NCBI GenBank assembly: GCA_031292565.1
Contig: JARLGW010000012.1
Span: 372,001-436,000 of the forward strand
DNA: 64,000 nucleotides
Source: Paludibacteraceae bacterium
GTDB lineage: Bacteria; Bacteroidota; Bacteroidia; Bacteroidales; Paludibacteraceae
Reading direction: 5' to 3'
Position 1 is the first letter of the stretch. Every line of letters begins with the position of its first letter. The notes below the pieces were generated by a model that saw only the letters and a program-made list of their open reading frames with translations, was not told the DNA's origin and did no database searches. The translations under genes were made by a program, and so were the position numbers. Shown here piece after piece: positions 1 to 64,000 of the stretch.

Positions 1-36
1 CTTTAGTTGAAGTTGTCATAATCTTTATTTTAGTTG

Positions 37-642
37 TTATTTTAATCCAAGTTGAGCTGCGTAAGTTGCATTATCCCAGAATAAGTATTCTTCAATCATT
101 ACCCCGTTTTTCCAGTGACCTACTGTACACATTGGTAATTTAAATGCTTTGCCGTTAGGTTGAATAAACTTACCGTTACCTATAGGCATTGGTTTGGTAA
201 ATGTGCCTTCAAATACCCCGATTACACTTGTCCATTCGCCATTAGCAGAACCGAAACGTACGGGGTGAACTTTAACCCGGGTGTCGGGAGCGTAAACAAA
301 CATTGCTTTCATATCCTCAATGTGTCGGTCAAGACCCACGGTAGAATGTCCGTCAGGCCAATTTACTTTGATGTCTTTGTCGTGGCTTTCGTGCATCCTA
401 ACCCATTCCTGATTGCTGAATACGGTGTAGTCCAAGGTATCAAAAGTGATTAAGTTTTTTTCCAGTGTTGCAGTGCCGGCTTCGTACGTTTTCAATATCT
501 TCTGCAAGGAATCTATTTTTGACTGCATTTCTTTTGAATACTGTTTCTTGCCGGAAGCACTGGCTCCGGTTGTAATTGTTACCAATAGTAGTGAGGTTAC
601 TAATACCTTCGTGAGTAATGTTGTTGCTTTCATAATTTTCAT
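37..642 (-). CDS. Secreted NTF2-like/SnoaL-like (ester cyclase type) protein
   Basis: 201 aa ORF with N-terminal signal peptide (MKIMKATTLLTKVLVTSLLLVTITTGASA); SnoaL-like segments such as DRHIEDMKAMFVYAPDTRVKVHPVRFGSANGEWTSVIGVFEGTFTKPM. Confidence 0.7.
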   Translation of the reverse strand: MKIMKATTLLTKVLVTSLLLVTITTGASASGKKQYSKEMQSKIDSLQKILKTYEAGTATLEKNLITFDTLDYTVFSNQEWVRMHESHDKDIKVNWPDGHSTVGLDRHIEDMKAMFVYAPDTRVKVHPVRFGSANGEWTSVIGVFEGTFTKPMPIGNGKFIQPNGKAFKLPMCTVGHWKNGVMIEEYLFWDNATYAAQLGLK

Positions 643-806
643 AATTTTTAAATAGTTATATAATCTTTGTTTTTACAAAGTTTTATATAAAACTATAACC
701 GACAGAATGGTTAAATGTTTATATAGTCTTTGTTTATTTGTTTGATACAAAGATATAAACCATAGCAAAGCAGGTGGTAACAGTAATCGGAAAAGGAGTG
801 GTACTT

Positions 807-1628
807 TTAGGAAATGATGGATTGGCTCATTTCGCGGAATTGGGACGGGGTGATGCTCATTTTGTTGTGAAACACACGGGTGAAGTAGGATTTTTCGTTA
901 TATCCCAGTTCGAATCCAATTTCGGATACCGATTTATTGGTGTGCAGCAACAGGCGTTTGGCTTCAATCAGTTTACGGGTTTCTATGATTTCGGATACGC
1001 TTTTTTGAAAGTTATTTTTACTTATAATGTTTAGATTCCGTTCGGACATATTCATTTTCTCGGCATAGAACGAAACGCCTTCATTTTGCTTGAAGTTTTC
1101 TTCCAAAATTTTCAGAAAACGGTTGAAGGTCTCTATTTGCGAAGCTCTTGCCACCGTTTCCACGGGCATATTATTTTTTCGTTCGGCTTCAATCATGGAT
1201 ATTAAGCCGGACAGCAAGTTACGCAGAGAGGCATAATCCACGGGTTCATGTTTATACCCGTCCTCAATTAGTTTGCACAGGTTGCTGTATTGGTTAATAC
1301 AGGAGGCGGACGACAATGGAATATTGGTGGAGGTGAAAAAATTGGAATAAAAACTTAGTTTGGAGTCGGGCATAAATTCAGGTTTGTAGTTGATAACCCA
1401 GCCTCTCAAATCTTCATGTGGAATAAGCTTGTGCATTTTTCCCATAGATATATAGCAAAAGAATGGAGCGTTAGCTTTTTCCTGCTCAAAATCGATAAAA
1501 TGCACTAACGATCCTCGTGTAACAATAATGAGTTCTTCAAAATCGTGGAGGTGAGCCTCGTAGTCCCGTGCTCTTATGTCCTTTACAAGATCTTCTGTTA
1601 ATTCAAATATGTGAAACAATTTATCCAT
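807..1628 (-). CDS. AraC family transcriptional regulator
   Basis: C-terminal AraC HTH (EIIETRKLIEAKRLLLHTNKSVSEIGFELGYNEKSYFTRVFHNKMSITPSQFRE); start chosen at MDKLFHIF (ORF track gives 1682). Confidence 0.9.
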   Translation of the reverse strand: MDKLFHIFELTEDLVKDIRARDYEAHLHDFEELIIVTRGSLVHFIDFEQEKANAPFFCYISMGKMHKLIPHEDLRGWVINYKPEFMPDSKLSFYSNFFTSTNIPLSSASCINQYSNLCKLIEDGYKHEPVDYASLRNLLSGLISMIEAERKNNMPVETVARASQIETFNRFLKILEENFKQNEGVSFYAEKMNMSERNLNIISKNNFQKSVSEIIETRKLIEAKRLLLHTNKSVSEIGFELGYNEKSYFTRVFHNKMSITPSQFREMSQSIIS

Positions 1629-1724
1629 GAATACTACAAAGATAGAAATATTTTGATTGGAAGAAGAACAAAAAAGCCTCACAATAGGTGAGGCTTGATT
1701 TTGTATTTATTGTTGCCGGAAAAA

Positions 1725-2333
1725 TTATTTTCCGTAAGCTTTAATGTCGTGAATGCGGAAGTTCTGCAATGCAGGGCCTTCTTTGGTGGCACCCATGGTA
1801 GGAGCAAATTTCAACGATACGTTGCTTTCGTTAATGGTAATGGTGTTGGTAAATCCGTATTGAGCATCAGCTCCTTCTGATTTGTTACCGATGTATTCGC
1901 CCACCTTTACCCAGTCGCCACCTTTTACTGATTTGTATAAAGCAAATCCACGTCCGTCGCCTGCAGCAGAAGCACTAACATCAATGGTTGAGATGTAAGC
2001 TTGTTCGCTAATAACCAATGAGCCGTCTTTTTTTGCCACTTCAACATAGCCGTTACTTACACCTGCTTTAGCCGGAGTCTTTTTTGTTTCACAGGTTGGA
2101 GTTACAGCAGCTTTGGTGAATTCAAATTTTACGTTATTTCCTTTATACGTTTTATCTACGGAGAAAGAGGCCTTGGAATCAATCTTTTTATAGTTGCAAA
2201 GGGTGTCGTTTTTCCATCCTTGCTCTTTAAATGATTGAAAATTTTCGTCGATAATGACAGGCCCTTGTGCAGCAAAAACGCTCAAACCAAAAGCGATAAA
2301 TGCAGTGCTGAATAGTACTTTAAGTGCTTTCAT
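1725..2333 (-). CDS. Hypothetical secreted protein
   Basis: 202 aa ORF with signal peptide MKALKVLFSTAFIAFGLSVFAAQ; no recognised domain. Confidence 0.6.
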   Translation of the reverse strand: MKALKVLFSTAFIAFGLSVFAAQGPVIIDENFQSFKEQGWKNDTLCNYKKIDSKASFSVDKTYKGNNVKFEFTKAAVTPTCETKKTPAKAGVSNGYVEVAKKDGSLVISEQAYISTIDVSASAAGDGRGFALYKSVKGGDWVKVGEYIGNKSEGADAQYGFTNTITINESNVSLKFAPTMGATKEGPALQNFRIHDIKAYGK

Positions 2334-2418
2334 AAAAATTTTAGGTTAAAAGTTAATAATTATTTCAGCAACAAATGTACAATAGTTGAGCCAAACTCTA
2401 AATTTTTTCACACAAAAA

Positions 2419-2955
2419 TTAAATTCGCTTGTGTCGTTTCACTCTTTTGGAGAATTTTACCTTTCTTTCCATCCGTGACAAAATAGTCATCTCATGGAAA
2501 GATTCTTTTCTGAAAATGAGGTTCGGCATGCTTACTCCTACGGCCAATGACATAAGAATGAAGATGGCTTTCAGTCCGTTACTAACGGTATCATCAAGAG
2601 CCGTGTCAAAATTATTTCCCGTTTCGCCCGTTAGTTTTATCATACCCAACATCAGTTTGTAGGTAAATATACCCGGCACCATAGGTATTACGCCCGGAAT
2701 GGAAAAAACAAGCGGGGGCGAATGTTTACTCTTGGAGGCCACCATACTTAAAAGGCCTACAACCGAAGCTCCGATAAAACAAGCGAGAATGATATTGATA
2801 TTCAGCCCGATAGCGATATTTTTCAGGCAAACACCTGTCAATCCTAGTAGGGCGATATATATTAATGTCCGGTTAGGGACGTTAAACAGTATTCCGAAGC
2901 CTAAGGCTGCACCTGCTCCAAAAATGCTTTTTTCAACAATGACAATCCAATCCAC
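2419..2955 (-). CDS. Threonine/serine exporter ThrE family, C-terminal (small) half
   Basis: Hydrophobic 178 aa ORF; PGVIPMVPGIFTYKLMLGM signature; next to the larger ThrE half. Confidence 0.8.
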   Translation of the reverse strand: MDWIVIVEKSIFGAGAALGFGILFNVPNRTLIYIALLGLTGVCLKNIAIGLNINIILACFIGASVVGLLSMVASKSKHSPPLVFSIPGVIPMVPGIFTYKLMLGMIKLTGETGNNFDTALDDTVSNGLKAIFILMSLAVGVSMPNLIFRKESFHEMTILSRMERKVKFSKRVKRHKRI

Positions 2956-2966
2956 ACCAATTAAGC

Positions 2967-3740
2967 TTAAAATTTATAAATAGCAATAGAACACACTAAC
3001 CCAAGGGCAATCATAAAGGCAATGATAAGCCCGTGTACTATTCGCAGCATACCGTTTAAGATATTGCCGTCGAAAAGATCTGTAAAAGAGTTTATCAAGG
3101 GTACACCGGGAATCAGGAACAGTACCGAGGTGGCAAATGCTTTCTCCAGGTCACTGTTGGGGAACAGTTTGCAGAAAGATCCGGCAAACATGGCTGCCGT
3201 AAAGGCTGCAAAGAATACACACAGGTATATGTTGAAATGTCTTTTATGTGCTTCCTGCCTTACGAAAAGGCCTATAAACGAAGCCGCGAAGCAAATACAC
3301 ATGGCTAAAGGGTTGCCCCCGGCCAATCCGCAAAACGAAGCTCCGGCCAATGCAACCAGCAATAGCAGTACCAACCGTGGGTAATGCGGAATGGAGGTGA
3401 GCCTGTCTAGCTCCTTTTCTATTTGCTCAAAAGACCATCCCTGCTCTTTTACACTCCAACTCATCCGGCTGATACCGGACACTATTTTAAAATTCACACC
3501 CTGAGGGTCGGTGCGCTTCAAGCTGCTAAACGTGTGATCGTTGTCCTTATCACTCAGACTAAGGGTAAGGGCTCTGTGTGTAATAAACAAATCAGCATCG
3601 TAACCAAAGTTATTGGCAATCCGATCTATCGTCATACGGATGCGGGCGGTGCTCGCTCCATTGCTCATCAACATAGAACCTGTACGCAACAAAATCAACC
3701 CTAGAGCTTTTATCTCTTGTTCTTGTGGTGAATCACTCAT
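2967..3740 (-). CDS. Threonine/serine exporter ThrE family, N-terminal (DUF1212) half
   Basis: 257 aa ORF; LRTGSMLMSNGASTARIRMTIDRIANNFGYDADLFITHRALTLSL and FLIPGVPLINSFTDLFDG typical of ThrE N-terminal domain. Confidence 0.85.
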   Translation of the reverse strand: MSDSPQEQEIKALGLILLRTGSMLMSNGASTARIRMTIDRIANNFGYDADLFITHRALTLSLSDKDNDHTFSSLKRTDPQGVNFKIVSGISRMSWSVKEQGWSFEQIEKELDRLTSIPHYPRLVLLLLVALAGASFCGLAGGNPLAMCICFAASFIGLFVRQEAHKRHFNIYLCVFFAAFTAAMFAGSFCKLFPNSDLEKAFATSVLFLIPGVPLINSFTDLFDGNILNGMLRIVHGLIIAFMIALGLVCSIAIYKF

Positions 3741-3928
3741 AAAATACGGTAATTTTTTACAAAATTATTTTAAAGTAACGAACAACTCAAACTATAACGC
3801 TGTAATTTATTCTTTATTAGGAATTGTTTTTTTATTTCATGCTGGTTCTCTACTACATTTTCTTTTGATAAATAATTTATTAAGCGTAATTTTGTGCGCT
3901 TAAAAAGAGAAGAATTACCAATTAAGAT

Positions 3929-6900
3929 ATGAGTAAGAAATTTGCCGAGTATCAAGGATTTAACTTATCTGAAATCAACAAGGAGATATTGAACCGTTGG
4001 GATGAGAAAGATGTGTTTCATAAAAGTGTGAAAGAACGCGAGGGTGCTCCTTCGTTTGTTTTTTATGAAGGACCTCCTTCGGCTAACGGAATGCCGGGCA
4101 TTCACCACGTGATGGCTCGCAGCATCAAAGATATTTTCTGCCGCTACAAAACCATGAAAGGCTTCAAGGTAAACCGCAAAGCCGGGTGGGACACCCACGG
4201 GCTACCCGTGGAGCTGAACGTGGAAAAATCGCTAGGCATTACCAAAGAAGATATTGGTAAAAAGATTTCGGTGGACGAATATAATGCCACTTGCCGCAAG
4301 GAGGTGATGAAGTTTACCCGCGAGTGGGAAGACCTTACCCGCAAAATGGGCTACTGGGTGGATATGAACGACCCCTACGTTACTTACGACAATAAATATA
4401 TAGAATCTCTTTGGTGGCTACTTAAACAGCTTTACAACAAGGGCTATTTATACAAAGGCTACACCATTCAACCCTATTCGCCTGCCGCCGGCACGGGCTT
4501 GAGTTCGCACGAGCTAAACCAACCCGGTTGTTATCGCGACGTGAAAGATACCACCGTGGTGGGGCAATTCAAGGTAACGGCAAACCCTAAGAATCTCTCT
4601 TTTGGTTCTGCTTGGGGCGATGTGTATTTCCTGGCTTGGACTACCACGCCTTGGACGCTGTCGTCCAACACCGCGCTGTGTGTTGGCTCTAAAATTTTGT
4701 ATGTAGCTGTTCAAACCTACAACCCATATACCTCGGAACCTATCACGGCTATTTTGGCTAAGGATTTGGTTTCGGCTCACTTCAACCCGAAGGCGGCTGA
4801 TTTGGCTTTGTCCGATTACAAGGCGGGTGATAAACTCATCCCCTTTAAAATTGTAGCCGAATACAAGGGCTCTGACTTGGTGGGCATGGAATACGAGCAA
4901 CTTATCCCATGGATGAATCCCGGCGAGGGTGCATTCCGTGTTATCCCCGGCGATTATGTTACTACCGAGGATGGTACGGGTATTGTGCATATTGCACCTA
5001 CTTTTGGTGCGGATGATGCTCGTGTGGCTAAAGCTGCCGGAGTGCCACCGTTGCAATTGGTGGATAAGGTGGGTAACCTTCGCCCTGCCGTGGACTTAAC
5101 GGGTAAATATTACCTGCTTGAGGACTTGGACGCGAGTTATGTAAAAGCGAATGTAAATGTAGCCTTGTACAAGGAATATGCAGGCCGTTTCGTGAAAAAC
5201 GATTACGACCCAAAACTGACCGAAAAAGACGTTACGCTGGATATTGACATCTGCGTGATGCTAAAGCAACAGAACCGGGCGTTCAAAATAGAAAAGCATA
5301 CACATACCTATCCACACTGCTGGCGCACGGACAAACCCGTGTTATATTATCCGTTGGATAGCTGGTTTATCCGTTCCACTGCTGCGCGTGATAAGATGAT
5401 AGAACTGAACAACACCATCAACTGGAAACCTGCTTCCACCGGAACAGGCCGCTTTGGCAAATGGCTGGAGAACCTGAACGACTGGAACCTGTCGCGCTCC
5501 CGCTACTGGGGAACGCCGCTTCCTATCTGGCGAAGCGAGGATGGAGCAGAGGAACTCTGTGTCGGTTCGATGGAAGAGCTGATGGCTGAAATAGAAAAAT
5601 CGGTTGCAGCCGGATTTATGAAAGAGAATCCGTATAAGAAATTCAAGGTGGGCGATTATTCAAAAGAAAATTATGCCCCCGAAAATATAGACCTTCACCG
5701 TCCGTATGTGGATGGAATTATTTTGGTATCGGCTAGTGGTAAACCCATGAAACGTGAATTGGATTTGATCGACGTTTGGTTCGACTCCGGTTCCATGCCG
5801 TATGCCCAATTACACTATCCGTTTGAGAACAAAGAAAAACTGGATAGTGGGGCTAACTTCCCCGCCGACTTCATTTCCGAAGGGGTGGATCAAACCCGTG
5901 GCTGGTTCTTTACCCTGCATGCTATTAGCACGATGATAAAGGGAAGCGTGGCGTTTAAGAATGTTATCTCTACCGGATTGGTGTTGGATAAAAACGGCAA
6001 CAAGATGTCCAAACGCTTGGGCAATGGTGTTGATCCGTTTGGCTCCATCGAGAAATATGGTTCCGACCCTTTGCGCTGGTATATGATAACCAATGCATCG
6101 CCTTGGGACAATTTGAAATTTGATGTGGAAGGAATTGAAGAAGTGCGTCGTAAGTTCTTCGGCACATTGTATAATACCTATTCTTTCTTCTCACTTTACG
6201 CGAATGTGGATAAATTCGATTTTTCGCAAGCCGAAGTGCCGGTAGAAAAACGCCCTGAAATAGACCGTTGGATTATTTCCTTACTGAATACGCTTACCAG
6301 AGATGTGGATGCTGCGTATGCCGACTACGAACCTACGCGTGCAGGTCGTGCCATTTCCAATTTTGTAAATGATAATTTGAGTAACTGGTACGTGCGCCTC
6401 AACCGTAAACGTTTTTGGGGTGGCGATGTGGATGAAGATAAACTGGCAGCTTACCAAACGCTTTATACTTGCTTGGAAACGGTGTCGCGCTTGATGGCTC
6501 CTATCGCTCCATTCTATGCCGATAAGTTGTTCCTCGATTTGAACGCGGTTACAGGTAAAGACAAAAGCGAATCCGTCCATTTAGCCCTGTTCCCTGTTTG
6601 CAACGACAGCTTGGTGGACAAGGCGTTGGAAGAACGGATGCAATTGGCACAAGACATTTCGTCTATGACCCTTGCATTGCGTAAAAAGGTAAGCATCAAA
6701 GTGCGTCAGCCACTGCAAACCATTATGATTCCTGTGCTGGAAGCTAAACAACAGGAATATATAAATAAGGTAAAAGACATTATTCTAAGCGAGGTAAATG
6801 TAAAAGAGATCAACTTCGTGGACGATTCCGCCGGCATATTGGTAAAACGTATTAAACCCGATTTCAAGAAATTGGGGCCTAAATGCGGAAAGAATATGAA

Positions 6901-7363
6901 GCAGGTGGCTGCCGAAATTCAGGCTTTCACCCAGGAAAACATTGCCAGCTTTGAGAAAAACGGAACTTATACATTCAATATCAACGGTGAAAGTATCGAA
7001 ATAGCGGTGGACGACGTGGAAATCATGTCAGAAGATATTCCAGGCTGGTTGGTAACCAACAACGGCTACCTCACTATCGCCCTGGATATAACCATCACCC
7101 TCGAACTGCAAAAAGAAGGCTTGGCACGTGAGTTGGTTAACCGGATTCAGAACCTACGTAAATCCAGCGGATTTGAAATCACCGATCGTATTACGGTGCA
7201 AGTAAAACGCTCGGCAGAGATGGATGAGGCCATTACCGATTTCGGTTCGTATATAGCATCACAGGTGTTGGCCAACGAAATTCAGTTGGTGGATACTATT
7301 GATAATCCCACGGAATTAGACTTCGAGGATTTTGTAGTTCATTTATTTGTGAAGAAGGTGTAA
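3929..7363 (+). CDS. ileS: Isoleucyl-tRNA synthetase
   Basis: 1144 aa; class I motifs PSANGMPGIHHVMARSIKDIF and KMSKRLGNGVDP. Confidence 0.97.
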   Translation: MSKKFAEYQGFNLSEINKEILNRWDEKDVFHKSVKEREGAPSFVFYEGPPSANGMPGIHHVMARSIKDIFCRYKTMKGFKVNRKAGWDTHGLPVELNVEKSLGITKEDIGKKISVDEYNATCRKEVMKFTREWEDLTRKMGYWVDMNDPYVTYDNKYIESLWWLLKQLYNKGYLYKGYTIQPYSPAAGTGLSSHELNQPGCYRDVKDTTVVGQFKVTANPKNLSFGSAWGDVYFLAWTTTPWTLSSNTALCVGSKILYVAVQTYNPYTSEPITAILAKDLVSAHFNPKAADLALSDYKAGDKLIPFKIVAEYKGSDLVGMEYEQLIPWMNPGEGAFRVIPGDYVTTEDGTGIVHIAPTFGADDARVAKAAGVPPLQLVDKVGNLRPAVDLTGKYYLLEDLDASYVKANVNVALYKEYAGRFVKNDYDPKLTEKDVTLDIDICVMLKQQNRAFKIEKHTHTYPHCWRTDKPVLYYPLDSWFIRSTAARDKMIELNNTINWKPASTGTGRFGKWLENLNDWNLSRSRYWGTPLPIWRSEDGAEELCVGSMEELMAEIEKSVAAGFMKENPYKKFKVGDYSKENYAPENIDLHRPYVDGIILVSASGKPMKRELDLIDVWFDSGSMPYAQLHYPFENKEKLDSGANFPADFISEGVDQTRGWFFTLHAISTMIKGSVAFKNVISTGLVLDKNGNKMSKRLGNGVDPFGSIEKYGSDPLRWYMITNASPWDNLKFDVEGIEEVRRKFFGTLYNTYSFFSLYANVDKFDFSQAEVPVEKRPEIDRWIISLLNTLTRDVDAAYADYEPTRAGRAISNFVNDNLSNWYVRLNRKRFWGGDVDEDKLAAYQTLYTCLETVSRLMAPIAPFYADKLFLDLNAVTGKDKSESVHLALFPVCNDSLVDKALEERMQLAQDISSMTLALRKKVSIKVRQPLQTIMIPVLEAKQQEYINKVKDIILSEVNVKEINFVDDSAGILVKRIKPDFKKLGPKCGKNMKQVAAEIQAFTQENIASFEKNGTYTFNINGESIEIAVDDVEIMSEDIPGWLVTNNGYLTIALDITITLELQKEGLARELVNRIQNLRKSSGFEITDRITVQVKRSAEMDEAITDFGSYIASQVLANEIQLVDTIDNPTELDFEDFVVHLFVKKV

Positions 7364-7505
7364 ACTTTTCAGCGTAAAAAGTGTTTGTTTCATTGACAAG
7401 TATTATTTATAAACAAGTTTTTATACTTTATAAAAAATAGATTATATTCGCACACTCTAAATGAGTAAGATGGTACGAATTTATTTACATTAAAACACAA
7501 CAGCT

Positions 7506-7886
7506 ATGGCAGAAAAAATGAGATACACAGATGCTGAATTGGAAGAATTCAAGGCCATTATTTTAGACAAGCTTAAAATAGCGAATAGCGATTACGAATT
7601 GCTTAAAGCTACGCTAACCAATATGGATGGTAATGATACGGCAGATACTTCGCCCACGTTTAAAGTGTTGGAAGAAGGAGCGGCAACGTTAAGTAAAGAA
7701 GAAGCTGGCCGTTTAGCCCAACGTCAGATGAAGTTTATACAACATCTGCAAGCTGCTTTAGTGCGCATTGAGAATAAAACCTATGGAATTTGTCGTGAAA
7801 CCGGAAAATTGATTCCCGCCGAACGATTAAGAGCCGTACCTCATGCTACATTAAGCATTGAAGCAAAAGGTGCAGGCGTAAAGTAA
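7506..7886 (+). CDS. TraR/DksA family protein
   Basis: 126 aa; ALVRIENKTYGICRETGKLIPAERLRAVPHATLSIEAK typical of the family. Confidence 0.85.
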   Translation: MAEKMRYTDAELEEFKAIILDKLKIANSDYELLKATLTNMDGNDTADTSPTFKVLEEGAATLSKEEAGRLAQRQMKFIQHLQAALVRIENKTYGICRETGKLIPAERLRAVPHATLSIEAKGAGVK

Positions 7887-7967
7887 ATAACAAAACATAT
7901 TGCATATTTATTCGACAACCAGGCGATGTGCTCGGTTGTCGAATTTTTTATAATTAAAAATCTCTTT

Positions 7968-8585
7968 ATGTCGTCAAAGAATAAAACGATAGGACTTGTA
8001 GCTATAGTAATAGGTGTATTAATTATAGATCAAGCCTTGAAGATATGGGTTAAAACACATTTTGCTCTTGGCGAAAGCGTTTCCGTTACCGGTTGGTTTC
8101 AGCTCTTGTTTGTTGAAAATCCGGGCATGGCTTTCGGGATGGAGGTTGTAGGTAAATTATTCCTCACCCTTTTTCGTATCGTGGCCTCGGGAGCCATTAT
8201 TTACTATTTGACAAAGCTCATCAAGCAGCAATACCAATTTGGCTTTGTCGCTTGCATCGGCCTTATACTGGCAGGTGCCGTGGGCAATTTGATCGACAGT
8301 ATTTTTTACGGTCGCATCTTTTCGCACAGTTACGGGCAGCTTGCCACGCTTTTCCCCCACGGTGGAGGCTATGCCCCCTATTTCTACGGTAAAGTGGTGG
8401 ATATGTTTTACTTCCCGCTGATAAAAGACGGCATGGGTGAAACAATCTTTTTTAAGCCGGTATTTAATTTTGCCGATTCGGCTGTTACGGTGGGGGTTGC
8501 TTTAGTGCTTATATTTTATCGTAAAGAACTAAATAAAAGCTTGGAATCGAAATCTAAAAAGAATAATGAAAATGAAAAAGCATAA
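7968..8585 (+). CDS. lspA: Lipoprotein signal peptidase
   Basis: IDQALKIWVKTHFALGESVSVTGWFQLLFVENPGMAFG and VVDMFYFPL...FNFADSAVTVGV motifs; start chosen at MSSKNK. Confidence 0.93.
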   Translation: MSSKNKTIGLVAIVIGVLIIDQALKIWVKTHFALGESVSVTGWFQLLFVENPGMAFGMEVVGKLFLTLFRIVASGAIIYYLTKLIKQQYQFGFVACIGLILAGAVGNLIDSIFYGRIFSHSYGQLATLFPHGGGYAPYFYGKVVDMFYFPLIKDGMGETIFFKPVFNFADSAVTVGVALVLIFYRKELNKSLESKSKKNNENEKA

Positions 8586-8925
8586 TATAGGTATCGTATT
8601 TTTGTTAGGATTACTTATTTCTCTCACCGCGTTATCCTGTAAAAAATCTTCTCAGCCCAAGGATGTATTGCCCGAAGAAAAAATGACATCGGTAATGATC
8701 GATTTATATTTGTTCGATGGCAGTGCCAGTGTAAAGCAAATACCTGTGGGCGATTCCACACGGATACCTTATTATAATGCCATCTTGAAAAAACATGGCA
8801 TCACGTTGGCTCAATACGACAGCTCAATGGTATGGTATGCAAAGCATACGCCTATCCTTCAAAAAATGCATCAACGGGTGGTGGATAGCCTCACGGCTAG
8901 AAGCATGAAACTGGAAAAGAAGTAA
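8566..8925 (+). CDS. DUF4296-like lipoprotein
   Basis: 119 aa with lipobox (LLGLLISLTALSCKK); directly downstream of and overlapping lspA. Confidence 0.7.
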   Translation: MKMKKHNIGIVFLLGLLISLTALSCKKSSQPKDVLPEEKMTSVMIDLYLFDGSASVKQIPVGDSTRIPYYNAILKKHGITLAQYDSSMVWYAKHTPILQKMHQRVVDSLTARSMKLEKK

Positions 8926-9278
8926 TGCAACGCTTCGGGGCTCATTTTATTTATTGTAATCCCGGTTGCATTGTAGCCAAGGGAGTGATTGAAATAAATG
9001 AAAAAGGGATTGTTTCCCGCCTGTTTTCGTTGAACGACTTTCCCGAAGAGCTCCATACCACCGTTTTTTACAACGGTATATTGCTTCCTCCTCTTTTTGA
9101 AAACCTTGATTTAATGGATTTCCGGGGTCAGCTTGTTTTTTCCGTGTTGGATAAGTTGTATGATGCACATCCGTTTCCCCTGGAGGAAGGGATCATTGCC
9201 CAACTGTATTTGTTGGAAGGACTTGATTTGATCGAAAAAAGAATTTTGCCGGAAACTTCGCTGCTGAAATTATTTTAA
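8925..9278 (+). CDS. Conserved hypothetical protein
   Basis: 117 aa, start overlaps stop of upstream ORF (operonic). Confidence 0.6.
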   Translation: MQRFGAHFIYCNPGCIVAKGVIEINEKGIVSRLFSLNDFPEELHTTVFYNGILLPPLFENLDLMDFRGQLVFSVLDKLYDAHPFPLEEGIIAQLYLLEGLDLIEKRILPETSLLKLF

Positions 9279-10025
9279 ACTTCTCCTTCTGAATTCGGCA
9301 CACACGATGGCTGTGGCTACCGCCACGTTGAGCGATTCGGACGTACTTCTGTCAGCCGGATAATTAGGGATAAAGAGGCGTTTGTTTATTTGTTGTTCCA
9401 CTTCCGGGCTTATTCCGTTACCTTCATTTCCCATCACAATAATGCCCTTGTCGGGCAGGTTCTCCGCGTACATATTCTCTCCATCCAAAAAAGTACCGAA
9501 TATAGGGAAGCTGTTTTTTTGTTCTTGTAAAAATGAGGGTAAATCTACCTGAAATATTTTAACGCGGGCTATGGCTCCCATCGTGGCCTGCACCGTTTTC
9601 GGGTTATATACATCCGCACAATGGAGGGAGCAAAAGATGTTTTCTATGCCAAACCAATCCGCTATACGGATGATGGTACCCATGTTGCCGGGGTCTTGAA
9701 TGTCGTCCAGAGCTAATGATAGTGCTTTGTTTATCAGGTTGCTGTTCAACGTGTATGTTGGTTTTTCAAAAACGGCAAATACCTGCTGTGGTGTTTTTTG
9801 CAACGATATTTTTTTTAGTTCCGTTTCGCTAATATCTATAATGTTTGCACATGTGGGCTTGTTTGCAGATAGCCATTCGGAGGTAGCTACCAGTGTGGTG
9901 CAACGAAACGTGGGTAGTAACTCCGCCACCAGTTTGTTGCCCTCGGCTATAAAGAGCCCTTTTTCATCCCTTTGTTTTTTTTGTGACAGGGAGAGGAGGT
10001 CTTTTATTTTATTTTTACTTAACAT
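9270..10025 (-). CDS. TrmH/SpoU family RNA methyltransferase
   Basis: DIQDPGNMGTIIRIADWFGI...IIVMGNEGNGISPEV...IPNYPADRSTSESLNVAVATAIVCAEFRRR. Confidence 0.92.
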   Translation of the reverse strand: MLSKNKIKDLLSLSQKKQRDEKGLFIAEGNKLVAELLPTFRCTTLVATSEWLSANKPTCANIIDISETELKKISLQKTPQQVFAVFEKPTYTLNSNLINKALSLALDDIQDPGNMGTIIRIADWFGIENIFCSLHCADVYNPKTVQATMGAIARVKIFQVDLPSFLQEQKNSFPIFGTFLDGENMYAENLPDKGIIVMGNEGNGISPEVEQQINKRLFIPNYPADRSTSESLNVAVATAIVCAEFRRRSLK

Positions 10026-10172
10026 TTTGTGCTTGAATAGAATAAAGTGAGTTAATAAGATAATGGATAATGAAACTTATTTTTCGCCAAAGCTAAGAAA
10101 CAAATTGCGAAACAGCTATATTTGCATTTAAATAATTTAAGGTGTATAAGCCTTTTACCACGATAGAGTTGC

Positions 10173-12449
10173 ATGAGAATTAAGTTCGTTTTTGTTGGAT
10201 TCCTTTTTGCTTTGATGCTGATGTCTTGTCGCGTAACCAAATATGTGCCCGACGATCAGTATTTGCTCAATAGGGTGCATTTTAAATCCGATATTAAAGG
10301 CATTGGGTCGGATGAACTTAAGCCTTATTTAAGACAAAAGCCCAATCCAGGTATTTTTGGTAAATTCCGCTTGCAACTTAAAGTGTACAACTTGTCAGGC
10401 CGGGATTCTACCAAGAAAATAAACAGAATATTGCGCAAAATAGGGGAGCCCCCGGTTATATATAGCAATGACCTTACGGTTCAAACCCGCGACCAGATGC
10501 AAAAGTTTCTAGCCAACAAGGGCTATATTAATGCACAAGTTAAGGTTACTACTGCTTTGCGTAAGAAAAAGGCTAACTTGATTTATTCCGTCAAAGGAAA
10601 TGAGCCTTATTATATTCGTAACATACGTTACGATATTGATGACGACAGTATCCGTAGTTATATTTTTAGCGATACGATAGGTACTAGCATTAACCGTGGC
10701 AATCTGTTTGACGTGGATTTGTTGGAAACAGAACGGCAACGGTTGGTTAGCTTGCTCCGAAGGAATGGTTTTTATTACTTTAATAGAGACTATTTGTATG
10801 TTGAGGCTGATACCGCGTTGAACTCCAATCAGGTGGATATAACCTTGAAATCGCGTCCTATGCTTCAAACAAAAACCGATGGAACCATTGAGCGTGTTCC
10901 CCATCGGCGTATGAAAATAAATACGGTTTCGGTTTTACCGTGGTATAATCCACAGAAAAAGATGCTGGAGCAAATTAAGGACACTGTTTTTTACGGCGGA
11001 TATATTTTCTTTTACGATGAAAAAAGGCAATTGAAGCCATCCATGTTGGCTGAGAAAACCTTCATTGCACCCGGAGCCTATTATGATGAAAAGGATGTGG
11101 AGCGCACGTATGCTGCTTTAAACACCCTGGGTACCACTAAATATATCAATATTGTATTCCGCGAGGTAGGCGGCGATTTGTTGGATTGTTACATACTGAT
11201 TTCGCCTACAAAGGTTCAAAATTTCTCGGTGGAGGTGGAGGGTAACAATACGGATGGTGACATAGGTACCGCCGTTAATGGCACCTATCAGCATCGAAAT
11301 ATGTTTAAGGGTGCCGAGCAGCTCAGTATTAAAGCAAGAGCAGCTTATCAGCCGATGGGAGAGCTGTCCAACATGCTGTCCAACAATTCGATTGATTTAA
11401 GTACAGAGGCAACGCTTTCTTTTCCTAAATTTATGTTTCCGTTTCTTTCCAAAGAAGTGCGTCAACGGGTTCGGGCATCAACAGAATTGTCCGCGTCTTA
11501 TAATTATCAAACGAATCCGTGGTATGCCCGCACCATTCTTAATTCAGGATTGAAATATGTTTGGGTTACGGGTTCCCGAAACACCGAACGCTATACCATC
11601 ACCCCGGTAGAAATCAGTTATGTGTATTTGCCCCGGATCTCGGATGATTTTAAAACCAACTACCTAAACGCGTCTTCAATACTTAAATATAGTTATGAGA
11701 ACCACTTTATAATGAGTACCGGCTTTTCGTTTTCGCGTAACACGGGAAATCCATCAAAACCTCTTTTAAGTTATTTTTCTTATTGGGGAAGTGCAGAAAC
11801 AGGGGGTAATTTGTTGTCGGCAATATGTAGTTTAACCAATGCAAAGAAAGAAGACGGGGTATATAAAATAGGTAATATACAATATGCACAGTATGCAAAA
11901 GGTGAAATAGATTTCTCTGAAAATAAAATTATAGACACCCGGAATAAAATTGTTTACCATACCCATTTCGGCTTGGCTTATCCGTATGGAAATGCGGATG
12001 TGGTTCCATTTGAAAAGCGTTTTTACGCTGGGGGGGCAAATAGTGTGCGAGGATGGTCTATGTGGACGTTGGGTCCCGGCATTTACAAGAGCTCAACCAG
12101 TGGAACCGACTTTATGCAGGTGGGTGATGTTAAGTTGGATTTGAACGTGGAGTATCGGTTTAAGTTGTTCTGGGTGCTTGAGGGTGCCGCGTTCTTAGAC
12201 GGTGGTAACGTGTGGACTATTCGTTCGTACGACACGCAGGAGGGAGGGGTGTTCAAGTTCGATTCTTTCTACAATCAGCTTGCTTACGCTTATGGACTTG
12301 GGCTACGGTTTAATTTCTCATTCTTCCTTTTCCGCATAGATGCGGGGGTAAAACTTTATGACCCTTCGGAAACCGGAAGCGAGCGCTGGTGCTTCCCTGT
12401 AAATCATAACGACATAGCTTACCATTTTGCAATTGGATATCCATTTTAG
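10173..12449 (+). CDS. BamA/TamA (Omp85) family outer-membrane protein
   Basis: 758 aa; lipoprotein-like N-terminus (LMSCRVTK), POTRA-like region, C-terminal barrel with FYAGGANSVRGW and final aromatic residue. Confidence 0.88.
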   Translation: MRIKFVFVGFLFALMLMSCRVTKYVPDDQYLLNRVHFKSDIKGIGSDELKPYLRQKPNPGIFGKFRLQLKVYNLSGRDSTKKINRILRKIGEPPVIYSNDLTVQTRDQMQKFLANKGYINAQVKVTTALRKKKANLIYSVKGNEPYYIRNIRYDIDDDSIRSYIFSDTIGTSINRGNLFDVDLLETERQRLVSLLRRNGFYYFNRDYLYVEADTALNSNQVDITLKSRPMLQTKTDGTIERVPHRRMKINTVSVLPWYNPQKKMLEQIKDTVFYGGYIFFYDEKRQLKPSMLAEKTFIAPGAYYDEKDVERTYAALNTLGTTKYINIVFREVGGDLLDCYILISPTKVQNFSVEVEGNNTDGDIGTAVNGTYQHRNMFKGAEQLSIKARAAYQPMGELSNMLSNNSIDLSTEATLSFPKFMFPFLSKEVRQRVRASTELSASYNYQTNPWYARTILNSGLKYVWVTGSRNTERYTITPVEISYVYLPRISDDFKTNYLNASSILKYSYENHFIMSTGFSFSRNTGNPSKPLLSYFSYWGSAETGGNLLSAICSLTNAKKEDGVYKIGNIQYAQYAKGEIDFSENKIIDTRNKIVYHTHFGLAYPYGNADVVPFEKRFYAGGANSVRGWSMWTLGPGIYKSSTSGTDFMQVGDVKLDLNVEYRFKLFWVLEGAAFLDGGNVWTIRSYDTQEGGVFKFDSFYNQLAYAYGLGLRFNFSFFLFRIDAGVKLYDPSETGSERWCFPVNHNDIAYHFAIGYPF

Positions 12450-12585
12450 TTAAAATTGGCTTTAGGTGATACAAGTTATATTTTTTTTGCTAAATTTGTG
12501 TAAGATTAAGCAATAAAACATAACCAACCTTAAATTGTATTGCCTATAGGACGACTCCTACTTTGAACCTTAAAAATCCAAAGTA

Positions 12586-13179
12586 ATGAAAAGCTACAAA
12601 TGCTTAGCCGATGAAGAATTGGTTAAATTGTACGCAGACGGAAGTAACGCTGCTTTTGAAGTCTTATTAAACAGATACAAAAGCAAAGTTTATTCTTATA
12701 TTTATTTCGTGGTACGAAATAGAGAAATCTGCGAAGACGTCTTCCAAGAAACTTTTATTAAAGCCATCACCACTATCAAGCAGGGTCGTTATGTTGAAAA
12801 CGGCAAATTCCTAGCTTGGATCAATCGAATCGCACATAATTTAATTATTGACTATTTTCGTCGTGAGCAAAATGAAAACACTTGCTCCAACGAAAGCAAT
12901 GGTTATGATTTATTCGACACTGTTCATTTAACCGATAATAGTGTTGAAGATGATTTGGTACGCGACCAGGTGATGAAAGATGTTGCCCGTTTGGTTAATT
13001 ACTTACCCAAAACGCAACAAGAAGTAATCAGATTGCGTTACTATGAAGACTTGAGTTTTAAAGAAATTGCCGAAAAAACAGGCGTAAGCATTAACACCGC
13101 TTTAGGTCGTATGCGTTACGCCGTGATGAATATGCGTCGTATAGCCGAGGAAAAAGATATTTTATTAGTGTTGAATTAA
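12586..13179 (+). CDS. RNA polymerase sigma-70 family (ECF-type) sigma factor
   Basis: Region 2 (ICEDVFQETFIKAI...KFLAWINRIAHNLIIDYFRR) and region 4 (EVIRLRYYEDLSFKEIAEKTGVSINTALGRMRYAV). Confidence 0.92.
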   Translation: MKSYKCLADEELVKLYADGSNAAFEVLLNRYKSKVYSYIYFVVRNREICEDVFQETFIKAITTIKQGRYVENGKFLAWINRIAHNLIIDYFRREQNENTCSNESNGYDLFDTVHLTDNSVEDDLVRDQVMKDVARLVNYLPKTQQEVIRLRYYEDLSFKEIAEKTGVSINTALGRMRYAVMNMRRIAEEKDILLVLN

Positions 13180-13200
13180 GCCTATTAGTTTTAAGCTAAT

Positions 13201-13237
13201 AAAAAATGGAAAGCATTTATGTTGCTTTCCATTTTTT
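13201..13237. terminator. Bidirectional terminator between sigma factor and activase genes
   Basis: AAAAAATGGAAAGCA TTTATGT TGCTTTCCATTTTTT. Confidence 0.85.
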
Positions 13238-13259
13238 GTTTTTATAGGATAACGTTGAA

Positions 13260-16200
13260 TTATTTTTTCACATCGTTTTCTTTTTCCATCAGCATGAAAT
13301 GTAGGCGGTTGAGCACGTTTACCTGACTGGTGCCGTAATCGAAATCGAGAAACAACAGGTTAATGTCAGGATATTCTTTTTTGATTCGTTTCTCTATACC
13401 CTTGCCCACGATGTGGTTGGCAATACAGCCAAAAGGCTGAATACAAATAATATCTTTAATGCCCTGTTTGGCATAGCCTGCTATTTCGCCGGGAATGAGC
13501 CATCCCTCACCATATTGGTTCAATAGGTTCACCGTTTTGGATGCCAGTTCGGCTTCCTCTCTAGCTCCTTCTATCGGGCGGTAACGAACAAAATCAGTCA
13601 ACACCTTCTCGTATTTATTGATGTACGTGTTGATGGCAAATTCGCTCAATCGGCTTACCAGTTTCCATTGGCTTTTGTTTTGCATAAACTGGCTTTCCAG
13701 CACATCGTTGTTTACAAAGTTCTGCATTAGGAAGTTAGTGATAGGTGGTACTGCTACTTCTATACCCTGTTCTATCAGCCAGTTTACAATACCGTAATTA
13801 CCAAAGGAATTATACTTCACGTAAATCTCTCCGATAATACCAATGGTTTGCACCTCTCGGTCAGTACAAGGCACGGCATTAAACTCCGCAACGGCTTCTT
13901 TCAGCAGTTGCTTTAGCTGTTTATTTTTGCCTTCTTGCAAAAGGAATACCGATTTCTCCAGGTATTTTTCCTTCAAGGCTTCACTTTGTCCGGGCACTAG
14001 CTCTCGGCTGATGGTTGCATAATATAATCGCGACAAGGCATCGCTGAAAAAGATAGCATGTAGCACGGTGAACAACACCTTTTTATAATCGAAGTCAAAA
14101 CCCGGTTGCTCGTTGATAGTTCCCGCCCCGGTAGCAATGGCCACCACGGGGATGTCTTTATACCCGGCATTCACTAAGCTTCTTTTTATGAGCGAAATAT
14201 AATTGGTAGCACGGCATTGTCCTGCTGTTTGAGTGATGCCGATGGCTACGTCATTCAAATCATAGTTACCACTTTTCACGGCGGAAATCAAATCGCCCAC
14301 TATCAATAAAGCCGGGTAGCATACTTCATTGTTCATCACCTGAAGAGCCGTGTCCAACGTGTTTTTGTTCGGCTTAGGCAGGTTCACCAGTTTATAACCC
14401 ATTTTGGCAAATATCATGGGGATGTAGGGCGAATAGAAATCGCCAAACCAAGGTGCCAATATAGTTTTTTGTTTGTCGTCCACGGTAAACGGACGGGTGG
14501 TGACAAACTTTTTAGCGGCTGTTTCTATCGTGTGTTTCAGTTTGATTGATTCAACCAACGAACGCAAGCGCAGTTTGATCGACCCCGTGCTGGCAATTTC
14601 GTCAATGCGGATAAGGGTGTACGATTTGTTATGCCGTTTCAGCAAATCCTTCACCTCGTCCACGATGATGGCATCGGGGCCACAACCGAACGAATTCATT
14701 TGCACTAAATGAATGGGGGTGTCCTGCTTTGCCACCCACGAAGCTGCTTGTAGCACCCGGTTTGGGTACGACCATTGCGAAATGGTGAAATATTCGGATC
14801 GGAATGTGTTGCTATCGCTTTCCGAAGCAATTTCTTCATTAATCACACACACACCTAGATCGGAAAGAATATCCGATATTTTTTGATGTATCAGCGGGTC
14901 GGTGTGGTATGGATGCCCGGCCAACATGATGATAGGCGTTTGGTCTTTTTTTGCCTGATTGTAAATAGCTTGGTTTCTATCTACAATTTCTTTCTTAAAC
15001 CGGTTTTGAGCCGTCAATGCTTTTTCAAACGCGCCATCAACCGTTTTTTTAGTTACCCCCAATGAGGTAAGATATGCTACGCATGACTTTTTGAGCAATT
15101 TTTCATCCTTGAAATTGAAGGCGGGCGAATCTAGCGGAACTCCTGTTTTAATATTTTTCAGCACTTCGGAGTAGGCTGTTACAACAGGGCAATTGTAGCA
15201 GTTGTGTGCATTTTTAAATTCTTCTTTTTCAAATAAAATAAAGGGGTAAAAAATTCTGTCCACACCCTGCTCGGCCAAATCTACAACATGTCCGTTGGAA
15301 AGCTTGGCCGGGAAACAGATATTGTCGGACATAATGCTTCCGGCACCTTTTTCATAAAGCTTGGTTGTACTTTCGCCCGACAGTACCACTTCCAACCCCG
15401 ACTCTTGAAACAGGGTTTGCCAAAACGGAAAGTTCTCGTAAAGGCTTAATATACGGGGGATACCTATTCTAAGCGTACCCTTGCCCTCTTTCTCGGTTGG
15501 TTTAAACAGCAATTCGCGTTTGAACTCAAATATATTCTCACCCCGTTTTTGTTGTTCGGGGTTGTTGGTAAACACCTTCTCGCATTTATTGCCCGAATAG
15601 CATTTTTTGCCGTTGGCGAATTGGAACACGGTAATTTGGCAATTGTTGGTACACGCCTTGCAATACGAAAATTTCATATCGTAATTGCCCACGGATGTTA
15701 GATTCTCCAATCCGATAAACGTGGACGGCTTGTCTCCTTGTTTTGATTTGGCATATATGGCAGCGCCATAGGCACCCATCAGTTCGGGTTTGTCCGATGC
15801 GCTCACTTGCTTGCCCGAAAGCAATTCCAACGCGCGGAACACGGCCTTGTTTTTAAACGTACCGCCTTGCACCACAATGTTATTGCCAATCTCTTTCAGG
15901 TGTTCCAAATTAAGCACCTTGTACAAGCAGTTTTTCACTACTGAATAGGCCAGTCCGGCTGATAAATCTTCCACCGTGGCTCCATCCTTGATGGCTTGGC
16001 GCACTTTGGAATTCATAAACACCGTGCAACGTGAACCTAAATCGCAAGGAGCTGAAGAGTCGCAAGCCAGTTGCGAAAAATGCTGGGCGGTGAATCCCAG
16101 GTTTTTGGCAAAGCCTTCTATAAACGATCCGCAACCTGATGAGCAGGCTTCGTTAATTTCAATGTCGGTAATGGTATTATTTTGTGCAAAAATGGCTTTA

Positions 16201-17495
16201 ATGTCCTGTCCGCCAATATCGAGGATAAATGAAACGTTAGGGTCTATTTGTTTCGCGGCCAGGTAGTGGGCTATGGTTTCCACAATGCCGTAGTCCATGT
16301 TTAATGCAGCATGCAGCAAGTCCTCACCATAACCGGTTACGGCGGTGCCCAGCACCTGCAATTGGCATCCTTTTTCGTCCAGCTCTTTTTTGAACGCGAT
16401 CAAACCTTCCGTTACCGTTTTTAGCGGATTGCCCTGATTGTTGGCATAGAATGTATAAAGAATTTTATCTTCTTTGTCGGTAACCACAATTTTGGTGGTG
16501 GTAGAACCGGAATCAATTCCGATATAAGCCTCTTGTGTTTTATCATAGTCCTTTACCGGGATGTGGATTAGTCGGCGTTCGCTTTCCCATTTGGTAAAAG
16601 GCTGCGCGGCATGAAATAGTGGAGGCATGGATTTTTCCCCGGTTTCAGTTTTGCCGGAGTAATTGGTCAATTCCTCTATCAAGATATTGATTAGCTTGGC
16701 TTTGTTGTCCTCGCGCACAGACAGTGCTGCACCCAAAGCGGTAAACAATTGCGCGTTGTCCGGGATGGCATAATCCGTTTCGTTCAGCTTCAGCAATTTG
16801 ATAAAAGCTGTTCGGAGCGACGACATGTACGTCAACGGCCCTCCGCAGAACACCACCTGTGGGTTCAAGTCACAACCACGAGCCAAAGAGTTTACCGTTT
16901 GCAAAGCCACGGCATGAAAGATGGAGGCCGAAATATCGTTCCGGCTTATTTTGCGGGCAATCAGGTTCTGTACATCTGTTTTGGCAAAAACCCCGCAGCG
17001 GGAGGCTATAGGGTAAATAGTAGTGCTTTTCTGTGCCATGCTGTCCATATCGTCGATAGGGATGTTGAGCAAGCTTGCCATTTGGTCTATAAACGCACCT
17101 GTACCACCGGCACAGTTACCGTTCATCCGTATGTCGGGCGATTTTCCTTTTTGCAGCAATACCAGTTTGGCATCTTCGCCGCCGATGTCCACCAACGTTT
17201 TTGCTTCGGGGTAGAATGTTTGTAAGGATTTGGTTACGGCAATTACTTCCTGCACAAACTGAATGTTCAGTTGTTCGGTCATACCCATAGCACCCGAACC
17301 CGTCATACAAATATTAATTTCCACGTTCCCGATTTCGGCCATGAGTTCGGTAAGAATCTCGGTAATGGTTTCCACCAACCGGGTAAAATGGCGGCGGTAC
17401 GATTTGTATAAAATTCGGTTATTTGCATCTAAGGCCACTACCTTGGCTGTTGTCGATCCAATGTCTATCCCCAGACGTATGTGTTCGTTCTTCAT
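13260..17495 (-). CDS. Fused 2-hydroxyacyl-CoA dehydratase activase (BadF/BcrAD ATPase x2) - DUF2229 / dehydratase-like protein
   Basis: 1411 aa; two ASKHA activase repeats (GIDIGSTTAKVV...DIGGEDAKL...NGNCAGGTGAF and GIDSGSTTTKIV...DIGGQDIKA...EACSSGCGSF), Cys-rich segment CKACTNNCQITVFQFANGKKCYSGNKC, dehydratase-like C-terminal half. Confidence 0.92.
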   Translation of the reverse strand: MKNEHIRLGIDIGSTTAKVVALDANNRILYKSYRRHFTRLVETITEILTELMAEIGNVEINICMTGSGAMGMTEQLNIQFVQEVIAVTKSLQTFYPEAKTLVDIGGEDAKLVLLQKGKSPDIRMNGNCAGGTGAFIDQMASLLNIPIDDMDSMAQKSTTIYPIASRCGVFAKTDVQNLIARKISRNDISASIFHAVALQTVNSLARGCDLNPQVVFCGGPLTYMSSLRTAFIKLLKLNETDYAIPDNAQLFTALGAALSVREDNKAKLINILIEELTNYSGKTETGEKSMPPLFHAAQPFTKWESERRLIHIPVKDYDKTQEAYIGIDSGSTTTKIVVTDKEDKILYTFYANNQGNPLKTVTEGLIAFKKELDEKGCQLQVLGTAVTGYGEDLLHAALNMDYGIVETIAHYLAAKQIDPNVSFILDIGGQDIKAIFAQNNTITDIEINEACSSGCGSFIEGFAKNLGFTAQHFSQLACDSSAPCDLGSRCTVFMNSKVRQAIKDGATVEDLSAGLAYSVVKNCLYKVLNLEHLKEIGNNIVVQGGTFKNKAVFRALELLSGKQVSASDKPELMGAYGAAIYAKSKQGDKPSTFIGLENLTSVGNYDMKFSYCKACTNNCQITVFQFANGKKCYSGNKCEKVFTNNPEQQKRGENIFEFKRELLFKPTEKEGKGTLRIGIPRILSLYENFPFWQTLFQESGLEVVLSGESTTKLYEKGAGSIMSDNICFPAKLSNGHVVDLAEQGVDRIFYPFILFEKEEFKNAHNCYNCPVVTAYSEVLKNIKTGVPLDSPAFNFKDEKLLKKSCVAYLTSLGVTKKTVDGAFEKALTAQNRFKKEIVDRNQAIYNQAKKDQTPIIMLAGHPYHTDPLIHQKISDILSDLGVCVINEEIASESDSNTFRSEYFTISQWSYPNRVLQAASWVAKQDTPIHLVQMNSFGCGPDAIIVDEVKDLLKRHNKSYTLIRIDEIASTGSIKLRLRSLVESIKLKHTIETAAKKFVTTRPFTVDDKQKTILAPWFGDFYSPYIPMIFAKMGYKLVNLPKPNKNTLDTALQVMNNEVCYPALLIVGDLISAVKSGNYDLNDVAIGITQTAGQCRATNYISLIKRSLVNAGYKDIPVVAIATGAGTINEQPGFDFDYKKVLFTVLHAIFFSDALSRLYYATISRELVPGQSEALKEKYLEKSVFLLQEGKNKQLKQLLKEAVAEFNAVPCTDREVQTIGIIGEIYVKYNSFGNYGIVNWLIEQGIEVAVPPITNFLMQNFVNNDVLESQFMQNKSQWKLVSRLSEFAINTYINKYEKVLTDFVRYRPIEGAREEAELASKTVNLLNQYGEGWLIPGEIAGYAKQGIKDIICIQPFGCIANHIVGKGIEKRIKKEYPDINLLFLDFDYGTSQVNVLNRLHFMLMEKENDVKK

Positions 17496-17511
17496 GTATT
17501 AAAAAAATAAG

Positions 17512-18126
17512 TTATAGATATAGCCAGTTTGTTATAATTTCGGCAATTACCGTTCTTCGTTCAATAATAAACGAATCGAAATTGCTTCCATCGCTTTCCA
17601 GCACGTTTTCCAGTACTGGTTTACATATAAAAGGAAAAATGCAGAGTCCAGCCACGGTAACAACCAGTTGAGAGAGGTTAAATGGTCGCACTTTGCCGGC
17701 TTTTACTTCTTCTTCCATTTGTTTTTCAATGATGTCGAAGTTAATCGTGGTTGAATTTTTGAGAATAAAGCCTATTACTTTATCGGGGTTTCGGCGGATT
17801 TCCGATGCCATAAATCCCGGCAATTGATCGTTGTCGTGCAACAGGTCTAAATAGTTATAGGCAAATTCAATTATTTTTTCAACCAATGGAATGTCCTTAC
17901 TAATTGTTTGATTGATTTTGGGCATCATATTATCCATTGCCATCGATAATATTGACTCAAAAAGCGTATCTTTATTCCTGAAATAATAATGTAGCGAAGT
18001 TCTACTTATTCCGGCTTTACTGGCAATATCCTGCATGGTGGTATTAACCAGCCCCTTTTGCAGAAACACCAATTGAGCTGCTTCAAAAATCCTTTTCTCG
18101 GTATCAAATTCTTTTATAGAACTCAT
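17512..18126 (-). CDS. TetR family transcriptional regulator
   Basis: N-terminal HTH: RIFEAAQLVFLQKGLVNTTMQDIASKAGISRTSLHYYFRNKDTLFESIL. Confidence 0.93.
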   Translation of the reverse strand: MSSIKEFDTEKRIFEAAQLVFLQKGLVNTTMQDIASKAGISRTSLHYYFRNKDTLFESILSMAMDNMMPKINQTISKDIPLVEKIIEFAYNYLDLLHDNDQLPGFMASEIRRNPDKVIGFILKNSTTINFDIIEKQMEEEVKAGKVRPFNLSQLVVTVAGLCIFPFICKPVLENVLESDGSNFDSFIIERRTVIAEIITNWLYL

Positions 18127-18150
18127 AGAATTTTTATGTTGACAGTGGTG

Positions 18151-18187
18151 TTTGACATTCGTGTCAAAATTAGTGAAAATTTTTCAC
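18151..18187. promoter_or_regulatory. Putative TetR operator(s) overlapping the TetR promoter
   Basis: TTTGACA TTCG TGTCAAA perfect inverted repeat (18151-18168) overlapping a minus-strand TAATTTTG box, plus GTGAAAA T TTTTCAC (18173-18187). Confidence 0.6.
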
Positions 18188-18289
18188 ATATGAAGTGCTT
18201 GGTTTTCAAATAGCGGTAAAATTTAACTAGAAATCATGGCTATGAAAAAATAATGTTATTTTTGCTTTGCTTAAAAAATAAAATAAAAC

Positions 18290-19000
18290 ATGGTAAAGTT
18301 TAAACGTATCTTACTAAAGCTCAGTGGCGAATCGCTGATGGGCGAAAAACAATATGGCATAGATGAAACCCGCTTGGATGAATATGCCGATCAAATAAAG
18401 GAAATTGTAGGGCTTGGGGTGCAGGTAGGTATCGTGATAGGAGGTGGAAACATTTTTCGTGGCCTAAGTGGTGCTTCCAAAGGTTTTGACCGTGTGAAGG
18501 GCGACAAAATGGGCATGCTGGCTACCGTGATAAACAGTTTGGCACTCAGCTCGGCGTTGGAAAAGAAGGATATAAAAGCCCGAGTGCTTACCGCAATCCG
18601 CATGGAACCAATAGGCGAATTTTACAGCAAGCAGAAAGCCATCGAAAGCCTTGAAAAAGGCGAAGTAGCCATTTTCTCAGCCGGAACGGGTAACCCGTTT
18701 TTCACTACCGACACAGGTTCGTCTCTTCGGGCTATTGAAATAGAAGCCGATGTGATGCTAAAAGGTACCCGCGTGGATGGTATTTACACGGCTGACCCTG
18801 AAAAAGACCCTTCGGCTACCAAATTTGACGAAATTTCGTACGACGAAATTTACACCCGGGGGTTGAAGGTGATGGACTTAACGGCTACCACCATGTGTAA
18901 GGAAAACAACATGCCTATTTACGTGTTCGACATGGATACGGTAGGTAATTTGAAAAAAGTTATTTTAGGCGAAAACATCGGTACGTTGGTCAAGAATTAA
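18290..19000 (+). CDS. pyrH: UMP kinase
   Basis: 236 aa; KRILLKLSGESLMG, GGGNIFRG, TRVDGIYTADPEKDPSATKF. Confidence 0.97.
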   Translation: MVKFKRILLKLSGESLMGEKQYGIDETRLDEYADQIKEIVGLGVQVGIVIGGGNIFRGLSGASKGFDRVKGDKMGMLATVINSLALSSALEKKDIKARVLTAIRMEPIGEFYSKQKAIESLEKGEVAIFSAGTGNPFFTTDTGSSLRAIEIEADVMLKGTRVDGIYTADPEKDPSATKFDEISYDEIYTRGLKVMDLTATTMCKENNMPIYVFDMDTVGNLKKVILGENIGTLVKN

Positions 19001-19057
19001 TAATAGCTTGTAATCCTATTAGATTTTTATATTTTTGCATAAAATTTTGAAACATAT

Positions 19058-19618
19058 ATGGCAGAAATAATAGATTTTTTAAAGTCGGCGGAAGAAGATA
19101 TGGAAGGCTCCATTCTATTCCTTGAAGAAGCCCTGGCGCATATCCGTGCAGGAAAAGCAAATGTGCGTATTTTAGACGGTGTCAAGGTAGAATATTACGG
19201 TGGCATGGTGCCAATTAGCAACGTGTCAACCATCACTACGCCCGATGCTAGAACCATTAATATACAGGTGTGGGAAAAAAACATGTTGACCGAAGTGGAA
19301 AAAGCCATTATTAATTCCGAAGTAGGCATTATGCCGATGAATAACGGGGAAGTGCTTCGCTTGCAAATACCTGTTGTTACTGAGGAACGTCGTAGAGACT
19401 TGACGAAGCAAGTGCGCCACGAAGGCGAAGAAACCAAAATCAGTATTCGTAATGCCCGCCGTGATGCTATCGACGGATTGAAGAAGGAACTTAAAAACGG
19501 TATGCCGGAGGATGTGGAAAAAGATGGCGAGGCTTCTATGCAAAAACTGCATGATAAGTATATCAAGAAAATAGACGAGATGCTTGCCGAAAAAGAAAAG
19601 GAAATAATGACGGTGTAA
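19058..19618 (+). CDS. frr: Ribosome recycling factor
   Basis: 186 aa; AHIRAGKANVRILDGVKVEYYG, TEERRRDLTKQV; follows pyrH. Confidence 0.97.
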   Translation: MAEIIDFLKSAEEDMEGSILFLEEALAHIRAGKANVRILDGVKVEYYGGMVPISNVSTITTPDARTINIQVWEKNMLTEVEKAIINSEVGIMPMNNGEVLRLQIPVVTEERRRDLTKQVRHEGEETKISIRNARRDAIDGLKKELKNGMPEDVEKDGEASMQKLHDKYIKKIDEMLAEKEKEIMTV

Positions 19619-19687
19619 ATATCCCGGATAAAAATAATATAAGCTCATCCCCCCGTGGATGGGCTTTTTTTATGCCTCGGCCACACC

Positions 19688-21124
19688 CTACATGATAGGG
19701 CTGAAAAGCCTTGACAGTGATTCTTTTACCCGCTGAATTTTAGGTCGTTTCATCCATTCCTCTTTTGTTACTTCGATAGAATGCTCCAAGTCGTTCATAA
19801 ATAGCTCTTTAAGCTTTTGAGCAGTTTCCTTTTCATAAATAAAGGCATTGATCTCAAAGTTTTGCTCGTAGCTCCTAAAGTCCATGTTGGCCGTACCTAT
19901 GGTGGAAATCATGTCGTCAACAACGATGGCTTTGCTGTGCAAAAATCCGTTCAAGTACCAATACACCCTTGCCCCGGCATTGAGCATGGTTTCAATGTAC
20001 GAACAGTTACTGGCTCGTGCCATAGAGGTGTCCGATCGGGTAGGGATGAGCAGTCGCACATCTACCCCTCTCATGGCAGCCGTTTGAATAGCCGAAAGAA
20101 TTTCGTCGGGAGGCATAAAGTAAGGCGTGTGTATATACACGTAATCTTGAGCAGTAGTCAGCGCGTAGTAAATACCGTGCATGATGCTTTGGAATTTTGT
20201 ATCCGGGCCACTGTCCACAATTTGAACCAGGTTTTTACCAAAAACCTCTTGTTTGGGGAAATATTTCTTTTTGGTAAGCATCACCCTATCTACGAAGTAC
20301 CAGTCGTTCAAGAACGCTTCCTGCAAGCCATACACGGTGCTTCCTTCAAAACGCACCATCGTGTCGCGCCAAAGCCCCAGGCTATCGCCGGTAAAGTAGC
20401 GGTTGGCCATGTTTACACCACCCGTGTATCCCACTTTGCCGTCCACCACCACTATTTTACGGTGGTTGCGGTAATTAATTTTGCTCAACACAAAGGGAAA
20501 TTTGGGCGGGAAAAAAGCATGAAAGTGGATGCCCGCTTCTTTCATGGATAAGAAGAATTTCTTTGTCAGGTCGAAGCATCCCCAGTAATCATAAATCACC
20601 CTCACCTGCACGCCGTGCGATGCCTTTTCAATTAATAGTTCGCGCAGTCGGTTGCCTATTTGGTCGTTTGCAATAATGTAAAACTCGATATGAATATGAT
20701 CTTTAGCTTTGGCTAGATCTGCAAAAATATTTTCAAAAGTTTCCTGAGGGTCGGCATAAATATCAATCTTGCTGTTGGCGTAAGCAATCGATTCGTTTTC
20801 GTTTTGGAATAGGCGTATCAGGTTGCTAATGTTGGTAGAGGTTTCCGATTTGTTGAGCAACTCAAGCTGCTGCAAGTCCTTGTATCTCGATTCCTGCTTA
20901 CGGATGCTAAGGGCATTAATCTTTTTCCGTTGTCTTAAATTTTGTCCGAAAATGAAATAGAAAAAAAGGCCGAGTACGGGTAAAAAAACGAGCACAATGA
21001 CCCACGATATAGACCGAATGGGATTCCGATTCTCCATTATCAATACGGTAATCGTAGATATCCAGGTGTATAAATAAAACACCAAGAGTAAAATAACCAC
21101 TATGTTACCTAGTACAAAATCCAT
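19688..21124 (-). CDS. cls: Cardiolipin synthase (phospholipase D family)
   Basis: Two HKD motifs (HRKIVVVDGKVGYTGGVN and HSKAIVVDDMISTIGTANMD). Confidence 0.94.
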   Translation of the reverse strand: MDFVLGNIVVILLLVFYLYTWISTITVLIMENRNPIRSISWVIVLVFLPVLGLFFYFIFGQNLRQRKKINALSIRKQESRYKDLQQLELLNKSETSTNISNLIRLFQNENESIAYANSKIDIYADPQETFENIFADLAKAKDHIHIEFYIIANDQIGNRLRELLIEKASHGVQVRVIYDYWGCFDLTKKFFLSMKEAGIHFHAFFPPKFPFVLSKINYRNHRKIVVVDGKVGYTGGVNMANRYFTGDSLGLWRDTMVRFEGSTVYGLQEAFLNDWYFVDRVMLTKKKYFPKQEVFGKNLVQIVDSGPDTKFQSIMHGIYYALTTAQDYVYIHTPYFMPPDEILSAIQTAAMRGVDVRLLIPTRSDTSMARASNCSYIETMLNAGARVYWYLNGFLHSKAIVVDDMISTIGTANMDFRSYEQNFEINAFIYEKETAQKLKELFMNDLEHSIEVTKEEWMKRPKIQRVKESLSRLFSPIM

Positions 21125-21139
21125 TGTGAAACCCCGTTT

Positions 21140-22192
21140 TTAAATTAATTCGTAATGAGCATAATTCAACACTTTATTTTGCCCGAAAGATTGCTCTTTT
21201 TTTAGAAATTTGGCAGGCATCTCTGGCGCAACAATTCCATTGCCTAATGTAATAGGCGCAATTTCAATAGTTGCCTCATCCCAAAGATCTTGATTAATAA
21301 AGCTCTGCAATAGTTTGGTGCCGCCTTCCACGATGAGCGAATTGATGTTGCGCAAGTACAATTCGTGTAGAAGCTGCGGAAGCACGTCTTTTGAAAAATC
21401 TAAACAGACAAATGTAACAAAAGGTTTGTTTTCTTTGCTTTTTTCAGTGAAAATTAATGTCTCGGCATGCCCGTCAAAAATCTTGTAGTCGTCCGTAATC
21501 TTGCCTTCGCGGTCGATGGCAATTCTCACCGGGTTTTTACCCGGCCACAAGCGGGCGGTAAGTTGTGGGTTGTCCATCAAAACCGTGGTGGTACCCACCA
21601 AAATAGCCGCCTCTTCGGTGCGCATTTTATGGTTTAGCTTTTGCGTTTCGGGGGTGGAGAATAGAACCGGAGGGGTGGTTCTCTCCGTTCGCAACCCGTC
21701 CACAAACCCGTCGGCCGATTGCGCCCATTTCAGCATAATAAAAGGCCGTTTCTTCTCGTGAAAGGTAAAGAAGCGTTTATTTAAAATCCGTCCTTCGTTT
21801 TTCAGCACATTCAAAGTTACATCAATGCCGGCATCCTGCATCATTTTAATGCCTCGGCCTGATACTTTAGGAAACGGATCGACATTGGCTATTACCACCC
21901 GTGGAATTTTTTTCTCGATAATCAATGCTGCACAGGGCGGCGTTTTGCCATAGTGGGAGCAAGGCTCCAGGTTCACGTACAGTGTGGATTGCGGCAGCAG
22001 CGATTGGTCTTTCACCGAATGGATGGCGTTAGGCTCCGCGTGAGGCTCGCCGTATCGTTGGTGGTAGCCTTCGCCTATAATTTGCCCGTTGTGCACGATG
22101 GTGGCTCCCACCATGGGGTTGGGGGCGGTGCTGCCCAAGCCCTGCTCTGCCAGCTTGAGGCAATGATGCATATATTTTTCGTCAGTAGTCAT
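21140..22192 (-). CDS. ribD: Bifunctional diaminohydroxyphosphoribosylaminopyrimidine deaminase / 5-amino-6-(5-phosphoribosylamino)uracil reductase
   Basis: HAEPNAIHSV...LEPCSHYGKTPPCAALI deaminase motif plus reductase domain. Confidence 0.95.
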   Translation of the reverse strand: MTTDEKYMHHCLKLAEQGLGSTAPNPMVGATIVHNGQIIGEGYHQRYGEPHAEPNAIHSVKDQSLLPQSTLYVNLEPCSHYGKTPPCAALIIEKKIPRVVIANVDPFPKVSGRGIKMMQDAGIDVTLNVLKNEGRILNKRFFTFHEKKRPFIMLKWAQSADGFVDGLRTERTTPPVLFSTPETQKLNHKMRTEEAAILVGTTTVLMDNPQLTARLWPGKNPVRIAIDREGKITDDYKIFDGHAETLIFTEKSKENKPFVTFVCLDFSKDVLPQLLHELYLRNINSLIVEGGTKLLQSFINQDLWDEATIEIAPITLGNGIVAPEMPAKFLKKEQSFGQNKVLNYAHYELI

Positions 22193-22268
22193 TTTTTAGA
22201 ATAGAAGGAGTTGAAGATAAAAATTTATCTTTGTAATCAAAAAAAACAATCAAAATTACCACAACGGT

Positions 22269-23114
22269 TTGGATACATTTCGTCAATATATAAACGAGGA
22301 GCTGAAAAATATATATTCGGAACAGGAAATTCGAGGATTTTATTTCCTTGTTATGGAATTTCTCACCGGTCAGTCTCGTGTGCATATTCTTGCTAACAAA
22401 AATAACCATTTATCCGAGACTCAAATCAACGATTTTGAAATAATTGTGTCGCGTCTGAAAAAACAGGAGCCGCTACAATATATTTTGGGTGAAGAAGTTT
22501 TTTGCGGGCTGAGGTTTAACGTGAACTCTGATGTGCTTATTCCCCGCCCCGAAACCGAGGAACTGGTGTTGTGGATCACGGAAGAATATAAAGATAGAGC
22601 CGGCCTTTCGGTGCTTGATATAGGAACCGGGAGCGGGTGCATCGCTCTAAGTTTGGCGAAAAAAATGGCCGATGCAGATGTGCGTGCCTACGATGTTTCG
22701 GCTCAAGCCCTAGATGTGGCTCGTGAGAATGGGAAACTGAATGGGGTGGAGATAAGTTTTGAACAGATAGACGTGCTTTCGGCCGATTTTTTAGCAATAG
22801 AGGGGCTGAACCTTGATATTATAGTGAGCAACCCTCCTTACGTGTGCGAACGCGAAAAGGCGCAGATGGAACAGAATGTACTTGGTTACGAACCGCCCGT
22901 GGCGTTGTTTGTGCCGGATAATGACCCGCTGGTTTTTTATCGTAGAATAGCTCTTTTTGCCCAAAAGAATTTGAGCGGAAACGGGGCGTTGTTTTTTGAA
23001 ATCAATCAAGCTTACGGGAAGGAAATGATAGCCATGCTCACGGAGCTTGGTTTCGCGGAGGTAACACTGCGCCAAGATATTTTTGGCAACGACCGGATGA
23101 TAAAAGCCATATAA
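22269..23114 (+). CDS. prmC: Peptide chain release factor N5-glutamine methyltransferase
   Basis: VLDIGTGSGCIALSLA and VSNPPYV motifs; apparent TTG start. Confidence 0.93.
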   Translation: MDTFRQYINEELKNIYSEQEIRGFYFLVMEFLTGQSRVHILANKNNHLSETQINDFEIIVSRLKKQEPLQYILGEEVFCGLRFNVNSDVLIPRPETEELVLWITEEYKDRAGLSVLDIGTGSGCIALSLAKKMADADVRAYDVSAQALDVARENGKLNGVEISFEQIDVLSADFLAIEGLNLDIIVSNPPYVCEREKAQMEQNVLGYEPPVALFVPDNDPLVFYRRIALFAQKNLSGNGALFFEINQAYGKEMIAMLTELGFAEVTLRQDIFGNDRMIKAI

Positions 23115-23116
23115 AC

Positions 23117-23581
23117 ATGGATAAGCATATTACATACGAACAGGGTTTGCACCGCACGGCTGCATTGTGTACCGCTTCGGAGAAATGCACGGCAGACATC
23201 CGCCAGAAGTTGCAGGATTGGGGTGCCGATGAGGCCGATACTGCCCGAATAATAGCCTATTTGATAAAGGAAAAGTTCCTGGACGATACCCGCTTTTGCC
23301 GGGCTTTCGTAAAGGATAAACTTCGTTTCAACAAGTGGGGGAAAATAAAGATAGCCTTTGCCTTGAAGCAAAAAAATATTGATGCTGCCATCGTGTCCGA
23401 TGCTTTTGATGGTATTGACGAGGACGATTACCTTGATGTTTTGAAAGAACTACTCACTGCCAAACAACGTGGACTGAAATATAAAGATGACTACGACCGC
23501 AAAGGTAAGCTGTATCGGTTTGCCCTAGGGCGTGGCTTTGAAATGGACGCGGTGAATAAGGTGTGGAAGATGCTTGTTTAA
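23117..23581 (+). CDS. recX: Regulatory protein RecX
   Basis: RTAALCTASEKCTADIRQKLQDWG...FLDDTRFCRAFVKDKLRFNKWGKIKIAFALKQK. Confidence 0.9.
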   Translation: MDKHITYEQGLHRTAALCTASEKCTADIRQKLQDWGADEADTARIIAYLIKEKFLDDTRFCRAFVKDKLRFNKWGKIKIAFALKQKNIDAAIVSDAFDGIDEDDYLDVLKELLTAKQRGLKYKDDYDRKGKLYRFALGRGFEMDAVNKVWKMLV

Positions 23582-23820
23582 CGTGAGTTCGATATAAGAT
23601 AAAATGGCATGAGTTTAACATACAGATAATTATTCTCCAGGGGAGATTAATTTCAATAGAAAAGATGCTTATATAACGAACCTATTCCCCATCGTGGATG
23701 AATATCTTTATCCCCGATGGGGAATAGGGCTATTTTCGTATAGCTTTTCTATTAAAATTTATTGCCTACGGCAAATTTCAATATTCTAAAGACAGTCTTA
23801 TTATATCGAACTCATGTTAA
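23578..23820. repeat. Transposase-free imperfect inverted-repeat element (MITE-like)
   Basis: TTAACGTGAGTTCGATATAAGA (23578-23599) pairs with TCTTATTATATCGAACTCATGTTAA (23796-23820); inner perfect 14-bp stem CCTATTCCCCATCG (23681-23694) / CGATGGGGAATAGG (23715-23728). Confidence 0.7.
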
Positions 23821-23822
23821 TT

Positions 23823-23864
23823 AAAAAAGGAAGCCTTCATTTAAAAATGAAGGCTTCCTTTTTT
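23823..23864. terminator. Bidirectional intrinsic-type terminator downstream of ackA
   Basis: AAAAAAGGAAGCCTTCATTTAAAAATGAAGGCTTCCTTTTTT near-perfect palindrome with A/T tracts. Confidence 0.85.
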
Positions 23865-23899
23865 AAGAATATGTTTTATCGCTTCAAGAAGCGATTGTC

Positions 23900-25099
23900 T
23901 TATTTAGATACGATTTCCAAGGTATCGGATGCAATGGTCAATTCTTCGTCGGTAGGAATTACTACTACACGCACTTTGGAATTTTTGGTAGAGATTTCTA
24001 CTTCTTTTCCTCGCGATTTGGAATTGAGTGCTTCATCAATTTCTATGCCTAGGTAAGTTAACCCTTTGCATACTTCGCGGCGTACGTTGGTGTCGTTTTC
24101 ACCAATACCACCTGTAAATACAAGTACATCAACACCATTCAATGCGGCAGCATACGATCCGATGTATTTTTTTACTTGGTAGTTGAACATTTCAACTGAC
24201 AATTCGGCTCTTTGGTTTCCTGCTTCAATAGCGGCTTCCAAGTCGCGCATATCGCTTGATACGCCCGATATACCTAGCAATCCGCTTTCTTTGTTTACCA
24301 AATTAGCAAATGCTTTGGTTCCCATTTTTTCCTTATCCATAAGGAATGTAACCACACCCAAATCCAAATTACCGGCACGAGTACCCATCATCAAGCCTTC
24401 CACGGGAGTCATACCCATAGAGGTGTCGATAGACTTACCGTTTTCGATAGCGGTGATAGAACCACCGTTTCCAATGTGCGCGGTAATCATTTTTGTTTTG
24501 TTGTTGTCAACGCCTAAAAATTCAGCGGCACGTTTGGACACGTAGCGATGACTTGTTCCGTGGAAGCCGTAACGACGGATGCCGTATTTTTCATATAACT
24601 CGTAAGGGAGCGCGTACATGTAAGCATATTGAGGCATCGTTTGGTGGAACGCTGTATCAAACACACCTACTTGTGGTACTTTAGGTAAAATCTTGCTTAT
24701 CGCGTCGATACCCTTCAGGTTGGCAGGGTTGTGTAGCGGAGCAATGTCGATACACTCTACAATCATGTCAATTACTTCTTTGTTAATCAACACAGAGCTG
24801 TTGAATTTTTCTCCACCATGCACCACGCGGTGACCCACGGCGTTGATCTCGTCCAACGATTTGATGCAGCCATATTTGGCATCTGTCAAAGTGCTAAGTA
24901 TAAATTCAATACCCACGGTATGTTCAGGTATATCTTTGTCTAATTGAACTTTTTCTCCATTAGGCATTGTGAATTTTAAGAAAGAACCTTTCAACCCCAC
25001 TTTTTCAATTCCACCTTGAGCCATCACCTCTTTGCTAGTCATATCAAACAACTTGTATTTGATAGAAGAGCTTCCACAATTTAATACTAAAATTTTCAT
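23900..25099 (-). CDS. ackA: Acetate kinase
   Basis: 399 aa; LVLNCGSSSIKYKLFD, RYGFHGTSHRYVS, GTRAGNLDLGV. Confidence 0.97.
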   Translation of the reverse strand: MKILVLNCGSSSIKYKLFDMTSKEVMAQGGIEKVGLKGSFLKFTMPNGEKVQLDKDIPEHTVGIEFILSTLTDAKYGCIKSLDEINAVGHRVVHGGEKFNSSVLINKEVIDMIVECIDIAPLHNPANLKGIDAISKILPKVPQVGVFDTAFHQTMPQYAYMYALPYELYEKYGIRRYGFHGTSHRYVSKRAAEFLGVDNNKTKMITAHIGNGGSITAIENGKSIDTSMGMTPVEGLMMGTRAGNLDLGVVTFLMDKEKMGTKAFANLVNKESGLLGISGVSSDMRDLEAAIEAGNQRAELSVEMFNYQVKKYIGSYAAALNGVDVLVFTGGIGENDTNVRREVCKGLTYLGIEIDEALNSKSRGKEVEISTKNSKVRVVVIPTDEELTIASDTLEIVSK

Positions 25100-25136
25100 C
25101 TTGGTTTGTTGGTTATTTTTTCAAAATTATTGATTA

Positions 25137-26144
25137 TTATTTTTTAGCACCAATTGCTTGATTTGCCGTGATAGCAATTAATTTTACGATGTCGTCAACC
25201 GAACAACCGCGAGAAAGGTCGTTAATTGGTGCAGCCATACCTTGTAAAATAGGGCCTACTGCTTCAGCTTTAGCAAAACGTTGTACTAATTTGTACCCGA
25301 TGTTTCCGGCTTGCAAGTCGGGGAATACCAATACATTGGCATGTCCAGCAATAGCACTACCCGGAGCTTTGCTTTGACCCACGGCAGGAACCAAGGCTGC
25401 ATCAGCTTGTAGTTCGCCGTCGATTTGCATATCAGGAGCCATTTCTTTGGCTAATTTGGTAGCTTCCACTACTTTGTCAACAAATTCGTGGCTAGCCGAA
25501 CCTTTAGATGAGAAGCTCAACATGGCGATACGAGGTTCAAAGCCTGCAATGCTGCGAGTGGTTTGGCCTGTACATACTGCTATTTGAGCCAATTCGGCTG
25601 CTGTAGGGTTAGGCGAAACGGCACAGTCGGCAAACACCAATAATCCGTTTTCACCATATTCTGGAGTGTTGGTAAACATTAAGAATGCACCCGAAACCAC
25701 GCTGATACCGGGAAGGGTTTTCACGATTTGAAATGCAGGACGAAGCACATTGCCTGTTGCATTCATAGCTCCGGCCACTTCGCCGTCGGCATCACCGTTT
25801 TTAATTAACAAGCAACCAAGATACAATGGGTTTTGAGCCAATTTGGTAGCTTCTTCAATTGTCATGCCTTTGCTTTTGCGTAAATCGAAAAGCAAGTTGG
25901 TGTAGGTTGACATTTTAGCATCCGTTGCCGGGTCAAGTATTTGAGCCTTTGCAATGTTTTTCAATCCAAAAGAAGCAGCTTTTGCTTCAATTTCAGCCTT
26001 ATGGCCAATTAAAATAACGTTTGCAATACCTTCAGCCAACACAATGTCGGCAGCTTTCAATGTTCTTTCTTCCAAACCTTCGGGAAGCACAATCCGTTGC
26101 AGATTACCTTTTGCTTTGGCAATCATTCCTGCTAATAAATCCAT
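25137..26144 (-). CDS. pta: Phosphate acetyltransferase
   Basis: 335 aa; VLPEGLEERTLKAADIVL, DGELQADAALVP; next to ackA. Confidence 0.96.
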   Translation of the reverse strand: MDLLAGMIAKAKGNLQRIVLPEGLEERTLKAADIVLAEGIANVILIGHKAEIEAKAASFGLKNIAKAQILDPATDAKMSTYTNLLFDLRKSKGMTIEEATKLAQNPLYLGCLLIKNGDADGEVAGAMNATGNVLRPAFQIVKTLPGISVVSGAFLMFTNTPEYGENGLLVFADCAVSPNPTAAELAQIAVCTGQTTRSIAGFEPRIAMLSFSSKGSASHEFVDKVVEATKLAKEMAPDMQIDGELQADAALVPAVGQSKAPGSAIAGHANVLVFPDLQAGNIGYKLVQRFAKAEAVGPILQGMAAPINDLSRGCSVDDIVKLIAITANQAIGAKK

Positions 26145-26476
26145 ATTGAAAAATTTTATTTAGTTGATAGTATAAATTCTCAATAAAAACACATCAAGTT
26201 GTCATCTTCAGATTACAATTTGATTCTGAAGATGGTATCTGTGAGTTACAAAAGCACAAGAGGCGCAAATGTACAAAATAGCTGTGTTAAAATGCACATA
26301 AAAAGGCATAAATATCTTCTTTTTTCTTGAAAATCAAAAAACAGGATGGATTTATTCTCTTTTTAATTGCTTTATAGTGTAATTGTATATTTCCAAAAAA
26401 AGCTTATGGGAGTTTAACACCATTTTTTGTAACGGTTTAATTATATTTGCAGTGTAAAATCAAAAAACATTAAATT

Positions 26477-27253
26477 ATGCAAATAGCAATTATTGGTGCC
26501 GGCAACATTGGTGGTGCCGTGGCAAGTGGTTTGCTTCGAAGCAAATCAATAGGACCGAGCGATTTATTGGTGGCCGACATTGAGCAATCAAACCTGGACG
26601 CGATAAAAAAAATAGATAGTAAAGTAACTGTTTCAAACAAAAATAAAGAAGTTGCGGCAAAAGCCGATATTATTATTTTGGCCGTGAAACCCTGGTTGGT
26701 TCAACCCGTTTTGTCCGATTTATCAGGTGTCATCAGCCCGGATAAAGTATTGGTTTGCATTGCAGCCGGTATTGATTTTGAATTTCTTTCACATATTATT
26801 GATGGCCAAATATCCATGTTCAGGGTGATGCCCAACACGGCCATTTCGTTAAACGAAAGCATGACCTTAATTTCATCGCAAAACGCTACCAAGGCACAGG
26901 AAGAATATGTATTAAACCTGTTTGCTCAATTAGGAAAATCGGTGTTGATACCCGAAAGCATGATGGGGCCAGCCACTTCAGTAGCATCCTGTGGTATAGC
27001 TTACGCCTTGCGCTATTTGCGTGCAGCCGTGGAAGGTGCCGTAGAGCTTGGGTTTAGAGCCGATGTGGCCACCGAAATTGTAGCCCAAACCATGAAAGGT
27101 GCGGTAGAGTTGGTGCTTCAAAACGGATCGCACCCCGAAGTGGAAATAGATAAGGTTACCACCCCGGGTGGTTGGACTATTAAAGGGCTTAACGAAATGG
27201 AGGCTCACGGATTTACAAATGCAGTAATTAAAGGATTGAAAGCCAATAATTAA
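26477..27253 (+). CDS. proC: Pyrroline-5-carboxylate reductase
   Basis: 258 aa; GAGNIGGAVASGLL, VMPNTAISL, TTPGGWTIKGLNEMEAHGF. Confidence 0.94.
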   Translation: MQIAIIGAGNIGGAVASGLLRSKSIGPSDLLVADIEQSNLDAIKKIDSKVTVSNKNKEVAAKADIIILAVKPWLVQPVLSDLSGVISPDKVLVCIAAGIDFEFLSHIIDGQISMFRVMPNTAISLNESMTLISSQNATKAQEEYVLNLFAQLGKSVLIPESMMGPATSVASCGIAYALRYLRAAVEGAVELGFRADVATEIVAQTMKGAVELVLQNGSHPEVEIDKVTTPGGWTIKGLNEMEAHGFTNAVIKGLKANN

Positions 27254-27257
27254 AAAT

Positions 27258-27812
27258 ATGGACGATCAAATAAAACAAATTGCAGAACGACTGAAAGGCT
27301 TGCGCGACGCATTGGATTTATCCGTGCAAGATATGGCCAAGCAGTTCGACATTCCCGTGTCGGAATATGAGCAATATGAAAGTGGAAATTCTGATATTCC
27401 CATGAGTTTTTTATGTGCGCTCGCCAAACAATACAATATAGAGTTAACCTCTTTAATTTCGGGAGGAGATCCTCACATGTCTTCTTATTTTGTTACCAGA
27501 AAAGGAAAAGGCATTTCGGTGGAGCGGGTGAAGGAATATAAATATCAGGCCTTGGCCAGTGGATTTAAAAATTCAAAAGCGGAACCTTTTTTGGTTACCG
27601 TGGAGCCAAAGCCGGAGCCTTTCAGCATGCACCTCAACACGCATCCTACACAAGAATTCAATTTGGTGCTGTCGGGCAGACTGATGCTCCATTTTGCCGG
27701 AAAAGAATTGATTCTGGAGACGGGCGACAGCATTTATTTTGATGCCCGGAAACCTCATGGAATGAAAGCGTTGGATGGAAAGCCCGTTCAATTTTTAGCA
27801 ATTATCTTGTAA
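27258..27812 (+). CDS. XRE-family HTH / cupin domain regulator
   Basis: N-terminal HTH (LRDALDLSVQDMAKQFDIPVSEYEQYESGNSDIP) and C-terminal cupin (HPTQEFNLVLSGRLMLHFAGKELILETGDSIYFDARKPHGM). Confidence 0.92.
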   Translation: MDDQIKQIAERLKGLRDALDLSVQDMAKQFDIPVSEYEQYESGNSDIPMSFLCALAKQYNIELTSLISGGDPHMSSYFVTRKGKGISVERVKEYKYQALASGFKNSKAEPFLVTVEPKPEPFSMHLNTHPTQEFNLVLSGRLMLHFAGKELILETGDSIYFDARKPHGMKALDGKPVQFLAIIL

Positions 27813-27821
27813 CATAGACCT

Positions 27822-29474
27822 ATGGTAGAAAAATATTTAAGAAAAACACATTTTGATTCTTACGAAGATTTCAAAAATAACTATCAAGTTAACGTTCCTG
27901 AAAATTTCAATTTTGCATACGATGTTGTAGATGATTGGGCTCAAAAAGAACCTAATAAAAGAGCCCTTTGCTGGACAAACGATAAAGGCGAGCATATTGA
28001 TTTTTCTTTTGCCGATATAAAAAAATATAGTGATCAAACAGCTTCTTATTTCCAATCATTAGGCATTGGCAAAGGCGACATGGTGATGCTTATTTTGAAG
28101 CGGAGATACGAATTTTGGTTTTCCATCATCGCTTTGCACAAAATAGGTGCGGTGGCTATCCCTGCAACCAATTTGCTTACCGAGAAAGATATTATTTACC
28201 GATGCAATGCCGCTACTATTAAAGCCATTGTGGCAGTGGGCGAACAGGTAGTGATAGACCACGTGAATAAAGCTCTGCCCGATAGCCCTTCGGTAAAAAA
28301 TGTTATTTCGGTAGGTGAAATTGTTCCCGAAAGCTGGGGCGACTTTCACGCAGGCATTAAGGCCGCCAAACCATTTGTTCGACCTGAAAACGTGAACACG
28401 AACGACGACATTTCGTTGCTCTATTTTACTTCCGGTACCACGGGCAACCCCAAGATGGTGATACATGATTACAACTACCCGTTGGGGCATATCGTTACAG
28501 GCAGCTACTGGCACAACCTACATGAAGACAGCTTGCACCTTACCGTGGCCGATACCGGATGGGGAAAAGCCGTGTGGGGAAAACTATACGGGCAATGGAT
28601 AGCCGGAGCTAGCGTGTTTGTGTACGACCACGAAAAATTTACGCCGGCTGATATGTTGCTCATGATAGAGAGATACAAAATCACTTCATTTTGTGCACCA
28701 CCCACCGTTTTCCGTTTTATGATTCGAGAGGATTTAACTCAATATGATCTTTCATCGTTGAAATACTGTACCATTGCCGGGGAGGCATTAAACCCTTCGG
28801 TGTACAAGCAATTTTATGAGTTGACGGGCATTAAGCTGCGTGAAGGTTTCGGACAAACCGAAACCACGCTTACCGTGCTTACCACTCCGTGGATAGAACC
28901 CAAACCTGGTTCAATGGGTATCCCCAGTCCGCAATACGATGTAGATCTGCTTCGTGCCGATGGCACTCCGGCTGAGGATGGCGAACATGGCGAAATTGTG
29001 GTGCGTACGGATAAAGGGAAGCCCCTTGGTTTGTTTATGGGCTATTATCGAGATGAGGAGCTAACAAAGACTGCATACCATGATAATATATATTACACGG
29101 GCGATGTGGCTTGGCGTGATGAGGACGGGTACTATTGGTTTGTAGGCAGAAACGACGATGTAATAAAAAGTTCAGGCTATCGTATCGGCCCGTTTGAAGT
29201 GGAAAGTGCTTTGATGACGCATCCTGCTGTGGTAGAATGTGCAATTACCGGGGTACCCGACGAAATCCGTGGGCAGGTGGTAAAAGCAACCATCGTGCTA
29301 TCAAAAGAATACAAGGATAAAGCCGGTGATGACCTGAAAAAAGAAATTCAGAACTTTGTAAAAAAGGTAACTGCACCTTATAAATACCCTCGTGTGATAG
29401 ATTTTGTAGAAGAATTGCCTAAAACAATTAGTGGCAAAATACGTCGGGTAGAAATCCGGGAAAAAGACAACTAA
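27822..29474 (+). CDS. AMP-dependent acyl-CoA synthetase
   Basis: [87 protein letters not shown]. Confidence 0.95.
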
Positions 29475-29584
29475 CCTCGTAGTGAATTTCTTTGTTTGAG
29501 AACTTATATTTTAATATAAATATCACCCTTTCGGGTGACAGGGTATCTCATTTATATTAAATATTTTTGTATTATCCATCAATA

Positions 29585-29607
29585 AAAGCCTTTCAGAGAA
29601 AGGCTTT
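29585..29607 (+). terminator. Terminator-like hairpin after acyl-CoA synthetase
   Basis: AAAGCCTTTC AGA GAAAGGCTTT perfect 10-bp stem. Confidence 0.6.
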
Positions 29608-29641
29608 ATTATATTTGTCTTTTTATTAAAAAATTAAAGGA

Positions 29642-30085
29642 ATGAAAAGGAAATTACTTCTCTTAGTGCAAATGTTGTTCTTTGTTTACTTTGCTTATGG
29701 GCAAAGCTTGAGTCACCAAGCAATATCTTCGTCCGGCAACAGTAGCTCAACTTTATCCTGGACAGTTGGTCAAATAGCTGGAGAAACTTTAACCGCTGGT
29801 AGCAATACCCTCATGCAAGGTTTTCAACAAGCTACTTATGTTATTTCATCTAATGTTGAAAACACAAAACAAACCGTTAATTTTTATCCTAATCCCACAC
29901 ATGGTTTAATTAAGATTCATTCAAACGATAATTCTTCACAATCAATAGAAGTGTATGATTTGTCGGGCAAGTTATTGGATAAAAGAACAGTGAAAGGAGA
30001 AACCCAACTTGATTTAAGGGGTTATAATATGTCAGTTTTTATCATTAAAATAGGCACGGAAACATTTAAAGTAATCAAACAATAA
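29642..30085 (+). CDS. Small secreted protein with T9SS type A C-terminal sorting domain
   Basis: Signal peptide; C-terminus NFYPNPTHGLIKIHSN...IEVYDLSGKLLDKRTVKGETQLDLRGYNMSVFIIKIGTETFKVIKQ. Confidence 0.88.
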   Translation: MKRKLLLLVQMLFFVYFAYGQSLSHQAISSSGNSSSTLSWTVGQIAGETLTAGSNTLMQGFQQATYVISSNVENTKQTVNFYPNPTHGLIKIHSNDNSSQSIEVYDLSGKLLDKRTVKGETQLDLRGYNMSVFIIKIGTETFKVIKQ

Positions 30086-30096
30086 ATTTTATTTAT

Positions 30097-30975
30097 ATGA
30101 AACGGAATATAATTACACTCGGTTTTTTATTTTATTTTATTTTATCATTTGCGCAAGTTCCTCAATCTTTCAATTATCAGGCTGCGGTAAGGGATAACAG
30201 TGGAAATATAATAGCAAATAAACAGGTTGCTATTAGAGTTTCAATTCTTGATGGTAGTGCTACCGGTACATCTGTTTACACAGAGACTTTTACCCCAACC
30301 ACCAACCAATATGGTATTATTAATTTGGCAATTGGTACAGGAACAACCTCTAATAGTTTTAGTGCCATTAGTTGGTCCAAAGGACAGTTTTTCTTGAAAA
30401 TAGAGTTGGATCCCGCGGGAGGCACCTCCTACACAACGATGGGTACAACTCAACTACTTTCTGTCCCTTTTGCTTTGCATGCAGCAACCAGTGCCACAGA
30501 CTTACATTACCCTGATGGAATGATTAATGCTGTAAGTGTTACGCAATCAATTAGTACAACTCCCTTTACAGTACCCGCAGGAAAGAATTTCTATCTTCAA
30601 GCGGCACAACAAGGATTGAAAATAAATAATGATTCAGTACGCGCTGAATATCCTCCGTTTATGATTGTAGGTGCAAATAAAGTAATAACGGGTCTTGAAA
30701 GCGGAAGTTTTATTTCCGGGTTTTATGTGGATGCCACTGTAACACCTGTATCTACGGCTTTAAACAACACTTCATATACTGTTCCAACAGGGAAAACATT
30801 GGTATTGCTCAATATTTATGATTCTGCATCAGCAACCTATTCTGCATCAACATTTAAAATTGACGGCGTAAATATTAATCCAAATGGTAATTCCTCCTGG
30901 AGTTATAATCCTTTAATATTAACCTCAGGTCATGTTATATCAGGAAAAGGATATATTAATGGTTATTTGAAATAA
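30097..30975 (+). CDS. Secreted hypothetical protein with Bacteroidetes surface-protein-type N-terminal domain
   Basis: Signal peptide; SFNYQAAVRDNSGNIIANKQVAIRVSILDG...PFALHAATSA. Confidence 0.7.
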   Translation: MKRNIITLGFLFYFILSFAQVPQSFNYQAAVRDNSGNIIANKQVAIRVSILDGSATGTSVYTETFTPTTNQYGIINLAIGTGTTSNSFSAISWSKGQFFLKIELDPAGGTSYTTMGTTQLLSVPFALHAATSATDLHYPDGMINAVSVTQSISTTPFTVPAGKNFYLQAAQQGLKINNDSVRAEYPPFMIVGANKVITGLESGSFISGFYVDATVTPVSTALNNTSYTVPTGKTLVLLNIYDSASATYSASTFKIDGVNINPNGNSSWSYNPLILTSGHVISGKGYINGYLK

Positions 30976-31108
30976 CCCACTGTATGAATTGCAATTTCAC
31001 CGAAAGTCGAAATTTTGATTTTGAGTATTAACGGATGGCAAAGCGCAGCAAAAATAGTTTCAATACGTTTTTCAATACTCTTTTATGCGTTAATTAATTG
31101 AACTCAGT

Positions 31109-31765
31109 TTGATGGAAATACATAATTTATCGGAAAATAATTCGTTGCTGAATAACTTTTTAAAAGAGATTCGTGACGTGAAAATTCAAAAAGACCCCTT
31201 GCGTTTTCGTCGAAATATGGAACGGATAGGGGAGGTGATGGCTTACGAAATAAGTAAGACATTAGCCTATGAAAAAGAAGAAGTAACCACCCCGTTGGGT
31301 ATTGCCCCAACTCATGTAGTTTCCGATCAAATTGTGCTTTCCACCGTTTTTCGCGCGGGTTTACCTTTTCATCAAGGCTTTTTGAATTACTTTGATAAAG
31401 CGGAAAATGCTTTTGTGTCGGCCTACCGACGGTATAAAGAAGATGCCTTGAACTTTGAAGTGCTGGTTGAATATATTGCAGCCCCATCCATCGAGGGGAA
31501 AACCCTTATCATTGTAGATCCGATGCTTGCCAGTGGTAGCTCGATGGAATTGGCTTATAAGGCGTTGCTGCAAAAAGGCAACCCGAAGCATATTCATGTA
31601 GCATCCGTTATTGCCAGCAAAGCGGGGGTAGATTATGTAAAAGAACATTTCTCGGACAACACTACCGTGTGGGTAGGTGCTATCGACCCAACGCTCAACG
31701 AGCATTCCTATATAGTTCCCGGTTTGGGCGATGCCGGCGATTTGGCTTTTGGATGTAAAATATAA
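31109..31765 (+). CDS. upp: Uracil phosphoribosyltransferase
   Basis: 218 aa; RMERIGEVMAYEISKTL, IIVDPMLASGSSMELA. Confidence 0.93.
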   Translation: MMEIHNLSENNSLLNNFLKEIRDVKIQKDPLRFRRNMERIGEVMAYEISKTLAYEKEEVTTPLGIAPTHVVSDQIVLSTVFRAGLPFHQGFLNYFDKAENAFVSAYRRYKEDALNFEVLVEYIAAPSIEGKTLIIVDPMLASGSSMELAYKALLQKGNPKHIHVASVIASKAGVDYVKEHFSDNTTVWVGAIDPTLNEHSYIVPGLGDAGDLAFGCKI

Positions 31766-31778
31766 AACTGAGATTCTT

Positions 31779-32165
31779 ATGATCCTTCTTAAATATTGGA
31801 AATCGATACTGGTTTCGTGCGTTGTTTTTTATATCTCGGTTATCCCTATACCTCCGGTTAAAATGGTTGACCATATTCCCTATTTCGATAAGATGGTTCA
31901 TTTTGGCATGTATTTTACCCTTGCCTCCTCTCTGTTTCTCGATTTTATCAGTACCTCGCTCTCTTTATCCTGGATAAAAAAGGTAGCTCTTATTGTTATA
32001 ATCCCTTCTCTTTATGGCGGGCTGATTGAAATTCTGCAAGGAGCCTATTTCCCTCCACGAAGTGCCGAATGGAGTGATTTTTTTGCCGATTGTTTCGGGT
32101 CGTTAGTTGCCTATCTTATTTGCAACAAATGGCTGCTTCTTAAGCTGCAACGCGATTCTGCATGA
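31779..32165 (+). CDS. VanZ-like membrane protein
   Basis: IPYFDKMVHFGMYFTLASSLF and LIEILQGAYFPPRSAEWSDFFADCFGSL; start chosen at MILLKYW. Confidence 0.8.
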   Translation: MILLKYWKSILVSCVVFYISVIPIPPVKMVDHIPYFDKMVHFGMYFTLASSLFLDFISTSLSLSWIKKVALIVIIPSLYGGLIEILQGAYFPPRSAEWSDFFADCFGSLVAYLICNKWLLLKLQRDSA

Positions 32166-33274
32166 TAGGCAGTACCCTTCAATACGAAATAGGGGTTACC
32201 CTAATTAAAGGTATTGGACCCGTGTTGGCAAAGAACCTGATTGCTTATTTAGGCAGTGCCGAAGCCGTGTTTAAAGAAACGCAGGCTAACCTGGCTAAAA
32301 TACCCGAAATAGGCCCCGTGCTATCCCGACAGATTGTGGATCAGCAGGTGCTTAAACGAGCGGAAAAAGAAATAGCATTCATCCAAAAGAATAATATTCA
32401 AACCTATTTTTATACAGATAAGGGCTATCCCTATCGGCTGAAGGAATGTACCGATGCTCCAGTGATACTCTACTCCAAAGGAAATGCGGATTTAAACGTA
32501 CTCCGTTTGGTTGGCGTGGTGGGCACTCGTAAGGTAACTGAGTATGGTAAAGATTTGTGCAATTCTTTTATAAACGATTTGGCGGCACTATCGCCCGGCA
32601 CTACGATTGTAAGTGGATTAGCCTACGGAGTTGACATTTGTGCACACAAAGCTGCCATAAATGCAAGCTTGCCCACTATTGGCGTAGGGCATGGGTTGGA
32701 TCGCATCTATCCGTTAAGCCACCGACCTACGGCTGTAAAGATGCTGGAACAGGGTGGCCTACTAACCGAATATCTTACCGAAACAAATCCCGACCGACCT
32801 AATTTTGTACAGCGCAACCGTATCGTGGCAGGTATGTGTGATGCCCTATTGGTAGTAGAGTCGGGCGAAAAAGGTGGTTCACTTATCACGGCCAACATGG
32901 CACAGTCCTACAACCGGGATGTATTTGCTTTTCCTGGCAGGGTAGGCGATGAGCATTCCATCGGGTGCAATGCTTTGATAAAAACCAATAAGGCGGGGTT
33001 GATAGAATCGGCTTCCGATTTTATCAATGCCATGGGTTGGGAATCCGTTGCTCACAAGAAACAGGCGGTACAGCCCAGCTTATTTTTTACTGATCTCAGC
33101 GAAGAAGAGCAACAGGTGGTGGATTGTTTACGCGAAGAGGCCGGCTTGCAATTAAATCAATTGGCTATTAACATGGGTATTGCTGTGAGTAAAGCGTCAG
33201 CGATGTTACTCGAAATGGAATTTAAAGGAATAGTAAAATGCCTTCCGGGAAGTTTGTACAAGCTAAGGGTATAA
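32162..33274 (+). CDS. dprA: DNA processing protein DprA
   Basis: 370 aa; VGTRKVTEYGKDL, TIVSGLAYGVDICAHKAA, PLSHRPTAVKM, FPGRVGDEHSIGCNALI. Confidence 0.95.
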   Translation: MIGSTLQYEIGVTLIKGIGPVLAKNLIAYLGSAEAVFKETQANLAKIPEIGPVLSRQIVDQQVLKRAEKEIAFIQKNNIQTYFYTDKGYPYRLKECTDAPVILYSKGNADLNVLRLVGVVGTRKVTEYGKDLCNSFINDLAALSPGTTIVSGLAYGVDICAHKAAINASLPTIGVGHGLDRIYPLSHRPTAVKMLEQGGLLTEYLTETNPDRPNFVQRNRIVAGMCDALLVVESGEKGGSLITANMAQSYNRDVFAFPGRVGDEHSIGCNALIKTNKAGLIESASDFINAMGWESVAHKKQAVQPSLFFTDLSEEEQQVVDCLREEAGLQLNQLAINMGIAVSKASAMLLEMEFKGIVKCLPGSLYKLRV

Positions 33275-33324
33275 ATTAGCCATAAGCCAACTATAATTCT
33301 CATCTAAATTTTAAGCGAAGTTGT

Positions 33325-33397
33325 ATAAAACAACAAAGCGAGCTAACCACGCTTGGCTGCTCGCTTTATAACCTTAAATCTAATACTATGAAAAACA
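33325..33397 (-). ncRNA. Candidate small RNA (conserved-looking 5' segment followed by terminator hairpin)
   Basis: On minus strand: TTATCTTTGC promoter-like box, then CACTGTGTTTTTCATAGTATTAGATTTAAGGTTAT, then AAAGCGAGC...GCTCGCTTT hairpin (33335-33367) followed by T-rich GTTGTTTTA; no ORF. Confidence 0.5.
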
Positions 33398-33568
33398 CAG
33401 TGCAAAGATAACGGGTTTTATGTTTTAAAACACTCTTATTTGGTTAACGATAGTTAATTCGATGTTTTATAACATACTTTCACAGTTACAACCGTTAGGT
33501 TTTATTAAAACAACTGATCGATAGTAAGTTGCATGAATTCCACTTTAATGCTAATTCTTAATTCCGTG

Positions 33569-34537
33569 TTAAAATGCGGAAGGTTTCAATTTCAGCCCGG
33601 TAGTTTCGTCCAACCCAAACAACAAATTCATGTTTTGCACCGCTTGACCGGCTGCTCCTTTTAATAAATTATCTATCATGGAAATGATGAATAGTTTATT
33701 CCCGTGTTTTTCTACATGTACCAAGCCTTTATTCGTATTTACCACCTGTTTCAAATCAATATTGCTATCCGAAACAAAAGTAAAAGCTGCATCGGCATAA
33801 AAATCCTTGTACAGTTTTGTAGCCTCATCCAAGCTTAAATCGCAATCGGTGTAAGCCGAAACAAATATTCCACGGGCAAAATTACCTCTCACGGGAATAA
33901 AGTTGATAGCTGCCTTGAAATCGGGTTGTAATTGTTTCACTGATTGTGTAACTTCACCTAGGTGCTGGTGCTCAAAAGCCTTATAAACCGAAATGTTATC
34001 ATTCCGCCAGCTAAAATGCGAGGTACTCGATGGCTTCTGTCCGGCTCCGGTAGAACCCGTTATCCCGTTTACATGCACTTCCGAGGTTAGCAAGCCTGCT
34101 TTTGCCAAGGGTAGTATAGCCAACTGAATAGCCGTGGCAAAACAGCCGGGGTTAGCCACCCGTTGAGCCTTTTGTATGCGAGTCTTGTTTAGTTCGGGCA
34201 GCCCGTACACGAAACTGTGTTCGGGGTTTTCCTGCCGATAGTCGGTAGATAAGTCCACGATCTTTAACCCTTCGGGAACAACGTTGCTGTCCAAAAACTT
34301 TTTCGTGTCACCATGAGCTGTGCAGAAGAACAGCACATCAATGTCCTCAAAAGGAAGCTTATCGGTGAACACCAAATCCGTTTCACCAATCAGTCCCGTG
34401 TGTACCGAGGTTATTTTATTCCCGGCGTTGCTATTGCTATTCACAAATGTGATTTCCACGCTAGGATGGTTAATCAGCAAGCGTAGCAATTCGCCGGCTG
34501 TATATCCTGCACCTCCTATAATTCCTACTTTTATCAT
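33569..34537 (-). CDS. argC: N-acetyl-gamma-glutamyl-phosphate reductase
   Basis: VGIIGGAGYTAGELLRLLINHP, VANPGCFATAIQLA. Confidence 0.96.
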   Translation of the reverse strand: MIKVGIIGGAGYTAGELLRLLINHPSVEITFVNSNSNAGNKITSVHTGLIGETDLVFTDKLPFEDIDVLFFCTAHGDTKKFLDSNVVPEGLKIVDLSTDYRQENPEHSFVYGLPELNKTRIQKAQRVANPGCFATAIQLAILPLAKAGLLTSEVHVNGITGSTGAGQKPSSTSHFSWRNDNISVYKAFEHQHLGEVTQSVKQLQPDFKAAINFIPVRGNFARGIFVSAYTDCDLSLDEATKLYKDFYADAAFTFVSDSNIDLKQVVNTNKGLVHVEKHGNKLFIISMIDNLLKGAAGQAVQNMNLLFGLDETTGLKLKPSAF

Positions 34538-34552
34538 AGCATTTTACTTTTA

Positions 34553-35227
34553 TTATTCCAATATATCAGGTCTTAATCGTTTTGTTCGCTCTATGGCTTG
34601 ATCCAATTCCCATTCCCTAATTTTGCGTTCGTGCCCGGACAATAGTATATCCGGCACCTTCCAACCCTTGTATTCTGCCGGGCGGGTATATACGGGAGGA
34701 GCCAGCAGGTTGTCCTGAAAGCTGTCCGATAGAGCCGATTGCTCGTCGCCAATAGCACCGGGTATCACCCTTACCACGGCATCGGTTATCATAGCTGCCG
34801 GAAGCTCTCCACCGGTTAGCACAAAATCGCCGATGGATATTTCCTTGGTAATCAAATGTTCCCGTATGCGGTAATCCACTCCTTTATAATGTCCGCAAAG
34901 AATAATCAAGTTCTTTTTGAGCGAGAGGTTGTTGGCCATTTTCTGGTCGAACTTTTCGCCATCGGGCGAGGTATAAATTATTTCATCATATTCCCGTTCG
35001 GCTTTCAGCTTACTTATCACTAGGTCGATAGGCTCAATCTGCATCACCATGCCGGCACCGCCTCCAAAAGCGTAATCGTCCACCCTGTTTTGTTTGTTCG
35101 TGGAGTAATCGCGCAGGTGGTGGATATGGATTTCCGCCAAACCCTTGTCTTGCGCCCGCTTCACGATGGAGTGAGATAAAGACCCTTCAATCAGCTCCGG
35201 CAGAACAGTAATAATGTCTATACGCAT
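34553..35227 (-). CDS. trmD: tRNA (guanine-N1)-methyltransferase
   Basis: [59 protein letters not shown]; start chosen at MRIDIIT (ORF track gives 35263). Confidence 0.96.
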
Positions 35228-35266
35228 ACGTTTGGATTTTTCAACTACAAAGATAATCTTCAATTA

Positions 35267-35298
35267 GCTAATATGCTAATTAGCAAATTGGCTAATTA
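35267..35298. repeat. Degenerate 8-bp tandem repeat (GCTAATTA-type) x4
   Basis: GCTAATAT GCTAATTA GCAAATTG GCTAATTA. Confidence 0.8.
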
Positions 35299-35338
35299 AA
35301 TGTCTTTTCTCTTTGTTCTAATATCTTTGCTCTTAAAT

Positions 35339-36085
35339 TTACGCAATCTTCATTGTCATTTTCACATCCGCTTTGGGGCGGTCGTTCTGAGTGGTTTCCA
35401 CGGCGGCTATTTTGTCAATAATGTCCAAGCCTTCTATCACCTCGCCAAACACGGTGTATTCGTTGTCCAAGAATGGAGTTCCACCCACCGTGGTATAAGC
35501 CTCGCGTTGTTCGGCGGTAAACGGTACTCCTTTTTTGCCTGCAAATTCGGCTTCCAACACGGCCACCATCTCATCACGCAAAGCATCCAGCCCGGCCTGA
35601 TCTCTAGCCATACGAAACGCTTTTACTTCGGCTGCTTTTTCGCTCACCAGCTCCTCGAAGCGTTTTTGTTTAGCTCCGTTTAAAGCCGCCTTTTCCATTT
35701 TATCTAGTTCGGCATCAGAGTGAACCTTACCTTGCACCAAATAAAACTGACAGCCCGATGAGGCTTTCTTGGGGTTCATCTGGTCGCCCTGACGAGCGGC
35801 AGATAAGGCTCCTTTTTTATGAAAATATTGTGGGTACACAAATTCGGCGGGGATGGTGTAGCCCACGTCTCCCGCACCAAGGTTTTTCCCGGCGGGAGCA
35901 TTTTTGCTATCCGGGTCGCCACCCTGAATCATAAAATCCTGAATCACCCGATGAAAAAGCAGGTCGTTGTAAAAACCCTTTTCTACCAGTTTGATAAAGT
36001 TATCGCGGTGTTGAGGCGTTTCGTTGTAAAGTTTGAATTTTATTTCTCCAAAGGAGGTTGATAGTGAGATAATTGTTTCGCTCAT
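35339..36085 (-). CDS. Peptidyl-prolyl cis-trans isomerase (cyclophilin type)
   Basis: GDPDSKNAPAG, SGCQFYLVQG, FGEVIEGLDIIDKIA cyclophilin motifs with an inserted segment. Confidence 0.93.
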   Translation of the reverse strand: MSETIISLSTSFGEIKFKLYNETPQHRDNFIKLVEKGFYNDLLFHRVIQDFMIQGGDPDSKNAPAGKNLGAGDVGYTIPAEFVYPQYFHKKGALSAARQGDQMNPKKASSGCQFYLVQGKVHSDAELDKMEKAALNGAKQKRFEELVSEKAAEVKAFRMARDQAGLDALRDEMVAVLEAEFAGKKGVPFTAEQREAYTTVGGTPFLDNEYTVFGEVIEGLDIIDKIAAVETTQNDRPKADVKMTMKIA

Positions 36086-36098
36086 AATATGTTATTTG

Positions 36099-37058
36099 TT
36101 AGTTAATATAATGATAGGTAGTGGTTCGTCCGTCTCCCTTTTTTAGCAAGATGTTGTCTGTTGTGGCTTGTTTCAAATCCCTACTGGCTGTTGCCGTGGA
36201 AATTCCTTTAAAATGCCGCAGGTAATCCGAACGGCTAAATGCCTTCTGTCCGATGTAGGTTTTAAATAATTCTATTCTGTCCGTGGTTGTTACATGTATG
36301 TTTTGCCCTTGTAGCAACTCATCCAAACTGGCATCTATGATCCCTAATAAGAATTCGATAAAAGGTGTGGAGCTGCCCAAGCTATCGGCTTTTCCCAACA
36401 CTTCGTAATAGCTCGCCTGATTCTTTTTTATCAACGATTCTATGGGCAAAAATTCAAACACGGGGTTCACCGTGCGTAATATAACCGTTTGCCAGAGCCT
36501 TCCCATCCGCCCGTTGCCATCCGTGAACGGGTGGATAAATTCAAATTCGTAATGAAACACGCAACTTTTTATCAGCAGGATGTCTGGGTCGTTTTCTAAA
36601 TAATCGAACAAATCATGGAGTAATGGCGATAGCATTTCACTTGGAGGAGCCAAATGAGTAATAGCTTCGCCACGGGCTATGCCCACGGCTGTGGTGCGCA
36701 GCTTTCCGGCTTTGCCTACCAACCCGTGCATCAACGTTTGATGTGCTTGAAGCAAGGCGTCCAGTCGGAATGGGTTGTATTCCCCAATTCGTTCGTAAGC
36801 CGCGATGGCATTTTTCACTTCCAGTATATCTTTTTCGGGAGCAAGCACGTGCTTATTTTCCAACACCGCCGTTACTTGTTCTATGGTAAGCGTGTTACCT
36901 TCTATTTCCAGCGATGATTGTATGGTGCGCACGCGGTTCTTCTTTCGCAGTTCGGTGGGAGCCTTATGCAAAAATGCGGATTTAACCTCCCCCAGTTTCT
37001 CTGAAATAGAGGAGGTTAGCGATAATATTTGCGGGGTGATTTGATAAGGCGGCTTCAT
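36099..37058 (-). CDS. Fic family protein (intact motif) with C-terminal HTH-like region
   Basis: HPFTDGNGRMGR catalytic motif, SLEIEGN inhibitory-type motif, C-terminal DYLRHFKGISTATASRDLKQATTDNILLKKGDGRTTTYHY. Confidence 0.92.
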   Translation of the reverse strand: MKPPYQITPQILSLTSSISEKLGEVKSAFLHKAPTELRKKNRVRTIQSSLEIEGNTLTIEQVTAVLENKHVLAPEKDILEVKNAIAAYERIGEYNPFRLDALLQAHQTLMHGLVGKAGKLRTTAVGIARGEAITHLAPPSEMLSPLLHDLFDYLENDPDILLIKSCVFHYEFEFIHPFTDGNGRMGRLWQTVILRTVNPVFEFLPIESLIKKNQASYYEVLGKADSLGSSTPFIEFLLGIIDASLDELLQGQNIHVTTTDRIELFKTYIGQKAFSRSDYLRHFKGISTATASRDLKQATTDNILLKKGDGRTTTYHYIN

Positions 37059-37238
37059 CGGCTGATAGTATCATTTGATAGCATCAAAGGTACGGATAGT
37101 TTTCCGATTAGAAAAATCGGAGCGCAAAGTTACACATCCTTAGCCGGATTGGCAAGGAGAAATTTACAGCTTGAGTTCAGTCACAGGGTGCGGCATCCTC
37201 GTTTAGGTAGTGGAGGGTATAGATATTATCAGAGAGAG

Positions 37239-37432
37239 CAGCCTGAAAGGCTACTTTAGTTCAGCCCAAGGCAAGCGAAGCGACACCTTGGGTTACATGT
37301 CAATGAGTATTTTTGCAGGCTGTAAGCCTAGGTTAACAGTTATATTAAGTTGTCCTTACAGGACGCTGGGTTTTGGCTTGTCTATTTCCCAAGGTGTTGC
37401 CTTGGGCTGAAATAAATTGGGCTTTCAGCCTG
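37239..37432. repeat. Palindromic intergenic repeat element (two inverted arms of related sequence)
   Basis: Left arm CAGCCTGAAAGGCTACTTTAGTTCAGCCCAAGGCAAGCGAAGCGACACCTTGGG; right arm (reverse complement) CAGGCTGAAAGCCCAATTTATTTCAGCCCAAGGCAACACCTTGGG; inner hairpins AGGCTGTAAGCCT and GTCCTTACAGGAC. Confidence 0.75.
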
Positions 37433-37477
37433 AAAACATATTTTATGTGAATTGAAAAATCTATTTTGACGAAAAAA

Positions 37478-38698
37478 TTATCTTTTATCAAAATGAAAAG
37501 CCATAATTTCGACCTGAACTTCTTTGTTTTTGTCTTGAGGTAAATGAAAAATATAAGAAAAGGAGGATTCACCTCTAGCTTTTAAGGTTCGAATATAATA
37601 AGGATGATTTAGAGTTTCTGATTTGATAACATCAAGAACATTTGTAAAATCGACATTATCGACGAAGAGAATAACTGCTACTTTCGAATCTCGCCAAGTT
37701 AAGTATCTATCAAAAAGTTGTGAGATTGCTTTTATATATTCTGACTGTCCATGCCAAAATTTACATTCAGCTATAAATAAATTGGTTCCGTCTTCTGCGT
37801 ATTTAAGAATTATATCAGCTTTTCCACTTCGATTAAATGTTTCACCAGTGGCTGTAGTTCCTTCGTATCTAGTTTCTAATATAAATAGAAATTGATCTCT
37901 GATCCCTTCCTCATCTTTACCAATATATAATGCAGGTTTTTTCTCCATGCTTTTCCCTGAATTATAAATAACGGTTAATATATCATTATACATTTCTTGA
38001 CTCATAGATGGTACAGAATTAAATTCTTTACCTTTTGAAATTTGAGGTTGAGAAATTATTTTTTTCTTTAATACGGGTGCTGAAAAGATTGCTTCTGTAT
38101 CTGAATTTGTTTTTACATTTATTGCTGCAAAAAAATCATTTTCACTTTTATATTTATTTTTTTCCTGTAAAAACATTGAACGAACAGTATTTTCAAAAGA
38201 AGAATTAAAGTTCGCAATATTTTTATTAAGATTATCAATATTGGCAAATGCACTTGAGTAACACTGAGATTTAATTTGTTTAAATTCTTCCGGATCTTGT
38301 TTGTATATTTTAAATGTAAAAGAAACTCTATTTGAACTATTATCTATTTCAAGAGGATAAGAAGTTAATGTGTAAGGATTAGATTGAACTCTAAACAAAA
38401 TTGCAGATCCACTAAATTGATATGTTATAGTAAAAATGTATACATCGCTAATATAATACCGACCAAACATATCTTTTCGTTCCTCCTTGCTAGTAATGGG
38501 ATCTGAAATCAATTCTGATTCATTGATAACTTTTAAAGGTTCAAGGTTGTATTTATTAATTAAATAATCAAGATATTCATTTTCATCAACTTTTAGAATA
38601 TAATCTTTACTTTTTGATAGTATTTCTTGTTTTATAGTATTATACCATATCTCAGGAAATTCCAGCCCTCTTATTTCGCTAAATGATTCTACTCTCAT
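37478..38698 (-). CDS. Uncharacterised protein with C-terminal PD-(D/E)XK nuclease-like domain
   Basis: 406 aa; C-terminal EEGIRDQFLFILETRYEGTTATGETFNRSGKADIILKYAEDGTNLFIAECKFWHGQSEY: D (GKADI) followed by ExK (AECK). Confidence 0.75.
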   Translation of the reverse strand: MRVESFSEIRGLEFPEIWYNTIKQEILSKSKDYILKVDENEYLDYLINKYNLEPLKVINESELISDPITSKEERKDMFGRYYISDVYIFTITYQFSGSAILFRVQSNPYTLTSYPLEIDNSSNRVSFTFKIYKQDPEEFKQIKSQCYSSAFANIDNLNKNIANFNSSFENTVRSMFLQEKNKYKSENDFFAAINVKTNSDTEAIFSAPVLKKKIISQPQISKGKEFNSVPSMSQEMYNDILTVIYNSGKSMEKKPALYIGKDEEGIRDQFLFILETRYEGTTATGETFNRSGKADIILKYAEDGTNLFIAECKFWHGQSEYIKAISQLFDRYLTWRDSKVAVILFVDNVDFTNVLDVIKSETLNHPYYIRTLKARGESSFSYIFHLPQDKNKEVQVEIMAFHFDKR

Positions 38699-38824
38699 GT
38701 TTTCTAATGTATTTGATATTTTATATTATTGTGAATGTCTGTGTGAGGCAAATGTTTTATATCTTCTTCAAATATAAATACTCCTATCTAAACTTAATGC
38801 AATTTATCTATTTAATTTTCTTTC

Positions 38825-38857
38825 AGACCTTCCATATCTTGAAGATATGGAAGGTCT
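38825..38857. repeat. Perfect 15-bp inverted repeat upstream of second fic gene
   Basis: AGACCTTCCATATCT TGA AGATATGGAAGGTCT. Confidence 0.85.
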
Positions 38858-38919
38858 TATGAAATTTGTCATTTTTCCGACAAACAAATTCTTCCCCAAG
38901 TCTTTATTTTTGGACAATT

Positions 38920-39927
38920 ATGGGAAGAAGAAAAATTGTTATCACCCCCGAATTTACGATTACGAGCAACATGGTGAATCTGTTGGCTGAAATTACCAAA
39001 ATGCTTACACGGTTGGAATACCTGCCGCGGATGGATTTGCCCCTGCGTCGCACGATGCGCCTACAAACCATTCAAGGCATGCTCGCTATAGATGGCATCG
39101 GGATGCCGATGGAACTCATAGCGGCTATCCGAGACAATAAACACGACATACTTACACCCCTGGATATTGAGGTGCGGAATGCCATCAAGGTTTACCGGGA
39201 GGCGGATGCCGCACGATGGAATTTGTTTTCGGTATCAACGATGAATTATATCCACAAAATGCTTATGCCCGGTGGCATGAGCGAATATACCAAAGGCATG
39301 ATATGCGGTGTGGGCATTGACACGGATGGAATAGTTACCAGAAGAAACCTGCCGGCGGATAAAATTTCGGATTTGATAGCCAACCTCTTGGAGTCGTTGA
39401 AAGATACCATGGTGCATCCGCTTATTGCCGTGCCCGCGTTTCACTACGAGTTAGAGCATATACACCCGTTTGCACTTGGCAATAGCCGTGTGGGCTGGCT
39501 GTGGCAAATGCTTTTGCTGAAAAGCTGGAACAAGCTATTTGCCTACTTCCCCGTGGAACAAATGATTTATAAAGATCGAGAACATTACGTGTCGATGACG
39601 AATTATAGCACCGAAACAGGCGATTGCGCACACTACATAGAGTTTATGCTCCATGAAATTCTCGACACCATGAACCAGGTAATTTTCACCCTGGAAACTA
39701 CCCAAGAAACTACCCGAAAAGTTACCCAAGAAACTACCCTGAAAACTACCCGAGAAAAGATACTTGAGGTGCTAAAAAACAGGCCTAAAACGAGTAAAAA
39801 TGAACTAGCCTGTTTATTAGACTGCTCGCCCGACCTGATAAAATATCACATGCAAAAACTTATTAATGATGGGGTTATAGCCAGGGTAGGCTCTACCAAG
39901 GGTGGCCGATGGGAAGTGTGCCAATAG
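38920..39927 (+). CDS. Fic family protein with degenerate active-site motif, TTQETT-type linker and C-terminal HTH
   Basis: HPFALGNSRVGW in place of HPFx(D/E)GNGRxxR; linker ETTQETTRKVTQETTLKTTREK; HTH KNRPKTSKNELACLLDCSPDLIKYHMQKLINDGVIARVGSTKGGRW; start chosen at MGRRKIVITPE. Confidence 0.85.
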   Translation: MGRRKIVITPEFTITSNMVNLLAEITKMLTRLEYLPRMDLPLRRTMRLQTIQGMLAIDGIGMPMELIAAIRDNKHDILTPLDIEVRNAIKVYREADAARWNLFSVSTMNYIHKMLMPGGMSEYTKGMICGVGIDTDGIVTRRNLPADKISDLIANLLESLKDTMVHPLIAVPAFHYELEHIHPFALGNSRVGWLWQMLLLKSWNKLFAYFPVEQMIYKDREHYVSMTNYSTETGDCAHYIEFMLHEILDTMNQVIFTLETTQETTRKVTQETTLKTTREKILEVLKNRPKTSKNELACLLDCSPDLIKYHMQKLINDGVIARVGSTKGGRWEVCQ

Positions 39928-39992
39928 CGGTTGGCATTTTGGGGTTTACCGAAACAGGAAAAGTATCCTATAAAAAACTTGTCTTTTCAATG

Positions 39993-40025
39993 AACCTTTC
40001 CAAGTATTCAAAACTTGGAAGGGTT
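39993..40025. repeat. Inverted repeat downstream of second fic gene, related to 38825-38857
   Basis: AACCTTTCCAAGT ATTCAAA ACTTGGAAGGGTT (12/13 pairing). Confidence 0.75.
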
Positions 40026-40115
40026 ACACGAGAACGAATCCGTTTGATATATAATTTATTCCATTTACCAGAGTTCGGGGCAAATCCGTATCTTTGTGGT
40101 CTAAATTTGTAATTC

Positions 40116-41336
40116 ATGTTTTACCAAACACATACACTGCCAAACGGCATCCGTTTGGTGCACAAACCGGATGATTCACCCGTGGCTTATTGTGGAATGG
40201 CCATCAACACGGGTACGCGCGATGAGGCTGAAAACGAGCAGGGTATGGCTCACTTTATTGAGCACATGCTGTTTAAAGGAACCCGGAAGCGCAGGGCTTC
40301 GCATATTATCAACCGCCTGGAGGATGTGGGCGGGGAGCTCAATGCCTATACCAACAAGGAGGAAACATTTGTTTACTCCATCATACTGAAAGAGGATTTT
40401 GAGCGGGCAATGGAGCTTACGGCCGACATCGTGTTCAACTCCGTGTTCCCCGAAAATGAGATTGCGAAAGAGGTGGATGTAATACTGGACGAGATACAGT
40501 CGTACAACGACAGTCCGTCCGAACTGATATTTGATGATTTTGAAGAATTGATATTTGCCAATAGCCCTATTGGTCGTAATATCCTAGGCAAGGCCGATTT
40601 GCTGAAAAACTATACTCGTGAAGATGCCGCACGCTTTATTGCCAACAATTACCACACGGACGAGATGGTGTTCTTCTCCCTTGGCAAATTGGATTTTAAA
40701 AAGCTGGTGCTTTGGGCTGAAAAATATTTGGGTGGCTACCCGGCTTCGCTTCGCCCCTACAAGCGTGAAGTGCCCGAACTGTACGTGCCACAGGTGGTAA
40801 CCACGCACAAAGATACACATCAAATACACTTGATGATGGGTAATAGAGCTTACCCGCTGAATCACCCCGACCGATTGGGGCTGTATTTGCTCAACAATAT
40901 AATAGGGGGGCCGGGTATGAATAGCTTGCTCAACCTATCGTTGCGCGAACGAAACGGCTTGGCATACAATATAGAGTCCAGCTACTCCGGTTACACCGAT
41001 ACGGGCGTTTTTAGTATTTACCTGGGTTCCGACCCCAAGAACAAGGAGAAGTGTGTGAAGCTAATCTATCAGGAGCTAAAAAAGCTCAGAGAAGTAAAGC
41101 TCCCGGATGTGAAGCTGGCGAAATTTAAAAAACAGATGATGGGGCAACTCGCCATCTCGTCGGAAAACAAGGAGAGTATGGCATTAAACCTAGGCAAAAG
41201 CTTTTTGCATTTCAACTATATGGAGAGCTCAGAAGAGATACAGAAACGATTGGCCGATATTGATGCTGCTAAGATACAAGCTATTGCCAACGAGGTGCTG
41301 GATGAAAAACAAATGACAAGCCTGCTTTTCTTTTAA
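40116..41336 (+). CDS. M16 family zinc peptidase
   Basis: HFIEHMLFKGTRKR (HxxEH motif); 406 aa. Confidence 0.94.
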   Translation: MFYQTHTLPNGIRLVHKPDDSPVAYCGMAINTGTRDEAENEQGMAHFIEHMLFKGTRKRRASHIINRLEDVGGELNAYTNKEETFVYSIILKEDFERAMELTADIVFNSVFPENEIAKEVDVILDEIQSYNDSPSELIFDDFEELIFANSPIGRNILGKADLLKNYTREDAARFIANNYHTDEMVFFSLGKLDFKKLVLWAEKYLGGYPASLRPYKREVPELYVPQVVTTHKDTHQIHLMMGNRAYPLNHPDRLGLYLLNNIIGGPGMNSLLNLSLRERNGLAYNIESSYSGYTDTGVFSIYLGSDPKNKEKCVKLIYQELKKLREVKLPDVKLAKFKKQMMGQLAISSENKESMALNLGKSFLHFNYMESSEEIQKRLADIDAAKIQAIANEVLDEKQMTSLLFF

Positions 41337-41347
41337 AATAATGATGT

Positions 41348-41983
41348 ATGGAAGATTCTCTTTATCAATATATATTAGATCATTCGGACAAGGAGCCGGA
41401 GTTGCTACAGAAGCTAGATAGGCAGACTCATGTAACCACCATTAATCCACGTATGCTATCAGGCCACCTGCAAGGGCGCATACTGAAAATGATAACCCAA
41501 ATGGTGGGTGCTAAAACGGTGTTGGAGTTGGGCACGTTTACCGGGTATTCTGCCCTGTGCTTTGCCGAGGGACTGCCGGATGATGGCATTGTGCACACCA
41601 TTGATGACAACGACGAGCTAGAGGAATTTGCACAAGGCTTTTTCGCACAATCCGAGCACGGGTATAAAATAGTGCAACACATCGGCAAGGCATTGGAGGT
41701 TATCCCTACCATTGAGGCGCGGTTTGATTTGGTTTTTTTGGATGCTGATAAGCGGGAGTATTTGGAGTATTACCAAGCGGTATTTGACAAGGTGCACACG
41801 GGTGGATATATCCTGGCCGACAACACGCTGTGGGATGGCAAGGTGGTGCAACCCGTGGCGCACAACGACAAGCAAACCATCGCGGTGCTGGAATTTAATG
41901 ACTTCGTGGCCAACGACCCTCGCGTGGAAACGGTGATTTTGCCCTTGCGCGACGGCTTGACGCTGATACGAAAAAATAGTTAA
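41348..41983 (+). CDS. Class I SAM-dependent O-methyltransferase
   Basis: VLELGTFTGYSALCFAEGLP, FDLVFLDADKREYLEYYQ, ILADNTLWDGKV. Confidence 0.93.
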   Translation: MEDSLYQYILDHSDKEPELLQKLDRQTHVTTINPRMLSGHLQGRILKMITQMVGAKTVLELGTFTGYSALCFAEGLPDDGIVHTIDDNDELEEFAQGFFAQSEHGYKIVQHIGKALEVIPTIEARFDLVFLDADKREYLEYYQAVFDKVHTGGYILADNTLWDGKVVQPVAHNDKQTIAVLEFNDFVANDPRVETVILPLRDGLTLIRKNS

Positions 41984-41987
41984 AGGT

Positions 41988-42098
41988 AGCCCCTAAATCC
42001 CCTGAAGGGGACTTTGGGTTAGCCCAAACTGTTTGTATTTTCGGGTTGCCTCCTTTAAGGAAAGCGAAGGTCATGACTAACGGGAATAATTAGGGGTT
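41988..42098. repeat. Intergenic inverted-repeat element
   Basis: Ends agCCCCTAAat ... atTAGGGGtt; internal CCCCTGAAGGGG and TCCTTTAAGGA palindromes. Confidence 0.65.
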
Positions 42099-42169
42099 GT
42101 GTAATTTAAGACATAAAGAATACCATTTTATGAAGTGTTAATCTATAAATTATTTTATTTTTGCATAAG

Positions 42170-42592
42170 ATGAAGAAATACATTTACGAACTTAAACTAA
42201 AGGTACGCGACTACGAGTGCGACTTGCAAGGTATTGTAAATAATTCGGTGTATCAGAATTATTTAGAGCATACCCGCCATGAATTTATGTTGGCAAATAA
42301 TGTGAGTTTTGCCGATTTGCACAACCGTGGTATTGATGCTGTGGTGGCACGGGTTAACATTGAATACAAGAATTCGCTTCGTCCCGGAGATGAGTTTTTG
42401 TCCTGTTTGTATGTAAGAAAAGAAGGTATTAAATACACGTTCTATCAAGATATTTATCGGTTGCCGGATGAAAAAATTTGCATCAAGGCAAAGATTGATT
42501 CGGTGGCTGTAGTGAATGGCAAGCTAGGCCATTGCTTGGAATTGGATGAATTTGCCGCTGAGTCGGAAGATATGTTGAACAATCAAAATTGA
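42170..42592 (+). CDS. Acyl-CoA thioesterase (hotdog, 4HBT type)
   Basis: LKVRDYECDLQGIVNNSVYQNYLEHTRHEFM; start at MKKYIYE because 42161 start overlaps TATTTTTG promoter-like box. Confidence 0.88.
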   Translation: MKKYIYELKLKVRDYECDLQGIVNNSVYQNYLEHTRHEFMLANNVSFADLHNRGIDAVVARVNIEYKNSLRPGDEFLSCLYVRKEGIKYTFYQDIYRLPDEKICIKAKIDSVAVVNGKLGHCLELDEFAAESEDMLNNQN

Positions 42593-42599
42593 AAAAATT

Positions 42600-42914
42600 A
42601 TGAGCGATTTCCTGGAATTGGAAGAGAAAGTGGTGAAGATGCTGAAAACGGTATTCGACCCCGAAATCCCGGTAAATATATACGACTTGGGATTGATATA
42701 TAAATTGGAAATAGATGATGCCGGAGTGGCTAACATAGATATGACCTTGACTGCACCCAATTGCCCTGCAGCCGACTTCATCGTGGAAGACGTGCGCTTT
42801 AGAGTGGAAAGCGTGGAGGGTGTAAACGGCGTGAAAATTAATCTCGTATTTGAGCCAAGTTGGAATCGGGATATGATGAGTGAGGAAGCTAAATTAGAAC
42901 TTGGATTTTTATAG
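42600..42914 (+). CDS. SufT/MIP18-like (DUF59) iron-sulfur assembly protein
   Basis: VFDPEIPVNIYDLGLIYKLEIDDAGVANIDMTLTAPNCPAAD. Confidence 0.9.
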   Translation: MSDFLELEEKVVKMLKTVFDPEIPVNIYDLGLIYKLEIDDAGVANIDMTLTAPNCPAADFIVEDVRFRVESVEGVNGVKINLVFEPSWNRDMMSEEAKLELGFL

Positions 42915-42929
42915 TTTACCTAATTTTGA

Positions 42930-43673
42930 ATGAAGAAGACCTATTTTCTTTCCGATGCACATTTGGGTGCGTTGGTTATTAAAGACCAGCGAGCGCATGA
43001 AATGCGTCTAGTTAATTTTTTGGATAGCATTAAGCACGACGCCGAGGCTGTCTATTTACTGGGCGACATGTTCGACTTTTGGTACGAGTATAAACTCGTG
43101 GTACCCAAGGGTCATGTACGTTTTTTAGGAAAATTGGCCGAACTGGTGGACATGGGTATCGACGTGCATTTTTTTATTGGCAACCACGATATTTGGACCT
43201 TTGGTTATCTGGAAAAAGAAATAGGCTTGAAGGTGCACCGCGAACCAGAAGAGATAAACATACACGGGAAAAACTTTTTTCTAGCGCATGGCGATGGGCT
43301 TTATGATAAGAGCTTAGGCTTCAAGATTATCCGTTGGATTTTCCACAATCGTGCCTTGCAGGTATGGTACACGTGGGTTCCGCCTCGCATTGGGTTGGCG
43401 TTTGGCTACTTGTGGTCAAAAAATAATCGCATAAACGATGTTGAAAAAGACTACAGTTATATGGGGGAGGATAAGGAGCATTTAGTGCTGTTTGCTAAAG
43501 AATACTCCGAAACTCATCCGGTGGATTATTTTCTGTTTGGGCATAGACATATCCTGCTCGACCTGCAACTTAAAAACAAGAGCCGGGTAGTAATTATCGG
43601 CGATTGGTTCGAGCATTTCTCCTATGCCGTGTTTGATGGCAACGAGCTTACTTTGGAGCAGCTGGAAGCTTAG
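42930..43673 (+). CDS. lpxH: UDP-2,3-diacylglucosamine diphosphatase (LpxH-like metallophosphoesterase)
   Basis: FLSDAHLGA, LLGDMFDFWYEY, FIGNHDIW, LAHGDG, FGHRH. Confidence 0.88.
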   Translation: MKKTYFLSDAHLGALVIKDQRAHEMRLVNFLDSIKHDAEAVYLLGDMFDFWYEYKLVVPKGHVRFLGKLAELVDMGIDVHFFIGNHDIWTFGYLEKEIGLKVHREPEEINIHGKNFFLAHGDGLYDKSLGFKIIRWIFHNRALQVWYTWVPPRIGLAFGYLWSKNNRINDVEKDYSYMGEDKEHLVLFAKEYSETHPVDYFLFGHRHILLDLQLKNKSRVVIIGDWFEHFSYAVFDGNELTLEQLEA

Positions 43674-43677
43674 AGAT

Positions 43678-44058
43678 TCAATTCATCATTGCCAATGCTC
43701 CGCCGGTAATAAAAGCGGCCACCCACCACACGAAAGCATAACGGGAGTAAAGATGTAAGCCTTTTTTCACAGGTGTTGTTCCCCCGTTTTTTATCCTGAA
43801 CTGCCACAGGGAAATGCAATCAATTAGCATGGCCAGTAAGGCGGAATAACCAATTAACCCGTGTAAAGTAATCAGCCCCTTGGATGAACCGGCTACCATA
43901 AACAGGGTGGCTGTAATATCGGCCAACACGCCGAAGGAGATAAATGTGAGTACGGGAATGCTAACAACCCGTTTACGTTGTTCTAAAAAAACACCTAGCG
44001 CGTAACTTAGTAATGCCACGGCTACTACTTGTGAACCAATAATGAGGTATGTATTCAT
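43678..44058 (-). CDS. Small membrane protein, conserved hypothetical
   Basis: 126 aa, multiple hydrophobic helices. Confidence 0.65.
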   Translation of the reverse strand: MNTYLIIGSQVVAVALLSYALGVFLEQRKRVVSIPVLTFISFGVLADITATLFMVAGSSKGLITLHGLIGYSALLAMLIDCISLWQFRIKNGGTTPVKKGLHLYSRYAFVWWVAAFITGGALAMMN

Positions 44059-44408
44059 TGATTATTTAAATTTTCTTTTATTTTTCCGGTCAAAGAGTTG
44101 TACACTAGATTGTAGGAGTGGTCAATCCATTCCTTTACCTGCTTTTCGCTTACACTATCGTCCATCAGTACCTGATTCCAATGCTTCTTGTTGAAGTGAT
44201 GAGCTGGTTGCACGGCAGAGTATTGCTCCCGCAGTTCGATAACCAGTTCGGGGTCGCATTTCAGTGCAATGCGAGGTTCAGCATCCAAGGGAATCACGGC
44301 AAATATTTTGCCGCCTACTTTTAGCACAAGGGTTACGTCGTCGAACGGGAATTCTTCCGTCGCGTATTTCTTTGAGAGGCAATATTCCCGTAATGTTTCC
44401 TGATTCAT
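44055..44408 (-). CDS. MmcQ/YjbR family protein
   Basis: 117 aa; LSKKYATEEFPFDDVTLVLKVGGKIFAVIPLD...NKKHWNQVLMDDSVSEKQVKEWIDHSYNLV. Confidence 0.9.
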   Translation of the reverse strand: MNQETLREYCLSKKYATEEFPFDDVTLVLKVGGKIFAVIPLDAEPRIALKCDPELVIELREQYSAVQPAHHFNKKHWNQVLMDDSVSEKQVKEWIDHSYNLVYNSLTGKIKENLNNQ

Positions 44409-44410
44409 AT

Positions 44411-44779
44411 TTAATTTATTGGTGCCATAAAAGCATCCTCAATGTGTTCTATTTTATAGCCTCCGCTTTTTGTTGTTAAAGCAGCCACTACATCAAAGCG
44501 GGTTTCCATTTGGATGTCGAATTGCATAATATAATCGTGAGTGGCTTGCACAATACGACGAATTTTAGCATTGGTAATGGCATCTTTCGGATGCTCAAAA
44601 TATTCTGAGGAGCGCGATTTTACTTCTACCACCACCAGCATACCGTCTTTCTCGGCCACAATATCCAATTCATTTTTTTCTGAGAACCAATTGGTGTGGC
44701 GGATGTGGTATCCTTTTGCTTGCAAATACTCACGAGCTTTTCGTTCGCCTTCTTTGCCCAAATCATTATGCTCAGCCAT
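44411..44779 (-). CDS. YraN/UPF0102 family endonuclease-like protein
   Basis: GKEGERKAREYLQAKGYHIRHTNWFSEKNELDIVAEKDGMLVVVEVKSR. Confidence 0.92.
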   Translation of the reverse strand: MAEHNDLGKEGERKAREYLQAKGYHIRHTNWFSEKNELDIVAEKDGMLVVVEVKSRSSEYFEHPKDAITNAKIRRIVQATHDYIMQFDIQMETRFDVVAALTTKSGGYKIEHIEDAFMAPIN

Positions 44780-44942
44780 TTTAACCTTTTTGCGTTCAAA
44801 AGTAGAAACTTTATTTTAACTTCTCCTATTTCTTAGGCTTTAATGTCATTTTCATTTATATAAATTTAGTACATTTACAACTTGAAAATTACGTAGGCAA
44901 ATAGAGAAAATCTTTATTTTTGAAAGAAGAAATATTTGTTTG

Positions 44943-45155
44943 ATGAAGAAAAAAACAACAAAAGAACCAATAAAACAACGAACGACTTCCACCCGCAAAA
45001 ATCGTGTAGCGTTTATGCTTAACGATGAGGAGATGAAAGCGTTGAATCGTTTTATTACAACGTATAAGGTAAAAAACAAATCCCGTTTTGTAAGGGAAAC
45101 TCTTATGACCGTCATTTTAAAAAAATTTGAGGAGGATCATCCTACCCTTTTTTAA
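44943..45155 (+). CDS. Small basic ribbon-helix-helix-like protein
   Basis: About 70 aa; RKNRVAFMLNDEEMKALNRFITTYKVKNKSRFVRETLMTVILKKFE. Confidence 0.65.
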   Translation: MKKKTTKEPIKQRTTSTRKNRVAFMLNDEEMKALNRFITTYKVKNKSRFVRETLMTVILKKFEEDHPTLF

Positions 45156-45200
45156 AGGCAGGTGGAGCTATGTTGTTTTTATTAATCTTAAAGTAGAATT

Positions 45201-45857
45201 ATGATTGAAGTAATAAATATTACCAAAAGTTTTGGTGATTTGAAGGTGTTAAAAGAAGTTAGCCTGAAAGTAGATAAGGGTGAAATAGTATCGATAGTAG
45301 GCCCCAGTGGTGCAGGTAAAACCACCTTACTTCAAATTATCGGGGCGTTGGATAAAGCCGATAGTGGTTCTGTTGTAATTAGCGGAACTGAAATTAGCAA
45401 ATTGAAGGAAAAAGCATTGGCCTCTTTTCGGAACAAAGAAATTGGCTTTATTTTTCAGTTTCATCAGTTACTACCCGAATTTACCGCGTTGGAAAACGTG
45501 ATGATTCCTGCCCTGATAGCAAAAACATCGCCCAAGGAAGCAGAGAAAAAGGCGAAAGAATTACTCGATTTCTTAAAGCTGTCCGACCGTTTCGAGCACA
45601 AGCCTAATCAGCTTTCGGGTGGCGAACGCCAACGGGTTGCCGCTGCTCGTGCCATTATTAATAGTCCGTCGGTAATTCTTGCCGATGAGCCATCGGGAAG
45701 TTTGGATACTAAAAATAAAGAAGAATTGCACCGCCTTTTTTTTGATCTTCGCGACCAATTGGGGCAAACCATTATTATCGTTACTCACGATAAGCACTTA
45801 GCGTCTATTTCCGACAGAATTATAGAGATGCAGGATGGGATGATTATTCCTAACTAA
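45201..45857 (+). CDS. ABC transporter ATP-binding protein (LolD-like)
   Basis: Walker [11 protein letters not shown], signature [15 protein letters not shown], Walker B VILADEP. Confidence 0.93.
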
Positions 45858-45866
45858 AAAGCAGAA

Positions 45867-47369
45867 TTATAACATAGAGAGAATTTCTTCCGCTAATTTT
45901 CGGTCATTTTGGAGCCGAGGTACTTTGTTTTGGCCCCCCAGTTTGCCTTTTTGCTTCAGCCATTCGTAGAAAATACCTTCTTTTACAGGGGTTATCTCCA
46001 GCTGTAACATGGTGAGATTTTTATATCTTTTTGCTTCGTAATCGGAGTTTATGCTTTGCAGGTTTTTATCCAGCAATTCGGCAAACTCTTCAATATTAGC
46101 AGGCTGTTTTTCAAATTCAATGAGCCATTGATGGCTTCCTTTGCTTTTGCACGACATAAACACGGGTGCTACGGTATATTCTTTTACCAACGCTCCAGTT
46201 TCGGTACACGCTTTGGATAAGGCTTTTTCTGCATTGTCGGCAATAAGCTCTTCACCAAAGGCATTGATAAAATATTTGGTTCTGCCCGTAATTTTTATCT
46301 TGTAAGGATATTTGGAGGTAAAGGTAACTGTATCGCCAATCAAGTACCGCCACAATCCGCTTGAGTTAGAAATAACCAATGCGTAGTTTGTACCCAGTTC
46401 CACTTCTTCAATGGTATATGTGTTGGGAAATGGTTTCCCTATTTCCTCCAGCGGCATAAATTCGTAGAAGGTTTGATAATCGAGCATCAGTAGCATAGAC
46501 GAGTCCGAAAGGTCATCTTGAATAGCAAAAAAACCTTCGGAGGCGTTGTATGCTTCCATGTATTTCATGTTGGGCGACGGGATGAGCTGTTTGTATTGTT
46601 CCCGGTAGGGATCAAAACTAATGCCTCCATGAATAAAAAGTTCAAGGTTCGGCCACACATCAAGGAGTGAGGTTTTCCCCGTTTTTTCCAACACTTTTTT
46701 TAGCAACGTAAGTACCCATGCCGGAGCACCCGACAGGCATGTTATATCTTCGTGAATCGTGCTGTTTATAATAGCTTCGAGCTTGGCTTCCCATTCTTTC
46801 ATTAAAATAATATCCCGGCTTGGTGCTCTAAACATATCTACCACAATGGGAATGTTTTTTAGCATAATGGCCGAAATGTCGCCTTCTATAAGATTGGCAT
46901 CATTTTTCACCAAACTTCCGCCTAGCACAAGCATTTTCCCTCTGAATACTTGAGTGCTAGGGTTTCTGTCCAAGTAAATGGCACTGGTGTCTCGCCCACC
47001 TCGGTAATGATTTTTCCATAGCATTTCTCTTGTTACGGGGATGAATTTGCTTTTAGACCCGGTGGTGCCCGACGATTTGGCAAACCAGGATATTTTTCCC
47101 GGCCAAAGCAAATTAGGTTCACCTGTTCGTATGCGGGTAATGAAAGGTTCGATGTCTTCGTATGTACATACGGGAACGCTTTCCTGGAAGGCTTTTACGG
47201 AATGGATGTCTTTGTAGCCGTGGCTTCTTCCCCAAAGGGTTTCTTCGGCAGATTCGATTAAATCGAAAAGAACCTCTTCTTGAACATGACCAGGACTGGA
47301 AGCATAGAGTTGAATTTTTCTCAACCTATGCTTCAAGCCATGTTTGATAAGGGGTTGAAGTGTGTACAT
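45867..47369 (-). CDS. GH3 auxin-responsive promoter family protein (acyl-acid-amido synthetase-like)
   Basis: 500 aa; AKSSGTTGSKSKFIPVT, YNASEGFFAIQDD, ITGRTKYFINAFGEEL, EWLKQKGKLGGQNKVPRL. Confidence 0.92.
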   Translation of the reverse strand: MYTLQPLIKHGLKHRLRKIQLYASSPGHVQEEVLFDLIESAEETLWGRSHGYKDIHSVKAFQESVPVCTYEDIEPFITRIRTGEPNLLWPGKISWFAKSSGTTGSKSKFIPVTREMLWKNHYRGGRDTSAIYLDRNPSTQVFRGKMLVLGGSLVKNDANLIEGDISAIMLKNIPIVVDMFRAPSRDIILMKEWEAKLEAIINSTIHEDITCLSGAPAWVLTLLKKVLEKTGKTSLLDVWPNLELFIHGGISFDPYREQYKQLIPSPNMKYMEAYNASEGFFAIQDDLSDSSMLLMLDYQTFYEFMPLEEIGKPFPNTYTIEEVELGTNYALVISNSSGLWRYLIGDTVTFTSKYPYKIKITGRTKYFINAFGEELIADNAEKALSKACTETGALVKEYTVAPVFMSCKSKGSHQWLIEFEKQPANIEEFAELLDKNLQSINSDYEAKRYKNLTMLQLEITPVKEGIFYEWLKQKGKLGGQNKVPRLQNDRKLAEEILSML

Positions 47370-47408
47370 TAGTTTTTAACTAACATTAAACACGAAATTT
47401 GTAGCATA

Positions 47409-48596
47409 TTAAATGATGCCTAACAGTTTGGCATTCTTAGTTATCTTCTCTACAGCTTCGTCTATTTGGGCAATGGTATGCGTTGCCATCAAGGAGAAAC
47501 GGATTAACGTGTCTTCGGAGCGAACAGCCGGTGAAACAACAGGGTTTACAAATACACCATCTTCCATCAACATGTGGGTCAATTGGAATGTTTTAGCATT
47601 ATCTCTTACATATAACGGGATAATTGGAGTAGAAGTGTGTCCGATTTCAAAACCGGCATTTCTAAAGGCTTCCAGTGAATGTTTGGTTATTTTCCACAAG
47701 TTTTCTTGTCTCCAGGATTCTTCTTCCATCACATCCAATGCCGCTAATACACTGGCTGTAGATGCCGGGGTGATACTCGCACTGAAGATAAGAGTTCTAG
47801 AGGTATGCTTTAAGTAATTGATGATGTCATTGTCTGCTGCAATAAATCCGCCGATACTGGCTAATGATTTACTGAAAGTACCCATAATAAGGTCAATGTC
47901 ATCAGTCAACCCGAAATGGTTGCAAAGACCTTTTCCTTTATCTCCAAAAACGCCTAAAGAATGGGCTTCATCAATCATGAGAGATGCGTTATATTTTTTA
48001 GCTAAAGCTACCATTTCGGGCAACTTGGCTACATCTCCTTCCATGCTGAACACTGCATCCGAAACAATAAGTTTTATTCTATCGGGATCGCATTTTTTAA
48101 GCATTTTCTCCAACGAATCCATGTCGTTGTGCTTGTATTTTATCTGTTTGGAGAAGGAAAGTCTTTTTCCTTCAATAATAGAAGCATGGTCAAATTCATC
48201 GTATAGCAAAAAATCGTCTTTGCCTGTTAAGCAAGGGATAACGCCGGAGTTAACGGTAAACCCGGTTGCATATACAAGAGCTCCTTCTTTGTGGACTAAT
48301 TTTGCCAAACGATTCTCCAGCTCCAGATGAATATCCAGCGTTCCGTTTAAAAAACGTGATCCGGCACATCCTGTTCCATATTTTTCAATGGCTTTAATGG
48401 CTGCTTCTTTGATTTTGGGGTGATTGGTCAAACCCAAGTAACTATTTGACCCAAACATAAGAACGGGTTTCCCGTCTATTTGCACAACAGTGTCTTGATC
48501 TGATTCTATGGCTCTAAAATATGGATATAAACCCAATGCCATAACTTTCTGTGGTTCTTTATACTGTGCAAGTTTTTCTCTTAAAAGGCTCTCCAT
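47409..48596 (-). CDS. spt: Serine palmitoyltransferase / 2-amino-3-oxobutyrate-CoA ligase-like alpha-oxoamine synthase
   Basis: MFGSNSYLGLTNHPKIKEAA, DEAHSLGVFG, TFSKSLASIGGFIA; start chosen at MESLLREK. Confidence 0.85.
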   Translation of the reverse strand: MESLLREKLAQYKEPQKVMALGLYPYFRAIESDQDTVVQIDGKPVLMFGSNSYLGLTNHPKIKEAAIKAIEKYGTGCAGSRFLNGTLDIHLELENRLAKLVHKEGALVYATGFTVNSGVIPCLTGKDDFLLYDEFDHASIIEGKRLSFSKQIKYKHNDMDSLEKMLKKCDPDRIKLIVSDAVFSMEGDVAKLPEMVALAKKYNASLMIDEAHSLGVFGDKGKGLCNHFGLTDDIDLIMGTFSKSLASIGGFIAADNDIINYLKHTSRTLIFSASITPASTASVLAALDVMEEESWRQENLWKITKHSLEAFRNAGFEIGHTSTPIIPLYVRDNAKTFQLTHMLMEDGVFVNPVVSPAVRSEDTLIRFSLMATHTIAQIDEAVEKITKNAKLLGII

Positions 48597-48829
48597 AAGA
48601 ACAATGATTTTATGTTGAAAAGACGGGCAAAAGTATAACATATTTGCTTAACTTGTTTATTTTTGGGCAAAAAACATAATGTTGATTTTGTTTTCGTTGT
48701 AATAAATTCGCAACAAATAATTGATTTATAAAAGTTTAAAACAATTCTCTTTAACAAAGACATTTAAGATCAATAATTCTCGTTGTTTATAAAAATAAAA
48801 TATACTTTTACTTTATTAAATTACACACT

Positions 48830-49717
48830 ATGCTTTTGATAAAAGGAGCTTTTGCTAAAGAACCGTTTTGGATTAAGATTTTTCTTTTCTTTTTTCTTTC
48901 CGTGTTTGGGCTATTAATCGGCGGCCTATTATGCTATGTTTTATTTCAAAAATCGCAAGGAATTGATGCCTTGAGGTGGTCTCAATTTATTATTTCCCTT
49001 GCTAGTTTTTGCCTGCCGGCCTTCATTTCGGCTTTAATATTTCAAAGGTCGTTGCTAACCTTTTTACGGGCAGATAAATATCCTTCATTTATTTTTATTT
49101 TTCTTGCCATTTTTGCGATGATTTTGTTTCAACCTGTTATTAATCTTATTTCGTCTTGGAATCAGCAGCTTCAGCTTCCCGCTTTCATGTCCGGCCTATA
49201 TAAAGCCATGCAATCAATGGAAGCCTCTGCTAATGATTTAACCCGGCAATTTTTGGCTCAACAAAAAACAAAGGATCTGTTCGTAAATATATTTTTTCTG
49301 GCTTTAATTCCGGCTATAACCGAAGAGCTCTTTTTTAGAGGAACGTTACTGCGACTGCTGGAAGAAAAAATGAGTGTGAATTGGAGCATTTGGATCGTAG
49401 CCATCATATTTAGTACCTATCACATGCAGTTTTTTGGTTTTGTGCCACGTATTCTATTAGGTGCATTGCTTGGCTATATCGTAGTTTGGAGCCATTCGCT
49501 CTACCTGGGTATGTTCGCTCATTTTATTAATAATGCAGGGTTTATTCTTTTTAGCTATTTGTCGGCAAACCATTATATTGCTTTTGATGTAGAAACCCTA
49601 GGTGTTAGTTGCAACCAATGGTGGATCACAGTTTCCACTTTCCTTGTGGCTTCCCTGCTCATTTTCTTTATGTATAAAGAATTTAAAAGCGGAAAAGGGC
49701 AAAGCAATCCCTCATAA
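48830..49717 (+). CDS. CPBP family intramembrane metalloprotease
   Basis: PAITEELFFRGTLLRLLEEK (EExxxR) and HMQFFGFVPRILLGALLG. Confidence 0.92.
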   Translation: MLLIKGAFAKEPFWIKIFLFFFLSVFGLLIGGLLCYVLFQKSQGIDALRWSQFIISLASFCLPAFISALIFQRSLLTFLRADKYPSFIFIFLAIFAMILFQPVINLISSWNQQLQLPAFMSGLYKAMQSMEASANDLTRQFLAQQKTKDLFVNIFFLALIPAITEELFFRGTLLRLLEEKMSVNWSIWIVAIIFSTYHMQFFGFVPRILLGALLGYIVVWSHSLYLGMFAHFINNAGFILFSYLSANHYIAFDVETLGVSCNQWWITVSTFLVASLLIFFMYKEFKSGKGQSNPS

Positions 49718-49848
49718 AATGGCTTAATTCATATTTATTATGGGTTAATTACGAAATTTCACTAAATACATAAATTTGCAGGCACAAAAAAAGTGTATTT
49801 TTGTCATATCATTAAATTGAAAACTTTTATCTTGTCAAAATTCAAGGT

Positions 49849-52800
49849 TTGAAGAAAATAATACGTAACATATCTTTTCTATTCGTGTTTGTATGTTTGT
49901 TTTTAGCCTGTTCTACTAATAAGAACACGTGGCTATCAAGAAATTACCAAGCAATGACTACTCGTTATAATGTTTATTTCAATGGAAATGAAAGTTATAA
50001 GGAGGGTATGACTAATATTTTCAAATCAAATGTTGATGATTATACAAAAGTATTGCCCCTGTACCCTATTAGTAATCCGGGCAGTGCTGCAGCGGCCACT
50101 ATGCAAATGGAGCGAGCCATAGAAAAAGCAAAAAAAGCAATCAAGCTGCACTCTATCCGAAAAAAACCACAAAAAGACCCTAAGAGGATAAAAGACCCTA
50201 AATATCAGGCATTTCTTAAACAGGAGGAATATAATGAGCAAATAGACGAGGCTTGGATTTTGTTTGGTAAAGCCCAGTTTCATAAAGCAAATTTTTTGCC
50301 TGCCGTTGGTACTTTTACTTATATAACCCGTCATTTCTTTTGGAATAAGGGTGCCGTTGCTGAAGCCCGTATTTGGCTTGCACGCAGTTATGCCGAAATG
50401 GGTTGGTATTATGATGCTGACGAAGCACTGAATCAAGCGAATAAAGAACAAGTTCCGGCCAAGTTGAGCGGACTCTTTGCCGCCGCTAAATCCGATTTGT
50501 TGCTAAAACAACGACAATATAAAGAAACCATCCCTTTTCTACTTATCGCGGTTGAGAATGAGCAGGATAAAAAACAGCGTACCCGATTCTATTTTGTACT
50601 CGCGCAACTTTACCGGATGCAGCATGAAAACGAAAAGGCAACGTTTTATTATTCAAGGGTAATAAAAGCCAGTCCGCCGTTCGAGATGACATTCAACGCT
50701 CGTCTAAACAGGGCGGAGGCCGATGGTAAAAACACTGAGAAATCAGTGAAAACGCTAAAAAAGATGCTTAAAAATACCCAATATGCTAAATATCAGGGTA
50801 AGATATATTACACAATCGGGCAGGTATATCAAGGGCAGAATCAAATACCGATGGCTATTACAAATTATAAGTTAGCCATAGAAAAAAGCAAGAACGATGC
50901 ACCTACCAAATTGCAAGCGTTGGTTACCTTGGCTGATTTGCATTACAGCCAGAGTAAATATTTGCTTGCCCAACCATATTATAATGAAGCGGCATCGGAA
51001 ATGCACGTGTCTGACCCCGATTATGAAAGAGTGTCAAAGCGCAGCCAGATGTTGGGCGAGCTTGCACAGCAACAGGAAATTGTCGTTTTGCAGGATAGCT
51101 TGCAGGCATTGAGTCGGTTGACTGAAAAAGAAAGAATAGCAAAGGTTGAAGCTTTGATAAAAAAGCTACAGGATGATGATGCTGCCATGAAAAAGAAACT
51201 GGCTGAAGAAACGGAAGCTCAAAACAACCAGTTTGCAAGCGATTCGGCCTCGGCTCAAACAAACGCCTTGATTAATAAGAACCAAGGCAATTGGTATTTT
51301 TACAACAAAGCCTTGATACCGTCGGGGAAAACTGATTTCATTCGGAAATGGGGTTCCCGGAAATTGGAAGACAACTGGCGACGAAAAGATAAAGCGGTTG
51401 TAACCACGGAGGAGGAAACTCAATATGCCGAAAATGACAGCACAACTAAAAATTCAGCACAAAAGGATAAAAAAGGCTCAGATGCCAAAGCTGATTCGTC
51501 GGGTATAAACACGAACGTGCAACAGTATTTGAAGCAAGTGCCTTCAACAGAGAACCAAATAAAGGCATCCAACGAGCAAATAGCCGCCGCGCTGTATAAA
51601 ATGGGTATGATTTACATGGAAGGTTTGGAAGATATGCCTTTGGCTATTCAAACTTTTGAAGAGTTGGAACGCCGATTCCCAACGGATAAGCGATTGCCTG
51701 ATGCTTACTACTCGCTTTATCAGATGAATATGAAGGCTAAAGATTCGGTTCAGGCTGATATATATCGGAACAGGCTAATAGCTAAATTCCCCGAATCCAC
51801 TTATGCCAAAGCATTGTCGCAACCTGATTTCGTTCAAAAAATGATTCAGATGAATCTGGTGCAAGATTCATTATACCAAGGAAGTTACATTGCATACACT
51901 AAAAGCGATTATCCAACCGTTTTTAGCAATTATAAAAATGTAAAGGAAAAATATCCATTATCGCCCTTAATTCCTAAATTCATGTTTATCAATGCTCTGA
52001 GCGAAGGTAAAACAGGAAATCAAGAGCAGTTCAGAAACGGGTTGAAGCAGCTTATCACCGAGTACCCTAAAAGTGATGTAAGTGCTATGGCTAAAGATAT
52101 TTTGGCTCTCGCTATGCAAGGCCGTGAGGTTCAGGCGGGAAGCTCTTTTGGTTCCATACTGCATTTGAGAGATTCGTTGAATACCCGTTCGGCTACCGGA
52201 GGTGCCGATTCGTTGAAATTCTCCCCGGATAAGAGAGACCGACATCTTATTGTTATTGTTGCTCCGAAAGAAGTAGATATGAACAAGCTCCAGTTTGATG
52301 TGGCTAGTTATAACTTCACTGGTTTCTTGGTGAAAAACTTTGATTTGGACATAGAAAAATATAAAACAAACACCAATTTGCTGGTAATTTCAGCTCTCGA
52401 TGATTTGGATGAAGCCCAATGGTATCAACAAGGTTTGGTAAACAATCAGGATATTCGGTTGTTCTTAAAGACAAAGGATTGTTATTCGTTTGTAATTTCC
52501 GAAGTTAATTATCAGTTGATAAAGAAAGGGTTGACTATCGACAGCTATCTTGATTTTTACAATACCAAGATAGCACCGCCCGTGAAACAGGAAAAGAACA
52601 CGAAAGCCGATACTACGCAAGCATCGTCGATGTTCCGTCAGCCAAAGATTGATAGTGTGTCAGCGACTGGCTCTGTGGCTCAAGCAAACAATGGCATGGC
52701 AGGCAAAGATTCTGTATCTCAAACCCAGGCCGGAAATAGCTTGAAGCAAGATACCGTGGTGGCGAAACCCGATGCACCTAAGTTTAAGATTGATATGATG

Positions 52801-53151
52801 GATCCTCATGCCTATGCCATCGTGGTGCTGAAAGGAAGTTTCGATTTCAAGAAATTGAAAAAAGCCTTGGACGCGTATAACGCGAAAAATTACGTGATGG
52901 CAAACCTGAGAATATCGCAGATCACTGTGGGGCAACAGCAAATAATAGTTGTGGGGATGCTTTCGGATGCAAATACAGCCAAGTCCTATTTATTTGGTAT
53001 AATTAGGGAGCGGGAATTATTTGATGATAATTTAAAAAATACTGAATATCGAAACGTAATTATCACGAATAGAAATTTGCAGGAATTGGTTAAAACAAAA
53101 GGAGTTTCCGAATATTTGGATTTTAACCGGAACACGTATATGAAACAATAA
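49849..53151 (+). CDS. porW: SprE/PorW-like TPR lipoprotein (T9SS / gliding)
   Basis: 1100 aa, TTG start, lipobox FLFVFVCLFLACSTNKNTW; TPR-like repeats; directly upstream of porX. Confidence 0.85.
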   Translation: MKKIIRNISFLFVFVCLFLACSTNKNTWLSRNYQAMTTRYNVYFNGNESYKEGMTNIFKSNVDDYTKVLPLYPISNPGSAAAATMQMERAIEKAKKAIKLHSIRKKPQKDPKRIKDPKYQAFLKQEEYNEQIDEAWILFGKAQFHKANFLPAVGTFTYITRHFFWNKGAVAEARIWLARSYAEMGWYYDADEALNQANKEQVPAKLSGLFAAAKSDLLLKQRQYKETIPFLLIAVENEQDKKQRTRFYFVLAQLYRMQHENEKATFYYSRVIKASPPFEMTFNARLNRAEADGKNTEKSVKTLKKMLKNTQYAKYQGKIYYTIGQVYQGQNQIPMAITNYKLAIEKSKNDAPTKLQALVTLADLHYSQSKYLLAQPYYNEAASEMHVSDPDYERVSKRSQMLGELAQQQEIVVLQDSLQALSRLTEKERIAKVEALIKKLQDDDAAMKKKLAEETEAQNNQFASDSASAQTNALINKNQGNWYFYNKALIPSGKTDFIRKWGSRKLEDNWRRKDKAVVTTEEETQYAENDSTTKNSAQKDKKGSDAKADSSGINTNVQQYLKQVPSTENQIKASNEQIAAALYKMGMIYMEGLEDMPLAIQTFEELERRFPTDKRLPDAYYSLYQMNMKAKDSVQADIYRNRLIAKFPESTYAKALSQPDFVQKMIQMNLVQDSLYQGSYIAYTKSDYPTVFSNYKNVKEKYPLSPLIPKFMFINALSEGKTGNQEQFRNGLKQLITEYPKSDVSAMAKDILALAMQGREVQAGSSFGSILHLRDSLNTRSATGGADSLKFSPDKRDRHLIVIVAPKEVDMNKLQFDVASYNFTGFLVKNFDLDIEKYKTNTNLLVISALDDLDEAQWYQQGLVNNQDIRLFLKTKDCYSFVISEVNYQLIKKGLTIDSYLDFYNTKIAPPVKQEKNTKADTTQASSMFRQPKIDSVSATGSVAQANNGMAGKDSVSQTQAGNSLKQDTVVAKPDAPKFKIDMMDPHAYAIVVLKGSFDFKKLKKALDAYNAKNYVMANLRISQITVGQQQIIVVGMLSDANTAKSYLFGIIRERELFDDNLKNTEYRNVIITNRNLQELVKTKGVSEYLDFNRNTYMKQ

Positions 53152-53173
53152 TTTTTTAAAATAGTACGGATAG

Positions 53174-54718
53174 ATGAAAATACTTTGGACCGATGATGAA
53201 ATCGACTTGCTTCGCCCCTATCTCATTTTCTTGGAAGAAAAAGGGTATGAGGTACTTACGGCAAACAATGGACAGGATGCTATAGATCTTTGCCGTGAAA
53301 ATAATTTCGACATTATTTTTTTGGATGAAAACATGCCGGGGCTAAGCGGATTGCAAACCCTCTCGCAAATAAAAGAGATAAATAGCGGCATCCCGGTGGT
53401 GATGATAACCAAAAACGAAGAAGAAAACATTATGGATATGGCTATCGGAAGCAAAATAGCCGATTACTTAATAAAGCCCGTCAATCCAAATCAAATTCTA
53501 CTTACGTTAAAGAAACACATCCATAAAAAAGAAATAATAACAGAACAAACCACAACAAATTACCGCTCGGAGTTCAACCAGATTGGGATGCAGATAAACG
53601 ATTGCGTTACTTATGCCGATTGGACTGTTCTATACAAGAAACTTCTATATTGGGAGTTGGAGCTTGATGCATCCAATAATGAGATGAAGGAATTGCTTCA
53701 AATGCAAAAGGTGGAGGCTAACAGCGCATTCACTAAATTTATTAAAAAAAGATATACATCATGGTTTGAAGATCCCGATTCAAAACCCATGATGAGCCCC
53801 GATTTCTTTAAGAAAAAGGTTTTCCCATTAATAGATAATGGCGAAAAGGTATTCGTTGTGGTAATAGATAACTTTCGCTACGACCAATGGATGGCCATTA
53901 AGGAGTTGCTAAACGAATATTATATTTTTACCGAAGAAGAATCTTATTACAGCATTTTGCCCACAGCCACTCAATATGCCCGCAATGCTATTTTTAGTGG
54001 ACTTATGCCCCTTCAAATCCAGCAAATGTATCCCAACTTATGGGTGGATGAAGAAGCAGAAGAGGGCAAAAACATGCACGAAGAAGCCCTTATGCAAACA
54101 CAGCTTGATAGGTTTCGTAAAAAATACACGTTCTCTTATCATAAAATAAACGACTCTCAATCAGGCGAAAAGCTTATTGAGAAGATTCCTACACTGATAA
54201 ACAATACGTTCAACGTGTGTGTGCTCAATTTCATAGATATGCTTTCGCATGCAAAAACCGAATCGAAAATGATGCGAGAGTTGGTTCAGGATGAGTCCGC
54301 CTATCGTTCATTAACCCTCTCGTGGTTCAAGCACTCCTCCACGTTGGATTTATTTCGGGTTTTATCTGAAAACAAAATCAAAGTGATACTCACCACCGAT
54401 CATGGCACTATAAAGGTAGATAACCCCATAAAAGTGGTGGGCGATAAGGGCACGAATGTAAATTTAAGATACAAGGTGGGTAAAAACCTGGGATATAATA
54501 AAAAAGAGGTGTTTGAAATAGCACAAGCCGCCAAGGTGGGGTTGCCAAATCCGAATTTAAGCTCGGTTTACATTTTCGCCTCGAACGACGATTTCTTTGC
54601 ATATCCCAATAACTATAACCATTACGTAAGTTATTACAAGAATACATTTCAGCACGGCGGCATTTCATTGGAGGAAATGATCATCCCGTGCGTTGTTATG
54701 GAACCAAAAGAATCTTAG
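53174..54718 (+). CDS. porX: PorX: response regulator with alkaline-phosphatase-like PglZ domain
   Basis: Receiver ILWTDDEIDLLRPYLIFLEEKGYEV...IIFLDENMPGLSGLQTL; C-terminal VIDNFRYDQW, NFIDMLSHAKTESKM, LTTDHGTIKV, QHGGISLEEMIIP. Confidence 0.93.
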   Translation: MKILWTDDEIDLLRPYLIFLEEKGYEVLTANNGQDAIDLCRENNFDIIFLDENMPGLSGLQTLSQIKEINSGIPVVMITKNEEENIMDMAIGSKIADYLIKPVNPNQILLTLKKHIHKKEIITEQTTTNYRSEFNQIGMQINDCVTYADWTVLYKKLLYWELELDASNNEMKELLQMQKVEANSAFTKFIKKRYTSWFEDPDSKPMMSPDFFKKKVFPLIDNGEKVFVVVIDNFRYDQWMAIKELLNEYYIFTEEESYYSILPTATQYARNAIFSGLMPLQIQQMYPNLWVDEEAEEGKNMHEEALMQTQLDRFRKKYTFSYHKINDSQSGEKLIEKIPTLINNTFNVCVLNFIDMLSHAKTESKMMRELVQDESAYRSLTLSWFKHSSTLDLFRVLSENKIKVILTTDHGTIKVDNPIKVVGDKGTNVNLRYKVGKNLGYNKKEVFEIAQAAKVGLPNPNLSSVYIFASNDDFFAYPNNYNHYVSYYKNTFQHGGISLEEMIIPCVVMEPKES

Positions 54719-55491
54719 TTTTCAAAATGTTCTTTGGAAAGTAACCGTTCCAGTTGTTCGGCGGAAACGTCAACCGTAAGTCGTCCATTTTGGGCAATAG
54801 AAATACGTCCCGTTTCTTCCGACACAACAATGGCAGTAGCGTCAGTTCTTTCAGTTACTCCCAGCGCGGCTCTATGTCTTAGTCCTAGTCGTTTGGATAT
54901 ATTCTGGTTTTGCGAAACAGGTAAGATGCATCCCACGGCCATGATCTTTTTATCCGAAATAATCATGGCACCATCGTGCAACGGACTGTTTTTGAAAAAT
55001 AAATTTTCAATCAGGCGGGAGTTAATGTTCGCTTTAACAACTTCGCCCGTTGTGAAAAAATCGCTCAGCGTTGCGTTTTTTTCAATAACAATAAGAGCCC
55101 CGCATTTATTTCTTGACATATTACGGCAGGCAAGAACCAATTGCATGATGGCAAAATTTTCCAATTCGGGCATGATTCCCGATTTTCTGTAGACCCATTT
55201 TATAAATCGCCAGTTCTGTTTGCTTCCTACTAAGGAAAAGAATCGTCTGATTTCGTTTTGGAAAATAACAATTAAAGCAATAACTCCGACACTCATTATT
55301 TTGTCGAAGATAGCACCCAGTAATTCCATTTTCAAAACGAAAGAGATAATAAACCAGCAGATAACAAACGCTATTATTCCGAAGAAAATATTGACGGCAT
55401 TGGTTCCTTTTAGCAATAAAAAAGTTTGGTACATTAAAAATGTTACCAATAAAATATCAATAATGTCTTTTAGACCGAATTCAAGTCCCAT
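54715..55491 (-). CDS. cdaA: Diadenylate cyclase (DisA_N / CdaA family)
   Basis: N-terminal transmembrane segments; LFFKNSPLHDGAMIIS, LGLRHRAALGVTERTDATAIVVSEETGRIS. Confidence 0.95.
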   Translation of the reverse strand: MGLEFGLKDIIDILLVTFLMYQTFLLLKGTNAVNIFFGIIAFVICWFIISFVLKMELLGAIFDKIMSVGVIALIVIFQNEIRRFFSLVGSKQNWRFIKWVYRKSGIMPELENFAIMQLVLACRNMSRNKCGALIVIEKNATLSDFFTTGEVVKANINSRLIENLFFKNSPLHDGAMIISDKKIMAVGCILPVSQNQNISKRLGLRHRAALGVTERTDATAIVVSEETGRISIAQNGRLTVDVSAEQLERLLSKEHFEN

Positions 55492-55811
55492 ATATATTAT
55501 GTCTGTTAAAGTGACGGATTTTTTATAAAGAAAAGAAATTGGTTCGATAAATTCAACGTAAAGATAAATAAATCACCGTTTAAATATTCTTTTTTAATTT
55601 TTCAAAAGATTTATTTACTAATGTAAAAAAGGGTTTTGTAAAAAAAATGATAAAAAAGGCATCTTTTTTTTTACAAAAATAGAAAATTATATACCTTTAT
55701 GCCCTCAAAAGAAGAGGTAAAGATATTTTTTTAAAGAAAATTTATTTAACAAGACAATAACATTTGATATATTCAGTTATATTTGTATCGAATTAAACAG
55801 CCATTATTGCT

Positions 55812-57362
55812 ATGAAACTTAATCTAATTTCTAAAACAGCAGTCTTTTTTTCCTTATTATTAGCGGTATCATCGTGTGGGAAAAAAGAAGTCTCAAATGT
55901 TACCGGGTGGGCGTATAATGACAAGAAAACTGGTGGTTTCGAAGTAAACTCCAACTACCAACAACAAACACCTCCAGGTATGGTATTTATTGAAGGTGGA
56001 ACTTTCACTATGGGTCGTACTCAGGAAGACATTCCCGGCGATTGGAATAACGTGCCTCGTCGTGTAACGGTAACTTCTTTCTACATGGATCAATGTGAAG
56101 TTAGTAACCTTAACTGGAACGAATATCTGCACTGGATGAGATTAGTTATGCACAACTATCCAGAGTTGATTAAAAAAGCAACCCCTGATACATTAGTTTG
56201 GCGTAGCGAGTTGGCATACAACGAACCTTATGTTGAATATTATTTCACTCATGTGGCTTATAACAATTATCCTGTTGTAGGTGTTAGTTGGGAACAAGCA
56301 AGTGACTTCTGCGTTTGGCGTACCGACCGTGTGAACGAGTTAGTCATGGCTCAAAACGGACTTATCACGATGCCCGATTTTGAAGGAATGAAAGACAACG
56401 AAGACGGTGAAGAAATTAAAAACAACATGGTGTTCAACACCAAGAAATATATGTTGAGTTCTGAATATAACCCAGAAGAAGGAAAACATCCAAAACAAAA
56501 TCTTTTCGGTGAAAACAGAAAAACAAATATGTCCGACGGGCTACTATTTCCAGAATACAGACTCCCAACAGAAGCAGAATGGGAATATGCAGCTTATGGC
56601 GTTGTAGCTAAAGAAGGCGAAGAAAACTCAGGAGAAAAGAGATCATTCCCTTGGCCGGGACACCAAATGCGTAACCCACAAAAAGCATTCAGAGGCCAAA
56701 TGCAAGCTAACTACGTTAGAGGCCGAGGTGATATGATGGGTATGGGTGGTAAGTTAAATGATGGTGCAACTATTACCAATACAGTAACATCTTATTGGCC
56801 AAATGACTTTGGTTTATATAATATGGCTGGAAACGTTAACGAATGGGTAATGGATGTTTACCGTGCACTTTCAAGCGAACAAGTAGAAGAATACAACTCA
56901 TTCCGTGGTAACGAATATAAAGCACCAGTATTTAACGAAAATACACAAGAAGGCAAAAAAGTAATGGTTCCTGTTATCGACAGCCTTGGTCGTGTAAAAT
57001 TTGTTATCCCTGTAGAAAAATCAGATTCAACAATGGGCAAGTTTGTTAAATACGATGTAAGAAACTACGGTGATGGTGATGCTCGCTCAGGAAAAAATCC
57101 TGACAATTGGAAAACCCCAATGGATCCAGATGCTTCATCTCGTCAGATGTATGATCCAGATGCAACAGCCGATGGCTTGTTATCATCTAAGATTACAAAC
57201 AAAACAAGAGTTTACAAAGGTGGATCTTGGAAAGACCGTGCATTTTGGTTGAACCCATCAACACGTAGATACCTTGAACAAACCAAATCTACCAGCGACA
57301 TTGGCTTCCGTTGTGCAATGAGTAGAGTTGGTGGTCAATCAGCAAACGATGGAAAAAAGTAA
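55812..57362 (+). CDS. gldJ: GldJ-like lipoprotein (formylglycine-generating-enzyme fold)
   Basis: Lipobox LLLAVSSCGKK; VTGWAYNDKKTGGFEVN...PPGMVFIEGGTFTMGRTQEDIPGDWNNVPRRVTV; VYKGGSWKDRAFWLNPSTRRYLEQ...IGFRCAM. Confidence 0.82.
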   Translation: MKLNLISKTAVFFSLLLAVSSCGKKEVSNVTGWAYNDKKTGGFEVNSNYQQQTPPGMVFIEGGTFTMGRTQEDIPGDWNNVPRRVTVTSFYMDQCEVSNLNWNEYLHWMRLVMHNYPELIKKATPDTLVWRSELAYNEPYVEYYFTHVAYNNYPVVGVSWEQASDFCVWRTDRVNELVMAQNGLITMPDFEGMKDNEDGEEIKNNMVFNTKKYMLSSEYNPEEGKHPKQNLFGENRKTNMSDGLLFPEYRLPTEAEWEYAAYGVVAKEGEENSGEKRSFPWPGHQMRNPQKAFRGQMQANYVRGRGDMMGMGGKLNDGATITNTVTSYWPNDFGLYNMAGNVNEWVMDVYRALSSEQVEEYNSFRGNEYKAPVFNENTQEGKKVMVPVIDSLGRVKFVIPVEKSDSTMGKFVKYDVRNYGDGDARSGKNPDNWKTPMDPDASSRQMYDPDATADGLLSSKITNKTRVYKGGSWKDRAFWLNPSTRRYLEQTKSTSDIGFRCAMSRVGGQSANDGKK

Positions 57363-57383
57363 CAAATAACGTAAATATAAATG

Positions 57384-57417
57384 AAGCACTTGTCAGTTGT
57401 TGGCAAGTGCTTTTTTT
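57384..57417 (+). terminator. Intrinsic-type terminator after gldJ-like gene
   Basis: AAGCACTTG...CAAGTGCTTTTTTT. Confidence 0.85.
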
Positions 57418-57470
57418 CTATAAACCTTGATAGCTTTTTTAGAATTTTTATTAATCATTGATGTAAGAGT

Positions 57471-58877
57471 ATGGAACAAATCAAAAGAACAAAAATTGTT
57501 GATTTATTAAAACTTGATCCCGCTGGAGAGATTGTTAATGTTAAAGGATGGGTACGTTCTAAAAGAGGAAATAAAAATGTAAGTTTCATTGCATTAAATG
57601 ATGGTTCTACAATAAAAAATATCCAAATTGTAGTTGATTCCGCTTCTTTTGATGAGAGTGTATTGAAACCTATAACAACCGGAGCTTGTATTAGTGTGAA
57701 TGGAGCGTTAGTGGCTTCGCAAGGACAAGGGCAAACAATGGAAATAAATGCTTCAGAAATACAACTTTATGGTGAAGCCGATCCTAATGTGTATCCTTTG
57801 CAGAAGAAAGGTCATTCGTTGGAGTTCTTGCGCGAAATAGCACATCTTCGACCACGAACTAATACCTTTAGTGCCGTGTTGAGAGTAAGGCATGCAATGG
57901 CTTATGCCATACATAAATATTTTAATGATAGAGGTTTTTTCTACCTGCATACCCCTATTGTTACTGCTTCCGATTGTGAAGGAGCCGGAGAAATGTTTCA
58001 AGTCACTACACTTGATTTGAATGCTATTCCGAAAACGACTGAAGGTGGAGTGGACTTTGCAAATGATTTTTTCGGGAAAGCTACCAGCCTTACCGTTTCA
58101 GGTCAGCTTGAGGGAGAACTTGGAGCTATGGCTTTAGGTGCCATTTATACATTCGGGCCAACTTTTAGGGCAGAGAATTCCAACACACCAAGGCATTTGG
58201 CTGAATTTTGGATGATTGAGCCGGAGGTTGCTTTTAACGAGATTGTAGAGAACATGGATTTGGCTGAAGATTTCTTGAAATATCTGATTCAATACGCGTT
58301 GGATAACTGTCAGGATGATTTAGCCTTCTTGAATGAAATGTGGGACAAAGAATTGTTGGAACGGCTAGATTTTGTAGTTAAAAATAAATTCATCAGGTTG
58401 CCTTATACCGAAGGAATTAAAATTTTGGAAGAGGCTATTGCTGGTGGACACAAATTTGAGTTCCCTGTATCCTGGGGTATTGATTTGCAGTCGGAACATG
58501 AACGTTATTTAGTGGAGAAACATTTTAAATGTCCGGTAATTTTAACTGATTATCCGAAGGAAATTAAAGCGTTTTACATGAAGCAAAATGATGATGGTAA
58601 GACCGTTAGAGCAATGGACGTGCTATTTCCTAAAATAGGTGAGATTATTGGAGGTTCGCAAAGGGAAGAGGATTACGATAAATTGAAAACGAGAATAGAA
58701 GAAATGGGCATCCCGATGAAAGATATGTGGTGGTACTTAGATACCCGACGTTTTGGGTCAGCTCCACATTCCGGCTTTGGATTAGGGTTTGAACGGTTAC
58801 TTCTATTTGTTACCGGGATGGGTAATATCAGAGATGTAATTCCGTTTCCTAGAACGCCGAACAATGCAGAATATTAA
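57471..58877 (+). CDS. asnS: Asparaginyl-tRNA synthetase
   Basis: 468 aa; [50 protein letters not shown] class II motif 2, [16 protein letters not shown]. Confidence 0.97.
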
Positions 58878-58881
58878 AACT

Positions 58882-58912
58882 AAAGCCTCAATAATTATAT
58901 TGAGGCTTTTTT
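58882..58912 (+). terminator. Intrinsic-type terminator after asnS
   Basis: AAAGCCTCAATAATTATATTGAGGCTTTTTT. Confidence 0.85.
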
Positions 58913-59031
58913 ATGTGTACAAAATGTATATTTATGCAAAATAGATTTATATATAGCATGTATTTGTAAAAATATGCAATACCTATTGCATAAACGGTAA
59001 TTTTTATTAATTTTGTGCTCGCAAAAACAAA

Positions 59032-60897
59032 ATGGATATGATTGATACGAATAAGATTGAAGAGAGAGAGCATGTGGTTGTAAAGTTTTCCGGTGATTCC
59101 GGTGATGGGATGCAATTAACGGGGACTCTTTTCTCAAATTTGTCGGCTATATTAGGGAACGAGATATCTACTTTTCCCGATTATCCTTCTGAAATAAGAG
59201 CTCCACAAGGAACGTTGGGTGGAGTGTCTGGTTTTCAAGTGCATGTAGGATCAAGTAGAGTGTACACTCCCGGTGATGATGCCGATGTTATGGTGGTAAT
59301 GAATCCGGCGGCTTTAAAGGTTAATGCAAAAGGAATAAAAAAAGGTGGGATAATTATTTTTGATGTTGATTCATTCCAACCTTCGGACATCCAAAAGGCT
59401 GGTTTTACCACTGAGAATCCATTTAAAGAACTTAAGCTTTCGGAAACGATACAATTAGTGCCAACGCCGTTAACGTCTATGACCAAGGCTAGTTTGGAAG
59501 GTTTTGGTTTAGATTTTAAAGCGGTTCTTCGTAGTAAGAATATGTTTGCTTTAGGGTTAATTTGTTTTTTGTTCGACAGATCCGTCGATCAGGCAATTCA
59601 TTTTCTTGAAGAGAAATTCAAGAAAAAGGAAACCATTTTGAAGGCTAACGTTAAGGTGCTTGTTGACGGATACAATTATGCACAGAATATAGATGCTTCG
59701 ATTGCTAAATTTCAGGTTAAGAAATCACATAGCATTGAAAAAGGAAAATATACCATTATAAGTGGTAACAAATCTGCCGCATGGGGATTGATTGCCGCTT
59801 CTCAAAAATCGGAATTACCCTTGTTTTTAGGTAGTTACCCTATTACTCCAGCCACGGATATTTTACACGAACTGGCCTTGAGAAAAGATTTGGGCGTGAT
59901 AACACTTCAAGCGGAGGACGAAATTGCCGGTGTATGTACTGCTATTGGTGCTTCTTTTGCCGGTAATTTGGCTGCAACATGTACTTCCGGCCCCGGTTTG
60001 GCATTAAAATCAGAAGCTATCGGGCTTGCCGTTATGGCTGAACTGCCATTGGTGGTTATAGATGTTATGCGTAGTGGTCCATCTACCGGGATGCCAACCA
60101 AAACAGAGCAAACCGATTTGTTGCAAGCTCTTTATGGCCGAAATGGTGAGAGTCCTGCCGTTGTTATGGCTGCCAGCACACCCGATAATTGTTTTCAATA
60201 TGCATATATGGCTTGTAAGATTGCGTTGGAACACATGACTCCTGTTATTTTGCTTTCGGATGCTTTTATCGGAAATGGATCTTCTTTATGGAAGTTGCCT
60301 AAGCTGGCCGAGCTGCCCGAAATAAAACCAAACTATGTGAAACCTGAAATGAAGGGTGAAGCAAAAGTTACTACCCGCGACGAGATTTCAAAGGTTCGTT
60401 ATTGGTCGGTTCCGGGCATGGAGGGTTTTGCTCATCGCAACGGCGGCCTTGAAAAAGAATATGTGAAAGGTGGTATTGCTACTGACCCGAAGAACCATCA
60501 AAAAATGGTGGATGCCAGACAAGCAAAAGTGAACAACATCGCCAATTATATTCCAGACGTGAAGGTGGAAGGTGCCGTGGATGCTGATTTGTTAGTAATA
60601 GGCTGGGGTGGAACTCACGGACACTTGATTTCGGCTATCAATTCTTTGAAAAAGGAGGGAAAAAAAGTGGCTTTGGCTCATTTTAATTATATCAATCCGC
60701 TTCCTAAAAACACGGAAGAGGTTATTAGAAAATATAAGAAGGTAATTGTTTGTGAACTTAACAATGGGCAATTTGCATCTTTTCTTCGTTCAAAGGTTAC
60801 GGGTGTTGACTTTGAGCAATATAGTAAAGTGGAAGGCCAACCTTTTACGGTGTTAGAACTAAAAGAACGATTTAATAAAATTTTGGAGGCTTTATAG
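59032..60897 (+). CDS. korA: 2-oxoacid:acceptor oxidoreductase subunit alpha (KorA, gamma-alpha fusion)
   Basis: SGDSGDGMQLTGTLFSNLSAILGNEISTFPDYPSEIRAP; SGNKSAAWGLIAAS...YPITPATDILHELA. Confidence 0.93.
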   Translation: MDMIDTNKIEEREHVVVKFSGDSGDGMQLTGTLFSNLSAILGNEISTFPDYPSEIRAPQGTLGGVSGFQVHVGSSRVYTPGDDADVMVVMNPAALKVNAKGIKKGGIIIFDVDSFQPSDIQKAGFTTENPFKELKLSETIQLVPTPLTSMTKASLEGFGLDFKAVLRSKNMFALGLICFLFDRSVDQAIHFLEEKFKKKETILKANVKVLVDGYNYAQNIDASIAKFQVKKSHSIEKGKYTIISGNKSAAWGLIAASQKSELPLFLGSYPITPATDILHELALRKDLGVITLQAEDEIAGVCTAIGASFAGNLAATCTSGPGLALKSEAIGLAVMAELPLVVIDVMRSGPSTGMPTKTEQTDLLQALYGRNGESPAVVMAASTPDNCFQYAYMACKIALEHMTPVILLSDAFIGNGSSLWKLPKLAELPEIKPNYVKPEMKGEAKVTTRDEISKVRYWSVPGMEGFAHRNGGLEKEYVKGGIATDPKNHQKMVDARQAKVNNIANYIPDVKVEGAVDADLLVIGWGGTHGHLISAINSLKKEGKKVALAHFNYINPLPKNTEEVIRKYKKVIVCELNNGQFASFLRSKVTGVDFEQYSKVEGQPFTVLELKERFNKILEAL

Positions 60898-60899
60898 TA

Positions 60900-61910
60900 A
60901 TGGCTGAATTAAAATATGTAGCAAAGGATTTTAAAAGTGATCAGTACGTGCGTTGGTGTCCCGGTTGTGGAGATCATGGTGCAATAAATTCACTTCAAAA
61001 AGCAATGGCTGAGGTTGGTGTTGCTCCTGACAAAACAGCTGTTATTTCAGGTATTGGATGTTCTTCGCGTTTACCTTATTACATGGGTACTTACGGGTTT
61101 CACACTATACATGGGCGTGGAGCAGCCGTTGCCACGGGTGTAAAAGTAGCCAATCCTGACCTTACCGTTTGGCAAATTACGGGCGATGGCGATTGTTTGG
61201 CTATTGGCGGAAATCATTTTATTCATAGCGTGCGTCGTAATATAGATTTGAACGTGCTGTTGTTTAATAATGAAATTTATGGTTTAACCAAGGGTCAATA
61301 TTCACCAACTACGGTAAAAGGTTTTGTTACAAAAAGTTCACCATTTGGCACTGTGGAACGACCATTCCGTCCGGGTGAATTAACACTTGGTGCGCGAGGT
61401 ACTTTCTTCGCTAGATGTTTGGATGTTGACATCAAAAATTCGGTGGATGCTATGGTGGCGGCTGCCAAACACAAAGGCACATCAGTGGTAGAAGTGTTGG
61501 TGAATTGTGTTATTTTCAATGACGGTGCTCATGATTGGATTGCATCGAAAGAGAACCGCTTGGAACGAACAATCCTGCTAAAACATGGAGAGCCAATGCT
61601 TTTCGGAAAAGATAACGATAAGGGTTTGGTGTTGGATGGTTTTACCTTAAAAACAATAAAACTGGGAGAGAATGGTATTACGGAGAAAGATATTTTAGTG
61701 CATGATGCTGCATGTAAAGATTATACGTTGCATAATTTGCTTGTAAATATGGAAGGCCCTGATATGCCTATTGCCATGGGCGTTATCCGTTGTGTGGACG
61801 AAGAAACGTATGATGATGCCGTTCATAATCAAATAGAACAGATTCAAGCTAAACGGAAGATAAAAACTTTTGATGAATTACTTTCCAGCTGCGAAACTTG
61901 GGAAATGTGA
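60900..61910 (+). CDS. korB: 2-oxoacid:ferredoxin oxidoreductase subunit beta (KorB)
   Basis: VRWCPGCGDHGAINSLQKAMAEVG, GRGAAVATGVKVANPDLTVWQITGDGDCLAIGGNHFIH. Confidence 0.95.
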   Translation: MAELKYVAKDFKSDQYVRWCPGCGDHGAINSLQKAMAEVGVAPDKTAVISGIGCSSRLPYYMGTYGFHTIHGRGAAVATGVKVANPDLTVWQITGDGDCLAIGGNHFIHSVRRNIDLNVLLFNNEIYGLTKGQYSPTTVKGFVTKSSPFGTVERPFRPGELTLGARGTFFARCLDVDIKNSVDAMVAAAKHKGTSVVEVLVNCVIFNDGAHDWIASKENRLERTILLKHGEPMLFGKDNDKGLVLDGFTLKTIKLGENGITEKDILVHDAACKDYTLHNLLVNMEGPDMPIAMGVIRCVDEETYDDAVHNQIEQIQAKRKIKTFDELLSSCETWEM

Positions 61911-61933
61911 TTTTGATCTGAAACAAAAATAGA

Positions 61934-61975
61934 AAAGGCTGTTCTTCACAAATGAAGACAGCCTTTCGTGTTTTT
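61934..61975. terminator. Terminator hairpin between korB and the SDR gene
   Basis: AAAGGCTGTTCTTC ACAAAT GAAGACAGCCTTTCGTGTTTTT. Confidence 0.75.
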
Positions 61976-62741
61976 AGATATTCATTCCTCCCGAAACTTC
62001 TATTGTTTGAGCGTTAACCCAACCAGCTTCATCAGAGCAAAGAAATGCAACTACGCCCCCTATATCTTCCGGTTGACCAACTCGAGGTATGGCCGTAACA
62101 CTTTTCATATATTCTTGTGCTTGCACGTTTGTTTTCAGGCTGGCATTCCCAAAGTCGGTTGCTATGGCACCCGGAGCAATGGCATTAACCGTAATAAATC
62201 TGCTGCCTAATTCTTTTGCCAAGTATTTGGTAAGCGTTTCAATAGCACCTTTCAGTGAGGCATACACTGAGAATCCGGGTAATGTAAAACGAGCTAACCC
62301 TGACGATAGATTTATAATTCGACCTCCATCGTTGAGCAAGGGTAATGCCTTTTGTGTTAAAAAATAAACACCTTTAAAATGTATGTTTGTTAACGTGTCA
62401 AACTGTTCTTCTGTGGTTTGAGCAAAAGGAGCAGTAATGCCAATACCTGCATTGTTAATCAAAAAATCAAAGCTTTCTGTATCAAATTTGCTTTTAAGTT
62501 CAGCTTTTATTTGTGCAAAAAACGAGTCGAAGCTCTGAATGTTGCCAGTATCTAATTGAAGAGCCACGGCTGTAGCTCCTAATTTGTTAATTTCTGATAC
62601 AACGGCTTCTGCTTCCTCTTTTTTGCTGTGGTAGGTTAGTATTACATCAATATTTCTTTTCGCTAGGCTAATAGCCATGTCTTTCCCTAGTCCGCGGCTG
62701 CCGCCTGTAACCAAGGCTATTTTTCTTTTTCTCATAATCAA
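61974..62741 (-). CDS. SDR-family oxidoreductase (3-oxoacyl-ACP reductase-like)
   Basis: VTGGSRGLGKDMAISLA, NNAGIG, YASLKGAIETLTKYLAKEL, GGVVAFLCSDEAGWVNAQTIEVSGG. Confidence 0.93.
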   Translation of the reverse strand: MIMRKRKIALVTGGSRGLGKDMAISLAKRNIDVILTYHSKKEEAEAVVSEINKLGATAVALQLDTGNIQSFDSFFAQIKAELKSKFDTESFDFLINNAGIGITAPFAQTTEEQFDTLTNIHFKGVYFLTQKALPLLNDGGRIINLSSGLARFTLPGFSVYASLKGAIETLTKYLAKELGSRFITVNAIAPGAIATDFGNASLKTNVQAQEYMKSVTAIPRVGQPEDIGGVVAFLCSDEAGWVNAQTIEVSGGMNI

Positions 62742-63087
62742 ATTTTATTAAGTAATATTTATAATGCATTTTCAAAACAGATATTTATGTAAATGTACAA
62801 ATATTTCATTTGAAGAAAGCATTAATAGGTTAAGATATTGTGCTTTATAAAGTATTAACAATAGACCTATTTTGAGAAAGGAGTGGGGTGAGAAAACGAA
62901 AAGATTAGTTAAAGAAAATGGATATTAATTTGGCTTGAGATAATATTTAGTGCTGTAGGAGAGGAGGGCTGTTTGTTGGATAAAAGGAGATAGATGTTTA
63001 ACCGGAAAAACTACCGGGTAAAGAAATTTTTAGGAAATATTCTTTGCCTCTTGTTTTTCTAACGTATGTTGAAGATGTGATTGTTTT

Positions 63088-63342
63088 TTAAAGAAATTCT
63101 GCTGTTTCGGGATGAAACCCGCTGCTTATTATTATATTCTTTTTGCCATTAGCAGTTTCTTCTACATAGTAAGCTAGCATTTTGAATAATTCGTCAATTG
63201 CCTGCTCTTGTTTGCTTAAAAGATTTGTTTGTTGACTCGATCTTTCTTCTGCATTTAAATATGCAGTTTCCAAAGCTTCCACACCTGTTGCTAAATCTAC
63301 AAGGGGAACATCAGGTAGGGGAAAAGATGTATTTCTCGACAT
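63088..63342 (-). CDS. Small hypothetical protein (possible truncated member of a Bacteroidetes surface-protein N-terminal family)
   Basis: 84 aa from MSRNTSFPLPDVPLVDLATGVEALETAYLNAEERS to IIISSGFHPETAEFL; start chosen at MSRNTSF. Confidence 0.5.
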   Translation of the reverse strand: MSRNTSFPLPDVPLVDLATGVEALETAYLNAEERSSQQTNLLSKQEQAIDELFKMLAYYVEETANGKKNIIISSGFHPETAEFL

Positions 63343-63715
63343 TTGTATTATAATGTATCGATAAAATACAATTTTTTTAGGAGGTGGGTAGCTAATAAAA
63401 TTTAATGCTACTTTATTCATAGTCATATCTTTTTATTTTTTTAATTGACTTTCTTTATTATACTCTCAGAAAGAACTCAATCCATTAACTGTAAAGAAAT
63501 TAAATAAATACTTTTTCTATTTGTTGATGTTTATAAATATCACGTTAATATAAATTTTCACAGTGAGTTGATAAAAAAACATAATTAATCGTAATTACTA
63601 TTTAAAACACAATTTAGTATGTAATTGTTTGTTTTTTTTAAAACGAAGTGAACTAATTTGTTGTCAGTCAAAATTTTATAAAACTATTTCCTTTTGTTGT
63701 TAGGCTTGTCCTAAT

Positions 63716-63776
63716 TAGCCAAAGCCCCACCCTTTCTTACTTACAGAAGAAGTAGAGAAAGGGCATGGCCAGGCTA
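63716..63776. repeat. Extended imperfect hairpin in non-coding DNA
   Basis: TAGCC-aaa-GCC-cca-CCCTTTCT-TACTT acagaag AAGTA-g-AGAAAGGG-cat-GGC-ca-GGCTA. Confidence 0.7.
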
Positions 63777-63811
63777 CCAACCTTAAAAATATCTTGAACA
63801 CAAAGTCATAA

Positions 63812-64000
63812 TTAACATATATTTTCCTTGAAAAATTGTTTTACCCATATTGAGTTAATGGTGCTATCAACAATTTGTTTTAATAAACAGTATTTGAAAA
63901 TTTCAATCTCCATTTTTGATAATTCTGTTTTGGCTAAAGCATTCATTTCCAATTCATCTTTCTTTTGATATATCAAGAATTCGAACATGGCTTTGGATAT
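63812..64000 (-). CDS. 3' part of a hypothetical ORF running off the window end
   Basis: Open minus-strand frame ISKAMFEFLIYQKKDELEMNALAKTELSKMEIEIFKYCLLKQIVDSTINSIWVKQFFKENIC*. Confidence 0.4.
   Translation of the reverse strand: MSKAMFEFLIYQKKDELEMNALAKTELSKMEIEIFKYCLLKQIVDSTINSIWVKQFFKENIC

Follow-up and report, generated by a model that had tools for sequence, protein, structure and literature searches.

Fic enzymes that transfer AMP share the motif HPFx(D/E)GNGRxxR. The acidic residue of this motif is the Mg ligand, and a residue with a side chain in place of the second glycine (G2) interferes with nucleotide binding (PMC8401265). The second arginine (R2) forms a salt bridge to the γ-phosphate, and an anion nest is located at helix 5. 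In the known Fic proteins the γ-phosphate held by R2 occupies the place of the inhibitory glutamate (PMC3667792). CbFic2 from Coxiella burnetii is a class II Fic protein whose C-terminal winged helix-turn-helix (wHTH) domain binds DNA and controls the activity (PMC10628234). In Fic2 from Campylobacter fetus, G2 is exchanged for threonine and R2 for alanine (motif HPFREGNTRTIA), and the protein contains no inhibitory motif. It is toxic through its histidine and is neutralized by the adjoining canonical class II protein Fic1 (PMC5651007). Other Fic families with non-canonical motifs carry out phosphorylation or phosphocholination, and the Fic domain of BepC, which has no known enzymatic activity, nevertheless binds a partner protein (PMC8401265).

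Here we analyzed a 64,000-nucleotide stretch of DNA (the window), which encodes a canonical Fic protein, FIC1, and a second one, FIC2, with altered active-site residues.

Domain structure and active site of FIC2

FIC2 is a Fic/winged-helix protein of 335 amino acids with a degenerate active site, encoded on the plus strand (38920..39927). Its frame is open from the ATG at 38920 to the stop codon at 39925-39927; the listed open reading frame begins further upstream with a TTG at 38866. The protein starts with a helical N-terminal part and the Fic core; a linker encoded by 12-nt repeats then connects to the winged helix at the C-terminus. Residues 104-200 match the Pfam family Fic (PF02661) with 41.1 bits (gathering cut-off 24), which assigns them to the Fic/Doc fold. 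Residues 276-320 match HTH_24 with 28.4 bits (cut-off 21.9), so that FIC2 belongs to the Fic proteins with a C-terminal winged HTH. The linker (39688..39768, plus strand; TTQE/TTRK/VTQE/TTLK/TTRE, repeat family D1) leads from the Fic core to the wHTH domain (39739..39915, plus strand). The closest solved structure by sequence is 4rgl (4rgl_A, phmmer E 2e-44). A structure predicted from the two window proteins was too poor for use in a fold search, with a mean pLDDT of 51 and values under 50 across most of the core.

The Fic motif is located at 39463..39498 on the plus strand. Its codons, CAC CCG TTT GCA CTT GGC AAT AGC CGT GTG GGC TGG, read HPFALGNSRVGW, exactly as given in the original prediction, and depart from the motif of AMPylating enzymes by the exchanges D186L, G189S and R193W. 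The catalytic His182, Asn188 and the first arginine (Arg190) are retained together with much of the fold core; for these three residues the alignment with relatives agrees with what had been predicted. The former inhibitory helix (TIQGMLAIDGIGM, 39067..39105, plus strand) had also been described as altered, and indeed the class II consensus (S/T)xxxE(G/N) ahead of the Fic core is lost in the alignment by the exchanges S54M, E58D and N60I. The remaining segment is M54-LAI-D58-G59, whereas FIC1 carries the consensus. FIC2 has lost both the second arginine and the inhibitory glutamate. The flap, which serves target docking in Fic proteins, was placed at 39271..39357 (plus strand) from the alignment and the literature, the protein itself having no solved structure. 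Five of its seven near-invariant columns are changed (L119G, G124T, R127M, H141R and P144L).

For comparison we used 60 relatives besides FIC2, FIC1 included, which were taken from samples of relatives, family, order and phylum as well as from plasmids and phages. All of them contain HPFxDGNGRxGR. With none of the 60 altered at D, G2 or R2, the change in FIC2 is beyond chance. In the search of ~1,200 genomes from this phylum the degenerate form was not found elsewhere, so FIC2 is a lone variant there, and the pattern HPFxLGNxRxGxLWQ had no match in 84,980 species genomes, from which the source genome's own records may be missing. Neither the genome contigs nor the viral contigs yielded loci related to FIC2; three viral pattern matches do not resemble Fic genes and were discarded. 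The original prediction had raised the question of a Bacteroidetes clade with this motif form. Such a conserved LGNSRxGW clade was rejected, as it is absent from the 60 relatives and without a pattern match in the genomes, and the homologues share no degenerate motif.

Divergence of the Fic core and probable retention of the gene

FIC2 differs in 20 of 55 near-invariant columns (≥ 95% conserved), compared to 0-3 in each of 57 relatives. Three relatives were omitted from this set: a truncated protein, one with a stop codon, and the divergent L015, which had changes in 12 of 63 columns in an earlier count but contains all catalytic residues. The loss is thus more extensive than the motif changes reported at first, since it includes the inhibitory helix and the flap. 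The altered columns are enriched in the inhibitory helix, flap and motif (12/23, versus 8/32 elsewhere; Fisher P 0.037). The eight changes at conserved columns outside these elements count against a role as a regulator.

The identity of the FIC2 core to its relatives is 0.35 on average, versus 0.54 among the relatives (z = -7.0). For the HTH domain the corresponding values are 0.29 and 0.28 (z = +0.2); its divergence is ordinary for the family, a modest statement given the loose baseline of 28% mean identity. In the tree, the terminal branch of the FIC2 core has a length of 3.4 versus a median of 0.14 (about 24x). The core/HTH distance ratio is 1.15, versus 0.28-0.91 in 66 other pairs; these pairs were picked by HTH similarity to FIC2, and it is the unbiased comparison of core and HTH identities that carries the weight. 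A late exchange of the HTH domain with that of another Fic gene would also give this asymmetry, though the highest HTH identity of FIC2 to any relative is just 48%.

The gene has an intact frame of 335 codons, free of the stops, frameshifts or truncation of a pseudogene. Its GC content by codon position (0.49/0.36/0.54) is host-like, as in ileS and the M16 gene. It is possible, though in our judgment unlikely, that a canonical Fic gene reached this site, lost its function and now drifts, with the frame still open by luck or recency. The isolated position of FIC2 in both genome searches is in line with such decay, and so is the spread of its changes beyond the active site. Several relatives bear an in-frame stop, which indicates that loss of such genes is common. 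The exchange of D for L, however, requires at least two base changes, and the divergence of the core is far greater than drift without stops would allow. In simulations of free drift, which score stops alone before any indels, the frame was kept in 39 of 2000 runs at 80% core identity and in 0 of 2000 at 60%. With a nonsense-to-missense ratio of 0.05, as calculated for this gene, ~200 extra replacements would be expected to bring ~10 stops if neutral (P(no stop) = 4e-5); a third of that number still gives P = 0.03. A late loss of just the last 10-15% of core residues is possible, with the frame surviving in 345/2000 and 125/2000 simulated cases. A wholly unconstrained gene should lose both domains alike, and the HTH domain of FIC2 is not accelerated, which again counts against decay.

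The original prediction held that a lone variant among canonical homologues would be a decaying gene. Its premise is correct: the homologues are canonical and FIC2 is alone. Simple decay does not follow from it, as free drift could not have produced so much additional divergence and left the frame open. Since the divergence concerns the core only and the frame has survived, most of it probably arose under selection, and judging from the sequence the gene is probably retained for a protein with altered demands on its Fic part. The data searched contain no close homologue of FIC2; as the nearest core identity is just 43%, dN/dS cannot be calculated and selection is not directly measurable.

FIC1 and the accessory island

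FIC1 (36099..37058, minus strand) is a canonical class II type Fic protein of 319 amino acids according to its motif HPFTDGNGRMGR, Pfam and the tree. As anticipated, its inhibitory segment is intact (TIQSSLEIEGN, with S-LEI-EG). The two proteins had been thought to match over their whole length. The BLASTP alignment, however, covers residues 10-255 of one protein and 3-249 of the other, with 31% identity, and leaves out the HTH regions at the C-termini. The FIC2 core is up to 43% identical to genes of other genomes. A local duplication of FIC1 as the origin of FIC2 was rejected on the basis of the 31% identity and the separate tree clades.

Nor are the two genes direct neighbors, as had been assumed, since a gene for 406 amino acids (37478..38698, minus strand) lies between them. 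It encodes the phage-defense candidate PDC-S54 (PADLOC, 343 bits, E 9e-103) and has a GC content of 28% (GC3 16%) in a neighborhood of 46%, whereas FIC1 and FIC2 are host-like with 45-46%. PDC-S54 was found in none of 150 related genomes. It has plasmid relatives (26-33%) in Spiroplasma, haloarchaea, Rhizobium and others, which are annotated as hypothetical among the matches listed.

A pair of the Fic1/Fic2 type would consist of conserved, overlapping or co-transcribed neighbors; FIC1 and FIC2 are on opposite strands with another gene in between. Pairing was not seen at the 10 relatives' loci examined. The six nearest relatives of FIC2 occur singly amid unrelated genes, and so do the four nearest relatives of FIC1, except that a Fic gene of another type lies beside one of them (L016). 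With 31% identity, no recurrence at relatives' loci and a foreign gene in between, the idea of an active enzyme paired with a pseudoenzyme is not supported, and the shared location needs no functional pairing. Canonical relatives of FIC2 also occur on plasmids inside type I restriction operons (hsdM-hsdS-fic-hsdR), as in Shewanella and Azotobacter (L135 1-3987 and L136 1-3960).

The three genes form an accessory island (36086-40115), with trmD and the PPIase gene on one side and the gene for the M16 peptidase on the other. In three genomes that lack all three genes this site is empty: two genomes of the same genus have trmD immediately next to the M16 gene, and one further member of the family has the gene for the peptidyl-prolyl isomerase there, at a distance of 73 bp from the M16 gene. 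The island was probably assembled stepwise at this junction.

A repeat search revealed a palindrome upstream of FIC2 (38825..38857; AGACCTTCCATATCTT/AAGATATGGAAGGTCT, with TTCCANNTNTTNAANANNTGGAA at 38830-38852), and a second copy of this type (TTCCANNTNTTNAANANNTGGAA) was located downstream by pattern match (39998..40020). The palindrome core matches 10 places genome-wide, a control pattern 0. These places are beside unrelated genes, as expected for general intergenic elements, and a function as Fic operator or as ends of a mobile element was therefore rejected; the palindromes are probably terminators or REP-like elements. A REP-like long inverted repeat is located in the gap between FIC1 and PDC-S54 (37239-37432; 36-nt arms, 86% complementary, CAGCCTGAAAGGCTACTTTAGTTCAGCCCAAGGCAA).

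The same genome encodes a second degenerate Fic protein (G000:C5:34684-35883, minus strand; L004, L139). In its motif YPFDSENEKLSR the catalytic histidine, both glycines and the first arginine are all replaced, and its relatives at 29-33% identity read HPFENGNGRVVR and HPFRDANGLISR. Two of the six Fic-fold proteins in the source genome are thus degenerate.

Proposed role of FIC2 and comparison with known systems

We propose, with the chances about evenly balanced, that FIC2 combines a catalytically dead Fic scaffold with an intact winged helix and is probably a DNA-bound regulator. It would be a lone, fast-diverging class II winged-helix Fic protein of the 4RGL type that no longer transfers AMP. 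The exchange D186L would eliminate the metal ligand, G189S would put a side chain into the anion nest, which requires a glycine at this position, and R193W would remove the γ-phosphate arginine. From Fic structures we infer that ATP/Mg binding is lost. Loss of AMP transfer is likely by analogy, given the role of the acidic residue as Mg ligand and the interference of a G2 side chain with nucleotide binding (PMC8401265). With the inhibitory helix and the flap dismantled, the Fic core would stay as a folded scaffold, and FIC2 would act via its winged helix, most likely on DNA and with some ligand or partner. CbFic2 sets the precedent for DNA binding by a protein of this architecture (PMC10628234), and BepC that for a Fic domain lacking known enzymatic activity but binding a partner (PMC8401265). 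DNA binding and regulation are deduced by analogy; no operator or regulated gene of FIC2 was identified. This corresponds to the pseudoenzyme or re-purposed regulator with a kept HTH domain of the original prediction, and it is the best-supported reading, as the core has diverged, the HTH domain has not, and the frame is intact. A more specific version appears rather improbable: FIC2 would be a true pseudo-Fic turned transcription factor, in which Leu and Trp line what used to be the ATP pocket, and this site senses a ligand or partner and controls the winged-helix DNA-binding domain.

It is quite unlikely that FIC2 is degenerate yet toxic, with FIC1 as its antitoxin in trans by analogy to C. 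fetus, although this is the main alternative for which there is an experimental precedent. FIC2 is altered at the same two positions (G2 and R2) as the published toxin and retains His182, Asn188 and Arg190, and the inhibitory motif of FIC1 is intact. However, FIC2 has in addition lost the acidic residue that binds the metal and that is preserved in Fic2 of C. fetus, and its flap is rebuilt. Furthermore, fic1 and fic2 of C. fetus overlap by 1 bp, whereas FIC1 and FIC2 are divergent, with starts 1.9 kb apart, a foreign gene between them and no such pairing at relatives' loci. We rate this possibility below that of a regulator with a dead scaffold because of the lost metal ligand and the missing overlap of the genes. 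It is very improbable that FIC2 is not an AMPylase but a Fido enzyme catalyzing a different reaction, with another donor or phosphate orientation in the manner of Doc or AnkX: His182 is retained, families with non-canonical motifs phosphorylate or phosphocholinate as mentioned above, and Doc-type motifs vary at G2 and R2 too, but in Doc and AnkX the position of the FIC2 leucine is still acidic, and no clade conserves the new motif.

Degenerate Fic proteins are already known as a kind; to our knowledge the examples are mostly effectors secreted by Bartonella, along with a single toxin from Campylobacter. What appears to be new, as a single case, is a chromosomal gene of the Bacteroidota type in which three motif residues are lost and the inhibitory helix is dismantled while the HTH domain is ordinary. 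If true, a chromosomal pseudo-Fic of which just the DNA-binding half is kept would reveal a further route for the conversion of a toxin-type enzyme. As a single unreplicated sequence, FIC2 is a lead and not a class.

With the 4RGL-type or Bacteroidota-type Fic-wHTH proteins, among them four of its nearest relatives, FIC2 shares the inhibitory helix, the Fic core and the C-terminal HTH domain; it differs from them at D, G2, R2, the inhibitory Ser and Glu and most of the flap, and by its branch of ~24x the median. Like C. fetus Fic2 (PMC5651007), it is changed at G2 and R2, has no inhibitory motif and is found in the same region as a canonical class II Fic protein. The C. fetus protein, in contrast, is a toxin with a glutamate as the metal-binding residue, and its gene overlaps fic1, while FIC2 is known from its sequence alone. 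As in the Fic domains of the Bartonella proteins BepC and Bep8 (PMC8401265), motif residues are lost and the Fic fold survives. The Bep proteins, however, are secreted FIC-BID effectors that form clades, whereas FIC2 has an HTH instead of a BID domain and stands alone. With CbFic2 (PMC10628234) it has in common the class II Fic type and the C-terminal winged HTH; unlike FIC2, CbFic2 has a canonical motif and a DUF4172 N-terminus and is an active AMPylase/deAMPylase.
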